The position numbers and the translations under genes were made by a program. Below the pieces are notes generated by a model. The model was not told the origin of the DNA. It did not search any database and saw only the letters and a list, made by a program, of their open reading frames with translations. From Collimonas fungivorans Ter331 (GTDB taxonomy: Bacteria; Pseudomonadota; Gammaproteobacteria; Burkholderiales; Burkholderiaceae_D): a DNA stretch of 64,000 bases. The stretch is from the NCBI RefSeq assembly GCF_000221045.1, contig NC_015856.1, positions 2,996,542 through 3,060,541 on the forward strand, read 5' to 3'. Shown here piece after piece: positions 1 to 64,000 of the stretch. The number at the start of each line of letters is the position of its first letter. Position 1 is the stretch's first letter.

Positions 1-22
1 AGCGTATGATACGTTCAAACAT
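1..22 (-). CDS. czcA: CzcA-type RND efflux pump, first 7 codons only
   Basis: On the minus strand an ATG at 22 opens the peptide MFERIIR, the usual N-terminus of heavy-metal RND pumps of the CzcA/CusA family, 21 bases after the czcB stop. A purine-rich AAAGGAT lies about 9 bases upstream of the ATG as a plausible ribosome binding site. The inner-membrane proton-driven pump itself would lie beyond the left edge. The call rests on seven residues plus position after czcC and czcB, so the family is likely and the metal is unknown. Confidence 0.7.
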
Positions 23-43
23 GGGATCGGATCCTTTGCTGCA

Positions 44-1624
44 TCAGTGGGCGTGCTCGGCGCTGCTCTTGCCGAGTTCCGATTTGAGAACGAAACTGCC
101 GTCGGCCGCGTAGCGCGCGCCCGGCTTGAGTCCCTTGACGATCTCCACGTGCTGGCTGTCGGCGCGGCCGGTGCTCACCGGCTGCACCATGAAACCGTCG
201 GCGATGCGGACGAACACTACCTGTTTGTCGTCCACGCTCTGTATCGCCTGCGGCTGCACCGCCACCGCTACTTCGGCATCGCTGGAAACCACCTCGACAT
301 TGACAAACAGGCCCGGCCGCCATGCCATGTCCGGATTAGCCAGCGTGACGCGTGCCTTGGCGGTGCGGGTCTGCTCGCCAAGCAAGGCGCCGACATAGGA
401 AATGCTGCCGCTCGCCGTCGATTCGAAGGCGGTGGCGCTGATCTTGACCTTTTCGCCCAAGCGCACCAGGTTCAAGTCCTTGGCCGGCACGATGATCTCG
501 GCCCACACGGTGGACAGGTCGGAGATCGTGAAAATGCTGGCATTGGCCGCCACGGCTTCGCCCAGCGCGATGTGTTTCTCTGTCACCAGGCCATTGAACG
601 GGGCCCGGATCTCATAGCGGTTCAAGGCGCCAGGATTGCCGGCGCCGACACCGGTGCCCAGTACATTGAGTTTCTGGCGCGCATTCTGCAAGGCGATTTC
701 AGCTTCGCTCATGACTTGCCGTGCTTGCTGGTAATCCTGTTCCGCGGATATCTTTTCTTCCCACAGCTTTTTTTCGCGCTCATAAGTGGTGCGCGCAAAC
801 GTGAAGCGCTTCTGCGCCGCCAACAGTTCGCTGCGCTGTTCCGCCAGGCCGGTGCTGGCCACCACCGCCAGCAGCTGCCCCTTCTTGACCTGCTGGCCGA
901 GGCTGACCGCAACCTGCTCTACCACTCCTTCCAGACGCGGCACCACGTGGGCGGTCTTGTCTTCATTGAAGCGGATTTCTCCCGGCAGGGTGACCGAGGT
1001 CTTCACCTTGGCGGGGCCGGCGTTCTCAAGCTTGACGCCGCTGGCGGCAACCTGGGCCTGGTCCAGTTCGAGCTTGCCTTCCTCCTGGGCAAATCCGGCT
1101 TGCATGGACTGGTTGCCATATTGCAGCTGCAGCTTGGCGTCGAATACGTGCGGTTCAGCTATCGGCAAAGTGCTTTTGAGGAAATCCTTTTCCGGCGCGA
1201 AGCCGATTTTCTGGACTTCGCCATCCGGCCTGGTCAGCACCAGCTCCAGCCTGGCTGCCTCCGGCGCCAGCGGTTTACCGTCATTGAACAGCCACACCTG
1301 CAGGCGCGCTTCACCCGCGGCCTCGAGCATCTTCACTTCCAGCGCCAGCTTGTCCTTGGCGTACATTTTCCCGCCGTGCGGACCAGTGCTTGCCGCCGGG
1401 TGGTGTTCGCCGTCCGCATGCTGGCTGTCGTGGCCGTGCTTCTCGGATGGCTTTTCACCATGGTGTTCGGTATCGGCATGCGCAGCGGCTTCCCGGTGCA
1501 TGCTCTCTTCCGGCTTATCGCCGCCATTGCTGCCCGCACTCAAGTACATGCCCGCGGCGACCAGCGCGACAATCGTCGCTATGCCGGCCGCGATAGCTTT
1601 GCTTTTGCTTAAATTGATTTTCAT
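44..1624 (-). CDS. czcB: CzcB-type periplasmic adaptor of heavy-metal RND efflux
   Basis: This is the membrane-fusion subunit linking the inner-membrane pump to the outer-membrane channel. The 526-residue product starts with a Lys-containing N-terminus and a hydrophobic segment (about residues 10-30), then a His-rich stretch (about 42-85, many HH, HGH and EHH clusters) that looks like a metal-binding extension. The adaptor body follows, with barrel-sandwich and coiled-coil halves (for example VVPRLEGVVEQVAVSLGQQV, then an alpha-hairpin around 265-320). The His-rich extension suggests Co/Zn/Cd or Cu/Ag/Ni export. It sits between czcC and czcA in one minus-strand operon. Subunit identity is firm and substrate is not. 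Confidence 0.9.
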   Translation of the reverse strand: MKINLSKSKAIAAGIATIVALVAAGMYLSAGSNGGDKPEESMHREAAAHADTEHHGEKPSEKHGHDSQHADGEHHPAASTGPHGGKMYAKDKLALEVKMLEAAGEARLQVWLFNDGKPLAPEAARLELVLTRPDGEVQKIGFAPEKDFLKSTLPIAEPHVFDAKLQLQYGNQSMQAGFAQEEGKLELDQAQVAASGVKLENAGPAKVKTSVTLPGEIRFNEDKTAHVVPRLEGVVEQVAVSLGQQVKKGQLLAVVASTGLAEQRSELLAAQKRFTFARTTYEREKKLWEEKISAEQDYQQARQVMSEAEIALQNARQKLNVLGTGVGAGNPGALNRYEIRAPFNGLVTEKHIALGEAVAANASIFTISDLSTVWAEIIVPAKDLNLVRLGEKVKISATAFESTASGSISYVGALLGEQTRTAKARVTLANPDMAWRPGLFVNVEVVSSDAEVAVAVQPQAIQSVDDKQVVFVRIADGFMVQPVSTGRADSQHVEIVKGLKPGARYAADGSFVLKSELGKSSAEHAH

Positions 1625-1657
1625 GTTGGCTGCTTCATAAGCTGATTGATGGGCTGA

Positions 1658-2971
1658 TTAATAAGCTGACTGCGAAGACTCGGCTGGAGGGAAGATTCCT
1701 ACCACGCGTTCGATTTCGGTAGCGGCGCGATGAGTGTCTGCGAGTGCGCGCAGGGTCTGTGACTTGGCCTGGAACAGCACACGCTGCGCATCCAGCACTT
1801 CCAGGAAACTGAACTTGCCGAGCTCAAAACCCTTGGTGGTGATGTCGTAGGTTTTCTGCGCGGCCGGCAGGATTTCGTCCTGTAGCGCCGCCACCTGCTG
1901 GCGCCCCAGCTTCAATCGTTCATAAGCATCCGCCAGTTCGCCATTGAGGCGCAGCTCGGCGCTTTTCTGTTCGTCGCGCGCCTTGTCGGTACGGCGCAGC
2001 GCTTCCAGCAGATTGCCTTGGTTGCGATCAAACACAGGGATCGGAATCGACAGGCCGAAAATCATCTGGTTGCGCCCGATCTCCTGCGCCCGCTTGCTGC
2101 CGATACTGACGGTGACATCGGGAATCCGACGGCTGCGCTCCAGTTCTGCCATGGCCTGGCGGCGCTCCACTTCCAGCCGTGCCCTGGCATACACCGGGGA
2201 ATCGCGCAGGCGCGCCTGCAATACATCGAATTCGGGCAGCGCCGGCAAATTGTTTATTTCACCGTCGACTGCCGCAAAAGCCGGACTGCTGTCGCCCCAG
2301 GTAGCCGCCAGGCGCCGGCGTGCGATGTTCAGGGCGCTGCCGGCCTGCTGCAGATCGACCTGGACCCCGGCTTCGGCGACACGCGCCTTGGTCTCTTCGA
2401 TGGGCGCCACCTTGCCGGCGATAACCCGTTTCTCGGTGAGTCCGGTGGCCCGTTGCGCCAATTGCAGGGAGCTTTGCAGCAGCTGCAGGTTCTCCTGCGC
2501 TTCCAGCACCGCAAAATAAGCTGCGACTACCGCCGCCTGTACGTCGGCGCGTTTGGCAAGCAGGTCAGCCTTGGCGGCATCCCGCCCCTTTTCCGCAGCG
2601 GCAATCCGCGCGCCGCGTTTGCCGCCCAGCTCCAGCGCCTGGTTCAGTTGTATGGTGGTGGTCCGGGTCGCCTTGCGGGTGTCTTCCAGCAAGGTCGAGA
2701 GTTCTGGATTGGGCCTGGCGCCGGCTTGCAAAATGGCAGCGTCGACCGCAGCGACCTCGAGCACCGCCGCGGCCAGTTCCGGATTGCTCCTGAATGCCTG
2801 CGCCAGCGCCTGTTCCAGCGTCAGCTTGCTGCCGGCATCGCTGCTCTTGAGCGGCGGCAGCCTGTAATTGATGGCCGGCGGTGCAGCCGCCGGTTTTGCT
2901 TCCTGCGCCAAGGATGGCTGGGGCTGGCAGGCCAATACCGCCAGACCGAGCGGCAAGAAAAGCTTGTACAT
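1658..2971 (-). CDS. czcC: CzcC-type outer-membrane channel (TolC/OMF family)
   Basis: This is the outer-membrane component of the tripartite metal efflux pump. The open frame extends upstream to 3058, but the start at 2971 is preferred: it gives MYKLFLPLGLAVLACQ followed by a signal-peptide-like segment ending near SLAQ, and it is preceded by a strong GAGGGGAG motif. The 437-residue length fits the family. Long alpha-helical heptad-rich stretches with repeated LEQALAQAF and AELERSRR type segments match the duplicated OEP domains. It is transcribed with czcB, 33 bases upstream of it. Confidence 0.9.
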   Translation of the reverse strand: MYKLFLPLGLAVLACQPQPSLAQEAKPAAAPPAINYRLPPLKSSDAGSKLTLEQALAQAFRSNPELAAAVLEVAAVDAAILQAGARPNPELSTLLEDTRKATRTTTIQLNQALELGGKRGARIAAAEKGRDAAKADLLAKRADVQAAVVAAYFAVLEAQENLQLLQSSLQLAQRATGLTEKRVIAGKVAPIEETKARVAEAGVQVDLQQAGSALNIARRRLAATWGDSSPAFAAVDGEINNLPALPEFDVLQARLRDSPVYARARLEVERRQAMAELERSRRIPDVTVSIGSKRAQEIGRNQMIFGLSIPIPVFDRNQGNLLEALRRTDKARDEQKSAELRLNGELADAYERLKLGRQQVAALQDEILPAAQKTYDITTKGFELGKFSFLEVLDAQRVLFQAKSQTLRALADTHRAATEIERVVGIFPPAESSQSAY

Positions 2972-3061
2972 GACTACTCTCCCCTCAAAACAGCTGACAG
3001 CTGTGTCGGCCTGCATCGCAGGTGGGTCGCCAGACCCGCGCCATGAACCCTGCGGCATGCA

Positions 3062-3343
3062 TCAATGACCGGCATACACCGGGTCGATCTTCTGGTGCGA
3101 TTCATCGGTCACCGGCTTCGATGGGGCTGCCATGCCGCCCTTGCTGCCGCCGGCAGGAATCTTCGGGTAGTGGGCATCCGCCACCGACATCTGGCCGGCG
3201 GCGCGCGCCTGCTCCAGTTCGCGCACGACTTCGGCGCGGGTCTTGCCTGCTGCTGGTGCCGAAGACTGCGCCGAGGACTGCGCCATGACGCTGCCGGCGG
3301 CAGCCAGTAGAACAACAACGACGGACATTTGCTTGATATTCAT
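3062..3343 (-). CDS. DUF4148-like small exported protein
   Basis: The 93-residue product has a hydrophobic N-terminus (MSVVVVLLAAAGSVMAQ) that reads as a cleavable signal peptide. The mature part carries the KTRAEVVRELEQARAAGQ motif typical of DUF4148 proteins of Burkholderiales; no biochemical function is known to me. Two in-frame ATGs are present. AGGAG directly abuts the first (3349) but lies 6 bases before the second (3343), so 3343 is chosen. It lies between czcC and another small exported protein, so it may belong to the metal-efflux operon. Confidence 0.75.
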   Translation of the reverse strand: MNIKQMSVVVVLLAAAGSVMAQSSAQSSAPAAGKTRAEVVRELEQARAAGQMSVADAHYPKIPAGGSKGGMAAPSKPVTDESHQKIDPVYAGH

Positions 3344-3436
3344 CTGCATCTCCTATTCATCTGGGAACACCCCAGCGGCCAGCCGGCTGTATCAGCGCGG
3401 CAGCTGCGTCGGAGTAATGGGCGAGAAGGCTTACGT

Positions 3437-3646
3437 TCAGGCGCCGGAGTAAATCGATTTTTTCGGACCATCCTGCTTATGGTCGTGCTTGCCGGACTTG
3501 CTCTTGCCCGCGTCCGGCTTGCCCGCCTCCTTTGTCGCTTCGACTTTGGCCGGAGCTGCCGGTTTGTCGGCGACAGGCGCCTGCGCCAGTGCCACACCGC
3601 TGGCAGTGATCAGAGTCAGTACGGCAAATAATTGTTTAGCGTTCAT
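3437..3646 (-). CDS. Small exported Lys/Ala-rich protein of the metal locus
   Basis: The 69-residue product starts MNAKQLFAVLTLITASGVALAQ, a clear signal peptide, followed by a low-complexity charged tail rich in Lys, Ala, Pro and Asp with an HDHKQDG segment that could bind metal. The frame runs upstream to 3724, but GGAGGT sits just before the ATG at 3646, which decides the start. It is the first gene of the minus-strand metal-efflux transcript, divergent from the response regulator. I do not recognise a named family. Confidence 0.65.
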   Translation of the reverse strand: MNAKQLFAVLTLITASGVALAQAPVADKPAAPAKVEATKEAGKPDAGKSKSGKHDHKQDGPKKSIYSGA

Positions 3647-3759
3647 TTCAACCTCCGGAAAATTAAGAAAGGATTCAACGACGCCGCCATTTGCAGAACC
3701 GCTTGAGCCGCATCGTTGAACCAAGTGTAGAAAGGAGACGGAAACCGGAAGGTGACGGC

Positions 3760-3781
3760 TGGATTACGCTTTTGTAATCCA
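3760..3781. promoter_or_regulatory. Palindromic operator for heavy-metal response regulator
   Basis: Perfect 8-bp inverted repeat TGGATTAC / GTAATCCA separated by GCTTTT, in the divergent intergenic region between the efflux genes (minus) and the regulator gene (plus). The ATTAC-N6-GTAAT core matches the general form of CopR/CzcR/IrlR-family boxes as I remember them. It probably controls both directions. Confidence 0.65.
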
Positions 3782-3862
3782 CCGCTGCGGGGTTCTGTAA
3801 GATAATCGCCAGTAATTGGCAATAACCCGCAGTAACAACGCACGCAAGCAGAAGGGTGATAC

Positions 3863-4534
3863 ATGCGCATCCTGTTGGTGGAAGACGAGCCCAAGGCGGG
3901 CGAATACCTGCGCAAGGGACTGAGCGAATCAGGTTATGTGGTCGACTGGGTCCGGACCGGCGCCGACGGCCTGCACTGCGCCACCACCGAAGACTATGAC
4001 CTGATCGTGCTGGACGTCATGCTGCCCGGCATGGATGGCTGGCAGGTGATCAGCGAACTGCGCAAGACCCATTCGACGCCGGTGCTGTTCCTGACCGCGC
4101 GCGACGAAGTCGACGACCGCATCAAGGGCCTGGAGCTGGGCGCCGACGACTACCTGGTGAAACCGTTTGCATTTGCCGAACTGGTGGCCCGGATCCGCAC
4201 CCTGCTGCGGCGCGGACCGATCCGCGAAGCCGACCTGCTGCACATCGCCGACATGGAAATCGACGTCATGAAACGGCGCGTCACACGCAACGGCGAACGC
4301 ATCGACCTCACCACCAAGGAATTTTCCCTGCTGTACCTGATGGCCAAACGCCAGTCCGAAGTGTTGTCGCGCTCGCTGATTGCATCGCAGGTGTGGGACA
4401 TGAATTTCGACAGCGACACCAACGTCGTCGATGTCGCCATACGGCGCTTGCGCATCAAGATCGACGAACCGTATGCGCCGCCGCTGATCCATACCGTGCG
4501 CGGCATGGGCTACGTGCTGGAGGACCGCACTTGA
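3863..4534 (+). CDS. OmpR/CzcR-type heavy-metal response regulator
   Basis: This 223-residue two-component regulator has an N-terminal receiver domain ([20 protein letters not shown], acidic pair at residues 8-9, phosphoacceptor Asp in [14 protein letters not shown] near residue 52, switch Lys in YLVKPF near 103) and a C-terminal winged-helix DNA-binding domain ([18 protein letters not shown] onward, ending in [11 protein letters not shown]). It is closest in pattern to the metal-responsive IrlR/CopR/CzcR/CusR branch. It is divergent from the efflux genes and probably activates them through the palindrome at 3760. The kinase gene overlaps its stop codon. Confidence 0.9.
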
Positions 4535-5938
4535 GGCTGCGTGCGCCACGCTCGCTGACCGTCCGCCTGGCGCTGCTGTTTGCGCTGGCGACCCTGCTCA
4601 CGTTCACCATGGTCGGCAGCTATCTGTATTATTCGCTGGCGCGCCAGCTGGAGCACCACGACGACCAGGAGCTGATGGGGAAAATCACCCTGATGCGGCA
4701 CCTTGCGGCCAAGGCCAGGTCGGTGCTAGGCGATACGCGACGATCCGCACTCGTTCATGGACGCCACGCTTGGCCACGACGACCTGCTGCTGATACTGCG
4801 CAGCGCCGACGGCGCGCCGCTGCTCGACACCCGCCCCGAAGCCGGCAGCCTGCCGGCGCTGCCGATGACTGCCGCCGGCCAGGAGCCCGATCAAGAATCG
4901 CGGCAGAACCTGCGCACCTCGGCCGGTTTGCCGGTAAGGGCGACGGCGCTCTGGGCCAACATCGACAGCACCGGCGAAAAAGTGCAGATCATCGTCGCCC
5001 ACAATACCAGCGACAGCATCGCCATGCTGGCCAGCTACCGCCAGCAGATACTCGGCGCGGCCCTGTCTGGCGCCATCCTGGCAGCGTTGCTGGGTTATGT
5101 GCTGGTGCGGCGCGGCTTGCGCCCTGCCCGCCTGATCGCGCAGCAGGCCCATTCCATCACCGCGCAGCGCCTGGACCGCGGCCTGGACGTCGCCAGCGCT
5201 CCGTATGAATTGCAGCAGCTGGTGGTCGCCTTCAACGGCATGCTGGACCGGCTGCACGACAGCTTCCAGCGCCTGTCGCAGTTTTCCGCCGATCTCGCGC
5301 ACGACCTGCGCACACCGATCAACAACCTGATGGTGCAGACCCAGGTGGCGCTGGCGCAGCCGCGTTTACCCGAAGAATACCAAGGGCTGCTGGTGTCCAA
5401 CGTGGAAGAGTATGAACGGCTGGCGCGCATGCTCGACAACATGCTGTTCCTGGCGCGCGCCGACCATGCGCATGTTGCGGTCGCCTTCGGGGAGCTCGAC
5501 TGCCGCCTGGAACTGCAGCGCATTGCCGACTACTTTGAAGGGGTGGCGGAAGACAGCGGCGTGTGCCTGGAAATCGCCGCCTCCGGCAATATACGGGCCG
5601 ACGCCATGCTGTTGCGGCGCGCGATCAGCAACCTGGTGGCCAATGCGATCCGTTATACCGCCGCCGGCCAAACCGTCGTGCTGGCAGCGGCGCAGACCGA
5701 ACAGGCAACCGTGATCAGCGTCAGCAATCCCGGCCCGCAGATTGCGGATTCGGCCATTCCGAGACTATTTGACCGTTTCTACCGGGCCGATCCGGCGCGC
5801 AGCGACTCGGCGTCCTCGGCCGGGCTCGGGCTGGCCATCGTGCAGTCGATCATGAAACTGCATGGCGGCCGGGTCGAACTGAGCCGCAGTGCCGAGCAGA
5901 TGACCGTATTCACGCTGTACTTTCCCGCGGACGGATGA
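4531..5938 (+). pseudogene. Heavy-metal sensor histidine kinase, frameshifted
   Basis: A CusS/CzcS-type membrane sensor kinase split across two frames. Translation from a TTG at 4531 (overlapping the regulator stop) gives TM1 (TVRLALLFALATLLTF) and the start of the sensor domain, then loses homology after SVLG. From 4730 the next frame continues with AIRDDPHSFMDATLGHDD and runs to 5938 with TM2 (about 5050-5110), HAMP, the H-box LAHDLRTPINNLM, N-box NLVANAIRYT and G-box GLGLAIV. One extra G at 4729/4730 explains the break: with GCTAGCG instead of GCTAGGCG the reading continues. An internal ATG at 4757 could yield a 393-residue product keeping TM2 and the kinase core. It could also be a sequencing error. 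Confidence 0.75.
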
Positions 5939-5973
5939 AAAAAACCACGCAACAATCATTGCGTGGTTTTTTT
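5938..5973. terminator. Bidirectional rho-independent terminator
   Basis: Perfect stem AAAACCACGCAA / TTGCGTGGTTTT (5941-5952 and 5959-5970) with a six-base loop; flanking A and T runs extend it to about 15 bp. It lies between the kinase stop and the convergent cytochrome gene and has U-tracts on both transcripts. Confidence 0.85.
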
Positions 5974-5991
5974 GTGCGTAACTGATGAGTC

Positions 5992-6342
5992 TTATTTTTC
6001 CAGCACCAGGGTCGTCGGCAAGCTGTGCAGGTAAGCTGCAATATCTTGTATTTCCTGATGCGACAGCGTTTTTGCCACGCCGCCCATGACCGCATTGTTG
6101 CGGCCGTTTGGACCGTCGCCGCCGCGTTGGTAGGCAATCAGGGCGTGCTGCAGGTAATCTTGATGCTGACCGGCCAGGCGCGGAATATCCGGAGTGGTCG
6201 GACTGTGAAAATCGGCGCCGTGGCAGGAAGCGCAAGCATATTTTTTCGCAGCTGCAGCACCCGCTGCGATATTCCCCGCTGCGTGGGCATTCAGGAATGT
6301 GGCGGAAAGCAGAAACACCACGCCAGAAAAAATCTTTTTCAT
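5992..6342 (-). CDS. Small class I cytochrome c
   Basis: A 116-residue exported monohaem cytochrome. The signal peptide MKKIFSGVVFLLSATFLNAHA is followed by the haem-binding CASCH motif (near residue 37) and a downstream Met in AVMGGVAKTLS as likely sixth ligand. The LSHQEIQDIAAYLHSLP ending is typical of c4/c5-like domains. It probably carries electrons in the periplasm. It is 12 bases downstream of a second cytochrome gene, so the two are likely co-transcribed. Confidence 0.88.
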   Translation of the reverse strand: MKKIFSGVVFLLSATFLNAHAAGNIAAGAAAAKKYACASCHGADFHSPTTPDIPRLAGQHQDYLQHALIAYQRGGDGPNGRNNAVMGGVAKTLSHQEIQDIAAYLHSLPTTLVLEK

Positions 6343-6354
6343 TATGTGGGTCCC

Positions 6355-6675
6355 TTATTTCTGCTGCGAATAATATGCCGCAATATCGGCCATGTCCTGA
6401 TCGGACAGGCTGGCTGCGATACCGCGCATGGTTGGCATCTTGCGATCGCCCTTTTTATAAGCTGCCAGCGCATTCTGAATATATTGCGCAGACTGGCCGC
6501 CAAGCATGGGCACTTGATAGACTTCCGGGAAGGTAGCTTTATAGCCGGGAATACCGTGGCAGCCGATACACATCGATACCTTGTTTTCAGCTGCCTTGGC
6601 GTTGCCTACCACGTCCGCGGCTGCGGCCAGGTTGGCAAGACTCGCGAGCGCGAGAAGTGCAATTAGTTTTTTCAT
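6355..6675 (-). CDS. Small class I cytochrome c, paralogue of its neighbour
   Basis: A 106-residue exported cytochrome. The signal peptide MKKLIALLALASLANLAAA is followed by the CIGCH haem motif (near residue 36), Met in KMPTMRGIAASLS as probable axial ligand, and a C-terminal SDQDMADIAAYYSQQK helix. It resembles the downstream cytochrome and together they are like a split two-domain cytochrome c4. No oxidase or dehydrogenase partner is adjacent. Confidence 0.88.
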   Translation of the reverse strand: MKKLIALLALASLANLAAAADVVGNAKAAENKVSMCIGCHGIPGYKATFPEVYQVPMLGGQSAQYIQNALAAYKKGDRKMPTMRGIAASLSDQDMADIAAYYSQQK

Positions 6676-7063
6676 ATTAGCTGGGTAATTTGTAGCGAAA
6701 CCGGTTTAAGGAACCATGAAAAACCTGCCGCGTGCCCAGGCTGCGTGTCTCCCGCCGCCCCTGCGCCGCCTAATACGGTTTTCCTGCCCCTTTTACTGCG
6801 AACTTGCCGCGAATATTGCCTCAAATACGGCAGGAAATACAGCACGGGCAACAGATATACTCCATACGCCTTGCTGCATATACTGCGGCACTCATTGGGC
6901 ACTTACTGCCAAGGTAGCCCTGCCCGACGCGGATTGCCGTCGCTACCCTACACCAAAACCGGCTAATTTTACCCCAAGAAACAGGCACAGTCCACGCCCG
7001 CCAATGCCAAAATCGCGGCATTTGCGGGGCTAGGACAATCAATTTCCACTGGTTTGACCCGTT
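6676..7063. other. 388-bp intergenic region, no gene
   Basis: This region separates the cytochrome pair from the Gcr-like gene, both on the minus strand. Open frames here are short, Pro- or Cys-rich and lack ribosome binding sites, so I call none. It must hold the cytochrome promoter, but I cannot pick a convincing -35/-10 pair. AATGCC / GGCATT around 7002-7021 forms a weak stem that could end the Gcr-like transcript; it lacks a clear U-tract. Confidence 0.5.
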
Positions 7064-9295
7064 TCAGCCGTGGCGGCTGCCGGGCTGACGTTGCCGCAAA
7101 GGGGACGCCTCCGACGGCGAAACCGGCTCGGCGGGATCGCCGTCGGGGGCGTAGGCTGCAGCCGCGTCGGCCTGCGGAGCAGGCGCTGCTGCCGGAGCCG
7201 CCGGCCGTTCGGGGAACAGGAAAGAACGCGGCGAGGCGCTGAAACGGCGCAGCGCCGCCCGGAACACCAGGCGCCGGATGCGCGCCGGCACATCGCGTGC
7301 GCGCAAAGCCAGGGTCAGCGCACAGGCAAACGAAACGCCGACATTCAATACGGCGATGCTGGCGATCCCGGCTACCGCCAGCCAGAATTGCGGCGCCGCC
7401 AGGACCTCCCAGCCCAGGCTGCTGGCGGCAGCGGTCAGCGAGCCGGTGGCCAGCGTCACATGGCGCACATCCAGCGGCAAGCCGAAGAACTGCGCCAGCA
7501 CCGGCGTCATCCCCAGCAGCAGGCCGAGCGAGACGTTGCCGGCAATCTGCGCCACGTTGCGGTCCAGCCAGGCAGCCCAGCGTTCAGCCCGCATCGCTCC
7601 CAACACGAACACCAGGCGCCGCTGGTGGGTCAGCGCTTCGCGCAGGCGGCGCAGGGCAAACCAGTTGTCGGCAAAACCCGAGACCAGGCTCGACAGCCAC
7701 AGCAAGATCCCGGTGAAAGCAGCAAACAAGGGCGTCGGCCCGATCACCGACAGGCTGTGCAGGCTGGCGCTGGCGCGCTCGGCCGTCATCATCGGCGCAT
7801 CGGTAGCCAGCATGATGGCGCCGGAAATGAGCAGCATCGCCGGCACCACTCCCATCAGGTTGCCGAACACCGCCGCCGCTTGCGAACGCAGCAGCAAGGC
7901 GATTTCGCTCAGCAACGCGCGCAAGCCCTCTACCGTATCCAGCTGGCCCATCTTGGAGGCCAGCACCGGCGCCGTCACGGCCGGCTGTTTGGTGGCCAGC
8001 ACGCCGCCGACGGCGGAAATCGCGATGAAGCTGACGGCGTAATTCAGGGAAGCGAACACACCCTCAAAGAAGCGCGCCGCGCCGACCGTCGATACCAGGG
8101 ACTTGCCGAGCACGGTAAACGCCGTGATGACGCCGCCGCGCCCGGCTGCCTTCAGCATGGCGCGATATTCCTTGCTGTCGCGGGCGATGTAGTGCTCGCC
8201 GTGATCGGCGTTGCGCTCAACCATCTTGCGTGCCAGCAAAGAGAAGCTGCGCTGTATCAGCCCGCGCACCGAAGAGCGCTGATGGTGGGCCGCAATCAGG
8301 TCGCCCAGCAGGGCCTGGATCTGCCCCGCGCCCGGTTGCCCGGCGCCCGTCTCGGTATCCTGGCCGAGTGCGCCGGTGCTGTAAATCACGGAACGCAGGT
8401 CGGTCAGCAGCGCCATCCGCGTCAGCTGCGCGCGCATGCGTTCGACCCGGTAAACCAGGCTGACCGACACGCCGTGCTCGTCAAGATGGGCATAAATCCT
8501 GTCGGTCTGCGCCTGGCACACGGCGATCAGCATGCGCACGCTGCGCAAGGCTGCCTCATCCCGCGGGCTGACATACAAATAGGTTTCCAGCTCGCGCCGC
8601 AACACCATGAACGGGGTCGCCTGCAAAGGCATCTTGGGATCCAGCTTCTGGCGGAAGGCCTTGCTGATGCCGTCCGCCAGCACGGTCGCCGCCAGGTAGA
8701 TCAGCGCCTCGTCGATCTGCTGCTGGTAGCTGTGGGCGATGCCGTCGTCGGCAATCAGTTTCCAGATTTGCGCCACGCTTTGCTTGTCCAGCGCCAGCAG
8801 CCAGTCGGCGTCTTCCGGGGTTGGGAACAAGGCGGTAAACAAGGCAGACAAATCGGCCTCGAACGGTGGCTTCGGCAGCACCAGCTTCACCGCGTGTTCG
8901 GTCAGTTCGCTGAAGAACGCCGGTTCATGCGGCAGGCCGGTGGCGCAAAACAGCTCGGGGCCGGCCGCCTCGCGCAAGGTTTTCTGCAGGGTGGCTTGCA
9001 CTACCCGGCGCACGTCGCGGTTGCTGTCCAGCCATTCCAGCAGGAAACGCAGGCGCTGCTGCTTGACCCGCAGCCTGGCGTCGTCGTCGAGCATGGAGAC
9101 CTTGGGGACATGGCGCAGCCACTGGACAATATCGATGATCCAGTTGGCCCGTTCCTGCCAGGAATAAAACGGATTGGCGCGACGCATCAAAGCGTCAACC
9201 TGGGTGGCGTGGTGCCGGCTATCAGCCTCCAGGTGCCGCTCGCCGTGTCGAAACCGGCGCCACATTACCCGCAGGCGGAGAAACAGAATTTTCAT
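7064..9295 (-). CDS. Gcr-type 'site-specific recombinase' family membrane protein
   Basis: A 743-residue protein of the family named SpecificRecomb (Gcr-like), common in beta-proteobacteria. The first half (about residues 1-370) is soluble and helical; the second half carries multiple hydrophobic segments (for example about 395-420, 440-460, 500-520, 545-575, 630-660, 680-705), then a Pro/Ala-rich tail. I see no tyrosine- or serine-recombinase catalytic signature, so the recombinase label looks historical; a membrane role is more likely. The ATG at 9295 lacks a good ribosome binding site; an ATG ten codons in (9265) is an alternative. It is divergent from the MoxR gene. Confidence 0.75.
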   Translation of the reverse strand: MKILFLRLRVMWRRFRHGERHLEADSRHHATQVDALMRRANPFYSWQERANWIIDIVQWLRHVPKVSMLDDDARLRVKQQRLRFLLEWLDSNRDVRRVVQATLQKTLREAAGPELFCATGLPHEPAFFSELTEHAVKLVLPKPPFEADLSALFTALFPTPEDADWLLALDKQSVAQIWKLIADDGIAHSYQQQIDEALIYLAATVLADGISKAFRQKLDPKMPLQATPFMVLRRELETYLYVSPRDEAALRSVRMLIAVCQAQTDRIYAHLDEHGVSVSLVYRVERMRAQLTRMALLTDLRSVIYSTGALGQDTETGAGQPGAGQIQALLGDLIAAHHQRSSVRGLIQRSFSLLARKMVERNADHGEHYIARDSKEYRAMLKAAGRGGVITAFTVLGKSLVSTVGAARFFEGVFASLNYAVSFIAISAVGGVLATKQPAVTAPVLASKMGQLDTVEGLRALLSEIALLLRSQAAAVFGNLMGVVPAMLLISGAIMLATDAPMMTAERASASLHSLSVIGPTPLFAAFTGILLWLSSLVSGFADNWFALRRLREALTHQRRLVFVLGAMRAERWAAWLDRNVAQIAGNVSLGLLLGMTPVLAQFFGLPLDVRHVTLATGSLTAAASSLGWEVLAAPQFWLAVAGIASIAVLNVGVSFACALTLALRARDVPARIRRLVFRAALRRFSASPRSFLFPERPAAPAAAPAPQADAAAAYAPDGDPAEPVSPSEASPLRQRQPGSRHG

Positions 9296-9437
9296 TGGCT
9301 ATTTTTATAACAATGCAATAACAGTGAGGATGAGCTTGTCTCGTCAAGACAGCGCGTTTTTGAGCCCGGGCCAGCCAATCGCCCATCTCGTTTATACTCG
9401 GCCTTGTTTACTCCCTTATTGCTTCCTCATCACGACA

Positions 9438-10292
9438 ATGCGACCTGAGACACGTTTTGAAAGTTCCGCCAGTTACGTCGCCACCGACGACCTGAAACTG
9501 GCGGTCAACGCCGCCCTGACGCTGCAACGGCCATTGCTGATCAAGGGTGAGCCGGGCACCGGCAAAACCATGCTGGCCGAAGAAGTGGCCGCCGCCCTCA
9601 ACATGCCCTTGCTGCAATGGCATATCAAGTCGACCACAAAAGCCCAGCAAGGCTTATACGAATACGACGCCGTATCACGCCTGCGCGATTCGCAATTGGG
9701 AGACGCCAGGGTCAAGGACATCCACAACTACATCGTCAAAGGTGTCCTGTGGCAAGCGTTTGACGCGGACCAACAAGTGGTGTTGCTGATTGATGAGATC
9801 GACAAAGCAGACATTGAGTTCCCCAACGACTTGCTGCGCGAGCTGGATCGCATGGAATTCTACGTCTATGAAACACGTGAAATGGTGCGCGCCAAGCACA
9901 GGCCGCTGGTCATCATCACCTCGAACAATGAAAAGGAATTGCCGGACGCCTTCCTGCGGCGCTGTTTCTTCCATTACATCAAGTTCCCGGACAAGGCGAC
10001 CATGCAGGACATCGTCAATGTGCACTTCCCCAACCTGAAAAAAGATTTGCTGGCGCAGGCGCTGGAAACCTTCTATCAGGTGCGCGATGTGGCCGGACTG
10101 AAGAAAAAACCGTCGACCTCGGAACTGCTGGACTGGCTCAAGCTGCTGCTGGCCGAAGACATCCCGCCGGAAGCCCTGCACAGCAGCGACGCCAAGGCGG
10201 TGGTGCCGCCGCTGCACGGCGCCCTGCTGAAGAACGAGCAAGACGTGCATCTGTTTGAACGCCTGGTGTTCATGGCCAGGAAAAACCGGTAA
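9438..10292 (+). CDS. MoxR-family AAA+ ATPase (CoxD-like)
   Basis: A 284-residue AAA+ ATPase. Walker A GEPGTGKT is at residues 37-44, Walker B LLIDEIDKAD near 115, sensor 1 in LVIITSNNEKELPDAF, and the arginine-finger region FLRRCFFHYI. The start ATG at 9438 (MRPETRFESSASYV) is preferred over the longer frame, which runs upstream without homology. MoxR proteins act as chaperone-like remodelers with VWA partners; here the VWA gene follows after 5 bases, forming the typical pair. Confidence 0.9.
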   Translation: MRPETRFESSASYVATDDLKLAVNAALTLQRPLLIKGEPGTGKTMLAEEVAAALNMPLLQWHIKSTTKAQQGLYEYDAVSRLRDSQLGDARVKDIHNYIVKGVLWQAFDADQQVVLLIDEIDKADIEFPNDLLRELDRMEFYVYETREMVRAKHRPLVIITSNNEKELPDAFLRRCFFHYIKFPDKATMQDIVNVHFPNLKKDLLAQALETFYQVRDVAGLKKKPSTSELLDWLKLLLAEDIPPEALHSSDAKAVVPPLHGALLKNEQDVHLFERLVFMARKNR

Positions 10293-10297
10293 ATCCC

Positions 10298-11467
10298 GTG
10301 CTGATCGATTTTTTCTTTACCCTGAAAGACGCCAAGATTCCGGTGTCGATCAAGGAATTCCTGCTTCTGCTGGAAGCGCTGCAGCGCAAGGTCATTTCGC
10401 CCACGCTCGATAATTTCTATTATCTGGCGCGCACCACGCTGGTCAAGGACGAAGCCCATTTCGACAAGTTCGACCAGGCTTTCGGCCGTTACTTCAAGGG
10501 CATCCAGACCGTCTTCGAAAAAAACGCCGAAATCCCGCTGGAATGGCTGATCCAGCGCATGAAGCGCGAATTGTCGCCGGAACAGCAGGCGCAGCTGGAG
10601 AAATTCGGCTACGACAAGCTGATGGAGCGCCTGCAGGAATTGCTGGAAGAACAGAAAGAACGGCACGAAGGCGGCAACAAATGGATAGGCACCGGCGGCA
10701 CGTCGCCGTTCGGCCATGGCGGCAGCAACCCGGAAGGGATCCGCATCGGCGGCAGCGGCGGCAACCGCACCGCGGTCAAGGTGTGGGATGCGCGCGCCTA
10801 CCGCGACTACGACGACGAGCGCGAGCTGGGCACGCGCAATATCAAGGTCGCCCTGCGCCGCCTGCGCAAGTTCGCGCGTGAAGGCATCGCCGAAGAACTG
10901 GCGCTGGACGATACCATACGCGCCACTGCCAACAATGCCGGCTACCTCGACATCAAGATGCGGCCGGAGCGCAAGAACAACATCAAGGTATTGATGCTGC
11001 TCGACGTCGGCGGCACCATGGACGACCACATCGCCCGCACCGAAGAGCTGTTCTCCGCCGCCAAGACCGAGTTCAAGAACATGGAGTTCTTTTATTTCCA
11101 CAACTGCGTCTACGACTACCTGTGGAAAAACAACCAGCGCCGCCATGCCGAACGATTCCCGACCTGGGATATCCTGCGCAAGTACACGCCGGACACCAAG
11201 CTGATCTTTGTCGGCGACGCCACCATGAGCCCTTATGAAATCCTGCAGCCGGGCGGCTCGGTCGAATACAACAATGAAGAGGCCGGCGCCGAATGGCTGC
11301 AGCGTTTCACCAAGGCTTTTCCCAAGTTCGTCTGGCTCAATCCCGAACCCGAAGGCCTGTGGCAGTACCGGCAGTCGGTGGAAGTGATACGGCAGCTGAT
11401 GAGCAACCGCATGTTTCCGGTGACCATGGACGGCCTGGAGCGCGGCATGCGCTTACTTAGCAAGTAA
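10298..11467 (+). CDS. CoxE-like VWA domain protein, MoxR partner
   Basis: A 389-residue protein starting with GTG at 10298, five bases after the MoxR stop. The N-terminal half is helical with a Gly-rich linker (about residues 128-152). The VWA domain begins at IKVLMLLDVGGTMDD (about 228-242). The MIDAS motif reads DVGGT rather than the textbook DxSxS, a form I recall in CoxE-like proteins, so metal binding may be altered. MoxR/VWA pairs help assemble or activate metalloenzymes or envelope complexes; no client gene is adjacent. Confidence 0.85.
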   Translation: MLIDFFFTLKDAKIPVSIKEFLLLLEALQRKVISPTLDNFYYLARTTLVKDEAHFDKFDQAFGRYFKGIQTVFEKNAEIPLEWLIQRMKRELSPEQQAQLEKFGYDKLMERLQELLEEQKERHEGGNKWIGTGGTSPFGHGGSNPEGIRIGGSGGNRTAVKVWDARAYRDYDDERELGTRNIKVALRRLRKFAREGIAEELALDDTIRATANNAGYLDIKMRPERKNNIKVLMLLDVGGTMDDHIARTEELFSAAKTEFKNMEFFYFHNCVYDYLWKNNQRRHAERFPTWDILRKYTPDTKLIFVGDATMSPYEILQPGGSVEYNNEEAGAEWLQRFTKAFPKFVWLNPEPEGLWQYRQSVEVIRQLMSNRMFPVTMDGLERGMRLLSK

Positions 11468-11503
11468 TTCAGCAAATAATGCAGCAAATAAGCCGAGCCG
11501 GCC

Positions 11504-12343
11504 TTAGCGCCGCAAAGACAGGAATTTCCCCAGCGCCAGCAAGATCTGTGGCTGCTCCAGGTGACGGCTGAGAAAGCCGTCGCACGCCACCTGCCGCGCC
11601 CGCACGTGGTCATAGGCAAAATTCCTGTCGATCAGGAAAATCACCGCAATCCTCGTATTTTTGTGCTGCTGCTTGATGGTGGTGCACAGATCGTAGGGAT
11701 CGAAACTGGACAACTGTGGATTGATCAGCACTACTGAAATGGTTTGGCGCGCATAAACTTCGGCCGCCGCATCCGGATTGCCGACCCACTCGACCGGCAC
11801 CACATGGTGCGCCATGGCCACCGCCAGGTCGTCGCGGAAGGTCGAATGGTTGTCGATCACCAGGATGCGGTCGCTTTGCGGCGGCTTGCTGCGCATGCGT
11901 TCGTATTCTTGCGGATCGGTCAGGTCGAGGTCGAGCCGCTCGCGCCGGCGCCGTTCCGGCACGTTGTTGGCCAAGGCGGTATCGGCGGGATTCTGCTTGG
12001 CCAGCATGATCAGGCGCCGCTCCATCAAGCTATCCAGCGCATCGAACAGCTTCAGCCAGCGGATCGGCCGCTCGACGGTGGCAAACGGCAGTTCCACGTT
12101 AGGCGCGCCGACCAGCAAGGCCGGCCGCAGATTGTTGGGTTCCATGTCGGCCAGGGTCGCCAGCGCTTTCAGGTCGTCGGCGTTAACCAGGTACAGGTCC
12201 GGCTCCTGCAGGCTGTCGGCAGGCAAGCGGAAATATTGCTTCTCGCGATTTTGCTCGACCGAAAAAGTAGCGTCGAAAATATTGACTTCACGGGCCGAAA
12301 AGCCGATGAAGCGAATGGCGAATGATGCATGATGATTTTTCAT
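11504..12343 (-). CDS. Protein with degenerate response-regulator receiver domain(s)
   Basis: From the ATG at 12343 (MKNHHASFAIRFIGFSAREV) the product has 279 residues. The C-terminal part (about 160-279) has a receiver-like layout: ILVIDNHSTFRDDLA as beta1/alpha1, then VVLINPQLSSFDPYDL where the phosphoacceptor Asp position is Asn. The N-terminal half (PDLYLVNADD, then RPALLVGAP and ERPIRWLKLFDALD) looks like a second, more diverged receiver fold. No output domain is visible. The frame runs upstream to 12433, but that extension lacks conserved-looking sequence. It is convergent with the VWA gene and its partner is unknown. Confidence 0.6.
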   Translation of the reverse strand: MKNHHASFAIRFIGFSAREVNIFDATFSVEQNREKQYFRLPADSLQEPDLYLVNADDLKALATLADMEPNNLRPALLVGAPNVELPFATVERPIRWLKLFDALDSLMERRLIMLAKQNPADTALANNVPERRRRERLDLDLTDPQEYERMRSKPPQSDRILVIDNHSTFRDDLAVAMAHHVVPVEWVGNPDAAAEVYARQTISVVLINPQLSSFDPYDLCTTIKQQHKNTRIAVIFLIDRNFAYDHVRARQVACDGFLSRHLEQPQILLALGKFLSLRR

Positions 12344-12673
12344 TTTTTTGTATGCCCCCTGCTGCACGAACACCGGCGAAACCATGATAGCAGCACCATA
12401 TTTAACTTTTGTTTTTATTATTGCACTGTGCAAAACAACAACATTCGATTGCTGGCCGCCAATAAAACAGCAGTTAAATCAGCGCATAAATGTGCGCATA
12501 AGTAAGTGATCAAGCCGGCTGTCCCTAAGCGATATTTCATTTACCGCATCTTGCCTGCGCAACCTGACGGCTTTTTCATTAGAATGCGCAAGGGATAATA
12601 ACGAGTAATCTCCACCGTAATGGCGAACCTGTTCCAAATTAACAATAATTTACATTTAATACTACACATCTGA
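12344..12673. other. 330-bp divergent intergenic region upstream of parE
   Basis: This AT-rich region holds the promoters of parE (plus) and the receiver-like gene (minus). A direct repeat GCGCATAA occurs at 12482-12489 and 12494-12501, one helical turn apart, and could be an operator. No open frame here has a ribosome binding site. Confidence 0.45.
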
Positions 12674-14665
12674 ATGGCAACCAAAAAATCACCGCAATCT
12701 GACTACAGCGAATCGTCGATCCGTGTACTGAAAGGCCTGGAGCCGGTCAAGCAACGCCCTGGCATGTACACCCGCACCGAAAATCCGCTGCACATCATTC
12801 AGGAAGTGATTGACAATGCCTCGGACGAAGCGCTCGGCGGATTCTGCAAGAATATCCTGGTGACCTTGAATACCGACGGCAGCGTCAGCGTCGAGGACGA
12901 CGGCCGCGGCATCCCGGTCGGCATGCATCCGGAAGAAAAAGTGCCGACGGTGGAAATCGTCTTCACCCGCCTGCACGCCGGCGGCAAGTTCGACAAGGGC
13001 AGCGGCGGCGCCTACTCTTTCTCGGGCGGCCTACACGGCGTCGGCGTCTCGGTCACCAACGCCCTCTCCTCGCGCCTGGAAATCACGGTATGGCGTGAAG
13101 GCGGCGAGCATCATATGGTGTTCGCCGATGGCGACGTGATTGAAAAACTCAAGTCGCGCTCGCTCGGCCGCGAAGACAACAAGAAATCAGGCACCCGCGT
13201 CACCGCCTGGCCGAATCCGAAATACTTCGACTCGCCGGCCATCTCGCAGCCGGAACTGCAGCGCCTGCTGCGCTCCAAGGCGGTGCTGCTGCCGGGCGTC
13301 AAGGTCACGCTGCTCAACGCCAAGAGCGGCGACAGCCAGACCTGGCAATACGACCAGGGCTTGCGCGGTTACCTGATGGAATCGCTGGCGCAGTCGTCGA
13401 ACGCCGAGCCGCTGATCCCGCTGTTCGAAGGCGAGCAGTACGCCAATGCCGATGCCGAGGGTTTCGCCGAAGGCGAAGGCGCAGCCTGGGTCGTAGCCTG
13501 GACCGAAGACGGCGCCATCGTGCGCGAATCGTATGTCAACCTGATCCCGACCTCGGCCGGCGGCACCCACGAATCCGGCCTGCGCGAAGGCTTGTTCGGC
13601 GCCGTCAAGAGTTTCGTCGAAATGCATTCGCTGCTGCCCAAGGGCGTCAAGCTGCTGCCGGAAGACGTGTTTGCGCGCGTCTCCTTCGTTTTGTCGGCCA
13701 AGGTGCTGGACCCGCAGTTCCAGGGCCAGATCAAGGAGCGCCTGAACTCGCGCGACGCCGTGCGGCTGGTGTCCACCTATACCCGTCCGGCGCTGGAGCT
13801 GTGGCTGAACCAGCATGTCGAATACGGCAAGAAACTGGCCGACCTGGTGATCAAGCAAGCCCAGAACCGCTTGCGTTCGGCGCAAAAAGTCGAAAAGAAA
13901 AAATCTTCCGGGGTGGCTGTCTTGCCAGGCAAGCTGACCGACTGCGAATCCAGCGACATCAGCCGCAATGAGCTGTTCCTGGTCGAGGGCGACTCTGCCG
14001 GCGGTTCCGCCAAGATGGGCCGCGACAAGGAATTCCAGGCGATCCTGCCGCTGCGCGGCAAGGTGCTGAATTCCTGGGAAACCGAACGCGACCGTCTGTT
14101 CGCCAACAATGAAATCCACGATATCGCGGTCGCCATCGGGGTCGATCCTCATAGCAAGACCGACACCATCGATTTCAGCGGCCTGCGCTACGGCAAGATC
14201 TGCATCCTGTCGGATGCGGACGTCGACGGTTCGCACATCCAGGTCCTGTTGCTGACGCTGTTTTTCCGCCATTTCCCGCAACTGATAGACCGCGGCAACA
14301 TCTGCATCGCGCGGCCGCCGCTGTACCGGGTCGATGCCCCGGCGCGCGGCAAGAAGCCGGCGCAGAAAATCTATGCGCTGGACGATGGCGAGCTGGAAGC
14401 GATTGAAGACAAGTTGCGCAAGGACGGCGTCAAGGACAGCGCCTGGTCCATCTCCCGCTTCAAAGGCCTGGGCGAAATGAACGCCGAGCAGCTGTGGGAA
14501 ACCACGATGAATCCGGATACCCGCAGGCTGCTGCCGGTTTCGCTCGGCAACTTCGACCTGGAAGCATCGGAAAACCGCTTCAACATGTTGATGGGCAAGG
14601 GAGAAGCCGCGGCGCGCCGGGCCTGGATTGAAGAACACGGCAATGAAGCAGAGGCCGATATCTAA
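12674..14665 (+). CDS. parE: DNA topoisomerase IV subunit B
   Basis: This is the ATPase subunit of the decatenating type IIA topoisomerase. The 663-residue length matches ParE rather than the longer GyrB. The GHKL ATPase region shows QEVIDNASDEALGG and DDGRGIPVGMH (residues about 45-80), then SGGLHGVGVSVTNALS. The TOPRIM region has FLVEGDSAGGSAKMGRD near 440, and DADVDGSHIQVLLLTLFFR near 520. The C-terminus ends with the RFKGLGEMN motif and a short tail. ATG at 12674 is the only sensible start. parC lies 1.2 kb downstream, after a lytic transglycosylase gene. Confidence 0.97.
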   Translation: MATKKSPQSDYSESSIRVLKGLEPVKQRPGMYTRTENPLHIIQEVIDNASDEALGGFCKNILVTLNTDGSVSVEDDGRGIPVGMHPEEKVPTVEIVFTRLHAGGKFDKGSGGAYSFSGGLHGVGVSVTNALSSRLEITVWREGGEHHMVFADGDVIEKLKSRSLGREDNKKSGTRVTAWPNPKYFDSPAISQPELQRLLRSKAVLLPGVKVTLLNAKSGDSQTWQYDQGLRGYLMESLAQSSNAEPLIPLFEGEQYANADAEGFAEGEGAAWVVAWTEDGAIVRESYVNLIPTSAGGTHESGLREGLFGAVKSFVEMHSLLPKGVKLLPEDVFARVSFVLSAKVLDPQFQGQIKERLNSRDAVRLVSTYTRPALELWLNQHVEYGKKLADLVIKQAQNRLRSAQKVEKKKSSGVAVLPGKLTDCESSDISRNELFLVEGDSAGGSAKMGRDKEFQAILPLRGKVLNSWETERDRLFANNEIHDIAVAIGVDPHSKTDTIDFSGLRYGKICILSDADVDGSHIQVLLLTLFFRHFPQLIDRGNICIARPPLYRVDAPARGKKPAQKIYALDDGELEAIEDKLRKDGVKDSAWSISRFKGLGEMNAEQLWETTMNPDTRRLLPVSLGNFDLEASENRFNMLMGKGEAAARRAWIEEHGNEAEADI

Positions 14666-14955
14666 ATCAGGAGCAGCGCGAGGCATAGCAATATATGACA
14701 GTATGGCAACATTTTTGCCATCCGCCATGCGCGGCGGCGAAACGTATTATCATGGTCGCAGTTTCCAGGCTTTCCCGGCGTCACTGTCATGTTTTCCGGA
14801 CAGCTGGCAGCCAGTCGACCATCCCCGTCGTCCGTCGCAACCCTAGCGCAACCGCCCTGCTGCCCAGGGTTTTACCACGGCTCGTCGCCGAGCTTGCAAA
14901 GGATAGTGTTTTTAATGAAATACCGTAATCAACCAAGCTTGGCCTCCGATAGCAG

Positions 14956-15822
14956 ATGAACCAGCTTCGCCGTCATCTGGGCCAACTCCTCACCGCCACT
15001 CTGCTGACGTTTGCACTCCTGACCACGGTCGGCAGCGCACGCGCGGATATTTTCGGCTATATCGACGCCGACGGCATGGGGCATTTCTCGACTGAAAAGC
15101 TGGATAACCGTTATCAGCTTTTCATGCGCGGCGACGGCTTTTTCGATTCCTCCCAGTTGGCGGCGGGCGGCGCCAAGCCGCTCAGCCCGGCGCTGCGCGA
15201 CAGCCCGCTGTTCCGCTACCTGTCGCAGCATCCGAACCTGAAAAAATACGAAGCGCTGGTGGACCAGGCGGCGCAGGAATTTGCGCTGGAGCCAGCCCTG
15301 CTGAAGGCGGTGATGGCGGCTGAATCCGGCTTCAATCCCGCTGCGGTATCGCCTAAGGGCGCGATCGGCCTGATGCAGATCATGCCGGCCACCGCCGAGC
15401 GTTACGGCCTGACTGGCGACAGCAAGAAACCGGTCGAGAAAAAGCTGACCGACCCGCGCACCAATATCCGCCTGGGCGCCCGCTATCTGCGCGACTTGCT
15501 GAAACTGTATCCGGCGCAGCAGGAGCTGGTGATCGCTTCTTACAACGCCGGCGAAGGCGCCGTGCAGAAATACAATAACAAGGTGCCGCCGTATGCGGAA
15601 ACGCGCAACTACGTGCAACTGGTGCGGCAGTTTTACCAGTTGTACCAGCCGGCATTCGCACAATCGGCCGCTAGCACTAACGCCGGCGGCAAACCCGGCT
15701 TGAACCGCATCCGCCTTGTGATTCCCGGCCGCAGCAACATGCCTGCGGCCACCACGCCGAATCTGAACCCGATTCCGCCGGCTGCGGCGATATCCGCAAC
15801 GGCAACGCCTCTTATCGAATAA
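14956..15822 (+). CDS. Lytic transglycosylase, SLT domain
   Basis: A 288-residue exported peptidoglycan lytic transglycosylase. The N-terminus [24 protein letters not shown]... ends in a signal cleavage-like SARADI; a DUF4124-like stretch [21 protein letters not shown] follows. The SLT catalytic domain spans about residues 105-225: [22 protein letters not shown] holds the catalytic Glu in the ES motif, then [16 protein letters not shown] and [14 protein letters not shown] Pro/Ala-rich tail follows. It lies between parE and parC on the same strand, 14 bases before parC, so it is probably co-transcribed with parC. Confidence 0.93.
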
Positions 15823-15836
15823 TTCTCCGACTTCTC

Positions 15837-18158
15837 ATGACCGACCAAAACGATCTGTTTGCTACGCCAGATGCACCAACCCCGGACGCTGAATCCTTAA
15901 CCCTCGCCACTTTCGCTGAACGCGCCTACCTCGACTACGCCATTTCGGTCGTCAAGGGCCGCGCCTTGCCGGACGTCTCCGACGGCCAGAAGCCGGTGCA
16001 GCGCCGCATCCTGTATGCGATGAGCGAACTGGGCCTGAACGCCGCCGCCAAACCGCGCAAATCGGCGCTGGTGGTGGGCGATGTGCTGGGTAAGCTGCAT
16101 CCGCATGGCGACCAGTCGGTGTACGACGCCCTGGTGCGCATGACCCAGGATTTCTCGCTGCGCTACCCGCTGGTCGACGGCCAGGGCAACTTCGGTTCGC
16201 GCGACGGCGACGGCGCCGCGGCGATGCGTTACACCGAAGCGCGCCTGATGCCGATCGCCCGTTTGCTGCTGGAAGAAATCGACATGGGCACGGTCGATTT
16301 CCAGCCCAACTACGATGGCTCCACAGAGGAACCGAAACTGCTGCCGGCGCGCCTGCCCTTCGTCTTGCTGAACGGCGCTTCGGGGATCGCGGTCGGCCTG
16401 GCTACCGAAATCCCGTCGCACAACCTGCAGGAAGTCGCAAAAGCGGCAGTCGCCCTGATCCGCAATCCCAACTTGAGCCATGCCGAGCTGATGCAGATCA
16501 TCCCCGGCCCGGACTTCCCGGGTGGCGGCCAGATCATCACCTCGGCCAGCGCGATCTCGGAAATGTACGAAAGCGGCCGTGGCAGCCTGAAAGTGCGCGC
16601 CACCTGGAAGATCGAAGACCTGGCGCGCGGCCAGTGGCAAGCGGTGGTCACGGAGCTGCCGCCTGGCGCATCGTCGCAAAAGATCCTGGAAGAAATCGAA
16701 GAGCTGACCAATCCGAAAATCAAGCTCGGCAAGAAGACCCTGACGCCGGAACAGCTGGCGCTCAAGACGTCGATCCTGTCGGTGCTCGACACGGTGCGCG
16801 ACGAATCCGGGCGCGATGCGCCGGTGCGCCTGGTGTTCGAACCGAAATCGAAGAACCTGGACCAGACCGAATTCACCAACATGCTGCTGGCCCATACTTC
16901 GCTCGAAAGCAGCGCTTCGATCAACCTGGTGATGATAGGCGGCGATGGCCGTCCGCGCCAGAAGGGCCTGGGCATGATCTTGCGCGAGTGGATCACTTTC
17001 CGCTTCGCCACCATTACCCGCCGCTCGCAATTCAAGTTGCAGAAAATCGACGACCGCATCCATATCCTGGAAGGCCGCGAAGCGATCCTGCTCAATATCG
17101 ACAAGGTGATCAAGATCATCCGCGAGTCGGATGAGCCGAAGCCGGCGCTGATAGAGGCATTCAAGCTGTCCGACCGCCAGGCCGAAGACATCCTGGAAAT
17201 CCGCCTGCGCCAGCTGGCGCGCCTGGAGACCATCAAGATCCAGCAGGAACTGGCCGAGCTGCGCAATGAAAAAGCCACGCTGCAAGACCTGCTCGACAAT
17301 CCGGCCTCGATGAAACGCCTGGTGATCAAGGAAATCGAAGCCGACCAGAAACAGTTTGGCGATGCGCGCCGCACCCTGATCGAGGCAGCGGAAAAAGCCG
17401 TGGTGGAAACCCGCATCGTCGACGAACCGGTGACCGTCATCATTTCGCAAAAAGGCTGGGTGCGCGCACGCACCGGCCACGGCCATGACGCCAGCCAGTT
17501 CGGCTTCAAGGCGGGCGATGCCTTGTACGGCGCATTCGAGTGCCGCACCGTCGACAACCTGCTGACCTTCGGCTCCAACGGCCGCATCTACTCGGTATCG
17601 GTAGCGACCTTGCCCAACGCGCGCGGCGACGGCGTGCCGATCACGACCCTGATCGACCTGGCCAACGGCAGCAGCGTCATGCATTATTTCGCCGGCCCGT
17701 CCGAGCTGATGCTGCTGCTGGCCAGCACCGGCGGTTATGGCTTCACCGCCAAGATCGGCGACATGCTGAGCCGGGTCAAGGCCGGCAAGTCCTACGTCAC
17801 GCTGGATGAAGGCGACCTGCCCTTGCCGCCGCAGGCGCTGAGCGCCAACGTCAGCGCCATCGCCTGCCTGTCGGAAAAAGGCCGCCTGCTGGTGTTCGGC
17901 CTGGACGAATGCAAGTCGCTCAGCAACGGCGGCCGCGGCGTGATCCTGATGGAACTGGAAGACAAGGAAAAACTGCTGGCAGCGCAACCGATCAGCCAGC
18001 GCGGCGTACTGGTGTCCGGCATCGGCCGCGGCGGCAAAGCGCAACAGGTAGCCTTGTCGGCATCGGGACTAGCCCCGCATATCGGCAAGCGCGCCCGCAA
18101 AGGGAAGATGCTGGAATCGAAACTCAAGCCGGCGACATTAACACCCGTGACACCCTAG
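15837..18158 (+). CDS. parC: DNA topoisomerase IV subunit A
   Basis: This is the DNA-cleaving subunit of topoisomerase IV. The 773-residue product begins with [26 protein letters not shown] and continues through [28 protein letters not shown] (the quinolone-resistance region) to the catalytic Tyr in [10 protein letters not shown], near residue 127. The C-terminal beta-pinwheel has degenerate blades, as in ParC, with no GyrA box of the QRRGGKG type. It follows the lytic transglycosylase by 14 bases and ends before a strong hairpin at 18199. Confidence 0.97.
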
Positions 18159-18198
18159 TCCCAAGGCCATAAAACAGCCCGTTCCGCGCTGCTTTATT

Positions 18199-18250
18199 AA
18201 ATTAGGGTCAGAGTCGAATTAAAATAATTCGACTCTGACCCTAATTTTTT
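18199..18250 (+). terminator. 22-bp perfect hairpin after parC, REP-like terminator
   Basis: Arms 18199-18220 and 18226-18247 pair perfectly over 22 bp with a five-base AAAAT loop, and T residues follow to 18250. The arm contains TTAGGGTCAGAGTCG. From memory, very similar 'GGGTCAGAGTCG' palindromes recur in beta-proteobacterial genomes, sometimes near Y1/REP-associated transposases. It probably terminates parC, and its unusual length suggests a mobile palindromic element. Confidence 0.75.
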
Positions 18251-18265
18251 CCTGGCCTGAAAATA

Positions 18266-18292
18266 AAAAAGCCGACTTCAAGTCGGCTTTTT
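18266..18292. terminator. Bidirectional terminator between parC and aminotransferase
   Basis: GCCGACT / AGTCGGC stem (18271-18277 and 18281-18287) with a three-base loop, flanked by A5 and T5 that extend the stem, so each strand has a U-tract. It serves as the downstream end of the minus-strand aminotransferase gene and as a backup for parC. Confidence 0.8.
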
Positions 18293-18346
18293 CTGTTTGC
18301 ATCACATCTCTGCAGCGTAAGCTGCGCGAAGACTATTGGATGGAAA

Positions 18347-19540
18347 TCAAAGTTTCGAAGCAATCAGCTTGCCCAGCCTCTCGATCCCTTCGCGTATTTT
18401 TGCCGGCGGCACGGTCACGAAGCTCAGGCGCAGGGTGTGCTGTTCCGGCGTATTGCCGTAGAACGGACCGCCCGGCACGAAGGCCACGTGCTGTTCCACT
18501 GCTTCCGCCAGCAGCTTGGTGCTGTCGATGTGCTTGGGCAAGGTGACCCAGATGAACATGCCGCCTTCCGGCTTGGTCCAGCTGGTGCCGCTTGGGAAAT
18601 AGGTCTTGAGCGCATCCAGCATGGCGTCGCACTGGTCCGAATACAATTTGCGGATGGTCGGGATATGCTGGTCGAGGAAACCGTCCTTGATGGTTTCGTA
18701 CACCACCATCTGCGTCAGCTGCGCGGTGTGCAGGTCGGTCGCCTGCTTGGCTTGCTCCAGCTTTTCGATCAGCGGCCGCGGCGCCACCACGTAGCCCAGG
18801 CGGATTCCCGGCGTCAGGATCTTGGAGAAGGATCCCATGTAGATCACCCCGCCCGGATTCATGCTCAGCATCTTCGGCAGCGGTTCGGCGCGATAGCTGA
18901 GGGCGCCGTAAGGATCGTCCTCGATCAGCGGCAGGCCGAGCCGTGCGCAGATATCGACCAGCGCCTGGCGGCGCTCCACCGACAAGGTGCGGCCGGTAGG
19001 GTTCTGGAAATTCGGCAGCGCATACAGCATGCGCGCGCCCTGCCCCAGGGTCGCTACGGTTTCCGGGATCAGGCCGCCCTCATCGCTGGGCACTGAAACA
19101 AACTCAGGGCCGTACAAGGAAAACGCTTGCAGAGCACCCAGGTAGCTTGGCGTTTCCACCAGCACCTTGCTGTCTTCATCGATCAGCACCTTGCCCAGCA
19201 AATCCAGACCCTGCTGTGAACCGGAAGTCATCATGACCTGGTTCGCCATGATCTTGGCGCCGTTGGTCGACAGGGAATTGGCGACCCATTCGCGCAGCGG
19301 GCCGTAACCGTCGGTCGGACCGTATTGCAAGGCGACCTTGCCTTGCTCCGACAATATCTTGTCGAACGCCACCTTCAACTGTTCGACCGGGAAAGTCGCA
19401 GGCGAAGGCAGGCCGCCGGCGAAGGAAATGATTTCCGGACGCATGGTGATCTTCAGGATTTCACGGATGGCTGAACTTTGCAGTTTCTGCGCGCGCTGCG
19501 AAAAATGCCATTGCAGCGGGGTTGGATTTTCGATTTTCAT
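18347..19540 (-). CDS. PLP-dependent class I aminotransferase (LysN/ARO8-like)
   Basis: A 397-residue fold-type I aminotransferase. Visible signatures are ISFAGGLPSPATFP at about 38-51, ALQYGPTDGYGPLREW, the substrate/PLP Asn in NFQNPTG, Asp-Tyr in EDDPYGAL, and the Schiff-base Lys in GSFSKILTPGIRLGY near 240. The pattern resembles 2-aminoadipate or branched-chain/aromatic aminotransferases. The start ATG (MKIENPTPLQWHFS) is preceded by AAGAGAA. A RidA-family gene lies upstream on the same strand, fitting clean-up of reactive enamine/imine intermediates. Confidence 0.9.
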   Translation of the reverse strand: MKIENPTPLQWHFSQRAQKLQSSAIREILKITMRPEIISFAGGLPSPATFPVEQLKVAFDKILSEQGKVALQYGPTDGYGPLREWVANSLSTNGAKIMANQVMMTSGSQQGLDLLGKVLIDEDSKVLVETPSYLGALQAFSLYGPEFVSVPSDEGGLIPETVATLGQGARMLYALPNFQNPTGRTLSVERRQALVDICARLGLPLIEDDPYGALSYRAEPLPKMLSMNPGGVIYMGSFSKILTPGIRLGYVVAPRPLIEKLEQAKQATDLHTAQLTQMVVYETIKDGFLDQHIPTIRKLYSDQCDAMLDALKTYFPSGTSWTKPEGGMFIWVTLPKHIDSTKLLAEAVEQHVAFVPGGPFYGNTPEQHTLRLSFVTVPPAKIREGIERLGKLIASKL

Positions 19541-19696
19541 ACTATTCTCTTCAAGTGATCTTGTTCTGAGAGGCTGTCGGCCAGCGGCCGGCCGAAGCCA
19601 GGCGTGGACAGCAACAGCCTGTGGTTTTTATGATCTGCCGTCTCCTGGGCTGGCAGCGGATGGCGCTGCCAGGACTACGCTGCTGCGCTGCGAGGG

Positions 19697-20155
19697 TTAC
19701 TCCAGCTCAGCAATCATTTCAATTTCTACGCAGGCGCCCAACGGCAGCTGTGCTACGCCGAATGCGGAACGGGCATGCTTGCCCTGCTCGCCGAATACTT
19801 CGCCGATCAGTTCGGAGGCGCCGTTGGTGACCAGGTGCTGCTCCGTGAAATCAGGCGTCGAATTGACCAGGCTCATCAGCTTGACGACGCGCTTGACGCG
19901 CTTCAGGTCGCCGCCGCATGCTGCTTGCAGGGTGGCGATCAGGTCAATGGCGATGCCGCGCGCGGCCAGCTTGGCTTCTTCGGTAGTGGTGTCCTTGCCC
20001 AGTTGGCCGACCCAGATCTTGCCGTCTTTCTTGGACAAGTGACCGGACAGGTAAACCGTATTGCCGCTTTGGGCGTACATCACATAGGCGGCGGCAGGCG
20101 CGGCCACCGCAGGCAATGTGATATTCAGGGCTTGCAACTTTTCATATACAGACAT
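19697..20155 (-). CDS. RidA/YjgF-family reactive-intermediate deaminase-like protein
   Basis: A 152-residue RidA-like protein. The frame begins at 20206, but GGAG sits 6 bases before the ATG at 20155 (MSVYEKLQALNITLP), which is chosen. Family features are VYLSGHLSKKDGK, GQLGKDTTTEEAKLAARGIAID, the GDLKRVKRVVKLMSLVNS segment and GKHARSAFGVAQLPLGACVEIE. Ser-Ala occurs where deaminating RidA has a substrate-binding Arg followed by residues such as ArgxAV, so activity is uncertain. It may act on enamines from the neighbouring PLP enzyme. Confidence 0.88.
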   Translation of the reverse strand: MSVYEKLQALNITLPAVAAPAAAYVMYAQSGNTVYLSGHLSKKDGKIWVGQLGKDTTTEEAKLAARGIAIDLIATLQAACGGDLKRVKRVVKLMSLVNSTPDFTEQHLVTNGASELIGEVFGEQGKHARSAFGVAQLPLGACVEIEMIAELE

Positions 20156-20329
20156 CTGACACTCCGAAAAAAAATCATTTGCCCGCGCTTTTGGCGCCAG
20201 CAGCAATGACGAGATAAATGGGATACAGCCGGCTGGCGCCCCGCCAAATTCCGGCCAATACGGGATTATCTCACCCCAGCGCCCAAATTGCGAAATGTAG
20301 CTTGGTATTTGGGCAGCTAAGTTTGCCGT

Positions 20330-21208
20330 CTACGCAGCTTGCCGCCGCACCGCCATCTTGCGGCCGAACGCCACCACCACCAGCACCGCCAGCGCAAACA
20401 GCATGTTGCCGGCCTGCAGGGTCTCGCCCAGCAGCAGCGCCGCTCCCAGCAAGGTCAGGAAAGGTTGCAATAGTTGCACCTGACCAACTCGCGCGATGCC
20501 GCCCAGCGCCAGGCCCTTGTACCAAAAGAGGAAGCCGATAAACATCGAAAATACCGACACATAGGCAAATCCCAGCCAGGCCCTGGGCGAAGCGCTGACG
20601 CCGTAATGCCATCCCAGCCAGACGGTCACCGGCAGCAGGACCGGCAAGGAAAGCAGCAGCGCCCAGGCGATCACCTGCTGCCCACCCATGGTTTGCGACA
20701 GGCGCCCGCCTTCCGCGTAACCCATGGCGGCGGCCAGCACTGCCGCCAGCAGGGCCAGGTCAGCCGCCTGCAAACCGCCACCGCCCTGGCTCAATGCAAA
20801 AACGACAACGATGAGGCTGCCGATCACCGCGGCGATCCAGAACCCGGCCGAGGGCCGTTCGCCAAAGCGCAAGGCGCCGAACAAGGCCGTAGCCAGCGGC
20901 AGGACGCCGAGTACGATGGCGCCGTGCGCAGCCGGCACATAACGCATCGCCACCGATGAAAACACGGGGAATCCGACCACTACGCCCAGCGCCGTCAGCG
21001 CCAAGGGTTTCCATTGCGCGGCGGTCGGCAGCTTGGCTTTCAGCTTCCACAACAGCAGCATGGAACACAGCGCAGCCACCACCGCCCGGCCCAACGCCAC
21101 GAACACCGGATTCAGCTCCGCCACCGCCATCCGGGTAAACGGCAAGGTCAGGCTGAACACCGCCACCCCGACCAGTCCCAGCCACATGCCCTTGGATTCG
21201 TCCGTCAT
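20330..21208 (-). CDS. EamA/DMT-family transporter
   Basis: A 292-residue inner-membrane protein of about ten hydrophobic segments arranged as two EamA repeats (for example GLVGVAVFSLTLPFTRMA, FVALGRAVVAALCSMLLLW, ALGGIARVGQVQLLQPF). The frame runs upstream to 21562 in antiparallel sequence of no homology; AAGGA about 8 bases before the ATG at 21208 sets the start. It follows a LysE-type exporter gene by 17 bases, and the operon faces a MocR-type regulator. Metabolite or amino-acid export is likely; the substrate is unknown. Confidence 0.88.
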   Translation of the reverse strand: MTDESKGMWLGLVGVAVFSLTLPFTRMAVAELNPVFVALGRAVVAALCSMLLLWKLKAKLPTAAQWKPLALTALGVVVGFPVFSSVAMRYVPAAHGAIVLGVLPLATALFGALRFGERPSAGFWIAAVIGSLIVVVFALSQGGGGLQAADLALLAAVLAAAMGYAEGGRLSQTMGGQQVIAWALLLSLPVLLPVTVWLGWHYGVSASPRAWLGFAYVSVFSMFIGFLFWYKGLALGGIARVGQVQLLQPFLTLLGAALLLGETLQAGNMLFALAVLVVVAFGRKMAVRRQAA

Positions 21209-21225
21209 GCCGCTTGTCCTTGTAT

Positions 21226-21822
21226 TCAAAGCCAGATCGAGACTGCAGAATAGATCGTCAGCAGCACCATTACTGTACAAAACACACGCTGCCACAGGGG
21301 CTGCGCCAGGTAGCGCCGCAATACCGAACCGGCGCCGGCCCAGACGCTCACGCATGGCAGGTTGATGACGCTGAACACCAGGCAATAGACGGCGATCGAC
21401 AGCCAGATCGGCTCCAGCGGCGGCAGGAACGCCGAGGCGCTGGTGATGGCCATGATCCAGGCTTTCGGGTTGGCGGCCTGGAATACCGACGCGCCAAGAA
21501 AAGTCATCGGCTTGCGGTGGCCGCCGGCTTCCGATTTGAACGTCATGTTGCGCAGATTCCATGCCAGATACAGCAAGTAGCCCGAACCCAGTGTCTTCAG
21601 GATCACATGGCTAGCCGGCAAGGCCAGCACCAGGCTGCCGATGCCGGCCGCGCACAGCACCAGCATGATGCCGAAGCCGAAGGTCACGCCGAGCATGTGC
21701 GGGATGGTGCGGTTGAAGCCGAACATGATGCCGGACGAAGTCAGCATGATGTTGTTCGGGCCTGGCGTGATCGACGACACGAAGGCGAACACGGCGAGCG
21801 GCAGTAAGGAAGCCAGCATCAT
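21226..21822 (-). CDS. LysE/RhtB-family amino-acid exporter
   Basis: A 198-residue membrane protein with about six hydrophobic segments. It carries the family hallmark FVSSITPGPNNIMLTSSG at about residues 14-31 and a later FLGASVFQAANPKAWIMAI segment. The start uses an ATGATG at 21822-21817 that overlaps the stop codon of the upstream DUF2917 gene, which implies translational coupling. Exporters of this family move lysine, homoserine or other amino acids out of the cell. The MocR-type regulator opposite supports amino-acid or pyridoxal-linked control. Confidence 0.92.
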   Translation of the reverse strand: MMLASLLPLAVFAFVSSITPGPNNIMLTSSGIMFGFNRTIPHMLGVTFGFGIMLVLCAAGIGSLVLALPASHVILKTLGSGYLLYLAWNLRNMTFKSEAGGHRKPMTFLGASVFQAANPKAWIMAITSASAFLPPLEPIWLSIAVYCLVFSVINLPCVSVWAGAGSVLRRYLAQPLWQRVFCTVMVLLTIYSAVSIWL

Positions 21823-22145
21823 GACACGCTGGTGGCTGGGTGGAAGCCAGGGCCGCGCAAGCGCGCCAGCAGCGCCCGCAGGATGTCCGGCCTGCCACGG
21901 TGGCGCTGCGGCAAGCCGCTGAGGCTGATGCGGCTGTTGCCCGGATCGGCTTGCACCACCACCATGCGCCCCGGCAGCAAGGCCAGCGAACGGCCGGCGC
22001 ACAGCCAGTGGTCTTCCGGCTGGCCTTCAAAAGTCACCCAGACGCGCCCGCTGACCACTTTCAGGATCATTTGCTGTTCGGTCACGCCGGACAGCACGCT
22101 GCCGCCCGACAAGGTATGGGACTGTTGCTTGAATAGTGTTTGCAT
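21819..22145 (-). CDS. DUF2917 small cupin-like protein
   Basis: A 108-residue product starting at the ATG at 22145 (MQTLFKQQSHTLSGGSVLSG) with GGAAGCGAG upstream; the longer frame to 22232 runs into the repeat region and is rejected. The body (ILKVVSGRVWVTFEGQPEDHWL, then GRSLALLPGRMVVVQAD) is the beta-rich DUF2917 pattern, cupin-like and often found beside LysE transporters and MocR regulators in Burkholderiales. Its function is unknown. Its stop overlaps the LysE start. Confidence 0.82.
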   Translation of the reverse strand: MQTLFKQQSHTLSGGSVLSGVTEQQMILKVVSGRVWVTFEGQPEDHWLCAGRSLALLPGRMVVVQADPGNSRISLSGLPQRHRGRPDILRALLARLRGPGFHPATSVS

Positions 22146-22204
22146 GGCGCACTCGCTTCCGGATTTGCAGCATTGGAGATTTAGGTCTATGCTAAGCCAA
22201 TAAA

Positions 22205-22296
22205 CCAATACAGTACCAATACAGTTAACCAAGTAATTTCTGACATTGTCCCGGCCAAATCACCAATACAGTATCCAGCACAGTGACCAACACAGT
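22205..22296. promoter_or_regulatory. Direct-repeat operator array for the MocR-type regulator
   Basis: Five copies of a 10-bp direct repeat: CCAATACAGT at 22205-22214, 22216-22225 and 22263-22272, then CCAGCACAGT at 22275-22284 and CCAACACAGT at 22287-22296. Copies within each cluster are 11 or 12 bp apart, one helical turn. The array fills the divergent promoter between the exporter operon and the regulator, and the second cluster overlaps the regulator's GTG start. MocR/GabR/PdxR proteins are known to bind direct repeats. Confidence 0.75.
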
Positions 22297-23749
22297 CCCT
22301 CCCCGCAAGCTGAGCAACGGCCAGCTGCCATCCGCCCCACAGCCGCTGTCGCGCGACAGCGATACCTCGCTGGTCGAGCAGATCGTGCGCAGCATCGAAT
22401 CCCGCATCAGCGACCGCCTGTTGCGCAGCGGCGCGCGCATGCCGTCGATCCGCCAGTTTGCCGACAGCCACAGCGTGTCGCGTTTCACGGTGGTGGAGGC
22501 CTATGACCGGCTGGTGGCCAAGGGTTGTCTGGAATCGCGCCGCGGTTCGGGTTTTTACGTGCGCGAGCGCTCGCCGCTGCTGGCGGAACGCGGCAGCAAT
22601 GCCGCCAGCGACAAACAGCCACAACTGATCGACGTAGTCTGGTTGGTGCGCAATATGCACCAGCAGGCGCCGAACAAGAAAATGCCCGGCTCCGGCATGT
22701 TTCCCAGCGAATGGCTGGATGCCGACCTGATCGCCAATGCCCTGCGCAGCATCAGCCGGCAGAATCCGGCGCAACTGCTCTCCTACGGCATTCCGCAGGG
22801 CTTCCTGCCGCTGCGCCAGCAATTGCAGCTGAAGATGGCCGAACTGGAAATCGCCGCCACGCCGGAACAATTCGTCACCACCACCGGCGTCACCCAAGCG
22901 CTGGACTTGGTGGCGCGCCACTTTACCCAGCCCGGCGACGTGATTCTGGTGGACGATCCGTCCTGGTTCCTGATGTTCGCGTCGTTCGCCGCGCTGGGCG
23001 CCAAGGTAGTCGGCGTGCCGCGCCTGGCAGACGGCCCCGACATGGCCAAGCTGGCGGAACTGGTGGCGCTGCACAAGCCCAAGCTGTATGTGCTGGTCTC
23101 GGTGCTGCACAATCCGACCTCGACCTCGCTGTCGGCAGCCAAGGCATTCCAGATTCTCAAGCTGGCCGAGGAACACGACTTCATGATTGTCGAAGACGAT
23201 ATCTATTGCGACATGCATCCCGGCTCGGCAATCCAGCCGGCGACCCGCATTGCCGCGCTCGACCAGCTCAACCGCGTGATCTATATGGGCGGCTTTTCGA
23301 AGACGCTGTCGCCCAACCTGCGCTCCGGCTTTATCGCCACCTCGCTCGAACTGGCGCAGCATTTTGCCGACCGCAAGATGCTGACCAACCTGACCAGCGC
23401 CGAAGTCGGCGAGCGGGTAGTTTATAAAATCCTGTCCGAAGGCCACTACCGCAAGCATCTCGACCGCCTGCGCAACAAGCTCGACAGCGTGCGCGACCGC
23501 ACCATCAGGCAGATGGAAAGGATAGGCATGACGGTCGACATCAGCACCCCGGCCGGCATCTTTGTGTGGGCCGACACCGGCCACGACACCAATGTGATGG
23601 CGGAAAAAGCCCTGGCCGAGGGTTTTTTGCTGGCGCCCGGCGCCCTGTTCTCGCCCAGCCAGCTGCCCTCTTCAAGAATGCGGATCAATGTGGCGGCGAT
23701 GTCGGATCCGGCGATCTGGCGTTTCCTGGAACAGGAATGTGGCAAATAA
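22283..23749 (+). CDS. MocR-type (GntR HTH + aminotransferase fold) regulator
   Basis: A 488-residue regulator. The N-terminal winged helix of the GntR type (about 30-95: LVEQIVRSIESRISDRLL, MPSIRQFADSHSVSRFTVVEAYDRL, GSGFYVRE) is joined to a fold-type I aminotransferase-like domain. Its Lys in GGFSKTLSPNLRSGF would bind PLP, and NPTSTSLS and EDDIYCDMHP also match. The only usable start is the GTG at 22283: upstream of it a TGA at 22241 closes the frame, and the first ATG is residue 53 inside the HTH. It is divergent from the DUF2917-LysE-EamA operon, which it probably controls. Confidence 0.9.
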   Translation: MTNTVPPRKLSNGQLPSAPQPLSRDSDTSLVEQIVRSIESRISDRLLRSGARMPSIRQFADSHSVSRFTVVEAYDRLVAKGCLESRRGSGFYVRERSPLLAERGSNAASDKQPQLIDVVWLVRNMHQQAPNKKMPGSGMFPSEWLDADLIANALRSISRQNPAQLLSYGIPQGFLPLRQQLQLKMAELEIAATPEQFVTTTGVTQALDLVARHFTQPGDVILVDDPSWFLMFASFAALGAKVVGVPRLADGPDMAKLAELVALHKPKLYVLVSVLHNPTSTSLSAAKAFQILKLAEEHDFMIVEDDIYCDMHPGSAIQPATRIAALDQLNRVIYMGGFSKTLSPNLRSGFIATSLELAQHFADRKMLTNLTSAEVGERVVYKILSEGHYRKHLDRLRNKLDSVRDRTIRQMERIGMTVDISTPAGIFVWADTGHDTNVMAEKALAEGFLLAPGALFSPSQLPSSRMRINVAAMSDPAIWRFLEQECGK

Positions 23750-23790
23750 GGAAACTTAATAGACGCCACGCCATCCGCTTCTGGTCGACT

Positions 23791-23818
23791 CTTGTAAAAT
23801 CCGGATTACTCCCCATTT
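23791..23818 (+). promoter_or_regulatory. Sigma-32-like heat-shock promoter for htpG
   Basis: CTTGTAAA at 23791-23798 and CCCCATTT at 23811-23818, with 13 bases between CTTGTAA and CCCC, match the sigma-32 consensus CTTGAAA / CCCCATNT closely. The element is about 100 bp upstream of the htpG start, as expected for a heat-shock chaperone gene. Confidence 0.75.
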
Positions 23819-23915
23819 TTTGGGCAACACTCGGCTTTACGCGATGAAAGCGGACCAAGGCAGGCCGCCTTTATCGTTTTTACAATATTTTTTACGTTTA
23901 TATACAGAGGAAACA

Positions 23916-25841
23916 ATGGCCGTATCCGAAAAGCAAACCCTTGGTTTTCAGGCAGAAGTAAAGCAGCTGCTGCAATTGATGATCCACTCGCTGTATTCAA
24001 ACAAGGAAATTTTCCTGCGCGAGCTGGTTTCCAATGCATCCGATGCCGCCGACAAGCTGCGCTTTGAAGCGATCAACAACGGCGCCCTGTTCGAGAACGA
24101 CCCGGAACTGAAGATCAAGGTCGCTTTCGACAAGGCTGCGCGCACCATCACCATCTCGGACAACGGCATCGGCATGAGCCGCGATGAAGCCATCTCGCAC
24201 CTGGGCACCATCGCCAAGTCCGGCACCAAGGAATTCTTCTCGAAACTGTCCGGCGACCAGCAAAAAGATGCGGCCCTGATCGGCCAGTTCGGCGTCGGCT
24301 TCTACTCCGCCTTCATCATCGCCGACAAGATCACGGTCGACACCCGCCGCGCCGGCGCCAGCGCCACCGAAGGCGTGCGCTGGGAATCCGAAGGCGCCGG
24401 CGATTTCAGCATCGAAGCGATCGACAAGCCGTCGCGCGGCACCGACATCACCCTGCACCTGCGCGAAGGCGAAGACGAGTATCTGTCGGCCTGGAAGCTG
24501 AAATCGATCATCCGCAAGTACTCCGACCATATCTCGCTGCCGATCGTGATGCAGAAAGAGGAATGGGACGAAGAAAAGAAAGAAACCGTCGTCAAGGACG
24601 AATTCGAGACCGTCAACCAGGCCAGCGCGCTGTGGGCCCGCAACAAGTCCGACATCACGGAAGAGCAGTACGTCGAATTCTACAAACACGTTTCGCATGA
24701 TTTCGAAGCGCCGCTGACCTACACCCACAACCGGGTCGAAGGCCGCAGCGAATACACGCAGCTGCTGTACGTACCGAGCCGCGCCCCGTTCGACCTGTGG
24801 GACCGCAACAAGCGCGGCGGCATCAAGCTGTACGTCAAGCGCGTCTTCATCATGGACGATGCCGAACAGCTGATGCCGGTCTACCTGCGTTTTGTCAAAG
24901 GCGTGATCGACTCCAGCGACCTGCCGCTCAACGTTTCGCGCGAAATCCTGCAGGAATCGCGCGACGTGCGCGTGATCCGCGAAGGCTCGACCAAGCGCGT
25001 GCTGGGCTTGCTGGAAGAACTGGCGAACAGCGACGACCAGGCGCAAAAGGACAAGTACGCCAGTTTCTGGAAGGAATTCGGCCAGGTCCTGAAAGAAGGC
25101 ATAGGCGAAGACGCCAGCAACAAGGAAAGAATCGCCAAGCTCCTGCGTTTTGCTTCCACCAGCAACGCAGATGGCAACGGCAGCGAGGCGCAGACCGTTT
25201 CCTTCGCCGACTATATCGGCCGCATGAAAGAAGGCCAGGACAAGATCTATTACGCGACCGGTGAAACTTTCGCCGCCGCCAAGAATAGTCCGCATCTGGA
25301 AATCTTCCGCAAGAAAGGCGTCGAAGTGCTGCTGCTGACTGACCGCGTCGACGAATGGATGCTGTCCTTCCTGCAGGATTTCGAGGGCAAGGAACTGGCG
25401 TCCGTGGCCAAGGGCGGCCTCGATCTTGGCACCCTGGAAGACGAAGCCGAGAAAAAGCAGCATGAAGAAACCGAAACCCAGTTCAAGGACCTGGTCGAGA
25501 AGATGAAGGGCGCGCTGGCCGACAAGGCCAAGGATGTGCGCGTCACTTTCCGCCTGACCGATTCGCCGGCCTGCCTGGTGGCTGACGAGAACGAGTTGTC
25601 GGGCAACCTGCTGCGCATGCTGAAAGCCGCCGGCCAGGAAGCGCCGGACTCCAAGCCTATCCTGGAAATCAATCCGGACCATCCGCTGGTGCAGCGCCTG
25701 AAGTACGAAGAAGCCAAGTTCGGCGACTGGTCGCACATCTTGTTCGACCAGGCTCTGCTTGCTGAAGGCGGCGCCCTGGCCGACCCGGCCGGTTTCGTCA
25801 AGCGCCTCAATGAAATGCTGTTGGGCATGACGGGCAAATAA
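23916..25841 (+). CDS. htpG: Hsp90-family chaperone HtpG
   Basis: This is the bacterial cytosolic Hsp90. The ATG at 23916 follows AGAGGAAAC and gives 641 residues; the frame extends upstream without homology. GHKL ATPase signatures are [18 protein letters not shown] (about 27-44), the ADP-binding Asp/Gly in [26 protein letters not shown] and [10 protein letters not shown]. The middle domain shows [16 protein letters not shown]. It is preceded by a sigma-32-like promoter and followed by a strong terminator, so it is probably monocistronic. Confidence 0.97.
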
Positions 25842-25864
25842 GGCAGGCCGCCTCCCCGGAGGTG

Positions 25865-25909
25865 AAAACAAAGGGCGGGGAGACTTCATGTCTCCTCGCC
25901 CTTTGTTTT
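25865..25909. terminator. Bidirectional terminator after htpG
   Basis: A 20-bp stem (25865-25884 with 25890-25909) with one G-T wobble and a five-base TTCAT loop; A and T runs flank both sides, so it can end htpG (plus) and the VIT gene (minus). Confidence 0.88.
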
Positions 25910-25927
25910 ATGGCTTTTCTTCTGCAG

Positions 25928-28798
25928 TTACGGCGCCACCTCGAATTCGCCGACGAACACCGTTTCCTGTCTGTCCTTCAGACGCAGCGTGACCATCTGC
26001 TCTTTCTGCCGGGAGCTGCTGAAACCGGTAGTCAGCTTGACTTGCAAAGTGGTGGCGCCGGCAATCACCTGCTGGCGGTTGCCATAATAATTGGCTTCGA
26101 TCTTGTACTTGCCCGGCTTGGCCTTGCGCAGTGAAAATTCCTCCGGTCCGTAGCCCTGGGTGAAATCGCGCGACAGGCGTCCACCCTGGTAAGTCAAGGC
26201 ATGGCCGTAGTAGCATTTTTCACCGTTCGGATCGGTGACCCACAGATCCATGTCGGCATTGTCCGCATCCCAGGTCATGATCACCCGCAAATCGAGCGGC
26301 ATGTTCTTCAGCAGGCGCGGATCGATGCGGCTGGTGTCGAGCGGCACGCCGGAGGTGGCGACAATCGCATTCAGTTCTGCCAGCACGATGGTCTCGATTT
26401 CCGGGAAACGGGCGTCCCATGGGCGCAGCACCACTTCGTACAGCTGGTCGACGGCTTGCTGGTACTGCTTGTTGGCGGCATACGCCAGCCCGAGATCGCG
26501 GAACGATTGCGGTTCTTCTTCCGCCAGCCGCCTGACCTTCTCGAACACCGGTATTGCCAGTTCCGGCGCGCCGGCTTGCAGCAGGCGGTAGCCCAGTATG
26601 CGCAGCACCGCGCGGTTTTCCAGGTCCATCTCGGCCAGGTTGGACAGCACGCGCAACGCCAGGTCGCGCTGCCCTTTTTCCAGCAGGATGTCGGCGGCAT
26701 CGAGCAAGAAAGCGCTGCTGTTCGCGTAGCCGGGCTTTTCGTCGAGGTAGATGGCGTACACGGTTTCCGCCGTGGCCGATTTGAGACGATCGATATACGA
26801 CGCTGTTGCACTCCATTTTTTCAGCGCCATCCTGATCTCGGGCGCAGCCGAAGCGGTATCCGAATCGACCTTGGATTTTGCCGAATAATTCGAACCCGCT
26901 TCAAAATTCTGCCGCGCGCTGATAGCGGGAGCCGGAGCAGACGGTGCTTGCATCACCGAGGCGGCAGCGTTGATGTGCGGCCGTCCTTCGTATCGGGCCT
27001 CGTCCTGCACCGGTGGCTTGGACGGCGGCGCAGCGCCTTTAGGGAAATCTTTATCCCACCATGCGGCCTTGCGCTGGAATTGTTCAATCACGGTTTCCAG
27101 ATGCTTATCGCGCGCTTGCCTGACATCCGATTCGCGCAGCGCTTTCAATTGCTTGAATGCGATCTGGTATTCCTCCGGCGGAGCAACGTCGTAGCGTACA
27201 TAGTCGTCCAGGCGCTCCAGCACGATCAGCGAAGTCTCGGCCGTCGCCAGGCCGAACTGCTGGCCGATGCGGCGGATTTCGGCGCGATGCAGGTCACGGT
27301 TCGCTTCCAGTTCATGCAAGCGATAGCCGGCCCACAGATAGGCCGCCAACGGATGTGCCGGCGCCGTTGCCGAAACGGGAACGGTGATGGTCGCCAGCCG
27401 GCCGTTTTGCCGCATAACCAGGGTGAGCTGGGCTTCCGGATTGCGCAACCGCCCGGCGATGCGCAGGATGCCGTTTTTAGCGTCATGCGATTCGATCTGC
27501 AAATCGCTGGCGCCGGCCGCCGTCAGCGTTTCCACATGGGTCGATTCGCTTAGCAAAGCTTGCGTCGCCGCAGCTATGGTTTGTGCTGAAACCTGTATCA
27601 AGCGGCCGCCGGTATTTTCCGCCCAGGCGGACAGCAGGCTGGCATCGGCCGCCAGCGCCGAGTTCAATGCGTACAGGCGCTGACCCGCAGCAAGCTTGGG
27701 AAATGCCGCATTGCCGTAATTGCTCAAGCCATCGCTCACCAGCAGGTATTCGCCGACATCGGCTTCCTGCTTCCATTCGCCCAAGGCGCTGGCGCCATCG
27801 TAGGAGGTGTTCTGCAAAGCCTGGCGCAAGGCGCTCCAGTTGCCGCTGGCGACATGGAAGGACTGTTCCGGCTCCTGCCTGTCGCGCAAACGGGTCAGAC
27901 GCACCTCTGCATTGCCGGCGGCCTTGAAATAACGATCGAGAACGGCAAATTCGGCATCGTGATCGCGCGCCGCGCCGGAGCCCGAACTATCCCACAACAA
28001 GCCGATCACCTTGGGCAAGCTGCGCGCCATGCGCGTCTCGGGCACCGGTATTTCAGTGACAAACCAGGTGCCGTCATCGCGCAGCTGGGCGTAAGTCTGC
28101 GGCTTCTCGCCGGCAGGTATCAGCAGATTGAGCATGCCGCTGGCGGCAAATCCGCTTTTATTGACATGCATCTGGTACTGCTCACCGGTGCGCACGAGGC
28201 CAATGGCGCCCAGGCTGCCGCTGGCCTGCGGTGCGGCCATGGCGCCATGCACACTGAGCGTCAGATCGAAATCGCGCATGCGGTCGCCGTAAGCCAGCGG
28301 CAAGCGGTATTGCCAGTTCTTGCCTTGGCGCGCCAGCGGCTCCACGTACTTGATCTCCACCGTGCGCGTACCGTTGGCTGGAATCGGATAGATCCGCAGT
28401 TTGAAATTATTGCCCTGGGTCGCTTCCAGCAAACCCGGATCGACCCGGCGCCGCTCGATTGCTTCGAATATCTGACGTCCCTTGGCTTTTTCAACCGGCA
28501 CGGCAGGCCGCTGCCGCCCTTCGATATCCAGCGAAAAGCCGACGATCTGCTGGCCATCGAGCAAAGGAAATTGCAGCTGTCCCTCCAGCAAGCGCCGGTT
28601 TGGATTGAAAAACACCATCTGCACCGTAGTCTGCGCCATGCCGCCGCTGATCTCGCCGCTGACCTGCAGGCTTTGCAGCACAATCGGTTGTTCCGCCCCG
28701 CTAGCGATGATCAGCGGCGGCGGCATCACCGTCCGCGCCTGCGCCGCGGGAAGTAGAAGTAGCAGCGCCCATAGTGCGGCTAACAAGCCTCGTAACAT
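25928..28798 (-). CDS. Exported VIT-domain protein with DUF2135 C-terminus
   Basis: A 956-residue exported protein. The signal peptide MLRGLLAALWALLLLLPAAQA is followed by a vault/inter-alpha-trypsin (VIT) domain at about 30-145 (LQVSGEISGGMAQTTVQM, NPNRRLLEGQLQFPLLDGQ, GLLEATQGNNFKLRIYPI). A von Willebrand A-like middle region starts near IGLLWDSSGSGAARDHD. Then come a Pro/Ala linker, a helical TPR-like region at about 690-800 (ALRVLSNLAEMDLENRAVLR) and a DUF2135/YfaP-like beta domain from about 838 (TWDADNADMDLWVTDPNGEK). Its MIDAS reads DSSGS, close to DxSGS. It is divergent from an ECF sigma factor gene. Its role is unknown; surface adhesion or envelope sensing is an inference. Confidence 0.85.
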   Translation of the reverse strand: MLRGLLAALWALLLLLPAAQARTVMPPPLIIASGAEQPIVLQSLQVSGEISGGMAQTTVQMVFFNPNRRLLEGQLQFPLLDGQQIVGFSLDIEGRQRPAVPVEKAKGRQIFEAIERRRVDPGLLEATQGNNFKLRIYPIPANGTRTVEIKYVEPLARQGKNWQYRLPLAYGDRMRDFDLTLSVHGAMAAPQASGSLGAIGLVRTGEQYQMHVNKSGFAASGMLNLLIPAGEKPQTYAQLRDDGTWFVTEIPVPETRMARSLPKVIGLLWDSSGSGAARDHDAEFAVLDRYFKAAGNAEVRLTRLRDRQEPEQSFHVASGNWSALRQALQNTSYDGASALGEWKQEADVGEYLLVSDGLSNYGNAAFPKLAAGQRLYALNSALAADASLLSAWAENTGGRLIQVSAQTIAAATQALLSESTHVETLTAAGASDLQIESHDAKNGILRIAGRLRNPEAQLTLVMRQNGRLATITVPVSATAPAHPLAAYLWAGYRLHELEANRDLHRAEIRRIGQQFGLATAETSLIVLERLDDYVRYDVAPPEEYQIAFKQLKALRESDVRQARDKHLETVIEQFQRKAAWWDKDFPKGAAPPSKPPVQDEARYEGRPHINAAASVMQAPSAPAPAISARQNFEAGSNYSAKSKVDSDTASAAPEIRMALKKWSATASYIDRLKSATAETVYAIYLDEKPGYANSSAFLLDAADILLEKGQRDLALRVLSNLAEMDLENRAVLRILGYRLLQAGAPELAIPVFEKVRRLAEEEPQSFRDLGLAYAANKQYQQAVDQLYEVVLRPWDARFPEIETIVLAELNAIVATSGVPLDTSRIDPRLLKNMPLDLRVIMTWDADNADMDLWVTDPNGEKCYYGHALTYQGGRLSRDFTQGYGPEEFSLRKAKPGKYKIEANYYGNRQQVIAGATTLQVKLTTGFSSSRQKEQMVTLRLKDRQETVFVGEFEVAP

Positions 28799-28997
28799 AG
28801 TATTCTCCGTTTATGCCGATACGCCGGCTTGTGATATGAAACGAGGCAGGTTCTGAAACGGGGTTAAATCGGCAAAAAAATTTACTAAGAAAAAATGGCT
28901 ACGGGCAAGCATTCATTGGCTTATTGCTTTCTTGCACGGCACAAGTCACAATCGGCGCTACCGCCCTGCCGGGCAATGAAGCTGCCGCCGATCCACC

Positions 28998-29597
28998 ATG
29001 CCCGCCGAACCCTCCGATGAATCGCTGATGCTCAGTTACCGCGACGGTGATCTGGCTGCATTCAGGGAGCTGTACCGGCGCCATAGCCAGGGTCTGTACA
29101 GATTCATCGCCTGGCGTTCGCCGCGCCGCGACTGGGTCGACGAGATCGCGCAAGACAGCTGGGCCGGCCTGCATCAGGCTCGCTCCCGCTATCAGCCGGA
29201 ATCGCTGTTCCGGACATATCTGTTCCAGATCGCGCGCAATCGCCTGATTGACCTGTTACGCCAACAGCAAACCTTGCTGGCAAGCGAAATGGGCCAGGGA
29301 GACGACGAGCAAGCGGCGTTCGATTACCTGGCCGAAACGGCGCAAGAAATTCTGTCGCCCGAGACTGTGCTGGAAAACCGGGAGCGCATCGCCAGGCTGC
29401 ATGCAGCGATACGGCTGCTGCCAGGAGAACAGAAAGAGGTTTTGATCTTGCAGCAATTTAACGGCATGAGCTTGGCAGAGATCGCATTGATTGTCGCCGC
29501 GCCGGAAGAGACCATCAAGAGCCGCTTGCGCTATGCCATGCGCAAATTGCGGCAGCAACTGACACCAGACCTGGATTCCAGCAAGGAGGCGGCATGA
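28998..29597 (+). CDS. ECF-type RNA polymerase sigma factor
   Basis: A 199-residue sigma-70 family member with region 2 (LMLSYRDGDLAAFRELYRRH, then FRTYLFQIARNRLIDLLRQQ) and region 4 (AIRLLPGEQKEVLILQQFNGMSLAEIALI, then TIKSRLRYAMRKLRQQL). The start ATG at 28998 gives a normal ECF length. Its stop overlaps the next gene by four bases (ATGA), the classical sigma/anti-sigma coupling. The VIT/DUF2135 gene is divergent and is a likely target. Confidence 0.9.
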   Translation: MPAEPSDESLMLSYRDGDLAAFRELYRRHSQGLYRFIAWRSPRRDWVDEIAQDSWAGLHQARSRYQPESLFRTYLFQIARNRLIDLLRQQQTLLASEMGQGDDEQAAFDYLAETAQEILSPETVLENRERIARLHAAIRLLPGEQKEVLILQQFNGMSLAEIALIVAAPEETIKSRLRYAMRKLRQQLTPDLDSSKEAA

Positions 29598-30589
29598 CGT
29601 CCGAAGACAGCAAACGGCTGGACGACGCCGAATTCGAGGCCTTTCTGCAAGGCCGTGGCGAATTGGCGCGCCAACTGCAAGGGCTACCGCAGCCCTCGCC
29701 TTCGGCTGGCTTGGACGCTGCCATCCTGGCGCAGGCCGAGATCTTGCTCAAAACGGCAACACCGGTGCAGCAAGCGGCCAACGACGCCTTGTCCGGCAAA
29801 CCCGGCCAGCCGGCCAAACCGCGTTTCTTGATGCGCTGGCCAACCCAGCTAGGCATGGCTGCTTGCATGGTGCTGGCGGTGCTGGCCACTTTGCGGTGGC
29901 AGACAGAGCCGGCCACACAGTCTTACGATACGATGCCGCAGGCCGAACCGGCGCCGTCATCTCCCGCGCCGGCAGCGGCGACAACGCCGTCAGTAAAGCC
30001 GGCGGAACCGGTTGAAAAGAAAGCCCAGGCAAAACCGGAGTTGGCGCGTCAGAAAGTTGCCGCCAGCAGCACGCCGCCGGCGGCAAAAGCCACACCGGAA
30101 GCGAAGTCGCTGGCCCAGGCCCGGGATACGCAAGCCCCACCTGCTCCGGCGCCAGCGCCTATTGCAGGTAGCGAAAACTATGCCGTTTCGCCAGCGCAGT
30201 TGGCAAGTCCGGAAAATTTGCCGTCAAGAGCCCGGGTAATCATTGCGCCGCGGGCTTCGCTCGCGGCCAATCCGCCATCAGCGATTGTCGATCCTGCGGC
30301 GGCGTACTCACCTGCTCCGACACCCATAGTAGCGCCCCCGCCTGCCCCAGTGATAGCATCTGGCGCCGCCGCAACAGCAGCGGAATCGGAATCGACGCCG
30401 GCCGCCGCCCTGCCGGGCAAACCAGAATCGCCCGTACGAGCCGAGGCGTGGCTATCAGTGATTGATGAAATGCTAAAGGCCGGCTTGCGCCAGGATGCGC
30501 TGGAAGAATGGGAGAAATTCAGACATGCCTATCCCGATTATCCGGTACAGGAAAAATTGCGCGCGCAAATCAGATTATTGCAGAAATAG
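29594..30589 (+). CDS. Putative membrane anti-sigma factor, Ala/Pro-rich
   Basis: A 331-residue product overlapping the sigma gene by ATGA. The N-terminal cytoplasmic part (about 1-80) has an acidic region (DDAEFEAFLQGRGELARQL), then one membrane segment (MAACMVLAVLATL near 92-105), then a long low-complexity Pro/Ala/Thr periplasmic region to about 280. A helical tail closes it (SVIDEMLKAGLRQDALEEWEKFRHAYPDYP). I see no zinc-finger HxxxCxxC motif. The anti-sigma role is inferred from overlap and topology. The C-terminal helices resemble a TPR pair. Confidence 0.65.
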   Translation: MTSEDSKRLDDAEFEAFLQGRGELARQLQGLPQPSPSAGLDAAILAQAEILLKTATPVQQAANDALSGKPGQPAKPRFLMRWPTQLGMAACMVLAVLATLRWQTEPATQSYDTMPQAEPAPSSPAPAAATTPSVKPAEPVEKKAQAKPELARQKVAASSTPPAAKATPEAKSLAQARDTQAPPAPAPAPIAGSENYAVSPAQLASPENLPSRARVIIAPRASLAANPPSAIVDPAAAYSPAPTPIVAPPPAPVIASGAAATAAESESTPAAALPGKPESPVRAEAWLSVIDEMLKAGLRQDALEEWEKFRHAYPDYPVQEKLRAQIRLLQK

Positions 30590-30626
30590 AGATGAAGCTA
30601 GCCATGTAGAGCGAGTCCCCAGACCT

Positions 30627-31064
30627 TCAGGAAAACGGATTTACCAGGCTCACCCCGGTGCCGATAAAATCGCTGGTGTTACGCGTAACGACAGTCATGC
30701 TATGGATCAAGGCGATCGCGGCAATTTGCTTATCGATCGGATGTTGATTGTCGGCGGACATCAAACACCCCCACACCTGGGCACAACCGTCGTCAAAAGA
30801 CAGGATACGATCCGCATATTCCGTTGTAAGCGTCTGCAGCCATGTCTCCAGCATTTTGGCCTGTGCTGAATCGCCGCGGCGCTTGACGATTTCAATACCG
30901 CGGCGTATTTCGCCTATGCTTTGCGCCGGCAGATAAATCGCATCGAGGTCAACCGAGCGCCAGAACGCCTGCGTTCCGAGATTGGCCTTTTTCCCTTTGC
31001 GGGACTCGCTGATGACATTGGTATCTAGCAGATACACGCGTTGCCCCTGAATTGACTCTTGCAT
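30627..31064 (-). CDS. FitB/VapC-type PIN-domain toxin
   Basis: A 145-residue PIN ribonuclease-like toxin. Acidic residues expected in the active site are visible: D14 in YLLDTNVISE, E52 in IGEIRRGIE, D110 in PIDKQIAAIA, and D131 in the VVTRNTSDF segment. The sequence around DTNVISE and GIE matches FitB-like proteins. The ATG at 31064 directly abuts the antitoxin stop (TAAATG), so the two are translationally coupled. It probably cleaves RNA; the target is not predictable. Confidence 0.9.
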   Translation of the reverse strand: MQESIQGQRVYLLDTNVISESRKGKKANLGTQAFWRSVDLDAIYLPAQSIGEIRRGIEIVKRRGDSAQAKMLETWLQTLTTEYADRILSFDDGCAQVWGCLMSADNQHPIDKQIAAIALIHSMTVVTRNTSDFIGTGVSLVNPFS

Positions 31065-31283
31065 TTACTCTTGAACATTGCGCGCATCGAAGTCCTTGTC
31101 TTCTCCGACATCCGGCATACTCAATAAAAATTCCACCAGCGAACGCCGCTTCGGACGCTGCAGCGCCGCCCGCAGGATTTCCCTGTGTTCGGCTTCGGCG
31201 CTGCGGCCGTGCGCAGCAGCCTGCTGCTTGAGTGCCAAAGTAAGCTCTTCTTCCACGTTTCTAACCACCAGGTTGGTCGCCAT
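31065..31283 (-). CDS. FitA-type ribbon-helix-helix antitoxin
   Basis: A 72-residue antitoxin. GGGGAG lies 6 bases before the ATG at 31283 (MATNLVVRNVEEELTLALKQ), which is chosen over the longer start at 31298. RHH signature: NLVVRNVEEEL as the beta strand, then HGRSAEAEHREILRAAL, the hallmark of FitA/StbC-like proteins. The C-terminus (FLLSMPDVGEDKDFDARN) would wrap the toxin. It probably autorepresses via the nested inverted repeats just upstream. Confidence 0.88.
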   Translation of the reverse strand: MATNLVVRNVEEELTLALKQQAAAHGRSAEAEHREILRAALQRPKRRSLVEFLLSMPDVGEDKDFDARNVQE

Positions 31284-31297
31284 CGCAGCTCCCCACA

Positions 31298-31340
31298 ATT
31301 GATTGCAACGCTATCACTTTAGCGAATTACCGCAATCAAT
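31298..31340. promoter_or_regulatory. Nested inverted repeats, probable FitAB operator
   Basis: An outer 9-bp repeat ATTGATTGC (31298-31306) / GCAATCAAT (31332-31340) encloses an inner CGCTA (31309-31313) / TAGCG (31320-31324). The site begins 15 bp upstream of the antitoxin start, where FitA-type dimers of RHH proteins typically bind. Confidence 0.6.
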
Positions 31341-31440
31341 GCAAGCATCTTCTCCGGCCATTAGTTGATTTTTTAAAAAGAATATGCTTTTTCAGGGCAA
31401 CTGATGCAGCTATAGCCGGAAAATTAGTTGAATACTTATA

Positions 31441-31474
31441 AAAAAGGGCTGGAAGACAAGTTGTCTCCAGCCCC
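31441..31474 (-). terminator. Rho-independent terminator after the tdh-like gene
   Basis: Stem GGGCTGGAAGACAA (31446-31459) / TTGTCTCCAGCCC (31461-31473) with one bulged A. Read on the minus strand it is followed by T5, so it ends the tdh-like transcript. Its core closely resembles the hairpin at 34443. Confidence 0.8.
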
Positions 31475-31524
31475 TTCGCTGATGTGCATTGCTTTATTTA
31501 GCGCTCGTCCCGGCGCTGCCGCCC

Positions 31525-32490
31525 TCAGGCAACCTGCTTTTCCTGGCTGAGCGATTTGCGCCCGGCCAGATGCGTCAACATATCGTCAACCATCTCGCTC
31601 AAGCTGTATGCAGGACGCCATGCCCACTCTGCCCGCGCACTGGAATCGTCAATCGAACGCGGCCATGCATCGGCGATCGCCTGGCGGAAATCCGGCTTGT
31701 AAGCGGCCTGGAAAGCTGGCACACGCTGCTGGATGACGCATACCAGCTCGCGCGGCGAAAAGCTCCATGCCGCCAGATTGTATGAACCGGCGGTCTTGAG
31801 GTTCTCTTTCGGTGCGCTCATCAGTTCGATGGTAGCGCGCACGGCATCCGGCATGTACATCATCGGCAATGTGCTCTCTTCGCCCAGGAAACTGGTGAAG
31901 GCGCTGCCGTCAGCCGCCGAAAACAAGGCCTGGATGGCGTAGTCGGTCGTGCCGCCGCCGGGTTCCGCCGAGTAGCTGATCAGGCCCGGATAACGCAGGC
32001 TGCGGATATCCATGCCGTATTTTTCCGCATACCAGCTGCACCAGTGCTCGCCCGCCAGCTTGGAGATGCCGTAGACGGTCTTGGGATCCATGGCGCCGAC
32101 CTGCGGCGCATTGTCGCGCGGAGTCGACGGGCCGAAGGCGGCGATCGAGCTGGGCCAGAACACTTTCGACAGCTTGGCCTGGCGCGCCACTTCCAGCACG
32201 TTCAGCAAGCCGGTCATGTTCAGGTTCCAGGCCCACTCCGGATGCTCTTCGCCTTTGGCCGACAAGGCGGCCGCCAGATGATAGATTTCACCGATGTCGT
32301 GTTGCTGCACTACTTCGGCCAAGCGTTTGGCGTCGGTCACGTCCAGTTTTTCGTAAGCCAGTTCCTGGTGCCGGCCCAGCGCCTGTATATCGCTCGCAAC
32401 CACCTGTTGTGCGCCATGCAGTTTGACCAGTGCGGTCGTCAGTTCGGTGCCGATCTGGCCGTTGGCGCCGATTACCAATATTTTTTTCAT
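31525..32490 (-). CDS. tdh: L-threonine 3-dehydrogenase, GalE-like SDR type
   Basis: A 321-residue extended-SDR oxidoreductase. The NAD site GANGQIGTE is at about residues 8-16. The catalytic region shows PSSIAAFGP and YGISKLAGEHW (YxxxK), and the substrate region has RYPGLISY. It matches the GalE-like L-threonine dehydrogenases known from Cupriavidus and other bacteria: threonine to 2-amino-3-ketobutyrate with NAD. The ATG at 32490 is preferred to the TTG at 32505 because AAGAGA precedes it. It follows kbl by 24 bases, completing the threonine-to-glycine route. Confidence 0.85.
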   Translation of the reverse strand: MKKILVIGANGQIGTELTTALVKLHGAQQVVASDIQALGRHQELAYEKLDVTDAKRLAEVVQQHDIGEIYHLAAALSAKGEEHPEWAWNLNMTGLLNVLEVARQAKLSKVFWPSSIAAFGPSTPRDNAPQVGAMDPKTVYGISKLAGEHWCSWYAEKYGMDIRSLRYPGLISYSAEPGGGTTDYAIQALFSAADGSAFTSFLGEESTLPMMYMPDAVRATIELMSAPKENLKTAGSYNLAAWSFSPRELVCVIQQRVPAFQAAYKPDFRQAIADAWPRSIDDSSARAEWAWRPAYSLSEMVDDMLTHLAGRKSLSQEKQVA

Positions 32491-32514
32491 CGCTTGTCTC
32501 TTCAATTCTTATCT

Positions 32515-33738
32515 TCAGTTCTTCACCAGGCCCAGCTCTTCGCCGGCTTGCCGGAAAATGCCCACGGCGCGCTGCAATGTTGCTTCGTCATGGACCGCCG
32601 ACATCTGCACCCGGATCCGTGCCTGTCCTTGCGGCACCACCGGATAAAAGAAGCCGACTGCATAGACGCCCAGCTCATACAGGCGGCGCGACAGGTTTTG
32701 CGCGACGACGGCGTCGTACACCATCAGCGGCACGATCGGGTGGGTCCCCGGCTTGATCTCGAAACCGGCTTCCGTGATGGCCTGGCGGAAATAGACGGTG
32801 TTGCGTTCCAGGCGGTCGCGCAATTCGGTGGATGCTTCCAGCAGGTTGAGCGCTTCGATCGAAGCACCGACGATCGCCGGCATCAGTGTGTTCGAAAACA
32901 GGTAGGGCCTGGAGCGTTGCCGCAGCAGGTCGATCACTTCGCGCCGGCCGGCGGTGAAACCGCCGCTGGCGCCGCCCAGGGCTTTGCCGAGGGTGCCGGT
33001 AATCACGTCGACCTTGCCGAAGATGCCGCGCGCTTCATGCGTGCCGCGTCCGCGCGCGCCCATGAAACCGGTGGCGTGGCAGTCGTCGACGCCAAGCAAG
33101 GCGCCGTACTTGTCGCACAGCTGGCGGATCACATCGAGCTGCGCCACGGTGCCGTCCATCGAAAACACGCCGTCGGTAAACACCATGGAAAAACGGGCGT
33201 TGTCGGCCTTGGCCTGTTTCAGGCAGCGCTCCAGGTCTTCCATGTCGTTGTGGGCGTAACGATAGCGTTTCGCCTTGCACAGGCGGACGCCGTCGATGAT
33301 CGAAGCGTGGTTGAGCGCATCGCTGATGATCGCGTCCTGCTCGCCCAGCAAGGGCTCGAACAGGCCGCCGTTGGCGTCGAACGCGGCGGCGTACAGGATG
33401 CAGTCTTCAGTGCCGAGGAACTGCGCCAGGCGCTGTTCCAGTTCGCGATGGATATCTTGCGTGCCGCAGATGAAACGCACCGAACTCAGGCCGAAACCGT
33501 GGCTGTCCAGCGCCGCGTGGGCGGCCTTGATCAAGGCCGGGTGCGAAGACAATCCGAGATAGTTGTTGGCGCACAGGTTGATCAATTCGCCATTGGCGGT
33601 ATTGATCGTGCCGCCCTGCGGGCCAAGGATCAGGCGCTCGCTTTTCAGCAGGCCGGCGGCCTGGATCCCGGCCAGCTCGTCGCGCAGGTGGCCGTAGAAA
33701 CCGGGAGCGCCAGCCTGGGTAGTGATGTCTTGTGTCAT
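32515..33738 (-). CDS. kbl: 2-amino-3-ketobutyrate CoA ligase (glycine C-acetyltransferase)
   Basis: A 407-residue PLP enzyme of the alpha-oxoamine synthase family. It splits 2-amino-3-ketobutyrate with CoA into glycine and acetyl-CoA. Signatures are [35 protein letters not shown], the His in [33 protein letters not shown] and the Schiff-base Lys in [15 protein letters not shown]. Family length is about 400. The gene heads a two-gene operon with the tdh-like gene and faces an HTH-cupin regulator. Confidence 0.95.
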
Positions 33739-33773
33739 TGTCTGCCTCGATCTTATATAATATATTGCTTCAA

Positions 33774-33787
33774 TTCGATATATCGAA
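33774..33787. promoter_or_regulatory. 14-bp perfect palindrome in the kbl/regulator promoter
   Basis: TTCGATATATCGAA, self-complementary over 14 bp, sits in the AT-rich divergent region between kbl and the HTH-cupin gene. It is a probable operator of that regulator, which would then control kbl-tdh and itself. Confidence 0.6.
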
Positions 33788-33830
33788 CAAGAATTCCACG
33801 ATAATGCACAAAAACGAGGTTGTCAACCAG

Positions 33831-34424
33831 ATGAGCAGCAATTCAGGAAAAAATTTGGAGGATGCACCGCCCAAGGTCGGCGATACCTTGGTCAAGCTGC
33901 GCCAGGCCGACGGGCTCTCGCTGGATGCATTATCGAAACGCGCCGGCGTCTCCAAGTCCATGCTATCGCAAATCGAGCGCAACCAGGCCAATCCCACGGT
34001 TGCCGTGGTGTGGCGCCTGGCCAACGCCCTCGGCGTGCCGATCTCGCTGCTGGTGGACGGCAACCAGCCGGTGCCGGCCTCGATTGAAACCTTGCCCAGC
34101 CACGCCACGCCTTCGCTGCGTTCGCGCGACGGCCATTGCGTGCTGCGCATCCTGGGGCCGATCGAACTGGCCGGCCAGTTCGAATGGTATGAACTGTCGC
34201 TGGAACCCGGCGGCTGCCTCGACTCTGAGGCGCACGAACCGGCTTCGCGCGAACACCTGACGGTCTTGTCCGGCATGCTGGAAGTCCAGAGCGGCAGCAA
34301 CGTCACCAAGATCAAGGTCGGCGAAACCGCACGTTATGCGGCGGACCGCCCCCACTACATCAAGAATGTCGGCAAGAATGCCGCCACCGCCCTGCTGGTG
34401 GTGATCCATAACGGCGGCCAGTAA
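33831..34424 (+). CDS. XRE-type HTH regulator with cupin sensor domain
   Basis: A 197-residue regulator. The helix-turn-helix (about 14-72: VGDTLVKLRQADGLSLDALSKRAGVSKSMLSQIERNQANPTVAVVWRLANAL) is followed by a C-terminal cupin fold with EPGGCLDSEAHEP and HLTVLSGMLEVQSG strands. ATG at 33831 has GAGG about 11 bases upstream; the ATG at 33804 has none, so 33831 is preferred. It is divergent from kbl-tdh and probably senses an amino-acid-related ligand. The sensor class is known for small-molecule binding, but the ligand is not predictable. Confidence 0.85.
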   Translation: MSSNSGKNLEDAPPKVGDTLVKLRQADGLSLDALSKRAGVSKSMLSQIERNQANPTVAVVWRLANALGVPISLLVDGNQPVPASIETLPSHATPSLRSRDGHCVLRILGPIELAGQFEWYELSLEPGGCLDSEAHEPASREHLTVLSGMLEVQSGSNVTKIKVGETARYAADRPHYIKNVGKNAATALLVVIHNGGQ

Positions 34425-34442
34425 CCAGCCCTCCGCACAATA

Positions 34443-34480
34443 AAAAAGGCTGGAAGACAATCATGTCTTCCAGCCTTTTT
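34443..34480. terminator. Bidirectional terminator between regulator and lipoprotein genes
   Basis: A 17-bp perfect stem (34443-34459 with 34464-34480) with an ATCA loop and A/T runs on both sides. The core GGCTGGAAGACA / TGTCTTCCAGCC matches the terminator at 31446. Confidence 0.88.
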
Positions 34481-34505
34481 GACTTTACAGCCGCTTGATC
34501 CGGGC

Positions 34506-34958
34506 TTAGTGGGTTACCCGGGTAACGCCGCCGGAAGACAGCAAACGCACACGGTCGCCGACGTTGAAACGCTCGTCCGCATCCTGGGTAATGGCGCGCA
34601 ATTCGCCGTTGCTCAGGCGCACGGTGATTTCCAGGCCTGGACGCTGGTTCAGGTTGTTTTCCACCTGGTTGCCGGCAATCCCGCCGAGCACTGCGCCGAC
34701 TACGCCGGCCGCAATCGATCCGTTGCCTTTACCGATCAGCGAACCGGCGCCAACCGCGCCAAGCGCGCCGCCAGCCAAGGTGCCGGCGCTGCCGCCGTTG
34801 TTCTTGTCGATGGTGACCGGACGCACCGAATCAACCACCGCCATGCGCACCGATTGCTCGCCCTGGGCTTGGTGGCTGGTATATACGTTTGCCGAATTCG
34901 GCGTTACAGCGCAACCGCCCAAGGCCACCAGGGCCGCGACTACGATCAGGTTCTTCAT
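34506..34958 (-). CDS. Glycine-zipper outer-membrane lipoprotein (SlyB/Pcp-like)
   Basis: A 150-residue lipoprotein. Start ATG at 34958 (MKNLIVVAALVALGGCAV) gives a textbook signal peptide with the lipobox LGGC (Cys at residue 16). The body has a glycine-zipper pair (GGSAGTLAGGALGAVGAGSLIGKGNGSIAAGVVGAVLGGIAGNQ) typical of SlyB, Pcp and related outer-membrane lipoproteins, then a beta-rich tail (VRLSNGELRAITQDADERFNVGDRVRLLS). The longer frame to 34973 adds only MELSR and no better ribosome binding site. Confidence 0.88.
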   Translation of the reverse strand: MKNLIVVAALVALGGCAVTPNSANVYTSHQAQGEQSVRMAVVDSVRPVTIDKNNGGSAGTLAGGALGAVGAGSLIGKGNGSIAAGVVGAVLGGIAGNQVENNLNQRPGLEITVRLSNGELRAITQDADERFNVGDRVRLLSSGGVTRVTH

Positions 34959-35299
34959 TCTCGATAACTCCATCTATAAATTGCTCTTACACAAAAAATT
35001 GCCGCATGACCCGCAAAGCGCACCGACAGAGGGGTTGCCCGGGCACGGCGCCGTTACTTGCAGCGTTGGACAGTGAATCAATGGATCAGGTTTTCGCCAA
35101 TTCTGCTCATTTTATCAATTTTTTACAAGCAACTGGGATTTTGCCCAAATTGCCCCGATTGGGATCGAGAAAATCAGCGTATTAATTCAGGTTCAACAAT
35201 AAAATCATTCCCATGAAACCGCACAAAAAAATTACTTAATGGCAACTAAAAACTATATAATCAATCTTCGCTGCCAAATTCAATCCCAGCAAGGCTCCC
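34959..35299. other. 341-bp intergenic region at the edge of the AT-rich segment
   Basis: This divergent region separates the SlyB-like lipoprotein (minus) from the radical-SAM operon (plus). From about 35080 the sequence becomes visibly AT-rich, marking the change in composition. No other gene is called here; the frame crossing 34564-35076 is antisense to the lipoprotein. Confidence 0.5.
35232..35261 (+). promoter_or_regulatory. Candidate sigma-70 promoter of the radical-SAM operon
   Basis: Perfect -10 TATAAT at 35256-35261 with a weak -35 TTACTT at 35232-35237, spaced 18 bp. It lies 39 bp before the first ATG of the four-gene operon. The -10 is convincing and the -35 is poor. Confidence 0.45.
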
Positions 35300-35545
35300 A
35301 TGAAAACGCTGTTCAAAGCCCTAAGCATCATGTTTTTTTTAGTACTGATGGTCGGCTTTGGGCTCTGTGGCTTTCTAGGGATTGTGTCTGGCAGTAGCTA
35401 CAAAACCGCTGGGGATGGCCTGTCGTCCATTTTTCTTCTTGGGTGCGCAGGAGTAGGAATTAGTATCGCGCTCGGCTTCGTTATATATCGCATTGCAAAA
35501 AAACCAGATGTAGCGATGCAGCCAGATCAAGACGAATCCAAATAA
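35300..35545 (+). CDS. Small two-segment membrane protein, first gene of radical-SAM operon
   Basis: An 81-residue protein with two hydrophobic segments (about 8-30 and 43-63) and a short charged tail ending QPDQDESK. I do not recognise a family. It starts an operon of four overlapping genes: its TAA shares one base with the ATG of the Lgt-like gene (TAATG). A membrane-partner or small-subunit role is an inference from this coupling. Codon use is AT-richer than the surrounding chromosome. Confidence 0.75.
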   Translation: MKTLFKALSIMFFLVLMVGFGLCGFLGIVSGSSYKTAGDGLSSIFLLGCAGVGISIALGFVIYRIAKKPDVAMQPDQDESK

Positions 35546-36312
35546 TGAAAGCAGTTGTCTTTTCCAGCTCGACTGCACACCTCATCCATCTGTTTTTTGA
35601 ATGGGCAGCCATCGCCTCCGGCGTCCAGCTATATCGCTGGCAACGTGCCCGCCAAGGCCTCCCCGGCATCTTGGAACCGGGACAATACGCCATCATCATC
35701 GGCTGCATACTCGGCGCAGCGATCGGAAACAAGTTGGTGTTCTGGATGGAGTTTCCCCAGTTATGGGCATCGTCTTCTTTAGACTTCAATCTCTGGATGT
35801 CGGGACAATCTATCGTCGGTGGTTTGCTCGGCGGGTTGTGTGGCGTAGAGATTGCAAAAAAACTGATTCGCTCTCAACGCTCCACGGGCGACAAATTTGT
35901 CTTGCCATTGATGCTAGGCACCGCCGTCGGGCGCGTCGGTTGTTTTCTGGCGGGACTGCACGACGGCACTTATGGCGTAGCCACCCACATGCCTTGGGGT
36001 GTCGACTTTGGCGACGGCATTTTTCGTCACCCCACGCAACTGTATGACATTCTCTTTGTATTAATTTGGGGTGGCGCCATTCTATTTTTTCAAAAACGCT
36101 GGCGCGAAAGCCCGGGCCTTCTCTTCAAGTTTTATCTATCAGGCTATTTACTGTGGCGCTTACTCATCGATGGCATCAAACCGATTCCTTATGAATATGC
36201 CGGTGGCCTTAGCGGCATACAGATCATATGTTTATTGGCTTTACTGTGCTATCTCCCATTTGTAATCAAACAATTTTTGAATTTTAAAAAAAATGCGCCT
36301 CTTTTCCCGTGA
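35545..36312 (+). CDS. Lgt-like (prolipoprotein diacylglyceryl transferase family) membrane protein
   Basis: A 255-residue polytopic protein with Lgt-family landmarks: SGQSIVGGLLGG (residues 86-97), GRVGCFLAGLHDGTYG (129-144, holding the conserved Arg130) and FRHPTQLYD (160-168). In true Lgt the first motif carries His-Gly-Gly with an essential His; here that position is Val91. The GRxxNFxNxE motif is also changed to GRVGCFLAGL. So it probably does not perform standard lipoprotein maturation, although it may still bind phosphatidylglycerol-type lipids. It overlaps the next gene by 20 bases and sits next to a radical SAM enzyme. The lipid-related role is an inference. Confidence 0.8.
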   Translation: MKAVVFSSSTAHLIHLFFEWAAIASGVQLYRWQRARQGLPGILEPGQYAIIIGCILGAAIGNKLVFWMEFPQLWASSSLDFNLWMSGQSIVGGLLGGLCGVEIAKKLIRSQRSTGDKFVLPLMLGTAVGRVGCFLAGLHDGTYGVATHMPWGVDFGDGIFRHPTQLYDILFVLIWGGAILFFQKRWRESPGLLFKFYLSGYLLWRLLIDGIKPIPYEYAGGLSGIQIICLLALLCYLPFVIKQFLNFKKNAPLFP

Positions 36313-37111
36313 TCGATCACGTGCAGCGTTACTGATAGTGAGTTTGAGCTTGATTGGTGGTACGGGTTGTATCACTGCCTCGATCGTCAACAGCGTGCAA
36401 CAAAAAAATGCAGAGCGTGCGAATGCAGAAATGCAGAGAAAAAGAATTGAAGGGTACAAAGTAGCAGCCAGTCGCGGCGATCTGGAGGCCATGACACAAC
36501 TTGGAATGGAATATATAAACGGTTCTCCAAGCCTGGAAAGAGATATCTCCACTGGTATCACTTTACTCGAACAAGCCGCTGCCAAACAATATAGTCCTGC
36601 GGAATATGGCTTAGGCTGGCTTTTACTCAACGGCTCCAACCGACAGGCCAACGCCAGGCCTCTCCGCGCAGAACAATTGCCCCTGGATCCCCTGCGCGGA
36701 GTCGAGTTATTAAAACGATCGTCTACACGTTCTTGCAGCCCTTCACCGGTGTTTTTTAATCGCTTTTCTGCGTTTGACGTTAGTGAAATATATCGCAATG
36801 GCGGGATTATCGGGCAAGACATACAGCAAGCAGACCTTTGGCTTGCGCGCAGCATTTTAGACTGCGGATATCCATTCGACGCCGCGATTAGATACAAATT
36901 TGAAATTTCAAAAACACCCGACACAGCGGCTAAAATTAAAACCCTATCTTTTCTCTTGATGCAACCGGTCAGCGACACGCTCACCAAACTGCAGGCATCC
37001 ATGTCTCAGGCAGACATACAAGCGGCACAAGAAAGAATGGCATTGCTACGCCAAGCTGCCATCGAATCAAGACAACAATATCCCGCACCGCCTAACCCGA
37101 GACAACGATGA
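36293..37111 (+). CDS. Sel1/TPR-like exported protein of radical-SAM operon
   Basis: A 272-residue product. The N-terminus (ALLIVSLSLIGGTGCITASI) is a hydrophobic leader with Cys in a weak lipobox (GTGC), so it may be a lipoprotein. The body has Sel1-like helical repeats: AASRGDLEAMTQLGMEYINGSPS, ISTGITLLEQAAAKQYSPAEYGLGWLLLNGS, and a later ADLWLARSILDCGYP. These repeats mediate protein-protein contacts. It overlaps both neighbours (20 bases with the Lgt-like gene, ATGA with the radical SAM gene), so the four products are probably made together. Confidence 0.75.
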   Translation: MRLFSRDRSRAALLIVSLSLIGGTGCITASIVNSVQQKNAERANAEMQRKRIEGYKVAASRGDLEAMTQLGMEYINGSPSLERDISTGITLLEQAAAKQYSPAEYGLGWLLLNGSNRQANARPLRAEQLPLDPLRGVELLKRSSTRSCSPSPVFFNRFSAFDVSEIYRNGGIIGQDIQQADLWLARSILDCGYPFDAAIRYKFEISKTPDTAAKIKTLSFLLMQPVSDTLTKLQASMSQADIQAAQERMALLRQAAIESRQQYPAPPNPRQR

Positions 37112-38571
37112 CGCGTAAAATCCGCCCCTACCTTTTTTACGATACGACTACTTCAGTCTGCTCTACCTGCCTGCATCCGGTTGAAGCCAAGATCATCTTT
37201 AAAGATGATCTTGTCTACATGGATAAGTGGTGTACTGCGCACGGCAGCGAACGCGTGCTGGTTAGCGATGACGTCGAATATTATCGTTTGTGCCGCGAAG
37301 TGTTCGTCAAACATCCGGAAATGCCGCAAACGTTTAACACTAAAATGGAATACGGCTGCCCCTATGATTGCGGCCTGTGTCCAGACCACATGCAGCACTC
37401 TTGCTTATCCATTGTCGAGATTACCGACAACTGCAATCTAAATTGCCCCGTTTGTTATGCAGAAAGCGGTACGCATCGAGAACAGCATAAACCCTTGGCG
37501 GACGTCATCAAGATGCTTGACGCTGTTGTGGCCAATGAAGGCGAGGCTGATGTCATGCAATTGTCCGGCGGCGAGCCCACTTTACATCCGCAATTCTGGG
37601 AAATTCTCGATGCTGCCAAAGCGCGTCCGATCAAACATGTGATGGTTAACACCAATGGCATCGTATTGGCGCAAGATCCTGAGTTTGTGCAACGCTTGGC
37701 AGGCTATGCGCCAGGAATAGAAGTGTATTTGCAATTCGATTCCATGCGTGCAGAGGTGCATAAGGTATTACGCGGCGCTGATTTAAGCCGCATCCGGCTA
37801 CAAGCATTGAAAAATCTGAATGCAGCTGGCTTGTCCACCACTTTGGTGGTAACGCTGAAAAAAGGTTTGAATGATGATGAGATTGGCGCCATTATCGATT
37901 TCGCCTTGACACAACCGTGTGTTCGCGGCGTCACATTGCAGCCGATTCAAGATGCTGGTCGTGTTGAAAATTACGATCCTCGCCTGCATCGCCTGACCGT
38001 TTCTGAAATACGTCGCAAGATCGCCGAGCAAACCAGTGTATTCACCTTGCAAGATATCGTCCCGGTGCCTTGCAACCCCGATACTCTGGCAATGGCTTAC
38101 GCTCTCAAAACCGACGAAAAAACTGTCCCGCTTACCCGATATCTTGATCCGCAATCGTTAGTGGAAGGCAGTGGCAACACGATAGTTTTTGAGCGCGACG
38201 ATGCGCTCAAAAAGAATATGAAAGACCAGATATTTAAACTATTTTCGACTAACCATTCGCCGGAATCACAAGCCAACTGTCTTTCTGAATTAATGTGCTG
38301 CCTGCCTTTGATTTCTGCGCCGCAGACGCTGCGATACGACAATGTTTTTCGGGTACTGATTGTGCAGTTTATGGACGCCTATTCTTTGGATGTTCGCGCC
38401 TTGAAAAAATCCTGCATACATTTTGCCCAAGCTGATGGAAAAATGATTCCATTTGAAAGTTACAACCTGCTCTATCGCGATGACAAACGACTTACGGACA
38501 TTCGCCAAAGCATTGCGCAACAAACCACCGCCAGACACGATCCCAACCGCATCCCGATCAAACTGTTGTAG
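37108..38571 (+). CDS. Cysteine-rich radical SAM enzyme resembling tetraether/membrane-spanning lipid synthases
   Basis: A 487-residue radical SAM protein. The canonical cluster motif is C109-x3-C113-x2-C116 (TDNCNLNCPVCYAE); a SAM-binding GGE occurs in LSGGEPTLHP (154-156). A second CxxxCxxC lies just upstream (C84, C88, C91 in GCPYDCGLCPDH), with C99 between; the N-terminus adds C18-x2-C21, C42 and C62. This N-terminal cysteine layout followed by GCPYDCGLCP and TDxCNLNCPVC matches, from memory, the archaeal MJ0619/Tes family and the bacterial MSS proteins that join lipid tails. It sits in the Lgt-like operon, overlapping the Sel1-like gene by ATGA. The fold and cysteines are certain; the reaction is inferred. 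Confidence 0.8.
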   Translation: MTRKIRPYLFYDTTTSVCSTCLHPVEAKIIFKDDLVYMDKWCTAHGSERVLVSDDVEYYRLCREVFVKHPEMPQTFNTKMEYGCPYDCGLCPDHMQHSCLSIVEITDNCNLNCPVCYAESGTHREQHKPLADVIKMLDAVVANEGEADVMQLSGGEPTLHPQFWEILDAAKARPIKHVMVNTNGIVLAQDPEFVQRLAGYAPGIEVYLQFDSMRAEVHKVLRGADLSRIRLQALKNLNAAGLSTTLVVTLKKGLNDDEIGAIIDFALTQPCVRGVTLQPIQDAGRVENYDPRLHRLTVSEIRRKIAEQTSVFTLQDIVPVPCNPDTLAMAYALKTDEKTVPLTRYLDPQSLVEGSGNTIVFERDDALKKNMKDQIFKLFSTNHSPESQANCLSELMCCLPLISAPQTLRYDNVFRVLIVQFMDAYSLDVRALKKSCIHFAQADGKMIPFESYNLLYRDDKRLTDIRQSIAQQTTARHDPNRIPIKLL

Positions 38572-38635
38572 CTAGGACCACGGTCGGACGCCTTCACCTC
38601 GAATCATCGCTTCTACCGTCTGATCCTTCCTGTGA

Positions 38636-39385
38636 TTAACGGCCGCCGGCGACATCGATGAACGCGCCGGTCGAATAAGACGCCTCGTCGGATACCAGCC
38701 ACATGATCGCGCGCGCTACTTCCTCAGCGCTGCCGCCGCGCCGCATCGGCACCGTATCCTTGACCCGGTCGACCCGGCCCGGCTCGCCGCCGCTGGCGTG
38801 GATATCGGTATAGATCACGCCGGGACGCACCGCATTGACGCGGATGCCCTGGCCGGCGACTTCCTTCGCCAGGCCGACCGTCATGGCGTCGATCGCTCCC
38901 TTGGAGGCGGCGTAATCGACATATTCGCCCGGACCGCCGAGCTTGGCCGCCATCGACGACAGGTTGACGATGGCGCCGCCCTGGCCGCCGAGGCTGGTAG
39001 ACATGCGCCGCACCGCTTCGCGGGCGCACAAGAAACTGCCGACGATGTTGGTGGCGAACACGCGCTGCAAACGCGCCACGTCCATCTCTTCCACCCGCAT
39101 CTGCCGCTCCAGGATGCCGGCGTTGTTGACCAGGGCGGTCAGCTTGCCGAGTTGCGCATCGACGGTCTGGAACAGCTTCAAGACATCGGCCTCGACCGCG
39201 ACATCGCCGGCTACCGCCAGGGCTTCGCCGCCAGCCTGGCGGATGGCATCGACCACCTGCTCGGCGGCGCTGCGGTTATGCACGTAATTGACGCATACGG
39301 CGTAGCCGCGGGCGGCCGCCAGATGCGCGGTGGCGGCGCCGATGCCGCGGCTGGCGCCGGTAATCACGATCACTTGTTTCGACAT
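38636..39385 (-). CDS. SDR-family oxidoreductase (FabG-like)
   Basis: A 249-residue classical short-chain dehydrogenase. The NAD(P) site is TGASRGIGAA at residues 9-18, NNAG is in ALVNNAGILE, the catalytic Ser in VNLSSMAAKL, and YxxxK in YVDYAASKGA. The start ATG at 39385 has GAGGGC upstream and lies 8 bases after the acyl-CoA ligase gene; the longer frame overlaps that gene. Last gene of the fadD-liv-ligase cluster, so it may process the imported acyl compound. Cofactor and substrate are not set by sequence. Confidence 0.88.
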   Translation of the reverse strand: MSKQVIVITGASRGIGAATAHLAAARGYAVCVNYVHNRSAAEQVVDAIRQAGGEALAVAGDVAVEADVLKLFQTVDAQLGKLTALVNNAGILERQMRVEEMDVARLQRVFATNIVGSFLCAREAVRRMSTSLGGQGGAIVNLSSMAAKLGGPGEYVDYAASKGAIDAMTVGLAKEVAGQGIRVNAVRPGVIYTDIHASGGEPGRVDRVKDTVPMRRGGSAEEVARAIMWLVSDEASYSTGAFIDVAGGR

Positions 39386-39392
39386 GCTGCCC

Positions 39393-40640
39393 TCATTCGT
39401 ATTTGCGGGCATCCTCGATGACTTTGCCGTCATTCGGCAGGCTGCCCGGCGCGACAAATAAAACTTCGCCGCGCAGTTTGGTTATCTCGCGTAGGCTGTC
39501 CGCAATCTGTTCCGCGGCCAACGCCGGCGCGTCCTGCGCCTCGCAATGCAGCGTCATGACATCGTTGGCCATGGCGCCGCTGACCACCAGCCGCGCTTTC
39601 AGTACCTGTGGATGGCGCTTCAGCACTTCCGCCAGCTGCGACGGATGGACGAACATGCCGCGCACCTTGGTCACCTGGTCGGCGCGTCCCATCCAGCCCT
39701 TGATGCGGGTATTGGTGCGGCCGCATGGCGAGACGCCTTCCAGCACCGCAGACAAATCGCCGGTAGCGAACCGTATCAAAGGATAATCGGGGTTGAAAGA
39801 AGTCAGCACCACCTCGCCCACTTCACCGGCGGCAACCGGGTCGCCGCTGCCGGGCCGCACGATTTCCAGGATCAGGTCCTCATCCAGGATCATACCCGGA
39901 TTGAGGCGGCCGTTGCTGAGCGACTCGTATGCGATATTGCCGACGTCGGCCGAGGCATACAATTGCAGCACGTGCGGCACGCCGTTATCGTGGAACCACT
40001 GGCGCAGCGATGGCGGCAAGGCTTCGGCGCTGAGCAGCGCCCGCTGCACGGTGCCGATGTCGGCGCCCATCTCGCGCGCCTTTTCGATGATGATCTTGAG
40101 GAAAGACGGCGTGCCGACGTAGGCGTCCGGCCGCAAGGCCGACATCGCCTGCACCTGCAGCTCAGTCTGGCCGATGCCGGCCGGGATCACGGCGCAGCCC
40201 AGCTTGCTGGCCGCGCCTTCGACCATGAACGCGGCCGGCGTGAAATGGTAGGTGAAACAATTCTGTATCAGGTCGCCGGCGCGCAGCCCCAGGGCCCGCA
40301 TCGGCCGGGAAAAACGCCACCAGTCCTGGCCATAGCCCTCTGGATCGAAAATCGCTCCGGGCGACACATATAAGCGCCGCAACTGGCGGTGCGGCGTGGT
40401 GTTCAGGCCGCCGAACGGCGGCTGCTGCGCCTGCAGTTCATGCAAATCGGATTTGCGCGTGAGCGGCAATTGCGCCAGCGCGGCGCGGTCGCGGATCTCG
40501 CCGGCGGCTACGCCGTGCAGGATGCGGCCCCAGCCGGTTGCTGCCTGCGCCCGCGCGATCAATTGCGGCAAGCCGTTCATCAGATCCGCCTCGCGTTGCA
40601 AGGGATGGCGTTGTTCAAGAAAGTCGAGAGTGTCGGACAT
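39393..40640 (-). CDS. PaaK-like acyl-CoA ligase (phenylacetate-CoA ligase family)
   Basis: A 415-residue ANL-family ligase of the phenylacetate-CoA ligase branch. The pattern includes YVSPGAIFDPEGYGQDWW near 91-108, YHFTPAAFMVEGAASKLG, a TPSFLKIIIEKA loop, LQLYASADVGNIAYE, LPLIRFATGDLSA-type segment (YPLIRFATGDLSAV) and IKGWMGRADQVTKVRGMFV (adenylate-binding and hinge). The classical phosphate-binding loop is degenerate. It is downstream of LivF in a cluster with fadD-like and liv genes; the aromatic or branched acid it activates is unknown. Confidence 0.82.
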   Translation of the reverse strand: MSDTLDFLEQRHPLQREADLMNGLPQLIARAQAATGWGRILHGVAAGEIRDRAALAQLPLTRKSDLHELQAQQPPFGGLNTTPHRQLRRLYVSPGAIFDPEGYGQDWWRFSRPMRALGLRAGDLIQNCFTYHFTPAAFMVEGAASKLGCAVIPAGIGQTELQVQAMSALRPDAYVGTPSFLKIIIEKAREMGADIGTVQRALLSAEALPPSLRQWFHDNGVPHVLQLYASADVGNIAYESLSNGRLNPGMILDEDLILEIVRPGSGDPVAAGEVGEVVLTSFNPDYPLIRFATGDLSAVLEGVSPCGRTNTRIKGWMGRADQVTKVRGMFVHPSQLAEVLKRHPQVLKARLVVSGAMANDVMTLHCEAQDAPALAAEQIADSLREITKLRGEVLFVAPGSLPNDGKVIEDARKYE

Positions 40641-40684
40641 GGCGGACCTGTAGGCGTGGACGGAAAAACGGCGTAGCGATAAAG

Positions 40685-41488
40685 TCAGGCCAGCCAGCGC
40701 TTGCGGCGCCGGTAGAATTTCATGTCGCGGAAATTCTTGCGCCCCGCTCCCGATACCCCCAGGTAGAACTCTTTCACATCCTCGTTGCTGGCCAGCTCGC
40801 TGGCGGCGCCTTCCATCACCACCCGGCCGTTTTCCAGGATGTAGCCGAAATCGGCGTAACGCAGCGCCACCATGGTGTTTTGTTCTGCCAGCAGGAAAGA
40901 CACGTTTTCCCGCCGGTTCAAATCCTTGACGATCTCGAAGATCTCCTCAACCACCTGCGGCGCCAGCCCCATCGACGGTTCATCCAGCAAGATCATCGAC
41001 GGCTTGGCCATCATCGCCCGGCCGATCGCCGTCATCTGCTGTTCGCCGCCGGAGGTATAGCCTGACTGCGATTTGCGCCGTTCTTTCAGCCGCGGGAAAT
41101 AGTCGTAGATCCTTTCCAGGTCGCGCCTGACCTGGATATTGCTGACCTGGCGCGTATAAGCGCCGGTCAGGAGATTTTCCTCTACCGTCAGGTGGCCGAA
41201 ACAATGGCGTCCTTCCATCACCTGGATCACGCCGCGCCTGACCAGGTCGTTCGGCGTCAGGCGGTCGACCCGCTCGCCCTTGTATTCGATGCTGCCTTTG
41301 GTGACGTCGCCGCGCTCCGCCGACAACAGGTTGGAGATCGCTTTCAGCGTCGTGCTTTTGCCGGCGCCGTTGGCGCCCAGCAAAGCGACAATCTTCCCTT
41401 CCGGCACCGCCAGCGACACCCCTTTCAGCACCAGGATGACGTGGTCGTAGATCACTTCGATGTTATTGATGTTGAGTGCTGTACCCAT
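40685..41488 (-). CDS. livF: LivF-type branched-chain ABC transporter ATP-binding protein
   Basis: A 267-residue ABC ATPase. Start ATG at 41488 follows GAGGAAAGC. Walker A GANGAGKST, signature YTSGGEQQMTAIGRA, Walker B MILLDEPSMGLAP and the H-loop-like SFLLAEQNTMVAL (the usual His is replaced by Gln in AEQN, as in many LivF proteins). The C-terminus carries a basic tail beyond the usual end. It is part of a complete hydrophobic amino-acid (HAAT) type importer: LivH, LivM, LivG and binding protein follow upstream in the transcript. Confidence 0.92.
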   Translation of the reverse strand: MGTALNINNIEVIYDHVILVLKGVSLAVPEGKIVALLGANGAGKSTTLKAISNLLSAERGDVTKGSIEYKGERVDRLTPNDLVRRGVIQVMEGRHCFGHLTVEENLLTGAYTRQVSNIQVRRDLERIYDYFPRLKERRKSQSGYTSGGEQQMTAIGRAMMAKPSMILLDEPSMGLAPQVVEEIFEIVKDLNRRENVSFLLAEQNTMVALRYADFGYILENGRVVMEGAASELASNEDVKEFYLGVSGAGRKNFRDMKFYRRRKRWLA

Positions 41489-41509
41489 GCTTTCCTCAGC
41501 TATGCAGTA

Positions 41510-41546
41510 AAAAGCGCCGGCGGCCCGCTTGGGCGCCGGCGCCGGG
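41510..41546 (-). terminator. Intercistronic hairpin between binding protein and livF genes
   Basis: On the minus strand GCGCCGGCG (41534-41542) pairs with CGCCGGCGC (41514-41522) around a GC-rich loop that extends the pairing, and T5 follows. Located between the binding-protein stop and livF, it could partly terminate transcription so that the binding protein is made in excess. Confidence 0.6.
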
Positions 41547-41547
41547 A

Positions 41548-42870
41548 CTACTTCATGCAGGCGGGCGTGATGCCTTTTTCTTTTGCATACTTCGCGGCGG
41601 AAGCCTTGAACAGCGGATGAATCAGGTTCTTGTTGCCTTCGATCCAGTCGGACACCAAAACCCACTTGCCGCCGTCCCATTGCTGGATCTTGATCTTGCC
41701 CGAACCCTCATGGTTGTCGCAGGACGTCTTGATCTCAGGCAGCAGGCCGGAAGCGCCCAGCTGCTGCAGGCGCGCGTTGGTGATGTTCAGGTTTTCCAGC
41801 CCCCAGCGCACGTCCTCGCCGCTCATCACCTTGCCCTTGCCGTACTTGGCCTGCGCGGCGCGTATCGCTTCCACCGTCGCCAGCGCGGCCGATACGCCGC
41901 GGTTGTACAGGATCGAACCGATCTTCGCCTTGTCCTGCATGTTGCCCTTGCCGGCGCCGTACACCACCTTCTCGATATCGGCGATCAGCGGCACGCTCTT
42001 GCCGGATACGTTCCATGTGGCGCTCAGGTAACCCTTGGCAGCGTCGCCGGCCGGCACCGTGTCTTCCTCGGAGCCGGCCCACCAGGAACCGATGATCTTG
42101 TCGCGGGCGAATCCGACTTTCTGCGCCGCTTTCAAGGCGGTCTGGTTCATCACGCCCCAGCCCCAGAAAATCACGTAGTCCGGATTTTCCTGGCGGATCT
42201 TCAGCCATTGCGCGCCCTGCTCGTTGCCGGGATGGGCCACCGGGATCTGCACCAGCTTGAACTTGCCCAGCGTCGCCTCGGCTTCCAGCGCCACTATCGG
42301 TTCCTTGCCGTAGGCCGAGTCGTGGTACAGGAACACGATCTTCTTGCCGGACAGCGAACCGCCGTTCTTGCTGGCCAGGTATTTCACGATCGCCGACACC
42401 TGCATCTGGTAGGTCGTCACCAGCGGAAAGGCATACGGGAACACCGAGCCGTCCACCGCATCGGTGCGGCCGTAGCCGACCATCAGCAGCGGCACCTTGT
42501 CTTCCGCCGTCTTGTCGATCAGCGCATAGGCAATGCCGGTCGCCATGGCGTTGATGGCGGTGCCCTTGGTGACCGGGTTCTTGCCTTTCAGGCGTTCGTA
42601 ACACTCGACGCCCTTGGCGTTGTTGTATTCGGTTTCGCATTCTTCCCAGGACAGTTTGACGCCGTTGATGCCGCCTTCCTTCAGGTTGACGTAGCTCAGG
42701 TAGTCGATATAACCGCCGTAATAAGACTGGCCGTTGGTGCCATACGGGCCGACCCGATAGCTGGGAATCGCGATGAACTGGTCGCTTGCCTGCGCCATCG
42801 CGGGCAAGGCCGGCGCCAGCAGGCTGGCTGCGGCCGCGACGGCGAGCATGATCCGTTTGAGGTTTTTCAT
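41548..42870 (-). CDS. Branched-chain-type ABC transporter substrate-binding protein
   Basis: A 440-residue periplasmic binding protein (Peripla_BP_6/LivK-like), somewhat longer than classical LivK. Signal peptide MKNLKRIMLAVAAAASLLAPALPAMAQ. Core features are the SYRVGPYGTNGQSYYGGYIDYL region, NGVKLSWEECE, YGKEPIVALEAEATLGKFKLV and GKSVPLIADIEKVVYG. The ligand might be an aromatic or fatty acid rather than leucine, given two acyl-CoA ligase genes in the cluster; this is inference. Confidence 0.9.
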   Translation of the reverse strand: MKNLKRIMLAVAAAASLLAPALPAMAQASDQFIAIPSYRVGPYGTNGQSYYGGYIDYLSYVNLKEGGINGVKLSWEECETEYNNAKGVECYERLKGKNPVTKGTAINAMATGIAYALIDKTAEDKVPLLMVGYGRTDAVDGSVFPYAFPLVTTYQMQVSAIVKYLASKNGGSLSGKKIVFLYHDSAYGKEPIVALEAEATLGKFKLVQIPVAHPGNEQGAQWLKIRQENPDYVIFWGWGVMNQTALKAAQKVGFARDKIIGSWWAGSEEDTVPAGDAAKGYLSATWNVSGKSVPLIADIEKVVYGAGKGNMQDKAKIGSILYNRGVSAALATVEAIRAAQAKYGKGKVMSGEDVRWGLENLNITNARLQQLGASGLLPEIKTSCDNHEGSGKIKIQQWDGGKWVLVSDWIEGNKNLIHPLFKASAAKYAKEKGITPACMK

Positions 42871-42947
42871 TATCTTGTCTCCTTTATTGTGCTAATTGCC
42901 GTGCTGATTATCGGGACTGGGGGATTGCTAAAAAACTGCCGCATCGG

Positions 42948-44024
42948 TCAATGCGGGAACGGCCACAGGCGCAGTTTTTCCTTGGTGATCTGCCACAGGC
43001 GCGCCAGCCCGTGCGGTTCTGCAATCAGGAAGAAAATGATCAGGGCGCCGAACAGCATCATCTGGATATGCGACACCGTGGCGTTGGTGAACGGCAGGTG
43101 CAGCCAGGTCGCCAGCGGCGGCAAGACGTTGTCCAGGAAAATCGGCAGCAGCAGGATGAAGGCGGAACCGAGGAAAGCGCCGAGGATGCTGCCGACGCCG
43201 CCGACGATGATCATGAACAGGATGCGGAACGACAAGTCCAGCGAAAAGCCGTCCGGCTCCACCGACCCCAGGTAGCAGAAGGCGTACAGGGCGCCGGCGA
43301 CGCCGCAGAAAAACGAGCTGACGGCAAACGCTAGCAGCTTGGTCTGCATCAGGCGGATGCCGATCACTTCCGCCGCCACGTCCATGTCGCGCACCGCCAT
43401 CCAGGCGCGGCCAGTGGAAGAACGCACCAGGTTTTTCGCCAGCAGCGCCATGGCGCAGACAACCGCCAGCACGAACAGGTACTTCCTGACCGGGCTGTTG
43501 ATGGCGATGCCGAACAGGTTGATCTTTTGCGCGCTGATCACGCCGGAAGAGCTATCGTTGGAAAACCAGGGAAACTTGGTCAGCACCCAGATCACGAAAA
43601 ACTGCGCCGCCAGCGTCGCCACCGCCAGGTAAAAACCCTTGATGCGCAATGAAGGCAGGCCGAACAGGACGCCGACCGCAGCCGCGCAGCAGCCGGCCAA
43701 GATGAAGGACAGCAGGATCGGAATGCCCTCCACCCGCAGCTGGAAATTGTAGGCGGCATAGGCGCCCACCGCCATGAACGCGGCCGAACCCAGCGACAAC
43801 TGGCCGGCGTAGCCAGTCAGTATGTTCAGTCCCAGCGCCGCCAGCGCAAACACCAGGAAGGGGATCAGGATCGCGGAAAACCAGTACTCGCTGCCGATCA
43901 GGGGGATGCCGACAAAGGCAACCGCCAGCAGGATGGCCATGCCGATGCGGTCCTGCCGGATCGGGAATATCTGGCTATCCGCGACGTACGAAGTTTTAAA
44001 CTGTCCGGCTTCACGATAAAACAT
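42948..44024 (-). CDS. livM: LivM-type ABC transporter permease
   Basis: A 358-residue inner-membrane permease with about nine hydrophobic segments. Family marks are ALGLNILTGYAGQLSLGSAAFMAVGAYA near 62-89 and the cytoplasmic EAA-like loop RAWMAVRDMDVAAEVIGIRLMQTKLLAFAVS. Between LivH and the binding-protein gene in the same minus-strand transcript. It forms the translocation pore with LivH. Confidence 0.93.
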   Translation of the reverse strand: MFYREAGQFKTSYVADSQIFPIRQDRIGMAILLAVAFVGIPLIGSEYWFSAILIPFLVFALAALGLNILTGYAGQLSLGSAAFMAVGAYAAYNFQLRVEGIPILLSFILAGCCAAAVGVLFGLPSLRIKGFYLAVATLAAQFFVIWVLTKFPWFSNDSSSGVISAQKINLFGIAINSPVRKYLFVLAVVCAMALLAKNLVRSSTGRAWMAVRDMDVAAEVIGIRLMQTKLLAFAVSSFFCGVAGALYAFCYLGSVEPDGFSLDLSFRILFMIIVGGVGSILGAFLGSAFILLLPIFLDNVLPPLATWLHLPFTNATVSHIQMMLFGALIIFFLIAEPHGLARLWQITKEKLRLWPFPH

Positions 44025-44071
44025 GGCATGTCTCCGTTCGAATTCTCAAGGTCTCGCCAGCGCCAAAAATG

Positions 44072-44986
44072 TCACACACGATCGATATGCCGCTCGCCGA
44101 ACAGCCCCTCCGGCCGCACCAGCAGGAACAGCAGCGCAAACACATACGGGAACCATCCCTCTATGCCGCCGAAATTGCCGCCGAACATGTCTTGCATGAC
44201 CGGCGGGATATAGATCTCCGCCAGCTTTTCGGACACGCCGATAATCAGGCCGCCGGCAATCGCCCCGGGGATCGAGGTAAAGCCGCCGAGAATCAATACC
44301 GGCAAAGCTTTCAAGGCCGTCATCGTCAACGCAAACTGGACGCCGTTGCGCGAGCCCCACAGCAAACCCGCAACCAGCGCCACAAAACCGGCCACGCCCC
44401 AGACGATGACCCAGATATGGCGCAAGGGAATACCCAGCGACAGCGCCGCCTGGTGGTCGTCCGCTACCGCCCGCAAGGCCCGGCCGACCTTGGTTTTCTG
44501 GAAGAACAGCGCCAGCAGCAGCACCAGACCGATCACCATGCCCGAAGCAAACAGGTCGAATTTGGAAATGCCTATGCCGAAACCGTCCATGACCGAGGCG
44601 ATAGGCTCGTCGACGATGCCGAGGTTGATTGCCCGCACTTCGCTGCCGAACAGCATCGGCCCCAGCCCTTCCAGGAAAAAAGCCAGACCGATGGTGGCCA
44701 TGAACAAGGTGATCGGCGGCTGGTTGACCAGCTTGCGCAGCACCAGGCGTTCGGTCGCCACCGCCACCACTATCATTACCGCAAAAGCGCCGATGATCGC
44801 CGCCCACATCGGCCAGCCCTTGTCCATCAGGCCGACCACCGCCAGCGCCGCAAAATAGACCATGGCGCCCTGGGCGAAATTGAAGACGCCGGATGCCTTG
44901 TAGATCAGCACGAAACCCAGCGCCACCAGCGAATACATCAGGCCCGAGAGCAAGCCGCTCAGCGTCACTTCAAGGAAAAATTGCAT
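44072..44986 (-). CDS. livH: LivH-type ABC transporter permease
   Basis: A 304-residue permease with about eight hydrophobic segments. It carries ALGFVLIYKASGVFNFAQGAMVYF near 22-45 and the loop TKVGRALRAVADDHQAALSLGI that contacts the ATPases. It pairs with LivM. The downstream C-terminus reads FLLVRPEGLFGERHIDRV. 12 bases separate its start from the LivG stop. Confidence 0.93.
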   Translation of the reverse strand: MQFFLEVTLSGLLSGLMYSLVALGFVLIYKASGVFNFAQGAMVYFAALAVVGLMDKGWPMWAAIIGAFAVMIVVAVATERLVLRKLVNQPPITLFMATIGLAFFLEGLGPMLFGSEVRAINLGIVDEPIASVMDGFGIGISKFDLFASGMVIGLVLLLALFFQKTKVGRALRAVADDHQAALSLGIPLRHIWVIVWGVAGFVALVAGLLWGSRNGVQFALTMTALKALPVLILGGFTSIPGAIAGGLIIGVSEKLAEIYIPPVMQDMFGGNFGGIEGWFPYVFALLFLLVRPEGLFGERHIDRV

Positions 44987-44998
44987 TGTCGTCTCCGT

Positions 44999-45880
44999 TC
45001 AGTGCGAGCTGCCGAGGTAGGCCTTGATGACTTCGGGATTGTTCATGACTTCGTCCGGCGTGCCGTCGCCGATCTTCTTGCCGTAGTCGAGCACCACCAC
45101 CCGGTCCGAGATATCCATCACCACTCCCATGTCATGCTCGATCAGCACGATGGTGCTGCCGAACTGGTCGTTGACATCCAGGATGAAGCGGCACATGTCC
45201 TGCTTCTCCTCGACGTTCATGCCGGCCATCGGTTCGTCCAGCAGCAGCATGCTTGGCTCCGCGGCCAGGGCACGCGCCAGCTCCACGCGCTTTTGCAAGC
45301 CGTAAGGCAGGCGCCCGACCGGCGTCTTGCGGATGTGCTGGATTTCCAGGAAATCGATCACCTCCTCCACCTTGCGCCTGTGCTGCATTTCCTCGTTGCG
45401 CGCCCGCCCCCACCAGATGGCGTTGGCCAGCAGGCCGGAATGCATCTTGGTATTGCGGCCGGTCATGATGTTGTCCAGCACGGTCATGCCCTTGAACAAG
45501 GCGATATTCTGGAAGGTGCGTGCAATCCCCTGCCGCGCCACTTTGCTGGGATGCATGCTGTGGCGCGGCACGCCATGGAATACGATGCTGCCTTTTTGCG
45601 GGTGGTAGACGCCGTTGATGACATTGATCATCGAACTCTTGCCGGCGCCGTTGGGGCCGATGATGGCGCGGATCTCATGTTCTTTCACATTGAACGAGAT
45701 ATCGGTAAGCGCCTTGACGCCGCCGAACGACAGTGAAATATTCTGCAGGTCGAGCACCACTTCGCCGATATTGCGCTCGCGGCCCATCACCTGCTGTTCC
45801 GGTTTGTGCAAGGCAGCCAGCGGCGCCGGTTCTGCCGGCAGGACTTCTGCGGCGGCATGTCTTTTCATGATCGCACTCAT
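44999..45880 (-). CDS. livG: LivG-type ABC transporter ATP-binding protein
   Basis: An ABC ATPase of about 293 residues with a longer N-terminal leader than usual. Walker A GPNGAGKSSM, Q-loop RTFQNIALF, a family-specific insert with LLANAIWWGRARNEEM, signature LPYGLQKRVELARALA and Walker B MLLLDEPMAGMN are visible, with His in VLIEHDMGVV. The start is uncertain: a TTG at 45889 overlaps the fadD-like stop, and ATGs occur at 45880 and 45868. I list 45880; none has a strong ribosome binding site. The pattern makes it part of the same importer. Confidence 0.9.
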   Translation of the reverse strand: MSAIMKRHAAAEVLPAEPAPLAALHKPEQQVMGRERNIGEVVLDLQNISLSFGGVKALTDISFNVKEHEIRAIIGPNGAGKSSMINVINGVYHPQKGSIVFHGVPRHSMHPSKVARQGIARTFQNIALFKGMTVLDNIMTGRNTKMHSGLLANAIWWGRARNEEMQHRRKVEEVIDFLEIQHIRKTPVGRLPYGLQKRVELARALAAEPSMLLLDEPMAGMNVEEKQDMCRFILDVNDQFGSTIVLIEHDMGVVMDISDRVVVLDYGKKIGDGTPDEVMNNPEVIKAYLGSSH

Positions 45881-45885
45881 CTCAG

Positions 45886-47847
45886 TCAAGCCGCTTTATC
45901 GAAAGAGTTAAAAGTCCTGGCGTCGGCGATCTGCAGGTCGGCAGCGATCATGCCCTGCCGGCCGTCTTCGAACTTGACCTGGGTTTCTATGTACTGCGAT
46001 CGCTTGCCGTCATACAGGGCGTCGATCAGCACAGCATACTTGCCTGCGATGAAATCGCGCCGCACCTTGCGGGTGCGCGTCAGCTCGTCGTCATCGGCAT
46101 CCAGTTCCTTGTGCAAGATCAGGAAACGGTGGATCTGCGACGCCGCCAGCAAAGGATCTTGCGCCAGGTCGGCATTGACCTTTTCCACGCAGCCGGCGAT
46201 CAGCGCGTACACCGACTGCTGCGCGGCGAGGTCGGCGTAACTGCTGTAGGCCAGGTTGCGGCGTTCGGCCCAGTTGCCGACCGCATCCATGTCGATGTTG
46301 ATGAAGGCGGTGCATTGCTGGCGCTGGTTGCCGAACACCACCGCTTCTTTGATGAAGGGAAAAAATTTCAGCTTGTTTTCTATGTACTTCGGCGCAAACA
46401 GGGTGCCGCCCGCCATCTTGCCCACATCCTTGGCGCGATCGATGATTTTCAGGTGGCCGTCGCCGTCGAAAAAGCCGGCGTCGCCGGTGTGGAAATAACC
46501 GTCGGCATCGATCGCCTCGGCGGTCGCCTCAGGCCGCTTGAAATAGGATTTCATCAAGCCGGGCGAGCGCACCAGCACCTCGCCCTTGCTGTCGATATGC
46601 ACTTCCACCCCTTTCATCGGCCGTCCTACCGTGTCCAGCTTGACGTCGCCGGAAGGCTGCATGCAGACGGTGACGCAGGTTTCGGTCATGCCGTACAGCT
46701 GCTTCAGGTTGATGCCCAGCGAACGGTAGAAGTCGAACAGGTCGGGGCCGATCGCTTCGCCACCGGTATAGGCGACGCGAATCCGCGACATGCCCAGCAC
46801 ATTCTTCAGCGGACCGTAGATCAGCAGGTTGCCGAGACCGTACAGCAGGCGGTCGGCCAGCGACACGTCCAGCTTCTTGTCGAGTATGCGTATGCCGACG
46901 CGGCGGGCGATGCCCATGAACGCGTGGAACAGCTTGCGCTTGATCCAGCCGGCGTCTTCGATCCTGATCATCACCTGGGTCAGGATGTTTTCATAGATGC
47001 GCGGCGGCGCAAAATAATAGGTCGGCCCGATTTCGCGCAGGTCGCTCATCACGGTATTCGGCGATTCCGGGCAGTTCAGGCAGAAGCCGGCGACATGCGC
47101 TTGCGCAAACGAATACAGGAAATCGCCGACCCAGGCCAGCGGCAGGTAGCACAGCAGGTCGTCGTCCTGGTCCAGCTGGTCGAACTCGACCAGCGTGCGC
47201 GCGGTGGTGATCATCGCCGCATGCGAATGGCAGACGCCTTTCGGTTTACCGGTGGTGCCGGAGGTATACAGGATGATGGCGATGTCGTCGGCTCGCCCGG
47301 CATCGACTTCGTTCATGAAAAAGCCGGGATGCGCCAGGTCGTAGGCGCGCCCTATCTCCACTACCTTGGCAAAGGAAGATAATTCGGGCTGATGGTAATT
47401 GCGCAAGCCGCGTTCGTCATCGACGATGATGCGGCTGATGCGCAACTGCGCCTGCTTTATCTCAAATATCTTGTCGACCTGCTCCTGGTCTTCCACCACC
47501 ACAAAATCGATTTCGGCGTCGGCCAGCACGTAAGCCATGTCAACTGCGGGGGCATCCTGGTACAGCGGCACCGGCATCCCGCCCAGGCACTGCGCGGCCG
47601 ACATTGCCCAATACAGCCGCGGGCAGTTATTGCCGACAATCGCCAGGCTCATGCCGCGCCGGAAACCGAGCGCCGCCAAGCCGCAGGCAAAAGCCCGCAC
47701 TTCGCCGGCCACCTGGGCCCAGCTGGTGGCTTGCCAGATGCCAAGGTCTTTTTCCCGGAACGCCGGCTGCTGCGGGCGTTCCTGTGCATGTTTCAGGAGC
47801 AGGTCTGGAAATGTCTGCACTCCTGGACGTCGTGTTGTCTCCACCAT
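45886..47847 (-). CDS. AMP-dependent acyl-CoA synthetase (long-chain FadD15-like)
   Basis: A 653-residue ANL-superfamily acyl-CoA ligase. The phosphate-binding loop is YTSGTTGKPKG near 195, the adenine region YGMTETCVTV, and the GDAGFFDGDGHLKIIDRAKDV loop (A8 hinge) near 460. The long C-terminal part (KYIENKLKFFPFIKEAVVFG, DELTRTRKVRRDF) matches eukaryote-like long-chain ligases used in Burkholderiales liv clusters. It is the first gene of the minus-strand cluster and faces a Crp/Fnr gene. It activates an imported carboxylic acid; chain type is unknown. Confidence 0.92.
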   Translation of the reverse strand: MVETTRRPGVQTFPDLLLKHAQERPQQPAFREKDLGIWQATSWAQVAGEVRAFACGLAALGFRRGMSLAIVGNNCPRLYWAMSAAQCLGGMPVPLYQDAPAVDMAYVLADAEIDFVVVEDQEQVDKIFEIKQAQLRISRIIVDDERGLRNYHQPELSSFAKVVEIGRAYDLAHPGFFMNEVDAGRADDIAIILYTSGTTGKPKGVCHSHAAMITTARTLVEFDQLDQDDDLLCYLPLAWVGDFLYSFAQAHVAGFCLNCPESPNTVMSDLREIGPTYYFAPPRIYENILTQVMIRIEDAGWIKRKLFHAFMGIARRVGIRILDKKLDVSLADRLLYGLGNLLIYGPLKNVLGMSRIRVAYTGGEAIGPDLFDFYRSLGINLKQLYGMTETCVTVCMQPSGDVKLDTVGRPMKGVEVHIDSKGEVLVRSPGLMKSYFKRPEATAEAIDADGYFHTGDAGFFDGDGHLKIIDRAKDVGKMAGGTLFAPKYIENKLKFFPFIKEAVVFGNQRQQCTAFINIDMDAVGNWAERRNLAYSSYADLAAQQSVYALIAGCVEKVNADLAQDPLLAASQIHRFLILHKELDADDDELTRTRKVRRDFIAGKYAVLIDALYDGKRSQYIETQVKFEDGRQGMIAADLQIADARTFNSFDKAA

Positions 47848-48054
47848 CGTCCCACCTTTTTTATTTGGTCCCGCGGCATCGAAATCGAAGCCATGGAGCT
47901 GTCAGTGTCAAGTCAGTCTGGGCCGGCATGCTTACGTCGCACTTACTCTAGCCGGTTATGCGCTGCTTTTGTGCGATGATAGTAGTGTGAGTCGGGAGAT
48001 GGGGTTGTCATCTCGCAGACAATTGCCAAATTTTCGATATTGCAACGCATCATA

Positions 48055-48738
48055 ATGATCAAAGAGACCTCCATCCAAGACATGCTGGCCAAGACCATGT
48101 GGGCGCGTTCGCTTACCGATGCGCAACTGGCGCGGGTGGAAGCCGAGATGTTCAGCCGCAAGATTGCCGGCGGCGCCTTTGTCTGCCACAAAGGCGATCC
48201 GGTCACCCACTGGATAGGCGTCCACGAGGGATTGCTGAAGATGAGCAGCGTTTCCCCCGAAGGTAAAACGGTGTCCTTTGCCGGCATGGCGAATGGCGGC
48301 TGGCTGGGCGAAGGCTCTTTGCTCAAGAGCGAGCCGCGCAAATACGATGTGGTGGCGCTGCGCGACAGCGAACTGCTGTACATGCCGAAAGCCACTTACC
48401 TATGGCTGCTCGACAACAGCATCCAGTTCAACCGCTTCCTGGTCACCCAGCTCAACGAACGGCTGGCGCTGTTCATCTCGCTGGTGGAATACGACCGCAT
48501 GCTGGAGCCGGACGCGCGCGTGGCGCGTTGCCTGGCGGCGCTGTTCAATCCCTACCTGAACCCCGGCATCGGCCGCGAGCTGCAGATTTCCCAGGAAGAG
48601 GTCGGCAATCTTTCCGGCGCCTCGCGCCAGCGCGCCAACCAGGCGCTGCAGGTGCTGGAAAAGGCCGGACTGCTGAAAGTCGATTACGGCAGCATCACCA
48701 TCCTCGACCTGGACGGCCTGCGCCAGTTCCACTCCTGA
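48055..48738 (+). CDS. Crp/Fnr-family transcriptional regulator
   Basis: A 227-residue regulator with an N-terminal cNMP-binding-like beta barrel (KGDPVTHWIGVHEGLLKMSSVSPEGKTVSFAGMANGGWLGEGSLL) and a C-terminal winged helix (ELQISQEEVGNLSGASRQRANQALQVLEKAGLLKV). No Fnr-type N-terminal cysteines are seen. ATG at 48055 (MIKETSIQDML) is preferred to the TTG at 48040. Its position opposite the acyl-CoA ligase/liv cluster suggests it controls that cluster. Confidence 0.88.
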   Translation: MIKETSIQDMLAKTMWARSLTDAQLARVEAEMFSRKIAGGAFVCHKGDPVTHWIGVHEGLLKMSSVSPEGKTVSFAGMANGGWLGEGSLLKSEPRKYDVVALRDSELLYMPKATYLWLLDNSIQFNRFLVTQLNERLALFISLVEYDRMLEPDARVARCLAALFNPYLNPGIGRELQISQEEVGNLSGASRQRANQALQVLEKAGLLKVDYGSITILDLDGLRQFHS

Positions 48739-48743
48739 TCCTG

Positions 48744-49238
48744 ATGACCCGCAAGCGCAGCTTTCCGCCGGTGGTCGACGAGCAGGTCCGCCTGTTGATA
48801 CTGGGCAGCCTGCCGGGCAACGTATCGCTGGCGCACAGCCAGTATTACGCCCATCCGCAAAACCGCTTCTGGAAACTGCTGGCGGAAGTGGCCGGCGTCG
48901 ACCTGCCGGCGCTGCCCTATGCCGACCGCTTGCAAGCCCTGCTGGCCAGGCACATAGGCTTGTGGGATGTGGTCGCCGAAGCGCAGCGCGACGGCAGCCT
49001 GGACAGCAATATCCGCGACCATGTGCATAACGACTTGCCCAGCCTCGCCGCCAGCCTGCCGCAGCTGGCCGCCATCGCCTTCAACGGCGGCACCGCCGCC
49101 AGGCTCGGCCTGAAGGCGCTGGGACCGCAGGCCGCGGATTACCGCATCATCCTGCTCCCCTCCAGCAGCCCGGCCTATACCCGGCCGTATGCGGAAAAGC
49201 TGGAAGCCTGGCTAGCGCTGCGGGACTACCTGGCCTGA
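48744..49238 (+). CDS. DNA-deoxyinosine glycosylase (UDG superfamily, hypoxanthine-DNA glycosylase)
   Basis: A 164-residue protein whose start ATG at 48744 lies 5 bases after the Crp/Fnr stop. Pattern: RLLILGSLPGNVSLAHSQYYAHPQNRFWKLLAE (residues about 16-48), GLWDVVAEAQRDGSLDSNI and IILLPSSSPAY, as in the hypoxanthine-DNA glycosylase branch of uracil-DNA glycosylases. It removes deaminated adenine from DNA; the catalytic Asn/Asp equivalents are in the GSLPG-H-Y-N motif. The longer frame to 48402 overlaps the regulator and is rejected. Confidence 0.85.
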   Translation: MTRKRSFPPVVDEQVRLLILGSLPGNVSLAHSQYYAHPQNRFWKLLAEVAGVDLPALPYADRLQALLARHIGLWDVVAEAQRDGSLDSNIRDHVHNDLPSLAASLPQLAAIAFNGGTAARLGLKALGPQAADYRIILLPSSSPAYTRPYAEKLEAWLALRDYLA

Positions 49239-49344
49239 ATGGTGACAAATTGACTGCGTCTAGTCAGACAATATTTAGCGCAGGTTGCTGCCGGGGCACG
49301 GTATCATTGCCCTACATTTTTACCTGACGCTATTTATTCCGCTA

Positions 49345-50181
49345 ATGCTGATCAAACGCAAATCCATAGAAGCCGACGCCAATCGCATGGACGGCCCGCG
49401 CAAACGCTCCGAAGTTGCAAAAAAAGACACACCAAAACCGCCGCGCAAACCCAAGTTTGCCCCAGTGACGCTGTCCGAACAGGACGGCGTGCGTTTCCTG
49501 CATTTCGGCACCGAGTGGGTGCAAGGCGCCATGCGGCTGCGCAAGCCGGACTGGCCGGAACTCGAATACGCACAGCAGATGATGGCCTGGATGCTGTTCA
49601 ACCCGGAGCCGCAGCACATCGTGCAACTGGGCCTGGGCACTGCGGCGCTGACCAAGTTCAGCTACCGCCAGTTTCCCGCCGCGCGCGTCACCGCGGTCGA
49701 ACTGAACCCCTCGGTGCTGGCGATTTGCTGCTCCATGTTCAAGCTGCCGCCCGACGACGAGCGGCTGTCGGTGCTCGAGATGGACGCCATGGATTTTGTC
49801 ATGGACCCGCTCAACCACGGCAGCATCGACGCCCTCCAGGTCGACCTGTACGACGCCACCGCGCGTGGCCCGGTGCTCGACACGCCAGAGTTTTACAGCG
49901 CTTGCGCCGCCTGCCTGAAGGACGACGGCATCATGACCGTCAACCTGTTCGGCGACCACCCCAGCTACGCCAAAAACCTGAAAGCCATGATGTTTGCCTT
50001 CGACGACGTCTGGTGCCTGCCGGAAGTCCACGAAGGCAATGTGATCGCCATCGCTTTCAAGAAGGCGCCGCCGGCCGATTTCAGCGCCCTCTATGAACGC
50101 GCCGCCGAAATCACCGCCGCCACCAAGCTGCCGGCCAAGTCCTGGGTCAATGGCCTGAAGACCTGGCATTCGCCGCAGTAA
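49345..50181 (+). CDS. Spermidine-synthase-like methyltransferase-fold protein
   Basis: A 278-residue Rossmann-like protein. Its core holds IVQLGLGTAALTKFSYRQFP (SAM/dcSAM-binding Gly loop), VTAVELNPSVLAICCSMFKLP, a DAMDFV segment, DALQVDLYDATARGP and GIMTVNLFGDHPSYAKNLKAMM. The proposed ATG at 49345 (MLIKRKSIEADANRMDGPR) is followed by a Lys/Arg-rich tail; the longer frame from 49285 has no better ribosome binding site. It resembles spermidine synthases lacking the N-terminal beta domain. Orphan location beside a PilB-like gene; whether it makes polyamine is uncertain. Confidence 0.8.
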   Translation: MLIKRKSIEADANRMDGPRKRSEVAKKDTPKPPRKPKFAPVTLSEQDGVRFLHFGTEWVQGAMRLRKPDWPELEYAQQMMAWMLFNPEPQHIVQLGLGTAALTKFSYRQFPAARVTAVELNPSVLAICCSMFKLPPDDERLSVLEMDAMDFVMDPLNHGSIDALQVDLYDATARGPVLDTPEFYSACAACLKDDGIMTVNLFGDHPSYAKNLKAMMFAFDDVWCLPEVHEGNVIAIAFKKAPPADFSALYERAAEITAATKLPAKSWVNGLKTWHSPQ

Positions 50182-50199
50182 GAGACTAGGCTTGAAGCC

Positions 50200-52053
50200 A
50201 TGGCATACCAGACAAACCCAGCCCAGCCCGCAGCTCAACCCGCAGCTAAACCTATCGATACTCCTGTCGCAATGAACACTGCCTCGCCAAAAATACTAGA
50301 CCTGCAGCAGATCTTCACCTGGCTGCTGAACGACGGCACGGTTGACAAGAACGAGGTGAAAGCCTTTTATACCCAGGCGCAGGGAATTTTCCGCAACGCC
50401 CCGATCGCGATCCACCCGCTCAATGCGGTAGCCCAGTGCAAGCGCCAGTCGGCGCTGCCGCCGCATCGCGCCATCACCCTGGAATGGCTGACCGAATGGC
50501 TGGCGCGCCAGGTGCAGATGCCGTTCTACCGCATCGACCCGCTGAAGATCGATTTCGCCAAGGTGGCCGATGTCATGTCCGCCAGCTACGCTACCCGCTT
50601 CAACATCCTGCCGGTCGAGCTGAGCCTGACCGACCTGGTGATCGCCACCGCCGAGCCGTTCCGCACCGAATGGCAGGCCGAGATCGCCAAGATTTCACGC
50701 CGCAATATCCGCCTGGTGATCGCCAACCCGCTCGACATCACGCAATACATCACGCAGTTCTTCACACTGGCAAAATCGATCAAGAGCGCCCACAAATCGG
50801 GCGGCCAGGAACTGGCGCTGCGCAACAACTTCGAGCAGCTGGTCGAACTGGGCAGGTCGAACAAGCAAGTCGACGCCAACGACCAGCACATCGTCAACAT
50901 CGTCGACTGGCTGTGGCAGTACGCGTTCGAACAGCGCGCCTCCGACATCCACATGGAACCCAAGCGCGACTTCAGCGCCATCCGGTTCCGCATCGACGGC
51001 GTCTTGCACCAGGTGTACCAGGTGCCGGCAGTGGTCATGATCGCCATGACCGCGCGCATCAAGCTGCTGGGGCGGATGGACGTCATCGAAAAGCGCCGGC
51101 CGCAGGATGGCCGCATCAAGACCCGCACCGCCGGCGGCCAGGAAATCGAGCTGCGCCTGTCGACGCTGCCGACCGCCTTCGGAGAAAAGCTGGTGATGCG
51201 GATTTTCGATCCGGAAGTAGTGGTCAAGACTTTGCCGGAACTCGGCTTCCCGGCCGACGACGCCCTGCGCTGGGACGCGCTGACCAAACGCCCGCACGGC
51301 ATCATCCTGGTGACCGGCCCGACCGGCTCCGGCAAGACCACCACGCTATACACCACGCTCAAGGCGCTGGCTACCTCGGAAGTCAACGTCTGCTCGGTGG
51401 AAGACCCGATCGAAATGGTGGAAGCCTCGTTCAACCAGATGCAGGTCAACCACGGCATCGACCTTACCTTCGCCGACGGCGTGCGGGCCCTGATGCGGCA
51501 GGATCCGGACATCATCATGGTGGGTGAAATCCGCGACCTGGAAACCGCCGAAATGGCGATCCAGGCCGCCCTTACCGGCCACCTGGTGCTGTCGACCCTG
51601 CATACCAACGATGCGCCGTCGGCGGTGATGCGCCTGCTGGAACTGGGCGTGCCGTACTACCTGCTGGAAACCACCTTGATCGGCATCATGGCGCAGCGCC
51701 TGGTGCGCACCCTGTGCACCCATTGCAAGAGCGCCGACGGCCAGGTCGCCGACGATGTCTGGGCCACGCTGGTGGAAAACTGGAATGTGCCCAAGCCGGC
51801 CAATGTCTACCACCCGGTCGGCTGCCCGGAGTGCCGCCAGACCGGCTACCGCGGCCGCACCGGCTTGTACGAGCTGCTGACCGTGACCCAGCCGTTCTCG
51901 AAACTGATCCAGACCGAAACCGATATCCATGCGCTGAAACAGCAAAGCATCCGTGACGGCATGAAACCGCTGCGCTTGGCCGGCGCGCTGAAGGTGCTGG
52001 AAGGCGTGACCACGGTGGAAGAAGTATTGAAAGTGACCTCGGCGCTGACCTGA
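50200..52053 (+). CDS. Orphan GspE/PilB-type secretion ATPase
   Basis: A 617-residue type II secretion/type IV pilus assembly ATPase. N1E-like region (about 130-200), then the hexameric ATPase: Asp box ASDIHMEPKRDFSAIRFRIDG, Walker A GPTGSGKT at residues 373-380, Walker B-type IIMVGEIRDLETAEMAIQAALTGH, His box LSTLHTNDAPSA, and a zinc tetracysteine (C506, C509, C542, C545). The 45-residue N-terminus is Ala/Pro-rich. No other pilus or secretion gene is adjacent, so it acts with components encoded elsewhere. Confidence 0.88.
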   Translation: MAYQTNPAQPAAQPAAKPIDTPVAMNTASPKILDLQQIFTWLLNDGTVDKNEVKAFYTQAQGIFRNAPIAIHPLNAVAQCKRQSALPPHRAITLEWLTEWLARQVQMPFYRIDPLKIDFAKVADVMSASYATRFNILPVELSLTDLVIATAEPFRTEWQAEIAKISRRNIRLVIANPLDITQYITQFFTLAKSIKSAHKSGGQELALRNNFEQLVELGRSNKQVDANDQHIVNIVDWLWQYAFEQRASDIHMEPKRDFSAIRFRIDGVLHQVYQVPAVVMIAMTARIKLLGRMDVIEKRRPQDGRIKTRTAGGQEIELRLSTLPTAFGEKLVMRIFDPEVVVKTLPELGFPADDALRWDALTKRPHGIILVTGPTGSGKTTTLYTTLKALATSEVNVCSVEDPIEMVEASFNQMQVNHGIDLTFADGVRALMRQDPDIIMVGEIRDLETAEMAIQAALTGHLVLSTLHTNDAPSAVMRLLELGVPYYLLETTLIGIMAQRLVRTLCTHCKSADGQVADDVWATLVENWNVPKPANVYHPVGCPECRQTGYRGRTGLYELLTVTQPFSKLIQTETDIHALKQQSIRDGMKPLRLAGALKVLEGVTTVEEVLKVTSALT

Positions 52054-52447
52054 CACGGCAATCCGCCGGCATCGCGGCAATCGATAAAGGGCTGCCCGTC
52101 ATCGCGACGGGCAGCCCTTTTGTCTGTTTGTCATCCCTCGCGATAAATTGCGCCGGCCCTGGCGCCGAAATGGTTGAAATTCCAGGCGCTTCAAAAAAAT
52201 AGCGCTTATCGCCGATTCCGGCGCTGATTTCCAATAGACAATTATTTAACCTTTGCGTAAGCTAAGGCACGCTATCGCCGGCGCCGCTTTTTTGTTCGCT
52301 GATTTGCTTGAAAGCGGCGTCAGTGCTGGCTCAGGGAGATGTGTGTATTTTGCAATACAGGGAGTAGTCTGCAACGAATAGTTTGCAATAAAAAAGACAG
52401 GCGGGAAATCCGCTCCGACCATACGCAGTCAAATCCGGATAAAAATA
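52054..52447. other. 394-bp intergenic region
   Basis: It begins with a strong terminator (52086-52120). The rest, between that terminator and the binding-protein start, holds no convincing gene and must contain that gene's promoter, which I cannot place. Confidence 0.5.
52086..52121 (+). terminator. Terminator after the PilB-like gene
   Basis: A 15-bp perfect stem AAAGGGCTGCCCGTC (52086-52100) / GACGGGCAGCCCTTT (52106-52120) with an ATCGC loop, ending in T4. Confidence 0.88.
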
Positions 52448-53554
52448 ATGAAATTGACACAATTTAATTTCGTCACGGTAGCACTTGTCTTCAGCCTGAT
52501 CAGTTCCGCCTTCGCACAGGAAGATCCAACCTTGTTCCTGAACCGCGCCAATGCCAAGATCGCCAAGGCGATGGCTTTCAAAACCAGCTGGGACGGTCCC
52601 ACCAGCGGTCCCAGAATCGCAGCGCAGAAAAAATCGATCATACTGATCGCCTCGAACCTGAAGAACAACAGCGTGCTGCGCGTCGCCAACGGCGTCAAGG
52701 AAGCAGCGGCGGTGGCCGGCTGGGACGTGTTCGTGATCGACTGCTGGGGCGTCAACAGCAAGCACGCGGAAGCCTTCAGCCGGGCGCTGGCGCTGAAGCC
52801 GAACGGTATCGTCCTGGCCGGGATCGATGCCAACGAACAACCCAAGGAAATGAATGCCGCCCACGCCCAGAGCGTACCGGTGGTCGGCTGGCACGCCTCC
52901 ACCAGGATAGGCCCGAGCGACGGCTTGTTTACCAACGTCACCGCCGATCCCAAGGAAGAGGCGACCATCGCGACCTTGCTCGGCGTAGTCAACTCCAACG
53001 GCAAGGCCGGGGTAGTCGTCTTCACCGACCCCAACAGCCTGTACGCCCAGTCGAAATCGAATGAAGTGGTGGCGGTGGTCAAGCAGTGCCGCAGCTGCAC
53101 CCTGCTCAGCGTGGAAGCATTGCCGGCCACTACCACGGCCGACAAGATGCCGGCCCTGTTGACCGCGCTGGCGCAGCGCTTCGGCAAGAAATGGACGCAT
53201 ATCATCGGCGTCAACGACAACTACCTTGACCTGCTGGCGACGCCGGCCGCGGCCGCGATCATCGCCAGCAACAAGATCGAGGCGCTGTCTGCCGGCGAAG
53301 GTTCCGAATCGGCCTACCAGCGCATCCGCAGCAAGACAGTCCAGCTCGCCACGGTGCCAGAGCCGTTCAGCTTGCAAGGGTGGCAAATCGTCGATGAATT
53401 GAACCGCTCGTTTTCCGGTGAACAAGCCAGCGCCTATACCACCCCGGTCTATCTCGTCACTGAACAGAACATTGCATTCCATGGCGGCCAGCTGAACACC
53501 TTTGAACCGAATAACGGCTACCGCGGCGAGTACAAGAAAATCTGGGGCAAATAA
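52448..53554 (+). CDS. Periplasmic sugar-type substrate-binding protein, no permease nearby
   Basis: A 368-residue type 1 periplasmic binding protein (Peripla_BP_4-like). Signal peptide MKLTQFNFVTVALVFSLISSAFAQ. Two-lobe pattern: IILIASNLKNNSVLRVANGVKEAAAVAGWDVFVID, ALALKPNGIVLAGIDAN, VPVVGWHAST, KAGVVVFTDPNS, HIIGVNDNYLDLL. Unlike ABC sugar-import operons there is no permease or ATPase gene next to it. It may feed a chemoreceptor or a sensor. A PFK gene begins 79 bases downstream. Confidence 0.8.
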   Translation: MKLTQFNFVTVALVFSLISSAFAQEDPTLFLNRANAKIAKAMAFKTSWDGPTSGPRIAAQKKSIILIASNLKNNSVLRVANGVKEAAAVAGWDVFVIDCWGVNSKHAEAFSRALALKPNGIVLAGIDANEQPKEMNAAHAQSVPVVGWHASTRIGPSDGLFTNVTADPKEEATIATLLGVVNSNGKAGVVVFTDPNSLYAQSKSNEVVAVVKQCRSCTLLSVEALPATTTADKMPALLTALAQRFGKKWTHIIGVNDNYLDLLATPAAAAIIASNKIEALSAGEGSESAYQRIRSKTVQLATVPEPFSLQGWQIVDELNRSFSGEQASAYTTPVYLVTEQNIAFHGGQLNTFEPNNGYRGEYKKIWGK

Positions 53555-53633
53555 GGCGATTGGCCGGCGCCCGCGCGATGGAGGTAGAATCGAGCAGACG
53601 GCTCCATTCAACGATGGCTCAAGGAGGAATCCC

Positions 53634-54866
53634 ATGCACCCCCGAAGAATCCTTATCGCGCAAGGCGGCGGACCGACCGCCGTCATCAATCAGTCCCTGG
53701 CGGGAGTAGTGCTGGCGGCGCGCGGCGTGTCCGATGTCGACCTGGTGTACGGCGCCCGCAACGGCGTGCGCGGCATCGTCAACGAAGATTTCCTCGACCT
53801 CGGCCAGGAAACCGCCGCCAACCTGGAGCTGGTGGCCAACACCCCTTCTTCCGCGCTGGGATCGACGCGCGACAAACCCGACCTCAAGTATTGCAAGGAG
53901 ATCATCCAGGTGCTGCAGGCGCACCAGATCAATCACTTCTTCTACATAGGCGGCAACGATTCGTCCGACACCCTGCGCATCCTCAGCCTGGAAGCGGAAA
54001 AGCTGGCCTTTCCCCTGCGCTGCATCCATATTCCGAAGACCATCGACAACGACCTGGTCAGCAACGATCACACGCCGGGTTTCCCATCGGCCGCGCGCTT
54101 CGTGGCGCAGGCGTTTGCCGGCGCCAACCTGGATAACGCCGCCCTGCCTGGGGTTTATGTCGGCGTGGTGATGGGCCGGCATGCCGGCTTCCTGACGGCG
54201 GCCTCAGCGCTGGGCAGGAAATTCGCCGACGACGGGCCGCACCTGATCTACCTGCCGGAACGGGTCTTCGTGCTGGAAAATTTCCTGGCCGATGTGAAGC
54301 AGGCCTACCAGCGTTTCGGCCGCTGCGTGATCGCTGTCTCGGAAGGCATACACGATGCATCCGGCACGCCTATCGCCAGCCTGCTGGCCAAGACGGTGGA
54401 GCGCGACGACCATGGCAACGTGCAGCTATCCGGCAACGGCGCCCTGGCCGACCTGCTGTGCGAAGAGATCAAATCGAAACTGAACATCAAGCGCGTGCGC
54501 GGCGACACCTTCGGCTACCTGCAGCGCTCGTTCATGGGTTGCGTCTCGGATGTGGACCAGCGCGAAGCGCGCGAGGTCGGTGAAAAAGCGCTGCAGTTTG
54601 CCATCAACGACCAGCGCAACGGCACTGTCGCCATCAAGCGCAGCGGCGCCTATTCGATCAACTACGCAGTCAACTATGAATTGCTGGACCTGGATGTGGT
54701 GGCAGGCAAGACCCGGGTCATGGAAGACGAGCTGATCGCCGCCAGCGGCACCGACGTCACCGACGCCTTCCGGCTTTACCTGCAGCCGCTGCTAGGCTCG
54801 GGCATGCCGGACGGTTTCCGGCTGCGCTCGCCTGCCGTCGCAAAAATACGGAACGTCGGCGGCTGA
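53634..54866 (+). CDS. 6-phosphofructokinase, PPi-dependent type
   Basis: A 410-residue phosphofructokinase. ATG at 53634 follows AAGGAGGAAT; the longer frame overlaps the previous gene. Two motif changes point to pyrophosphate rather than ATP as phosphoryl donor: GGNDS at 106-110 (ATP enzymes have GGDGS) and PKTIDND at 134-140 (ATP enzymes have PGTIDND). Other features: AQGGGPTAVINQS, GFPSAARFVAQ, VVMGRHAGFLTAAS. The reaction is fructose-6-phosphate to fructose-1,6-bisphosphate, reversible with PPi. The class I aldolase gene is convergent, so the two may form a metabolic unit. The first Asp of the motif is Asn. Confidence 0.88.
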   Translation: MHPRRILIAQGGGPTAVINQSLAGVVLAARGVSDVDLVYGARNGVRGIVNEDFLDLGQETAANLELVANTPSSALGSTRDKPDLKYCKEIIQVLQAHQINHFFYIGGNDSSDTLRILSLEAEKLAFPLRCIHIPKTIDNDLVSNDHTPGFPSAARFVAQAFAGANLDNAALPGVYVGVVMGRHAGFLTAASALGRKFADDGPHLIYLPERVFVLENFLADVKQAYQRFGRCVIAVSEGIHDASGTPIASLLAKTVERDDHGNVQLSGNGALADLLCEEIKSKLNIKRVRGDTFGYLQRSFMGCVSDVDQREAREVGEKALQFAINDQRNGTVAIKRSGAYSINYAVNYELLDLDVVAGKTRVMEDELIAASGTDVTDAFRLYLQPLLGSGMPDGFRLRSPAVAKIRNVGG

Positions 54867-54869
54867 TCC

Positions 54870-54893
54870 GCATCCCGCGACGAAGCGGGATGC
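54870..54893. terminator. Weak hairpin between PFK and aldolase genes
   Basis: GCATCCCGC (54870-54878) / GCGGGATGC (54885-54893) 9-bp stem between convergent genes. No U-tract is seen, so termination is unproven. Confidence 0.4.
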
Positions 54894-54902
54894 ACGGCCA
54901 CT

Positions 54903-55928
54903 TTATGCAGAGGCTTTTTCCATCGTACTGTCGTACTGCCCGGCATGCGCCAGGCCGTTCAGCCGGCAACGGCGGAAGAAGGTTTTTTGCGCTTCCGCCA
55001 CATTCTGCTCCTGGCCCTTCCAGGTGGTCAGCACCGGCGCCTGCAGCGCCCGGCCGTAAGAGAAGCTGACCGGCCACGGATGCGCGCCCAGCTTGTTCAT
55101 TGCATCCAGATGGGCGGTGGCGTCTTGCGCGCTTTGGCCGCCGGACAGGAACACGATGCCGGGAACCGATGCCGGCACATAACGCGTCAGGCAACGCATG
55201 GTGGCTTCAGCCACTTGCTGCACGCCGGCTTGCTGCGGACACTTCATGCCGGCGATCACCATGTTCGGCTTGAGCAGCATGCCCTCGAACACCACACGCT
55301 GGTTATCCAGTTCGGCGAACACGATTTCCAGCACCTTTGACGTCACCGCTTCGCAGCGCGCGATATCGTGCGAGCCGTCCATCAGCACTTCCGGCTCGAC
55401 GATAGGCACAATCCCGACCTCCTGGCACAGCGCGGCATAACGCGCCAGGGCGTGGGCGTTTGCCTGGATCGCGGAGCTTGTCGGAATGCCTTGCTCGCTG
55501 ATTTCGATCACGCCGCGCCACTTGGCGAACCTGGCCCCCAGCTGCTGGTACTCCAGCAGGCGCTCGCGCAAGCCGTCCAGCCCCTCGGTGATTTTCTCGC
55601 CCGCATGCAGGGCCAGCGGCTTGGCGCCGCTGTCGACCTTGATGCCAGGGATGATGCCGCGCCGCGCCAGCAGCTCGGCAAAAGGCGTGCCGTCGGTCGC
55701 GCTCTGGCGCAGTGTTTCGTCGTACAGGATGACGCCGCCGAGATAGGGCTCGACGCCTTCGGTGGAAAACAGGATTTCACGATAACGGCGGCGGTTTTCT
55801 TCGCTGCACTCGAGTTGGATGACATCAAACCGTTTCTTGATGGTCGGCCCGCTTTCATCCGCCGCCAAGATGCCTTTCTGTCCTGCCACGATGGCGCTGG
55901 CCACCGACTTCAGCTCGTCGATATTCAT
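54903..55928 (-). CDS. Class I fructose-bisphosphate aldolase
   Basis: A 341-residue class I (Schiff-base) aldolase of the animal/plant-like branch. Start ATG at 55928 (MNIDELKSVASAIVAGQKG) has GGGAGC upstream. Features: GILAADESGPTIKKRF, VILYDETLRQ, FAKWRGVIEIS, VPIVEPEVLMDGSHD and the Schiff-base Lys in EGMLLKPNMVIAG; LSGGQSAQDATAHLDAMN near the end. It cleaves fructose-1,6-bisphosphate to dihydroxyacetone-phosphate and glyceraldehyde-3-phosphate. It is convergent with a PPi-type phosphofructokinase. Confidence 0.95.
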   Translation of the reverse strand: MNIDELKSVASAIVAGQKGILAADESGPTIKKRFDVIQLECSEENRRRYREILFSTEGVEPYLGGVILYDETLRQSATDGTPFAELLARRGIIPGIKVDSGAKPLALHAGEKITEGLDGLRERLLEYQQLGARFAKWRGVIEISEQGIPTSSAIQANAHALARYAALCQEVGIVPIVEPEVLMDGSHDIARCEAVTSKVLEIVFAELDNQRVVFEGMLLKPNMVIAGMKCPQQAGVQQVAEATMRCLTRYVPASVPGIVFLSGGQSAQDATAHLDAMNKLGAHPWPVSFSYGRALQAPVLTTWKGQEQNVAEAQKTFFRRCRLNGLAHAGQYDSTMEKASA

Positions 55929-56132
55929 TGCTGGTTGCTCCCAGTGATGACTGCAGACTGCAAAAAGCCCTGCGGAACATGCTGCCACGAATGCATCGGC
56001 AAGGCAACCGCTTGCCGCACTGTGCGTGCCTCCTATGTTGGCTATCGAACTGACAGCGGCCAGTGCCGCGTGGGATTGTGTCCGGCAACCGTCAACACAT
56101 GACAAATCTTTTTTTACCTAGGAGACATGGTT

Positions 56133-56558
56133 ATGAAACGTACAGCATCGGCAGCCTGGAGCGGCGGCCTCAAGGATGGCAAAGGCAATATCTCGACCCA
56201 AAGCGGAGTACTGGCCAATGCCCAATATGGCTTCAATACACGATTCGAGGATGGCCCCGGCACCAATCCGGAAGAATTGATCGCAGCCGCGCATGCCGGC
56301 TGTTTCAGCATGGCCCTGGCGGCCCAGCTGGGCGAAGCCGGCATGACCGCGGAAAGCATCAAGACCAGCGCCGCGGTGACGCTGGAGAAAATTGACGGCG
56401 GCTTCTCGATTACCGCGGTGCACCTGGACCTGGTCGCCAGGATTCCCGGCGCAACCCAGGCCAGCTTCGAGGCGGCGGCGAACAAGGCCAAGACAGGCTG
56501 CCCGGTGTCGAAGCTGCTCAACGCCAAGATTACCCTAGATGCAAAACTGGAAACCTGA
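56133..56558 (+). CDS. osmC: OsmC-family peroxiredoxin
   Basis: A 141-residue OsmC-like thiol peroxidase. Catalytic Cys are in AAAHAGCFSMAL and KTGCPVSKLL, spaced as in OsmC. The upstream ATG at 56127 lies only 2 bases after GGAG, whereas the ATG at 56133 (MKRTASAAWSGG) is 8 bases away, so 56133 is preferred. It reduces organic hydroperoxides. The gene is divergent from the class I aldolase gene and is followed by an OsmB-like gene. Confidence 0.92.
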   Translation: MKRTASAAWSGGLKDGKGNISTQSGVLANAQYGFNTRFEDGPGTNPEELIAAAHAGCFSMALAAQLGEAGMTAESIKTSAAVTLEKIDGGFSITAVHLDLVARIPGATQASFEAAANKAKTGCPVSKLLNAKITLDAKLET

Positions 56559-56668
56559 ATATAGGTCTAGGTGCGCCACCGTACCGACCATGGCCGGTTT
56601 TGCGGCTACTGTTGACTCCAAGGCTAGGACATTTCCCTACGCCTGAGTATTGATAAAGAGGTGTTCTT

Positions 56669-56887
56669 ATGAAAACCATGCAAAAACTTACTGCCACAGC
56701 AATCACTGTTGTCATGTTGCTTGGCCTCGGCGCTTGCGACGGCATGTCGCGTCGCGGGCAGAATACGGCGATCGGCGCCGGTGTAGGTGCGGTCGGCGGT
56801 GCAGTGCTGACCAACGGCAGCGCGCTTGGCACTGTCGGCGGCGCCGCAGTCGGCGGCGTCATCGGTAACCATATCAACGGCCACTAA
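56669..56887 (+). CDS. OsmB-like glycine-zipper lipoprotein
   Basis: A 72-residue lipoprotein. The leader MKTMQKLTATAITVVMLLGLGAC ends in the lipobox LGAC (Cys at residue 23), followed by Gly-rich zipper repeats (AIGAGVGAVGGAVLTNG, GTVGGAAVGGVIGNHI). This matches OsmB/glycine-zipper 2TM lipoproteins. An additional in-frame GGTGTTCTT RBS-like motif is not clear, but the ATG has GAGG 10 bases before it. It is convergent with the Crp/Fnr-type gene. Confidence 0.85.
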   Translation: MKTMQKLTATAITVVMLLGLGACDGMSRRGQNTAIGAGVGAVGGAVLTNGSALGTVGGAAVGGVIGNHINGH

Positions 56888-56889
56888 TT

Positions 56890-57582
56890 TCAGCACAGCA
56901 GTGCCGCATACACCTGCCGCTCAACAGCATAGCAGCCGCACGCGGCTGCTTCCAGCCCCAGCCTGTCCAACACCTTGAGGTTGCCGCGCCGGTACTCTAT
57001 CAAGCCGCTGCGTTGCAGGGCGCTGGCGGCGGCGGTAATGCCTTCGCGGCGCACGCCGAGCATGGCCGCCAGGAATTCGTGGGTAACGCGGAAACTGTCG
57101 GAATGCGCCCGGTCCTGGCTCATCAGCAGCCAGCGCGCCAGGCGCGGACCGATCAGGTGGAAACGCAGGCAGGCGGCCGAAGTCGCCATTTGCGCCATGC
57201 GTACATACAGATAGTGGTGCATGGCGCGCAGCAACGCCGGACTATGCGCCAGTTCGCCTCGAAAATCGTTGACGCCGATACGCCGTGCGGCGCCAGGACT
57301 TTGCACCACCGCATGCACCGGCGCCGTCGCCACGCCCAGCGCCATCTGCACCCCCAGCATGCCTTCCCGCCCTACCATGCCGACTTCCACTCCCGGGCTG
57401 CCCTCAATCCGGGCAACCAATGAAATCGACGCTTCGGTAGGGAAATACACATGGCGGATAGCGTTGCCAGGTTCGCATAACACTTCACCCAGCACCAGCT
57501 CGACCGGCTCACTGACAGACAGCAGGTGCAGGCGATCCTTGCGCGGAAGCAGCTCGATCAGATGGTTCTCGACGGTGCCCAA
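56890..57582 (-). CDS. Crp/Fnr-family regulator with TTG start
   Basis: A 230-residue regulator if started at the TTG at 57582 (LGTVENHLIELLPRKDRLHLL), which has GGAGA 6 bases upstream. The longer frame to 57762 begins at another TTG and its extra N-terminus has no homology-like content. Features are a cNMP-like barrel (LGEVLCEPGNAIRHVYFPTEASISLVARIEG, VGMVGREGMLGVQMALG) and a C-terminal winged helix (VTHEFLAAMLGVRREGITAAASALQRSGLIEYRRG). This branch is often a light/stress-type regulator in beta-proteobacteria. It is divergent from the MORN/protease gene. Confidence 0.8.
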   Translation of the reverse strand: MGTVENHLIELLPRKDRLHLLSVSEPVELVLGEVLCEPGNAIRHVYFPTEASISLVARIEGSPGVEVGMVGREGMLGVQMALGVATAPVHAVVQSPGAARRIGVNDFRGELAHSPALLRAMHHYLYVRMAQMATSAACLRFHLIGPRLARWLLMSQDRAHSDSFRVTHEFLAAMLGVRREGITAAASALQRSGLIEYRRGNLKVLDRLGLEAAACGCYAVERQVYAALLC

Positions 57583-57867
57583 ACTGATTCTCCGGTATAT
57601 TGCCGGTCCGTCAGCTGCACGGGCCGGGATGAAGATCGCGTTGTTGGCGAATACGATGTCGCGGTGGTGACAACAGTTTGCGGCAAGCGGTCGCGGCTGA
57701 CCGTCTGCTAGCGCACATAACGCAGACTTGATTGAGGCGCCCCACGATGCCTGAAACAACACCGATAGCGATGGAAGCTGGATTTTTATGCAAAAGACAA
57801 GCTCTCATGTTAAATTTCCGTACCGCAACTCGCGGCAGCTCAACATCTTTCGAAAACAGGGAAATAC

Positions 57868-59643
57868 ATGCATAAAAATAAAGCCGGCACCGGCAGTAGC
57901 GGCCGCGCACCAGCGGCGACTGCGTTATGTGTGTTTTTCTCGGGATTCCTGACCGTCTGCGCCGCTGCATCCGCCCCCGACGCTGTTACGCCCGACGGCG
58001 GCCGATATTACGGCCAGCTGGCGGACGGCAAATTGCAGGGTCAGGGGAAAATGGAATGGGAGAATGGCTCGACCTACGAAGGCGGTTTTGAAAAAGGACT
58101 GTTTTCAGGCAACGGAAAATACCAGTTACATCTTGGCTATTTGTACGAAGGCGAGTTCAAGGATGGCATGAGATCCGGCCAAGGCCGCGCTGTCAATCCC
58201 AGAGGCACCGTGTACGTCGGGCATTTCGCCAATAACGAATTCAACGGTTTTGGAAAACTGACTTCCAGGACCGAGGAATACATCGGCCAGTTCAAGCAAG
58301 GGGCATACGCCGGCAAAGGTGAAGTAAAGTACTCGAACGGACACGCTTCTTACAAAGGTGAATTCGCCAATGGTCAATACCAGGGCAAAGGGCGCTATGA
58401 AGTAAAAGGTGAGGAATTCTATGAAGGAGAATTCGACAAGGGCGAGTTCGCCGGATATGGCATCTTCCAGAGGAAAAACGGCTCCCGATATGCCGGCGCT
58501 TTCAAGAAATGGCTGCCTGACGGCGGCGGCCGGCTTACCGATGCCAGTGGCAATGTCTACGAAGGCGTTTTTTCTGGCGGACGCCTGGTCGGCCAGGGAC
58601 GCTACACCGGCAAGGACGGCAGCAGCTACCAGGGCGGATTCAAGAACTGGAAATACCACGGCCAAGGAATCTACCGGAATGCCAAAGGCGACCAGTACAC
58701 GGGAAATTTTGCGTACGGTCTCTATGAAGGCGAAGGCACCCTGGTTTACGCCACGCCGCAAAAAGACGGCCGCACCAAGGACAGCGGCAACTGGAGCGAA
58801 GGGGTCCTGGAAAATGCGGCGGCGGAAGCGCAGGCCCAGCAAAACATAGAAACCGCGCTGTACCAGCAGCGCGCCCTGCTCGACAAGGCACTGGCGGCAG
58901 TCGCGCCGCGTGAACCGGGCAAGATCAACCTGTACCTGCTGGCTGTCGCCGGCGACGGTTCGCAGGAAGTATTTCACCGCGAAACGGATTTTGTGCAGCA
59001 GCAGTTCGACCGCGATTTCGGCACTCGGGGGCGCTCGGTAGTACTGGTCAACAGCCGCAATACGGTGTCGCAGCAGCCGATGGCGACCGTCACCAGCATC
59101 CGCGAAAGCCTGAACGCCATCGCCGGCCGGATGGACAAGGAAAAGGATATCCTGTTCCTGTACCTGACCAGCCACGGCTCACGCGACCACCAGCTGATGC
59201 TGGCCCAGAACGGCATGGAACTGCGCAATCTCAAGGCTACGGAACTGGGAAAAATGCTGGCTGAGTCCGGCATACGCTGGAAGGTTGTGGTGGTTTCGGC
59301 CTGCTATGCCGGCGGTTTCATCAATCCGTTAAAGGACGAACGCACCATGGTGATCGCCGCCGCGCGTCCTGACCGCACTTCCTTCGGCTGTTCCGACGAC
59401 AACGACTTCACCTATTTCGGACGGGCTTTCTTCCAGAAATCCCTGCCTGGCAGCGCTTCCTTCAGTGCAGCTTTCGACAAGGCCAAAACCCTGGTCGCCA
59501 CCTGGGAGAACGACGATATCAAATCCGCCGGCAAAGACAGTGAAGTGTTGCATTCGGAACCGCAGATATATCACACCTCCCTGATCGACCAGTACCTGAA
59601 GACGTGGCAGGCGCAGCCGAAAACCGCCTCTGCTCAAAGATAG
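57868..59643 (+). CDS. Exported MORN-repeat protein fused to a C13 caspase-like protease
   Basis: A 591-residue protein. A leader-like hydrophobic segment (residues about 17-36: TALCVFFSGFLTVCAAASA) suggests export. About ten MORN repeats follow (about 44-310, pattern YxGxFxxGxxxGxG, for example YEGEFKDGMRSGQG). From about 350 a legumain/caspase-like C13 domain begins (INLYLLAVAGDGSQEVFHRETDF), with the catalytic His436 in LTSHGS and Cys479 in VSACYAGGF. A peptidase fused to membrane-contact repeats is unusual; the substrate is unknown. It is divergent from the Crp/Fnr gene. Confidence 0.85.
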   Translation: MHKNKAGTGSSGRAPAATALCVFFSGFLTVCAAASAPDAVTPDGGRYYGQLADGKLQGQGKMEWENGSTYEGGFEKGLFSGNGKYQLHLGYLYEGEFKDGMRSGQGRAVNPRGTVYVGHFANNEFNGFGKLTSRTEEYIGQFKQGAYAGKGEVKYSNGHASYKGEFANGQYQGKGRYEVKGEEFYEGEFDKGEFAGYGIFQRKNGSRYAGAFKKWLPDGGGRLTDASGNVYEGVFSGGRLVGQGRYTGKDGSSYQGGFKNWKYHGQGIYRNAKGDQYTGNFAYGLYEGEGTLVYATPQKDGRTKDSGNWSEGVLENAAAEAQAQQNIETALYQQRALLDKALAAVAPREPGKINLYLLAVAGDGSQEVFHRETDFVQQQFDRDFGTRGRSVVLVNSRNTVSQQPMATVTSIRESLNAIAGRMDKEKDILFLYLTSHGSRDHQLMLAQNGMELRNLKATELGKMLAESGIRWKVVVVSACYAGGFINPLKDERTMVIAAARPDRTSFGCSDDNDFTYFGRAFFQKSLPGSASFSAAFDKAKTLVATWENDDIKSAGKDSEVLHSEPQIYHTSLIDQYLKTWQAQPKTASAQR

Positions 59644-59659
59644 CGCCCCTGTCCGCCAG

Positions 59660-60061
59660 CTACTCGCTGGCTGCCGGCTCCATATACGCGAATTCCCATG
59701 CGTGGCCGTCCAGGTCGCGGAAACCGTGGCTGTACATGAAACCGTAGTCTTGCGGTTCTTCCGTGGTTCTCGCCCCGGCAGCAAGACCGCCTGCAACCAG
59801 CTTGTCGACCTGGGCGCGGCTGTCGCATGAAACACAGACCAGCACCTCGGTCTGCTTGGTGGCGTCGCATATAGGCTGCTTGGCAAAACCCTGGAAAAAA
59901 TCTTCGACCAGCAGCATGGCGTACAGGTTCTCGCCAAGGATCATGCAGGCCCCTTGGTCGTTGGTGAATTTCGGGTTGAACTCATAACCGAGGCTCTTGA
60001 AGAAATCCTTCGATTTCGGCAAGTCCTTGACCGGCAGGTTGATGAAGATTTGCTTGTGCAT
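59660..60061 (-). CDS. VOC-family (glyoxalase/bleomycin-resistance) protein
   Basis: A 133-residue VOC-fold protein: MHKQIFINLPVKDLPKSKDFFKSLGYEFN, GENLYAMLLVEDFFQGF, ending in YGFMYSHGFRDLDGHAWEFAYM, the last containing typical metal ligand positions. ATG at 60061. The same strand carries a YCII protein and an ECF42-type sigma gene upstream, a common triad in proteobacteria and actinobacteria. Confidence 0.88.
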   Translation of the reverse strand: MHKQIFINLPVKDLPKSKDFFKSLGYEFNPKFTNDQGACMILGENLYAMLLVEDFFQGFAKQPICDATKQTEVLVCVSCDSRAQVDKLVAGGLAAGARTTEEPQDYGFMYSHGFRDLDGHAWEFAYMEPAASE

Positions 60062-60081
60062 GATTGTTCCTTTCAGATAAT

Positions 60082-60444
60082 TCAGACGGTTGCCTGCGTT
60101 GCAGCGATATCGCTGACATCGAGCTCGCGCACCGGGCGCACTTCGATGCTGCCGTAGCGTGCAGGCGGGATCTTCGAAGCCCAGTGGATCGCCTCGTTGA
60201 GGTCCTTGGCTTCTATCATGTAGAAACCCGCCAGCTGTTCCTTGGTTTCGGCGAACGGGCCGTCGGTCAGGGACATCTGGCCGTTGCGCACCCGGATGGT
60301 GGTGGCCGTGTCGGTCGGCTGCAGCGCTTGTCCAGCAACAAAGTGGCCGCTGCCGCGCAGTTCCTCGGCGAAGGCGAAACAGGTGCTGTCCGGACAGGCA
60401 TGCAGCTTGTCATGGGCGAGGTAGACAAGGCACAGATAGTTCAT
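60082..60444 (-). CDS. YCII-domain (DGPF) protein
   Basis: A 120-residue YCII/DGPF domain protein. Start ATG at 60444 (MNYLCLVYLAHDKLHACPD) has GGAG upstream; the longer frame to 60543 lacks one. The hallmark TDGPFAETKEQLAGFYMIEAKDLNEAI is present. These proteins are nearly always encoded beside ECF42-type sigma factors and are thought to be their targets or modulators. Confidence 0.9.
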   Translation of the reverse strand: MNYLCLVYLAHDKLHACPDSTCFAFAEELRGSGHFVAGQALQPTDTATTIRVRNGQMSLTDGPFAETKEQLAGFYMIEAKDLNEAIHWASKIPPARYGSIEVRPVRELDVSDIAATQATV

Positions 60445-60575
60445 GATGGTCTCCAATAATGGCGAGGATGATGGGTGACTACTGGTGGCGCGGCGCGCCG
60501 CCGGGGTCGCTTCATTTGCACTTACACTGAATAGTCGAACCACAGGCAGCGGAATCGACAGTACTCCAAATATTT

Positions 60576-61820
60576 TTATTGTTCAGCCAGGCCGGCCAGG
60601 CGCCGATGCAGGAAGCGCCGCTCCGGTTCTTGCTGGGTCAAGGCCAACGCCCGCCCGTAAGCGGCGCGCGCTTCCGCAACATGGCCCAGGCGCCGATGCA
60701 GGTCGGCCTGCGCGGCGTGCGCCAGATGGTAATTTTGCAACTGGCCGCCGGCAATCAGGCCATCCACCAAAACCAGCCCGGCATCCGGCCCCTGGTGCAT
60801 GGCGACCGCCACTGCACGGTTCAATTCAATCACCGGCGTAGGCTCCAGCCGCAGCAAGGCGTCGTACAGGCCGACGATCTGCGCCCAGTCGGTGGCGTCG
60901 GCGTGGCGGGCGTCGGCATGCACGGCGGAAATCGCGGCCTGCAGGCCGTATGTGCCGAAGCGCCCGGATGACAAGGCGCGCTCCACCAGCGCCGAACCCT
61001 CGGCGATATATTCTGCGTTCCACAAAGTGCGGTCCTGCTCGTCCAGCGGCACCAGGTCGCCGGCCGTCGTGCTGCGCGCGATGCGGCGCGATTCATGCAG
61101 CAGCATCAGCGCCAGCAAGCTCATGACTTCCGACTCCGGCAACAGTTCCAGCAGCAGCCGCGTGAGACGGATCGCTTCCTGCGACAGGTCATGGCGCGTC
61201 AGCGTCTCGCCCGAGGAGGCGGAATAGCCTTCGTTGAACACCAGGTAAATGACGCGCAGCACCGTGTGCAGGCGCGCCGGCAATGCGTCGCGGCCGGGAA
61301 CCTGGTACGGAATGCGGGCGTCGCGGATCTTGGCCTTGGCGCGCACGATGCGCTGCGCCAGCGTCGGCGCCGGCGTCAGGAAGGCATGGGCGATCTCTTC
61401 CGTGCTCAGGCCGCAGACTTCGCGCAAGGTCAGCGCAATCTGCGCGTCCGGCGCCAGCGAGGGATGGCAGCAGGTGAAGATCAGGCGCAGGCGATCGTCC
61501 TCGACATGCTCGCGGTCGTCGTCCGGGGCCTGGCTGTCGTCGGCGATCGCCTCGATCGATTCCGCCACCTCGTCGTAGGCGGTGAACCTGGCGCGGCGGC
61601 GTATGCCGTCGATGGCCTTGAAGCGCCCTGCCGACACCAGCCACGGCACGGGCTTGTCGGGGATGCCGTCGCGCGGCCATTGCTCCATCGCCGCTTTGAA
61701 CGCATCTTGCAAGGCTTCTTCGGCCAGGTCGAAGTCGCCCAGCAGGCGGATCAGCGTGGCGAACACGCGGCGCGATTCGCTGCGGTAAATACCTTCGATC
61801 GTGGCGCTAGTTGACATCAT
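60576..61820 (-). CDS. ECF42-type RNA polymerase sigma factor with C-terminal extension
   Basis: A 414-residue sigma factor: region 2 (GIYRSESRRVFATLIRLLGDFDLAEEALQDAFKAA, then KPVPWLVSAGRFKAIDGIRRRARF), region 4 (LTLREVCGLSTEEIAHAFLTPAPTLAQRIVRAKAKIRD) and a long C-terminal helical/TPR-like extension (about 200-414) typical of the ECF42 group. The ATGATG at 61820 (MMSTSATIEGIYRSES) is chosen; no strong ribosome binding site precedes it. Co-located with YCII and VOC genes on the same strand. The extension replaces an anti-sigma factor. Confidence 0.88.
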   Translation of the reverse strand: MMSTSATIEGIYRSESRRVFATLIRLLGDFDLAEEALQDAFKAAMEQWPRDGIPDKPVPWLVSAGRFKAIDGIRRRARFTAYDEVAESIEAIADDSQAPDDDREHVEDDRLRLIFTCCHPSLAPDAQIALTLREVCGLSTEEIAHAFLTPAPTLAQRIVRAKAKIRDARIPYQVPGRDALPARLHTVLRVIYLVFNEGYSASSGETLTRHDLSQEAIRLTRLLLELLPESEVMSLLALMLLHESRRIARSTTAGDLVPLDEQDRTLWNAEYIAEGSALVERALSSGRFGTYGLQAAISAVHADARHADATDWAQIVGLYDALLRLEPTPVIELNRAVAVAMHQGPDAGLVLVDGLIAGGQLQNYHLAHAAQADLHRRLGHVAEARAAYGRALALTQQEPERRFLHRRLAGLAEQ

Positions 61821-62029
61821 GCGGGCATCGTGTCGGCATCGTATTGGGGTCGTCTCTTGATAGTTTTTTTGCGCGGTGCAGCACACCGCCTGGCGATGGC
61901 TGTTTATTCGGACAGCGCCGTCGCTCCCTGTCCCACGAGAATAATACATTGAATCGCTGCCCTGCCAAGCTCGCCGGTCCGGCGGCGCTACAGATTCTGG
62001 GCTTGACTTCACCATCCAATATAATAGAA

Positions 62030-62044
62030 AATAATTCCATTATT
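62030..62044. promoter_or_regulatory. AT-rich inverted repeat upstream of the HTH-cupin gene
   Basis: AATAAT (62030-62035) TCC ATTATT (62039-62044), a perfect 6-bp inverted repeat in an AT-rich tract 25 bases before the ATG of the regulator gene. Its position fits autoregulation. Confidence 0.5.
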
Positions 62045-62068
62045 ATAGAAACCGAGGAATCGTCTCCC

Positions 62069-62638
62069 ATGGACATCAACGCCCGCATTGCCGCCCGCGT
62101 CAGCTTCTTGCGCCAGGAACGCGGCCTGTCGCTGGATGCGCTGGCTACCCGGTGCAGCGTCAGCCGTTCCATGATTTCCCTGATCGAGAGAGGGCAAAGC
62201 AACGCCACTGCGGTGGTCCTGGAAAAACTGGCGACCGGGCTCGGCGTGATGCTGCCCGCCCTGTTCGAAGATCCGCAGCCGCAAACCGCCCCCCTCATCC
62301 GCCATGCCGACCAGCCGCAATGGCGCGATCCGCAATCGGGCTACGTGCGCCGCAATATCTCGCCGCCGGACCCGCAATCGCCGCTGCGGATCGTGGAAGT
62401 GCTGTTTCCGGCCGGCGCCCGGGTCACTTACGAAACCGCCGCGCGCGAAGCCCTGGTCTACCAGCAGGTATGGATCCTGGAAGGCAAGATGGATATCGCC
62501 GTCGGCGCCGCGCAATATTCGCTCGCAGCCGGCGACTGCCTGGCGTTCCAGCTGGACAGCCCGGTCGCCTACCACAACCCCCATCGCAAACCTGCGCTTT
62601 ACGCCGTCGCCAGCAGCACGGACAACGCGCGCCAATAA
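62069..62638 (+). CDS. XRE-type HTH regulator with cupin domain
   Basis: A 189-residue regulator: HTH about 5-60 (INARIAARVSFLRQERGLSLDALATRCSVSRSMISLIERGQSN), then a cupin C-terminus (LRIVEVLFPAGARVTYETAA, YQQVWILEGKMDIAVGAAQYSLAAGDCLAFQLDSPVAYHN). ATG at 62069 (MDINARIAARV) follows GAGGAAT. The frame extends upstream into the intergenic region without support. It sits 9 bases before a GNAT acetyltransferase gene, so both are likely in one transcript. Confidence 0.88.
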   Translation: MDINARIAARVSFLRQERGLSLDALATRCSVSRSMISLIERGQSNATAVVLEKLATGLGVMLPALFEDPQPQTAPLIRHADQPQWRDPQSGYVRRNISPPDPQSPLRIVEVLFPAGARVTYETAAREALVYQQVWILEGKMDIAVGAAQYSLAAGDCLAFQLDSPVAYHNPHRKPALYAVASSTDNARQ

Positions 62639-62647
62639 GGAACCGCC

Positions 62648-63190
62648 ATGCAAGACAACATACAAATCCGTCGCCTGGACGCGCTTGATCCGGCCGCAAT
62701 TAACGCCCTGAGCGAGATCCTGATCGATTGCGTCGACGGCGGCGCCTCGGTCAGCTTCATGCATCCCCTGACGCGCAGCCGTGCGGACAATTTCTGGAAT
62801 GGCGTCGCTCCCGGCGTAGCCGCCGGCGAACGTTTGCTGCTGGTGGCCCAGGACCAGGACGGTACGATTCTCGGCACGGTGCAGGTGGTGCTGAGCCAGC
62901 CGGAAAACCAGCCGCATCGCGCCGACGTGGCGAAACTGCTGGTTCATCGCAAGGCGCGGCGCGCCGGTTTGGGAGCAGCGCTGGTGACGGCGGCGGAACA
63001 CGCCGCTGCGCTCGCCGGGAAACGCTTGCTGGTGCTCGATACGGTCACCGGCAGCCCAGCGGAGCAGCTATACAAACGGCTGGGATGGCAGGTGTCCGGC
63101 GTGATTCCCGACTATGCGCTATGGCCGGATGGCCGCTTGTGCGCCACGACCGTCTTCTACAAGCACATAGGAAACGGCACGGCAGCCTGA
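62648..63190 (+). CDS. GNAT-family N-acetyltransferase
   Basis: A 180-residue acetyltransferase with the GNAT acetyl-CoA loop in KARRAGLGAALVTAAEH (R-R-x-G-x-G-A form) at about 100-116 and the substrate-side LLVLDTVTGSPAEQLYKRLGWQVSGVIPDYAL. ATG at 62648 follows AAGGAACC. Partner of the upstream HTH-cupin regulator; the substrate (amine, amino acid or antibiotic) is unknown. Confidence 0.9.
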   Translation: MQDNIQIRRLDALDPAAINALSEILIDCVDGGASVSFMHPLTRSRADNFWNGVAPGVAAGERLLLVAQDQDGTILGTVQVVLSQPENQPHRADVAKLLVHRKARRAGLGAALVTAAEHAAALAGKRLLVLDTVTGSPAEQLYKRLGWQVSGVIPDYALWPDGRLCATTVFYKHIGNGTAA

Positions 63191-63195
63191 GCCGG

Positions 63196-64000
63196 CTACT
63201 TCGTGTAAGCGGGGAGCTCTGTTTGCGGCGGTGCGGCGCCGGCGCCAAAGTTGCTGGGGAAACGCGCATCGCGCAGCTTCATGAAAGGCGTTTCGACCAA
63301 TCGATACAGCAAGTATCCGCCCACGATGCTGATCAAGGCGATCAGAACAACTTCGACCGCCGGGTCAATGCCGGCGCGTTTCAGGATCGGGTGAGCGATC
63401 ATCGCGAGCGGCTTGTGCATCAGGTAGATGGCGTAAGACCATGCGGCCAGCTGGGCTGCGCCCGGTATCCGCCAGCGGTACAGGTAGCTGCACGGACTGA
63501 GCGCGGCGACCACCAGCAGCGCGAAGGCGACGGCAATCAGCGAATAGCCGAATCCGCTCATGAAGAAGCCGTAGCCATAGCCCTCGATATAGTAATAATT
63601 GACGGCCAGGTAGAAAAGCAGCGCCACCGCCAGGGCGCCGAAAAACAAGAACAAGTGGCCGCGGCGCAGGATCTTTTGCCAGAGATCGCGGTGAAAATTC
63701 TTCAGGATGGCGACAGCAATACCCGGCAGGAACTCATCAAAGCGGCAAAAGCTCGAGTAGTAGACATTCGGGTAATAGCCACCGACCGCACCGCCGGCCT
63801 CCCGTCCATACTGCAGCCACAGTAGGCTGCGCAGCGCGATCCCGGCCAGCATCAGCAGGCCGAGGGCGACCCAGGCCAGCCGGATCGACTTGCCATACCT
63901 GGCGGCGAGGATGACGGCGGCCGGCAACAACAGATAAAACTGTTCCTCTATGCACAGCGACCAGGCATGGGAAAAAGCGGTTCCCGGCTGCAGCCACAGA
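63196..64000 (-). CDS. Acyltransferase family 3 (OafA/YrhL-like), cut by the right edge
   Basis: A partial integral-membrane O-acyltransferase running off the right end; only the C-terminal part is seen. On the minus strand the reading frame continues from 64000 as SLCIEEQFYLLLPAAVILAA, the acyltransferase 3 hallmark. Several hydrophobic segments follow (AWVALGLLMLAGIAL, HLFLFFGALAVALLFYLAV), then MHKPLAMIAHPILKRAG and YLLYRLVETPFMKLR. The enzyme adds acetyl or other acyl groups to surface polysaccharides or lipids. The stop is at 63196, 5 bases from the convergent GNAT gene. Confidence 0.85.
   Translation of the reverse strand, partial: LWLQPGTAFSHAWSLCIEEQFYLLLPAAVILAARYGKSIRLAWVALGLLMLAGIALRSLLWLQYGREAGGAVGGYYPNVYYSSFCRFDEFLPGIAVAILKNFHRDLWQKILRRGHLFLFFGALAVALLFYLAVNYYYIEGYGYGFFMSGFGYSLIAVAFALLVVAALSPCSYLYRWRIPGAAQLAAWSYAIYLMHKPLAMIAHPILKRAGIDPAVEVVLIALISIVGGYLLYRLVETPFMKLRDARFPSNFGAGAAPPQTELPAYTK

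Follow-up and report, generated by a model that had tools for sequence, protein, structure and literature searches.

Gene content of the locus

The window analyzed here is a stretch of 64,000 nucleotides from Collimonas fungivorans Ter331, in which positions 35300-38571 are occupied by four genes that all lie on the + strand in the list of open reading frames (ORFs; Table 1). The genes overlap at each junction, with TAATG at the first, a shared segment of 20 bases (36293-36312) at the second, and ATGA at the third. Both the ORFs and the junction sequences agree with the initial annotation, which had described four overlapping consecutive genes for a protein with two transmembrane (TM) segments, an Lgt-family protein, a Sel1-like protein, and a radical SAM protein. 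These identities were also borne out by the ORFs and by Pfam scores above the respective cut-offs (24.9 bits for PF01790, 30.7 bits for PF08238, and 29.5 bits for Radical_SAM). The radical SAM protein additionally matched the HMPTM N-terminal zinc-ribbon (63.2 bits; cut-off, 27), HMPTM being a pterin methyltransferase. The Sel1 protein is possibly a lipoprotein, as judged from an LIGGTGC motif recognized by eye. A B12D identity for the small two-TM protein was rejected and given no weight, as its Pfam score of 21.3 bits was under the cut-off of 21.5.

Table 1 Genes of the four-gene block in the C. fungivorans Ter331 window
Product	Position	Strand	Support
Small two-TM protein, 81 aa	35300..35545	+	ORF
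Lgt-like membrane protein, 255 aa	35545..36312	+	PF01790, 83.7 bits
Sel1-repeat protein, 272 aa	36293..37111	+	PF08238, 34.4 bits
Tes/TrsS-like radical SAM protein, 487 aa	37108..38571	+	Radical_SAM, 97.9 bits; 7TOL match

The radical SAM protein is related to tetraether synthase

The radical SAM protein aligned over its full length with tetraether synthase (Tes; 7TOL), with E values of 2.3e-63 in the PDB sequence search and 7.3e-80 in the profile search, and Foldseek matched it to the Tes structure 7TOM (E=4.3e-32). The kinship with Tes that had been read from the cysteine motifs is upheld by these searches. Among the NCBIfam models, the best score was obtained with TrsS (NF045646; 327 bits, aligned at 13-462; cut-off, 490), followed by Tes at 269 bits, also below its cut-off of 450. 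The proteins of loci L044 and L078 scored 260 and 270 bits against the latter model, and the TrsS cut-off was passed by none of 299 Pseudomonadota genomes.

We then compared the metal sites. According to the available sections of the Tes structural study, the ligands are C9/C12/C33/H36, C73/C77/C80 with a histidine, and a CX3CX2C motif (PMC9433317). Mapping of these ligands placed C9-x2-C12-x20-C33-x2-H36 of Tes on C18-x2-C21-x20-C42-x2-H45 of the window protein. This rubredoxin-type site, the N-terminal 4Fe4S cluster (N-cluster; C84/C88/C91, with His94 as the fourth ligand), and the radical SAM cluster (C109/C113/C116, CX3CX2C) were all invariant in 80 aligned rows. C62, proposed earlier as a metal ligand, was found outside the conserved columns, the fourth rubredoxin-type ligand being His45. 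When five SAM-site residues were compared, three proved common to the two proteins, and Arg210, Gln268, and Arg275 of Tes correspond to R222, Q278, and R285, invariant in the 34 A1 rows. These results show that the window enzyme is homologous to Tes and keeps three of the four metal-site layouts.

The C-terminal FeS site, a 4Fe4S cluster with a labile Met439 in Tes, is altered: C438-M439 of Tes corresponds to I418-V419. In the 80 rows, the Met439-equivalent column 419 contained Val in 77 and Met in 3, and the Tyr459-equivalent column 439 contained Phe in 38 (including F439 of the window protein), Met in 21, Ile in 20, and Leu in 1. In the literature on Tes, Met439 and Tyr459 are fully conserved among 1,000 archaeal homologues, and the M439A, Y459F, and Y459L mutants are still active; because of this activity, the loss of both residues is compatible with tail coupling. 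C322 and C436 were each conserved in 80/80 rows, and an invariant C397-C398 pair is absent from the aligned Tes. Since the C-terminal site is altered and this pair is new, the chemistry may differ from that of Tes. The four cysteines C322, C397, C398, and C436 are candidate ligands of a C-terminal cluster. The AlphaFold model was weak at residues 1-10, 65-97, and 351-404, and cluster geometry was therefore not argued from it.

The Lgt-like protein lacks residues required for lipoprotein transfer

The Lgt-like protein resembled Lgt (5AZB) in sequence, and 5AZB was also its sole PDB fold match with E ≤0.001 in Foldseek (E=1.4e-5). Its scores were under the cut-offs of all four NCBIfam Lgt models matched. 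Alignment with 5AZB agreed with the initial annotation in that the Lgt His is replaced by Val and the GRxxNFxNxE motif is changed: V91 occupies the position of His103, the Lgt motif GRxGNFxNGE reads GRVGCFLAGLHD, and Asn146 is replaced by C133. Arg143, Tyr235, and Arg239 are kept as R130, Y201, and R205. These columns were counted across 93 Lgt-like rows. The His103 column contained V in 75, I in 5, L in 5, A in 3, and E in 2, with 3 gaps, so that His was seen in 0/90, and the Asn146 column was Cys in all 91 rows having a residue there. Arg143 was kept in 91/91, Tyr235 in 88/93, and Arg239 in 93/93, together with the Glu202 position (E/D) and the RHP motif. From the accessible parts of a study of E. 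coli Lgt, both His103 and Asn146 are required in that enzyme, and the family binds phosphatidylglycerol (PMC8689077).

A separate second Lgt carrying FHGG and GRLGNFINGE is encoded elsewhere in the window genome. The idea that the Lgt-like protein is the sole Lgt of the cell was discarded, as a stronger Lgt match was present in this genome and in 8/8 further genomes (9/9 checked), with the His confirmed in the window genome alone.

Conservation of the gene pair

An Lgt-like gene was located near the radical SAM gene in 77 of the 80 nearest loci, and it was partial at a contig end in five of the 80 (L018, L034, L036, L043, and L050); in L082, the enzyme was present and no Lgt-like gene was found within 8 kb upstream. 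In two phylum surveys, the Lgt-like neighbour was seen in 16/16 clade loci and in 0/22 other loci of the family. The 16 include the window gene itself (L099) and three loci (L114, L115, and L119) whose proteins are identical to those of L078, L086, and L064, from which zero-length branches separate them in the tree, and two of the 22 (L130 and L139) overlap. When the search was started from the partner, seven of 274 class genomes contained the Lgt-like gene, and a radical SAM gene lay within 1 kb in all seven. The Lgt-linked radical SAM proteins formed one separate clade in the tree (100/99), with all 34 A1 rows labelled as linked, including L082 (none found) and L083 (truncated). Its hosts include named isolates of Collimonas, Massilia, Roseateles, and Dechloromonas. 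Both the gene pairing and the key residues were found again in two phyla, which is more than chance would give.

The linkage considered in the initial annotation is thus upheld for the Lgt-like and radical SAM genes; the Sel1 gene was found in fewer loci. The window Sel1 protein was matched in 16/80 loci (E ≤1e-3), two more loci (L037 and L053) carry a Sel1 protein by Pfam, and the carriers are Collimonas and further Oxalobacteraceae, along with a small number of loci elsewhere. The Sel1 gene is thus lineage-specific and not a general member, and its suggested role as organiser of the complex does not hold generally; the third component with the broader distribution is the small TM protein.

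A small membrane protein with an intramembrane cysteine

The small two-TM protein of the window carries a G-F-G-L-C-G motif in TM1. With a plain filter applied to loci and control stretches alike, 55/72 loci had a small TM protein on the same strand no more than 3.5 kb upstream, whereas four control stretches gave 0 to 2 of 65-72. The filter undercounts: 8 of the 17 missed loci carry one (L016, L039, L056, L058, L059, L071, L072, and L074), and the count rose to 63/72 once the filter list was joined with a second list, which had been picked partly by a G-x-C pattern. The full collected set of 87 proteins includes such picked members, and its proportions therefore lean toward the motif; it also contains some rows chosen by eye. 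In 70 of the 87, a Cys fell inside the part of TM1 that was scored; Gly was at -2 in 57/70 and at +1 in 44/70, and a basic residue was ahead of the helix in 65/70. Among the 17 rows lacking a Cys in that part, some have the motif at another place (e.g., L045_7762-8004 and L066_7768-8004). The sequences are diverse around this one shared motif. These results indicate that a small TM protein with G-x-C is usually the third component of the clade.

In one alternative reading, the Lgt-like protein has remained a transferase, with a changed base and nucleophile, that attaches a glyceryl lipid to the TM Cys (G-x-C-G) of the small protein, the lipid or the Cys then being modified or cross-linked by the radical SAM enzyme. 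The adjacency of the small protein to the pair, well above background, the partly motif-picked Cys, Gly, and basic-residue pattern, and the retained lipid-site Arg and Tyr of Lgt are consistent with such transfer. However, a classical lipobox was found in 0/70 of the TM1-Cys proteins, a small residue at -1 occurring in 14 alone; the Cys lies inside the hydrophobic stretch and is missing there in L150, L153, and L155; and no member with a residue at these positions retains His103 or Asn146, each of which E. coli Lgt requires according to the sections available (PMC8689077). We consider this reading unlikely.

Lipid genes and the proposed function

Neighbouring genes were counted by blastp, as the codon-usage gene caller had missed genes in Collimonas loci. 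An LplT-PlsC gene was present upstream on the same strand in 33/80 loci and none was shown in 47/80; Aas was also upstream on the same strand in 13/80, Rhodocyclales among them, and the one Aas tested scored 1006 bits (cut-off, 886). A FA_hydroxylase-family gene was seen in three of four myxobacterial loci. LplT-PlsC was not found in the loci of Oxalobacteraceae, Dyella, Methylococcaceae, and Psychrobacter; the Collimonas gene is ~0.4 Mb away, near aroC. The link may in part be inherited position. The membrane-lipid role put forward in the initial annotation thus gains support from neighbours in part of the loci.

We propose, with a probability of roughly one half, that the operon is an accessory lipid-modifying system with phospholipid tails as its target, and its product is probably an unusual membrane lipid. 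The Lgt-like protein would bind a glycerophospholipid, probably phosphatidylglycerol, through Arg143/Tyr235/Arg239 without the usual thiol transfer, and together with the small TM protein would dock the soluble radical SAM enzyme at the membrane. The enzyme would abstract hydrogen from an unactivated acyl-chain carbon, with Aas and LplT-PlsC reacylating or recycling the surrounding lysolipids. By analogy with Tes, for which a sulfur-bearing lipid intermediate has been described, two acyl tails might be coupled via an FeS-bound intermediate to give a bridged or membrane-spanning phospholipid; we put this forward tentatively as the most likely product. Counting against the lipid-modifying proposal, the radical SAM protein is nearer by NCBIfam score to TrsS, for which we found no function, than to Tes, and we know of no membrane-spanning lipids reported from the hosts, mostly mesophiles. 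A three-part machine of the His-less Lgt-like protein, the small TM protein, and the Tes-like enzyme, which would make a new class of membrane molecule in which a glycerolipid is covalently held on or bridged through the intramembrane Cys before radical coupling of its tails, is conceivable but improbable.

In place of a phospholipid acyl chain, a polyisoprenoid or a quinone lipid could be the substrate. The tails on which Tes acts are isoprenoid and its pocket suits long hydrophobic chains, as described in the available text (PMC9433317), but the lipid genes nearby, where present, belong to acyl-phospholipid metabolism (Aas, LplT-PlsC), the partner's family binds phosphatidylglycerol according to the Lgt study (PMC8689077), and no isoprenoid gene was noticed in the locus gene lists that were read. 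This substrate class is hardly likely. Modification of a protein or peptide (the small Cys protein or the Sel1 or Lgt-like product) would fit the matches to maturases, SkfB among them, which were weaker, and the small Cys-bearing proteins nearby. The maturase matches were limited to the radical SAM core (query ~93-284 in the PDB sequence search), Tes alone matched end to end in both the PDB sequence and profile searches, and the small proteins are membrane proteins of highly variable sequence around one motif, so that we regard this as improbable too. TrsS-like cofactor or pterin chemistry with an incidental Lgt-like partner, to which the best NCBIfam score and the name of the zinc-ribbon family point, is very unlikely: the score is under the cut-off, the pairing is too regular for an incidental one, in the single TrsS proper seen (L113), Ala and Phe take the places of C322 and C436 and the locus lacks an Lgt-like gene, and the structure authors, in the sections available, could not corroborate the earlier MJ0619 role and judged methanopterin binding unlikely (PMC9433317).

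If acyl-tail coupling by the proposed lipid-modifying system is true, covalently bridged phospholipids would be far commoner among mesophilic Proteobacteria than has been assumed, with consequences for lipid biomarkers. The three-part machine, if true, would amount to a bacterial equivalent of tetraether formation with a re-purposed lipoprotein enzyme as lipid platform. Without coupling, the operon would point to a different radical chemistry and to a function for a relative of Lgt outside lipoprotein synthesis.

Comparison with known systems

The initial annotation had grouped Tes with the bacterial membrane-spanning-lipid synthase Mss. Kinship with Mss found no support in the control genomes: that of Thermotoga maritima, an Mss/diabolic-acid organism, gave no match to the TrsS model NF045646 at the E cut-off used in this genome-level search. 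In the available sections of the relevant report, Mss couples two fatty acids and is treated apart from Tes (PMC11868695). Coupling is what we propose here too. TrsS is the closest curated family by score, although the window protein attains 327 of the 490 bits needed. The Lgt-like clade shares with Lgt (5AZB) the fold, Arg143, Tyr235, Arg239, Glu202 (E/D), and the RHP motif, and differs in lacking His103, in having Cys for Asn146, and in its sub-cut-off NCBIfam scores. Genes of LplT-Aas lysophospholipid remodelling, upstream in 13/80 loci, lie outside the clade-wide core.

Tes, or GDGT-MAS (MJ0619; 7TOL and 7TOM), shares with the window protein end-to-end homology, the rubredoxin-type site, the N-cluster, and the radical SAM cluster. 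The window protein is unlike it in scoring below the NCBIfam Tes cut-off, with Val for Met439, Ile for C438, and Phe, Met, Ile, or Leu for Tyr459 in the clade, and in the extra C397-C398, C99, and His97 and the Lgt link. Bacterial Tes homologues are already known: both papers that identified Tes note them, without a shown function in the parts available (PMC9433317 and PMC8941075). No report of the partnership with an Lgt-like protein was found in the open-licence literature. To these homologues, the clade adds defined partners, a partial phospholipid context, and the loss of two residues that mark Tes.

Operon layout and recurrence of its genes

Four overlapping plus-strand ORFs were found, joined as the initial annotation had described.

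Features in and near the operon
Feature	Position	Strand	Basis
PIN-domain (VapC-like) protein	30627-31064	-	by eye
Threonine-degradation pair (kbl-, tdh-type) and divergent cupin regulator	31525-34424		by eye
Small two-TM protein	35300-35545	+	ORF scan
Lgt-like protein	35545-36312	+	ORF scan; Pfam LGT
Sel1 protein	36293-37111	+	ORF scan; Pfam Sel1
Radical SAM protein	37108-38571	+	ORF scan; Pfam Radical_SAM and HMPTM zinc-ribbon

The host genome is a single contig of 5.19 Mb, to which the window belongs, and Collimonas proteins 98% identical to the radical SAM protein exist. The best 80 of 164 radical SAM relatives in genome contigs served as the locus set (L-numbers). An Lgt-like gene lay within about 2 kb of the radical SAM gene in 77 of these 80, on the same strand in 74 and divergently in three (myxobacteria); L051 and L083 are ended by contig ends. 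L082, from a Methylococcaceae MAG, has a radical SAM gene of this clade and no Lgt-like gene within 8 kb upstream; this locus could serve as a natural test of the partner's dispensability.

Of 274 genomes drawn evenly from the host's class, 8 matched the radical SAM profile (E below 1e-180) and 7 matched the Lgt-like profile (E ≤ 1e-30). Each of these 7 also has the radical SAM gene, less than 1 kb away, and the eighth genome, with no Lgt-like match, is 72% complete. Two weaker, different radical SAM genes were found in one further genome of the class, G239. The model of TrsS, a related curated family (NF045646), matched at E ≤ 1e-30 in 8 of 299 Pseudomonadota genomes, window genome included, and in 22 of 193 Myxococcota genomes. 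These phylum surveys yielded 38 loci (2 of 32 myxobacterial matches gave none) with flanks of ~1.5 kb, or less in a few that lie at contig ends. An Lgt-like gene was present in 16/16 loci scoring at least 593 bits against the family profile, one being the window and three repeating L064, L078, and L086, but in 0/22 scoring at most 335 bits. A single branch set the Lgt-linked group apart when 71 rows were analysed with IQ-TREE (100/99; present in 99% of bootstrap trees); the order outside it is unsure because several outside rows are long-branched. These results indicate that the proposed linkage of the two genes is conserved in other genomes.

The proposed four-gene order held in part: the pair and a small two-TM protein recur, but Sel1 is limited to 16 of the best 80 of 164 loci by blastp (E ≤ 1e-3), plus L037 and L053 by Pfam. 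A filter for small proteins (46-169 residues with two hydrophobic stretches and G-x(1-4)-C inside such a stretch) gave a same-strand match in the 3.5 kb upstream in 55/72 loci, against a background of 1/65 at 3.5-7 kb upstream, 0/72 upstream on the opposite strand, 2/72 at 0-3.5 kb downstream, and 1/66 at 3.5-7 kb downstream. Joined with a second, partly pattern-picked list, the small protein stands next to the pair in most loci (63/72), and in 6 of 13 additional contexts (L144-L146, L148, L152, L154) its gene lies downstream. In the 87 small proteins collected, a partly pattern-picked set, Cys occurs in the scored first TM window in 70; of these 70, 57 have Gly at -2, 44 have Gly at +1, and none has a classical lipobox.

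Lgt-like protein

E. coli Lgt was the only PDB match (Foldseek, E ≤ 0.001) to the predicted structure of the Lgt-like protein (pLDDT 91.2). We aligned 93 rows (77 from the best 80 loci, 15 phylum-survey loci, and the window), some cut by contig ends and three survey rows repeating a protein of the 77. The position of His103 was never His (V75, I5, L5, A3, E2, 3 gaps), as expected of the His-less partner first proposed. Asn146 was replaced by Cys in 91/91 rows; Arg143 was kept in 91/91, Tyr235 in 88/93, and Arg239 in 93/93. E. coli Lgt is reportedly inactivated by His103 to Asn or Gln, Asn146Ala, and Tyr235Phe, and its activity is lowered by Arg143Ala and Arg239Ala; docking placed the phosphatidylglycerol head group within a ring of Arg143, Asn146, Ser198, Glu202, Tyr235, and Arg239 (PMC8689077). 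Together, these column counts and reports suggest a lipid site largely retained and a proposed base lost, and we infer that the protein may act as a lipid platform. Elsewhere in the window genome lies a second Lgt (260 bits) with FHGG and GRLGNFINGE, and a stronger Lgt match (193 to 274 bits) accompanies the Lgt-like gene in 8/8 further genomes.

Radical SAM protein

The proposed kinship with Tes, the archaeal tetraether synthase GDGT-MAS, was supported by sequence and structure comparison. GDGT-MAS (7TOL) was the only end-to-end PDB relative by sequence (E = 2.3e-63, residues 13-459; E = 7.3e-80 by profile search), and 7TOM ranked first in Foldseek with an AlphaFold model of mean pLDDT 74.7 (E = 4.3e-32; next family 5.8e-10). 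The protein belongs to neither curated NCBIfam family since its scores, 327 bits for TrsS and 269 bits for Tes, fall below the cut-offs (490 and 450).

With Tes numbered as published (alignment chain number minus 20), the rubredoxin-type site C9-C12-C33-H36 corresponds to C18-C21-C42-H45 and the N-cluster C73-C77-C80-His to C84-C88-C91-H94; the radical SAM cluster (C109-C113-C116) is likewise shared. These ligands were invariant in 80 rows (79 loci and the window; the cut-off L090 left out). C62, suggested initially as a ligand, is not conserved, and His45 takes that place. Among the SAM-site residues of Tes (Phe106, Arg210, Gln268, Ser271, Arg275; PMC9433317), the second, third, and fifth correspond to R222, Q278, and R285, which do not vary across the 34 rows of A1, an alignment of the Lgt-linked clade, whereas Phe106 and Ser271 are changed to Tyr117 and Gln281.

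Met439 and Tyr459 of Tes are kept across 1,000 archaeal homologues, and the M439A, Y459F, and Y459L variants retain robust activity (PMC9433317). Here V419 replaces the former (V77, M3 of 80), and position 439, in place of the latter, is hydrophobic (F38, M21, I20, L1 of 80); given the active variants, this loss is no bar to a Tes-type reaction. C322 and C436 are the probable counterparts of cluster ligands in Tes. C397-C398, C99, and His97 (each 80/80) are without Tes counterparts in the alignment, so the third, C-terminal FeS cluster may be bound in another way than in Tes.

One protein above the TrsS cut-off was observed in Myxococcota genome G705 (L113). Ala and Phe stand there in place of C322 and C436; judged from these residues, TrsS proper may thus be without this cluster. 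Further Tes/TrsS-like clades occur in Myxococcota (L123, L125-L127, L135-L136, and others; at most three matches per genome), with no Lgt-like gene in their loci; several such proteins have a His pair in the Met439 region and keep Tyr at 459.

Lipid-gene neighborhood

By blastp (E ≤ 1e-15, best match per locus), 33 of the best 80 of 164 loci encode, upstream and on the same strand, a fusion of an LplT-like transporter with a PlsC-type acyltransferase (PF07690 and PF01553; transporter by Pfam in L044 and L075), joined by Aas in 13 of the 33; neither was found downstream or on the opposite strand. LplT and Aas flip and reacylate lysophospholipids (PMC11416262). The fusion lay 0.9-2.7 kb from the radical SAM gene in 30/33 loci and 3.8-6.4 kb away in L047, L060, and L075; in L044, 18 bases separate it from the Lgt-like gene. 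The L044 fusion scored 100 bits for LplT (cut-off 297) and 562 and 483 bits for acyl-ACP phospholipid acyltransferase models (cut-offs 1349 and 1221), and its Aas exceeded the curated cut-off (1006 vs 886 bits). An FA_hydroxylase-family gene (Pfam for L064) lies near three of four presumed myxobacterial loci (L064, L078, and L086, on the other strand in L086; not L073), with OlsE its top NCBIfam match at 67.8 bits (cut-off 475). A gene of the 2OG oxygenase family occurs in two Dyella loci (by Pfam in L084).

The fusion was not found in 47 of the best 80 loci, which counts against a purely functional reading. The Collimonas homolog (57% identical) lies near aroC, ~0.4 Mb away from the operon, and L060 holds fusion, Lgt-like, radical SAM, and aroC genes in one stretch; an old, inherited shared position may therefore contribute to the association.

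Other neighbors were an FA_hydroxylase look-alike in L149 (by eye), an Rce1-like (CAAX/CPBP) membrane protease-family gene in or beside the run (L054:4380-5060, by Pfam; L058:9489-10190; L085), and a same-strand Amidohydro_2-family gene upstream in 13 of the best 80 loci, located between Aas and the fusion in L044 (3882-5102).

Comparison with known systems

The best-supported reading is that a lipid is the substrate of this system (probability about 0.7). The likeliest single chemistry, put forward tentatively, is tail-to-tail coupling. Zeng et al. proposed branched tetraethers as the role of bacterial Tes homologs, untested there (PMC8941075), and Lloyd et al. noted such homologs in organisms not known for biphytanyl chains (PMC9433317). 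No earlier report of the Lgt-like/Tes-like radical SAM pairing was found in the open-licence literature. The present analysis adds a delimited clade, its recurrent His-less Lgt-like partner, a small membrane protein that bears a Cys, and, for some of the lineages, a phospholipid context.
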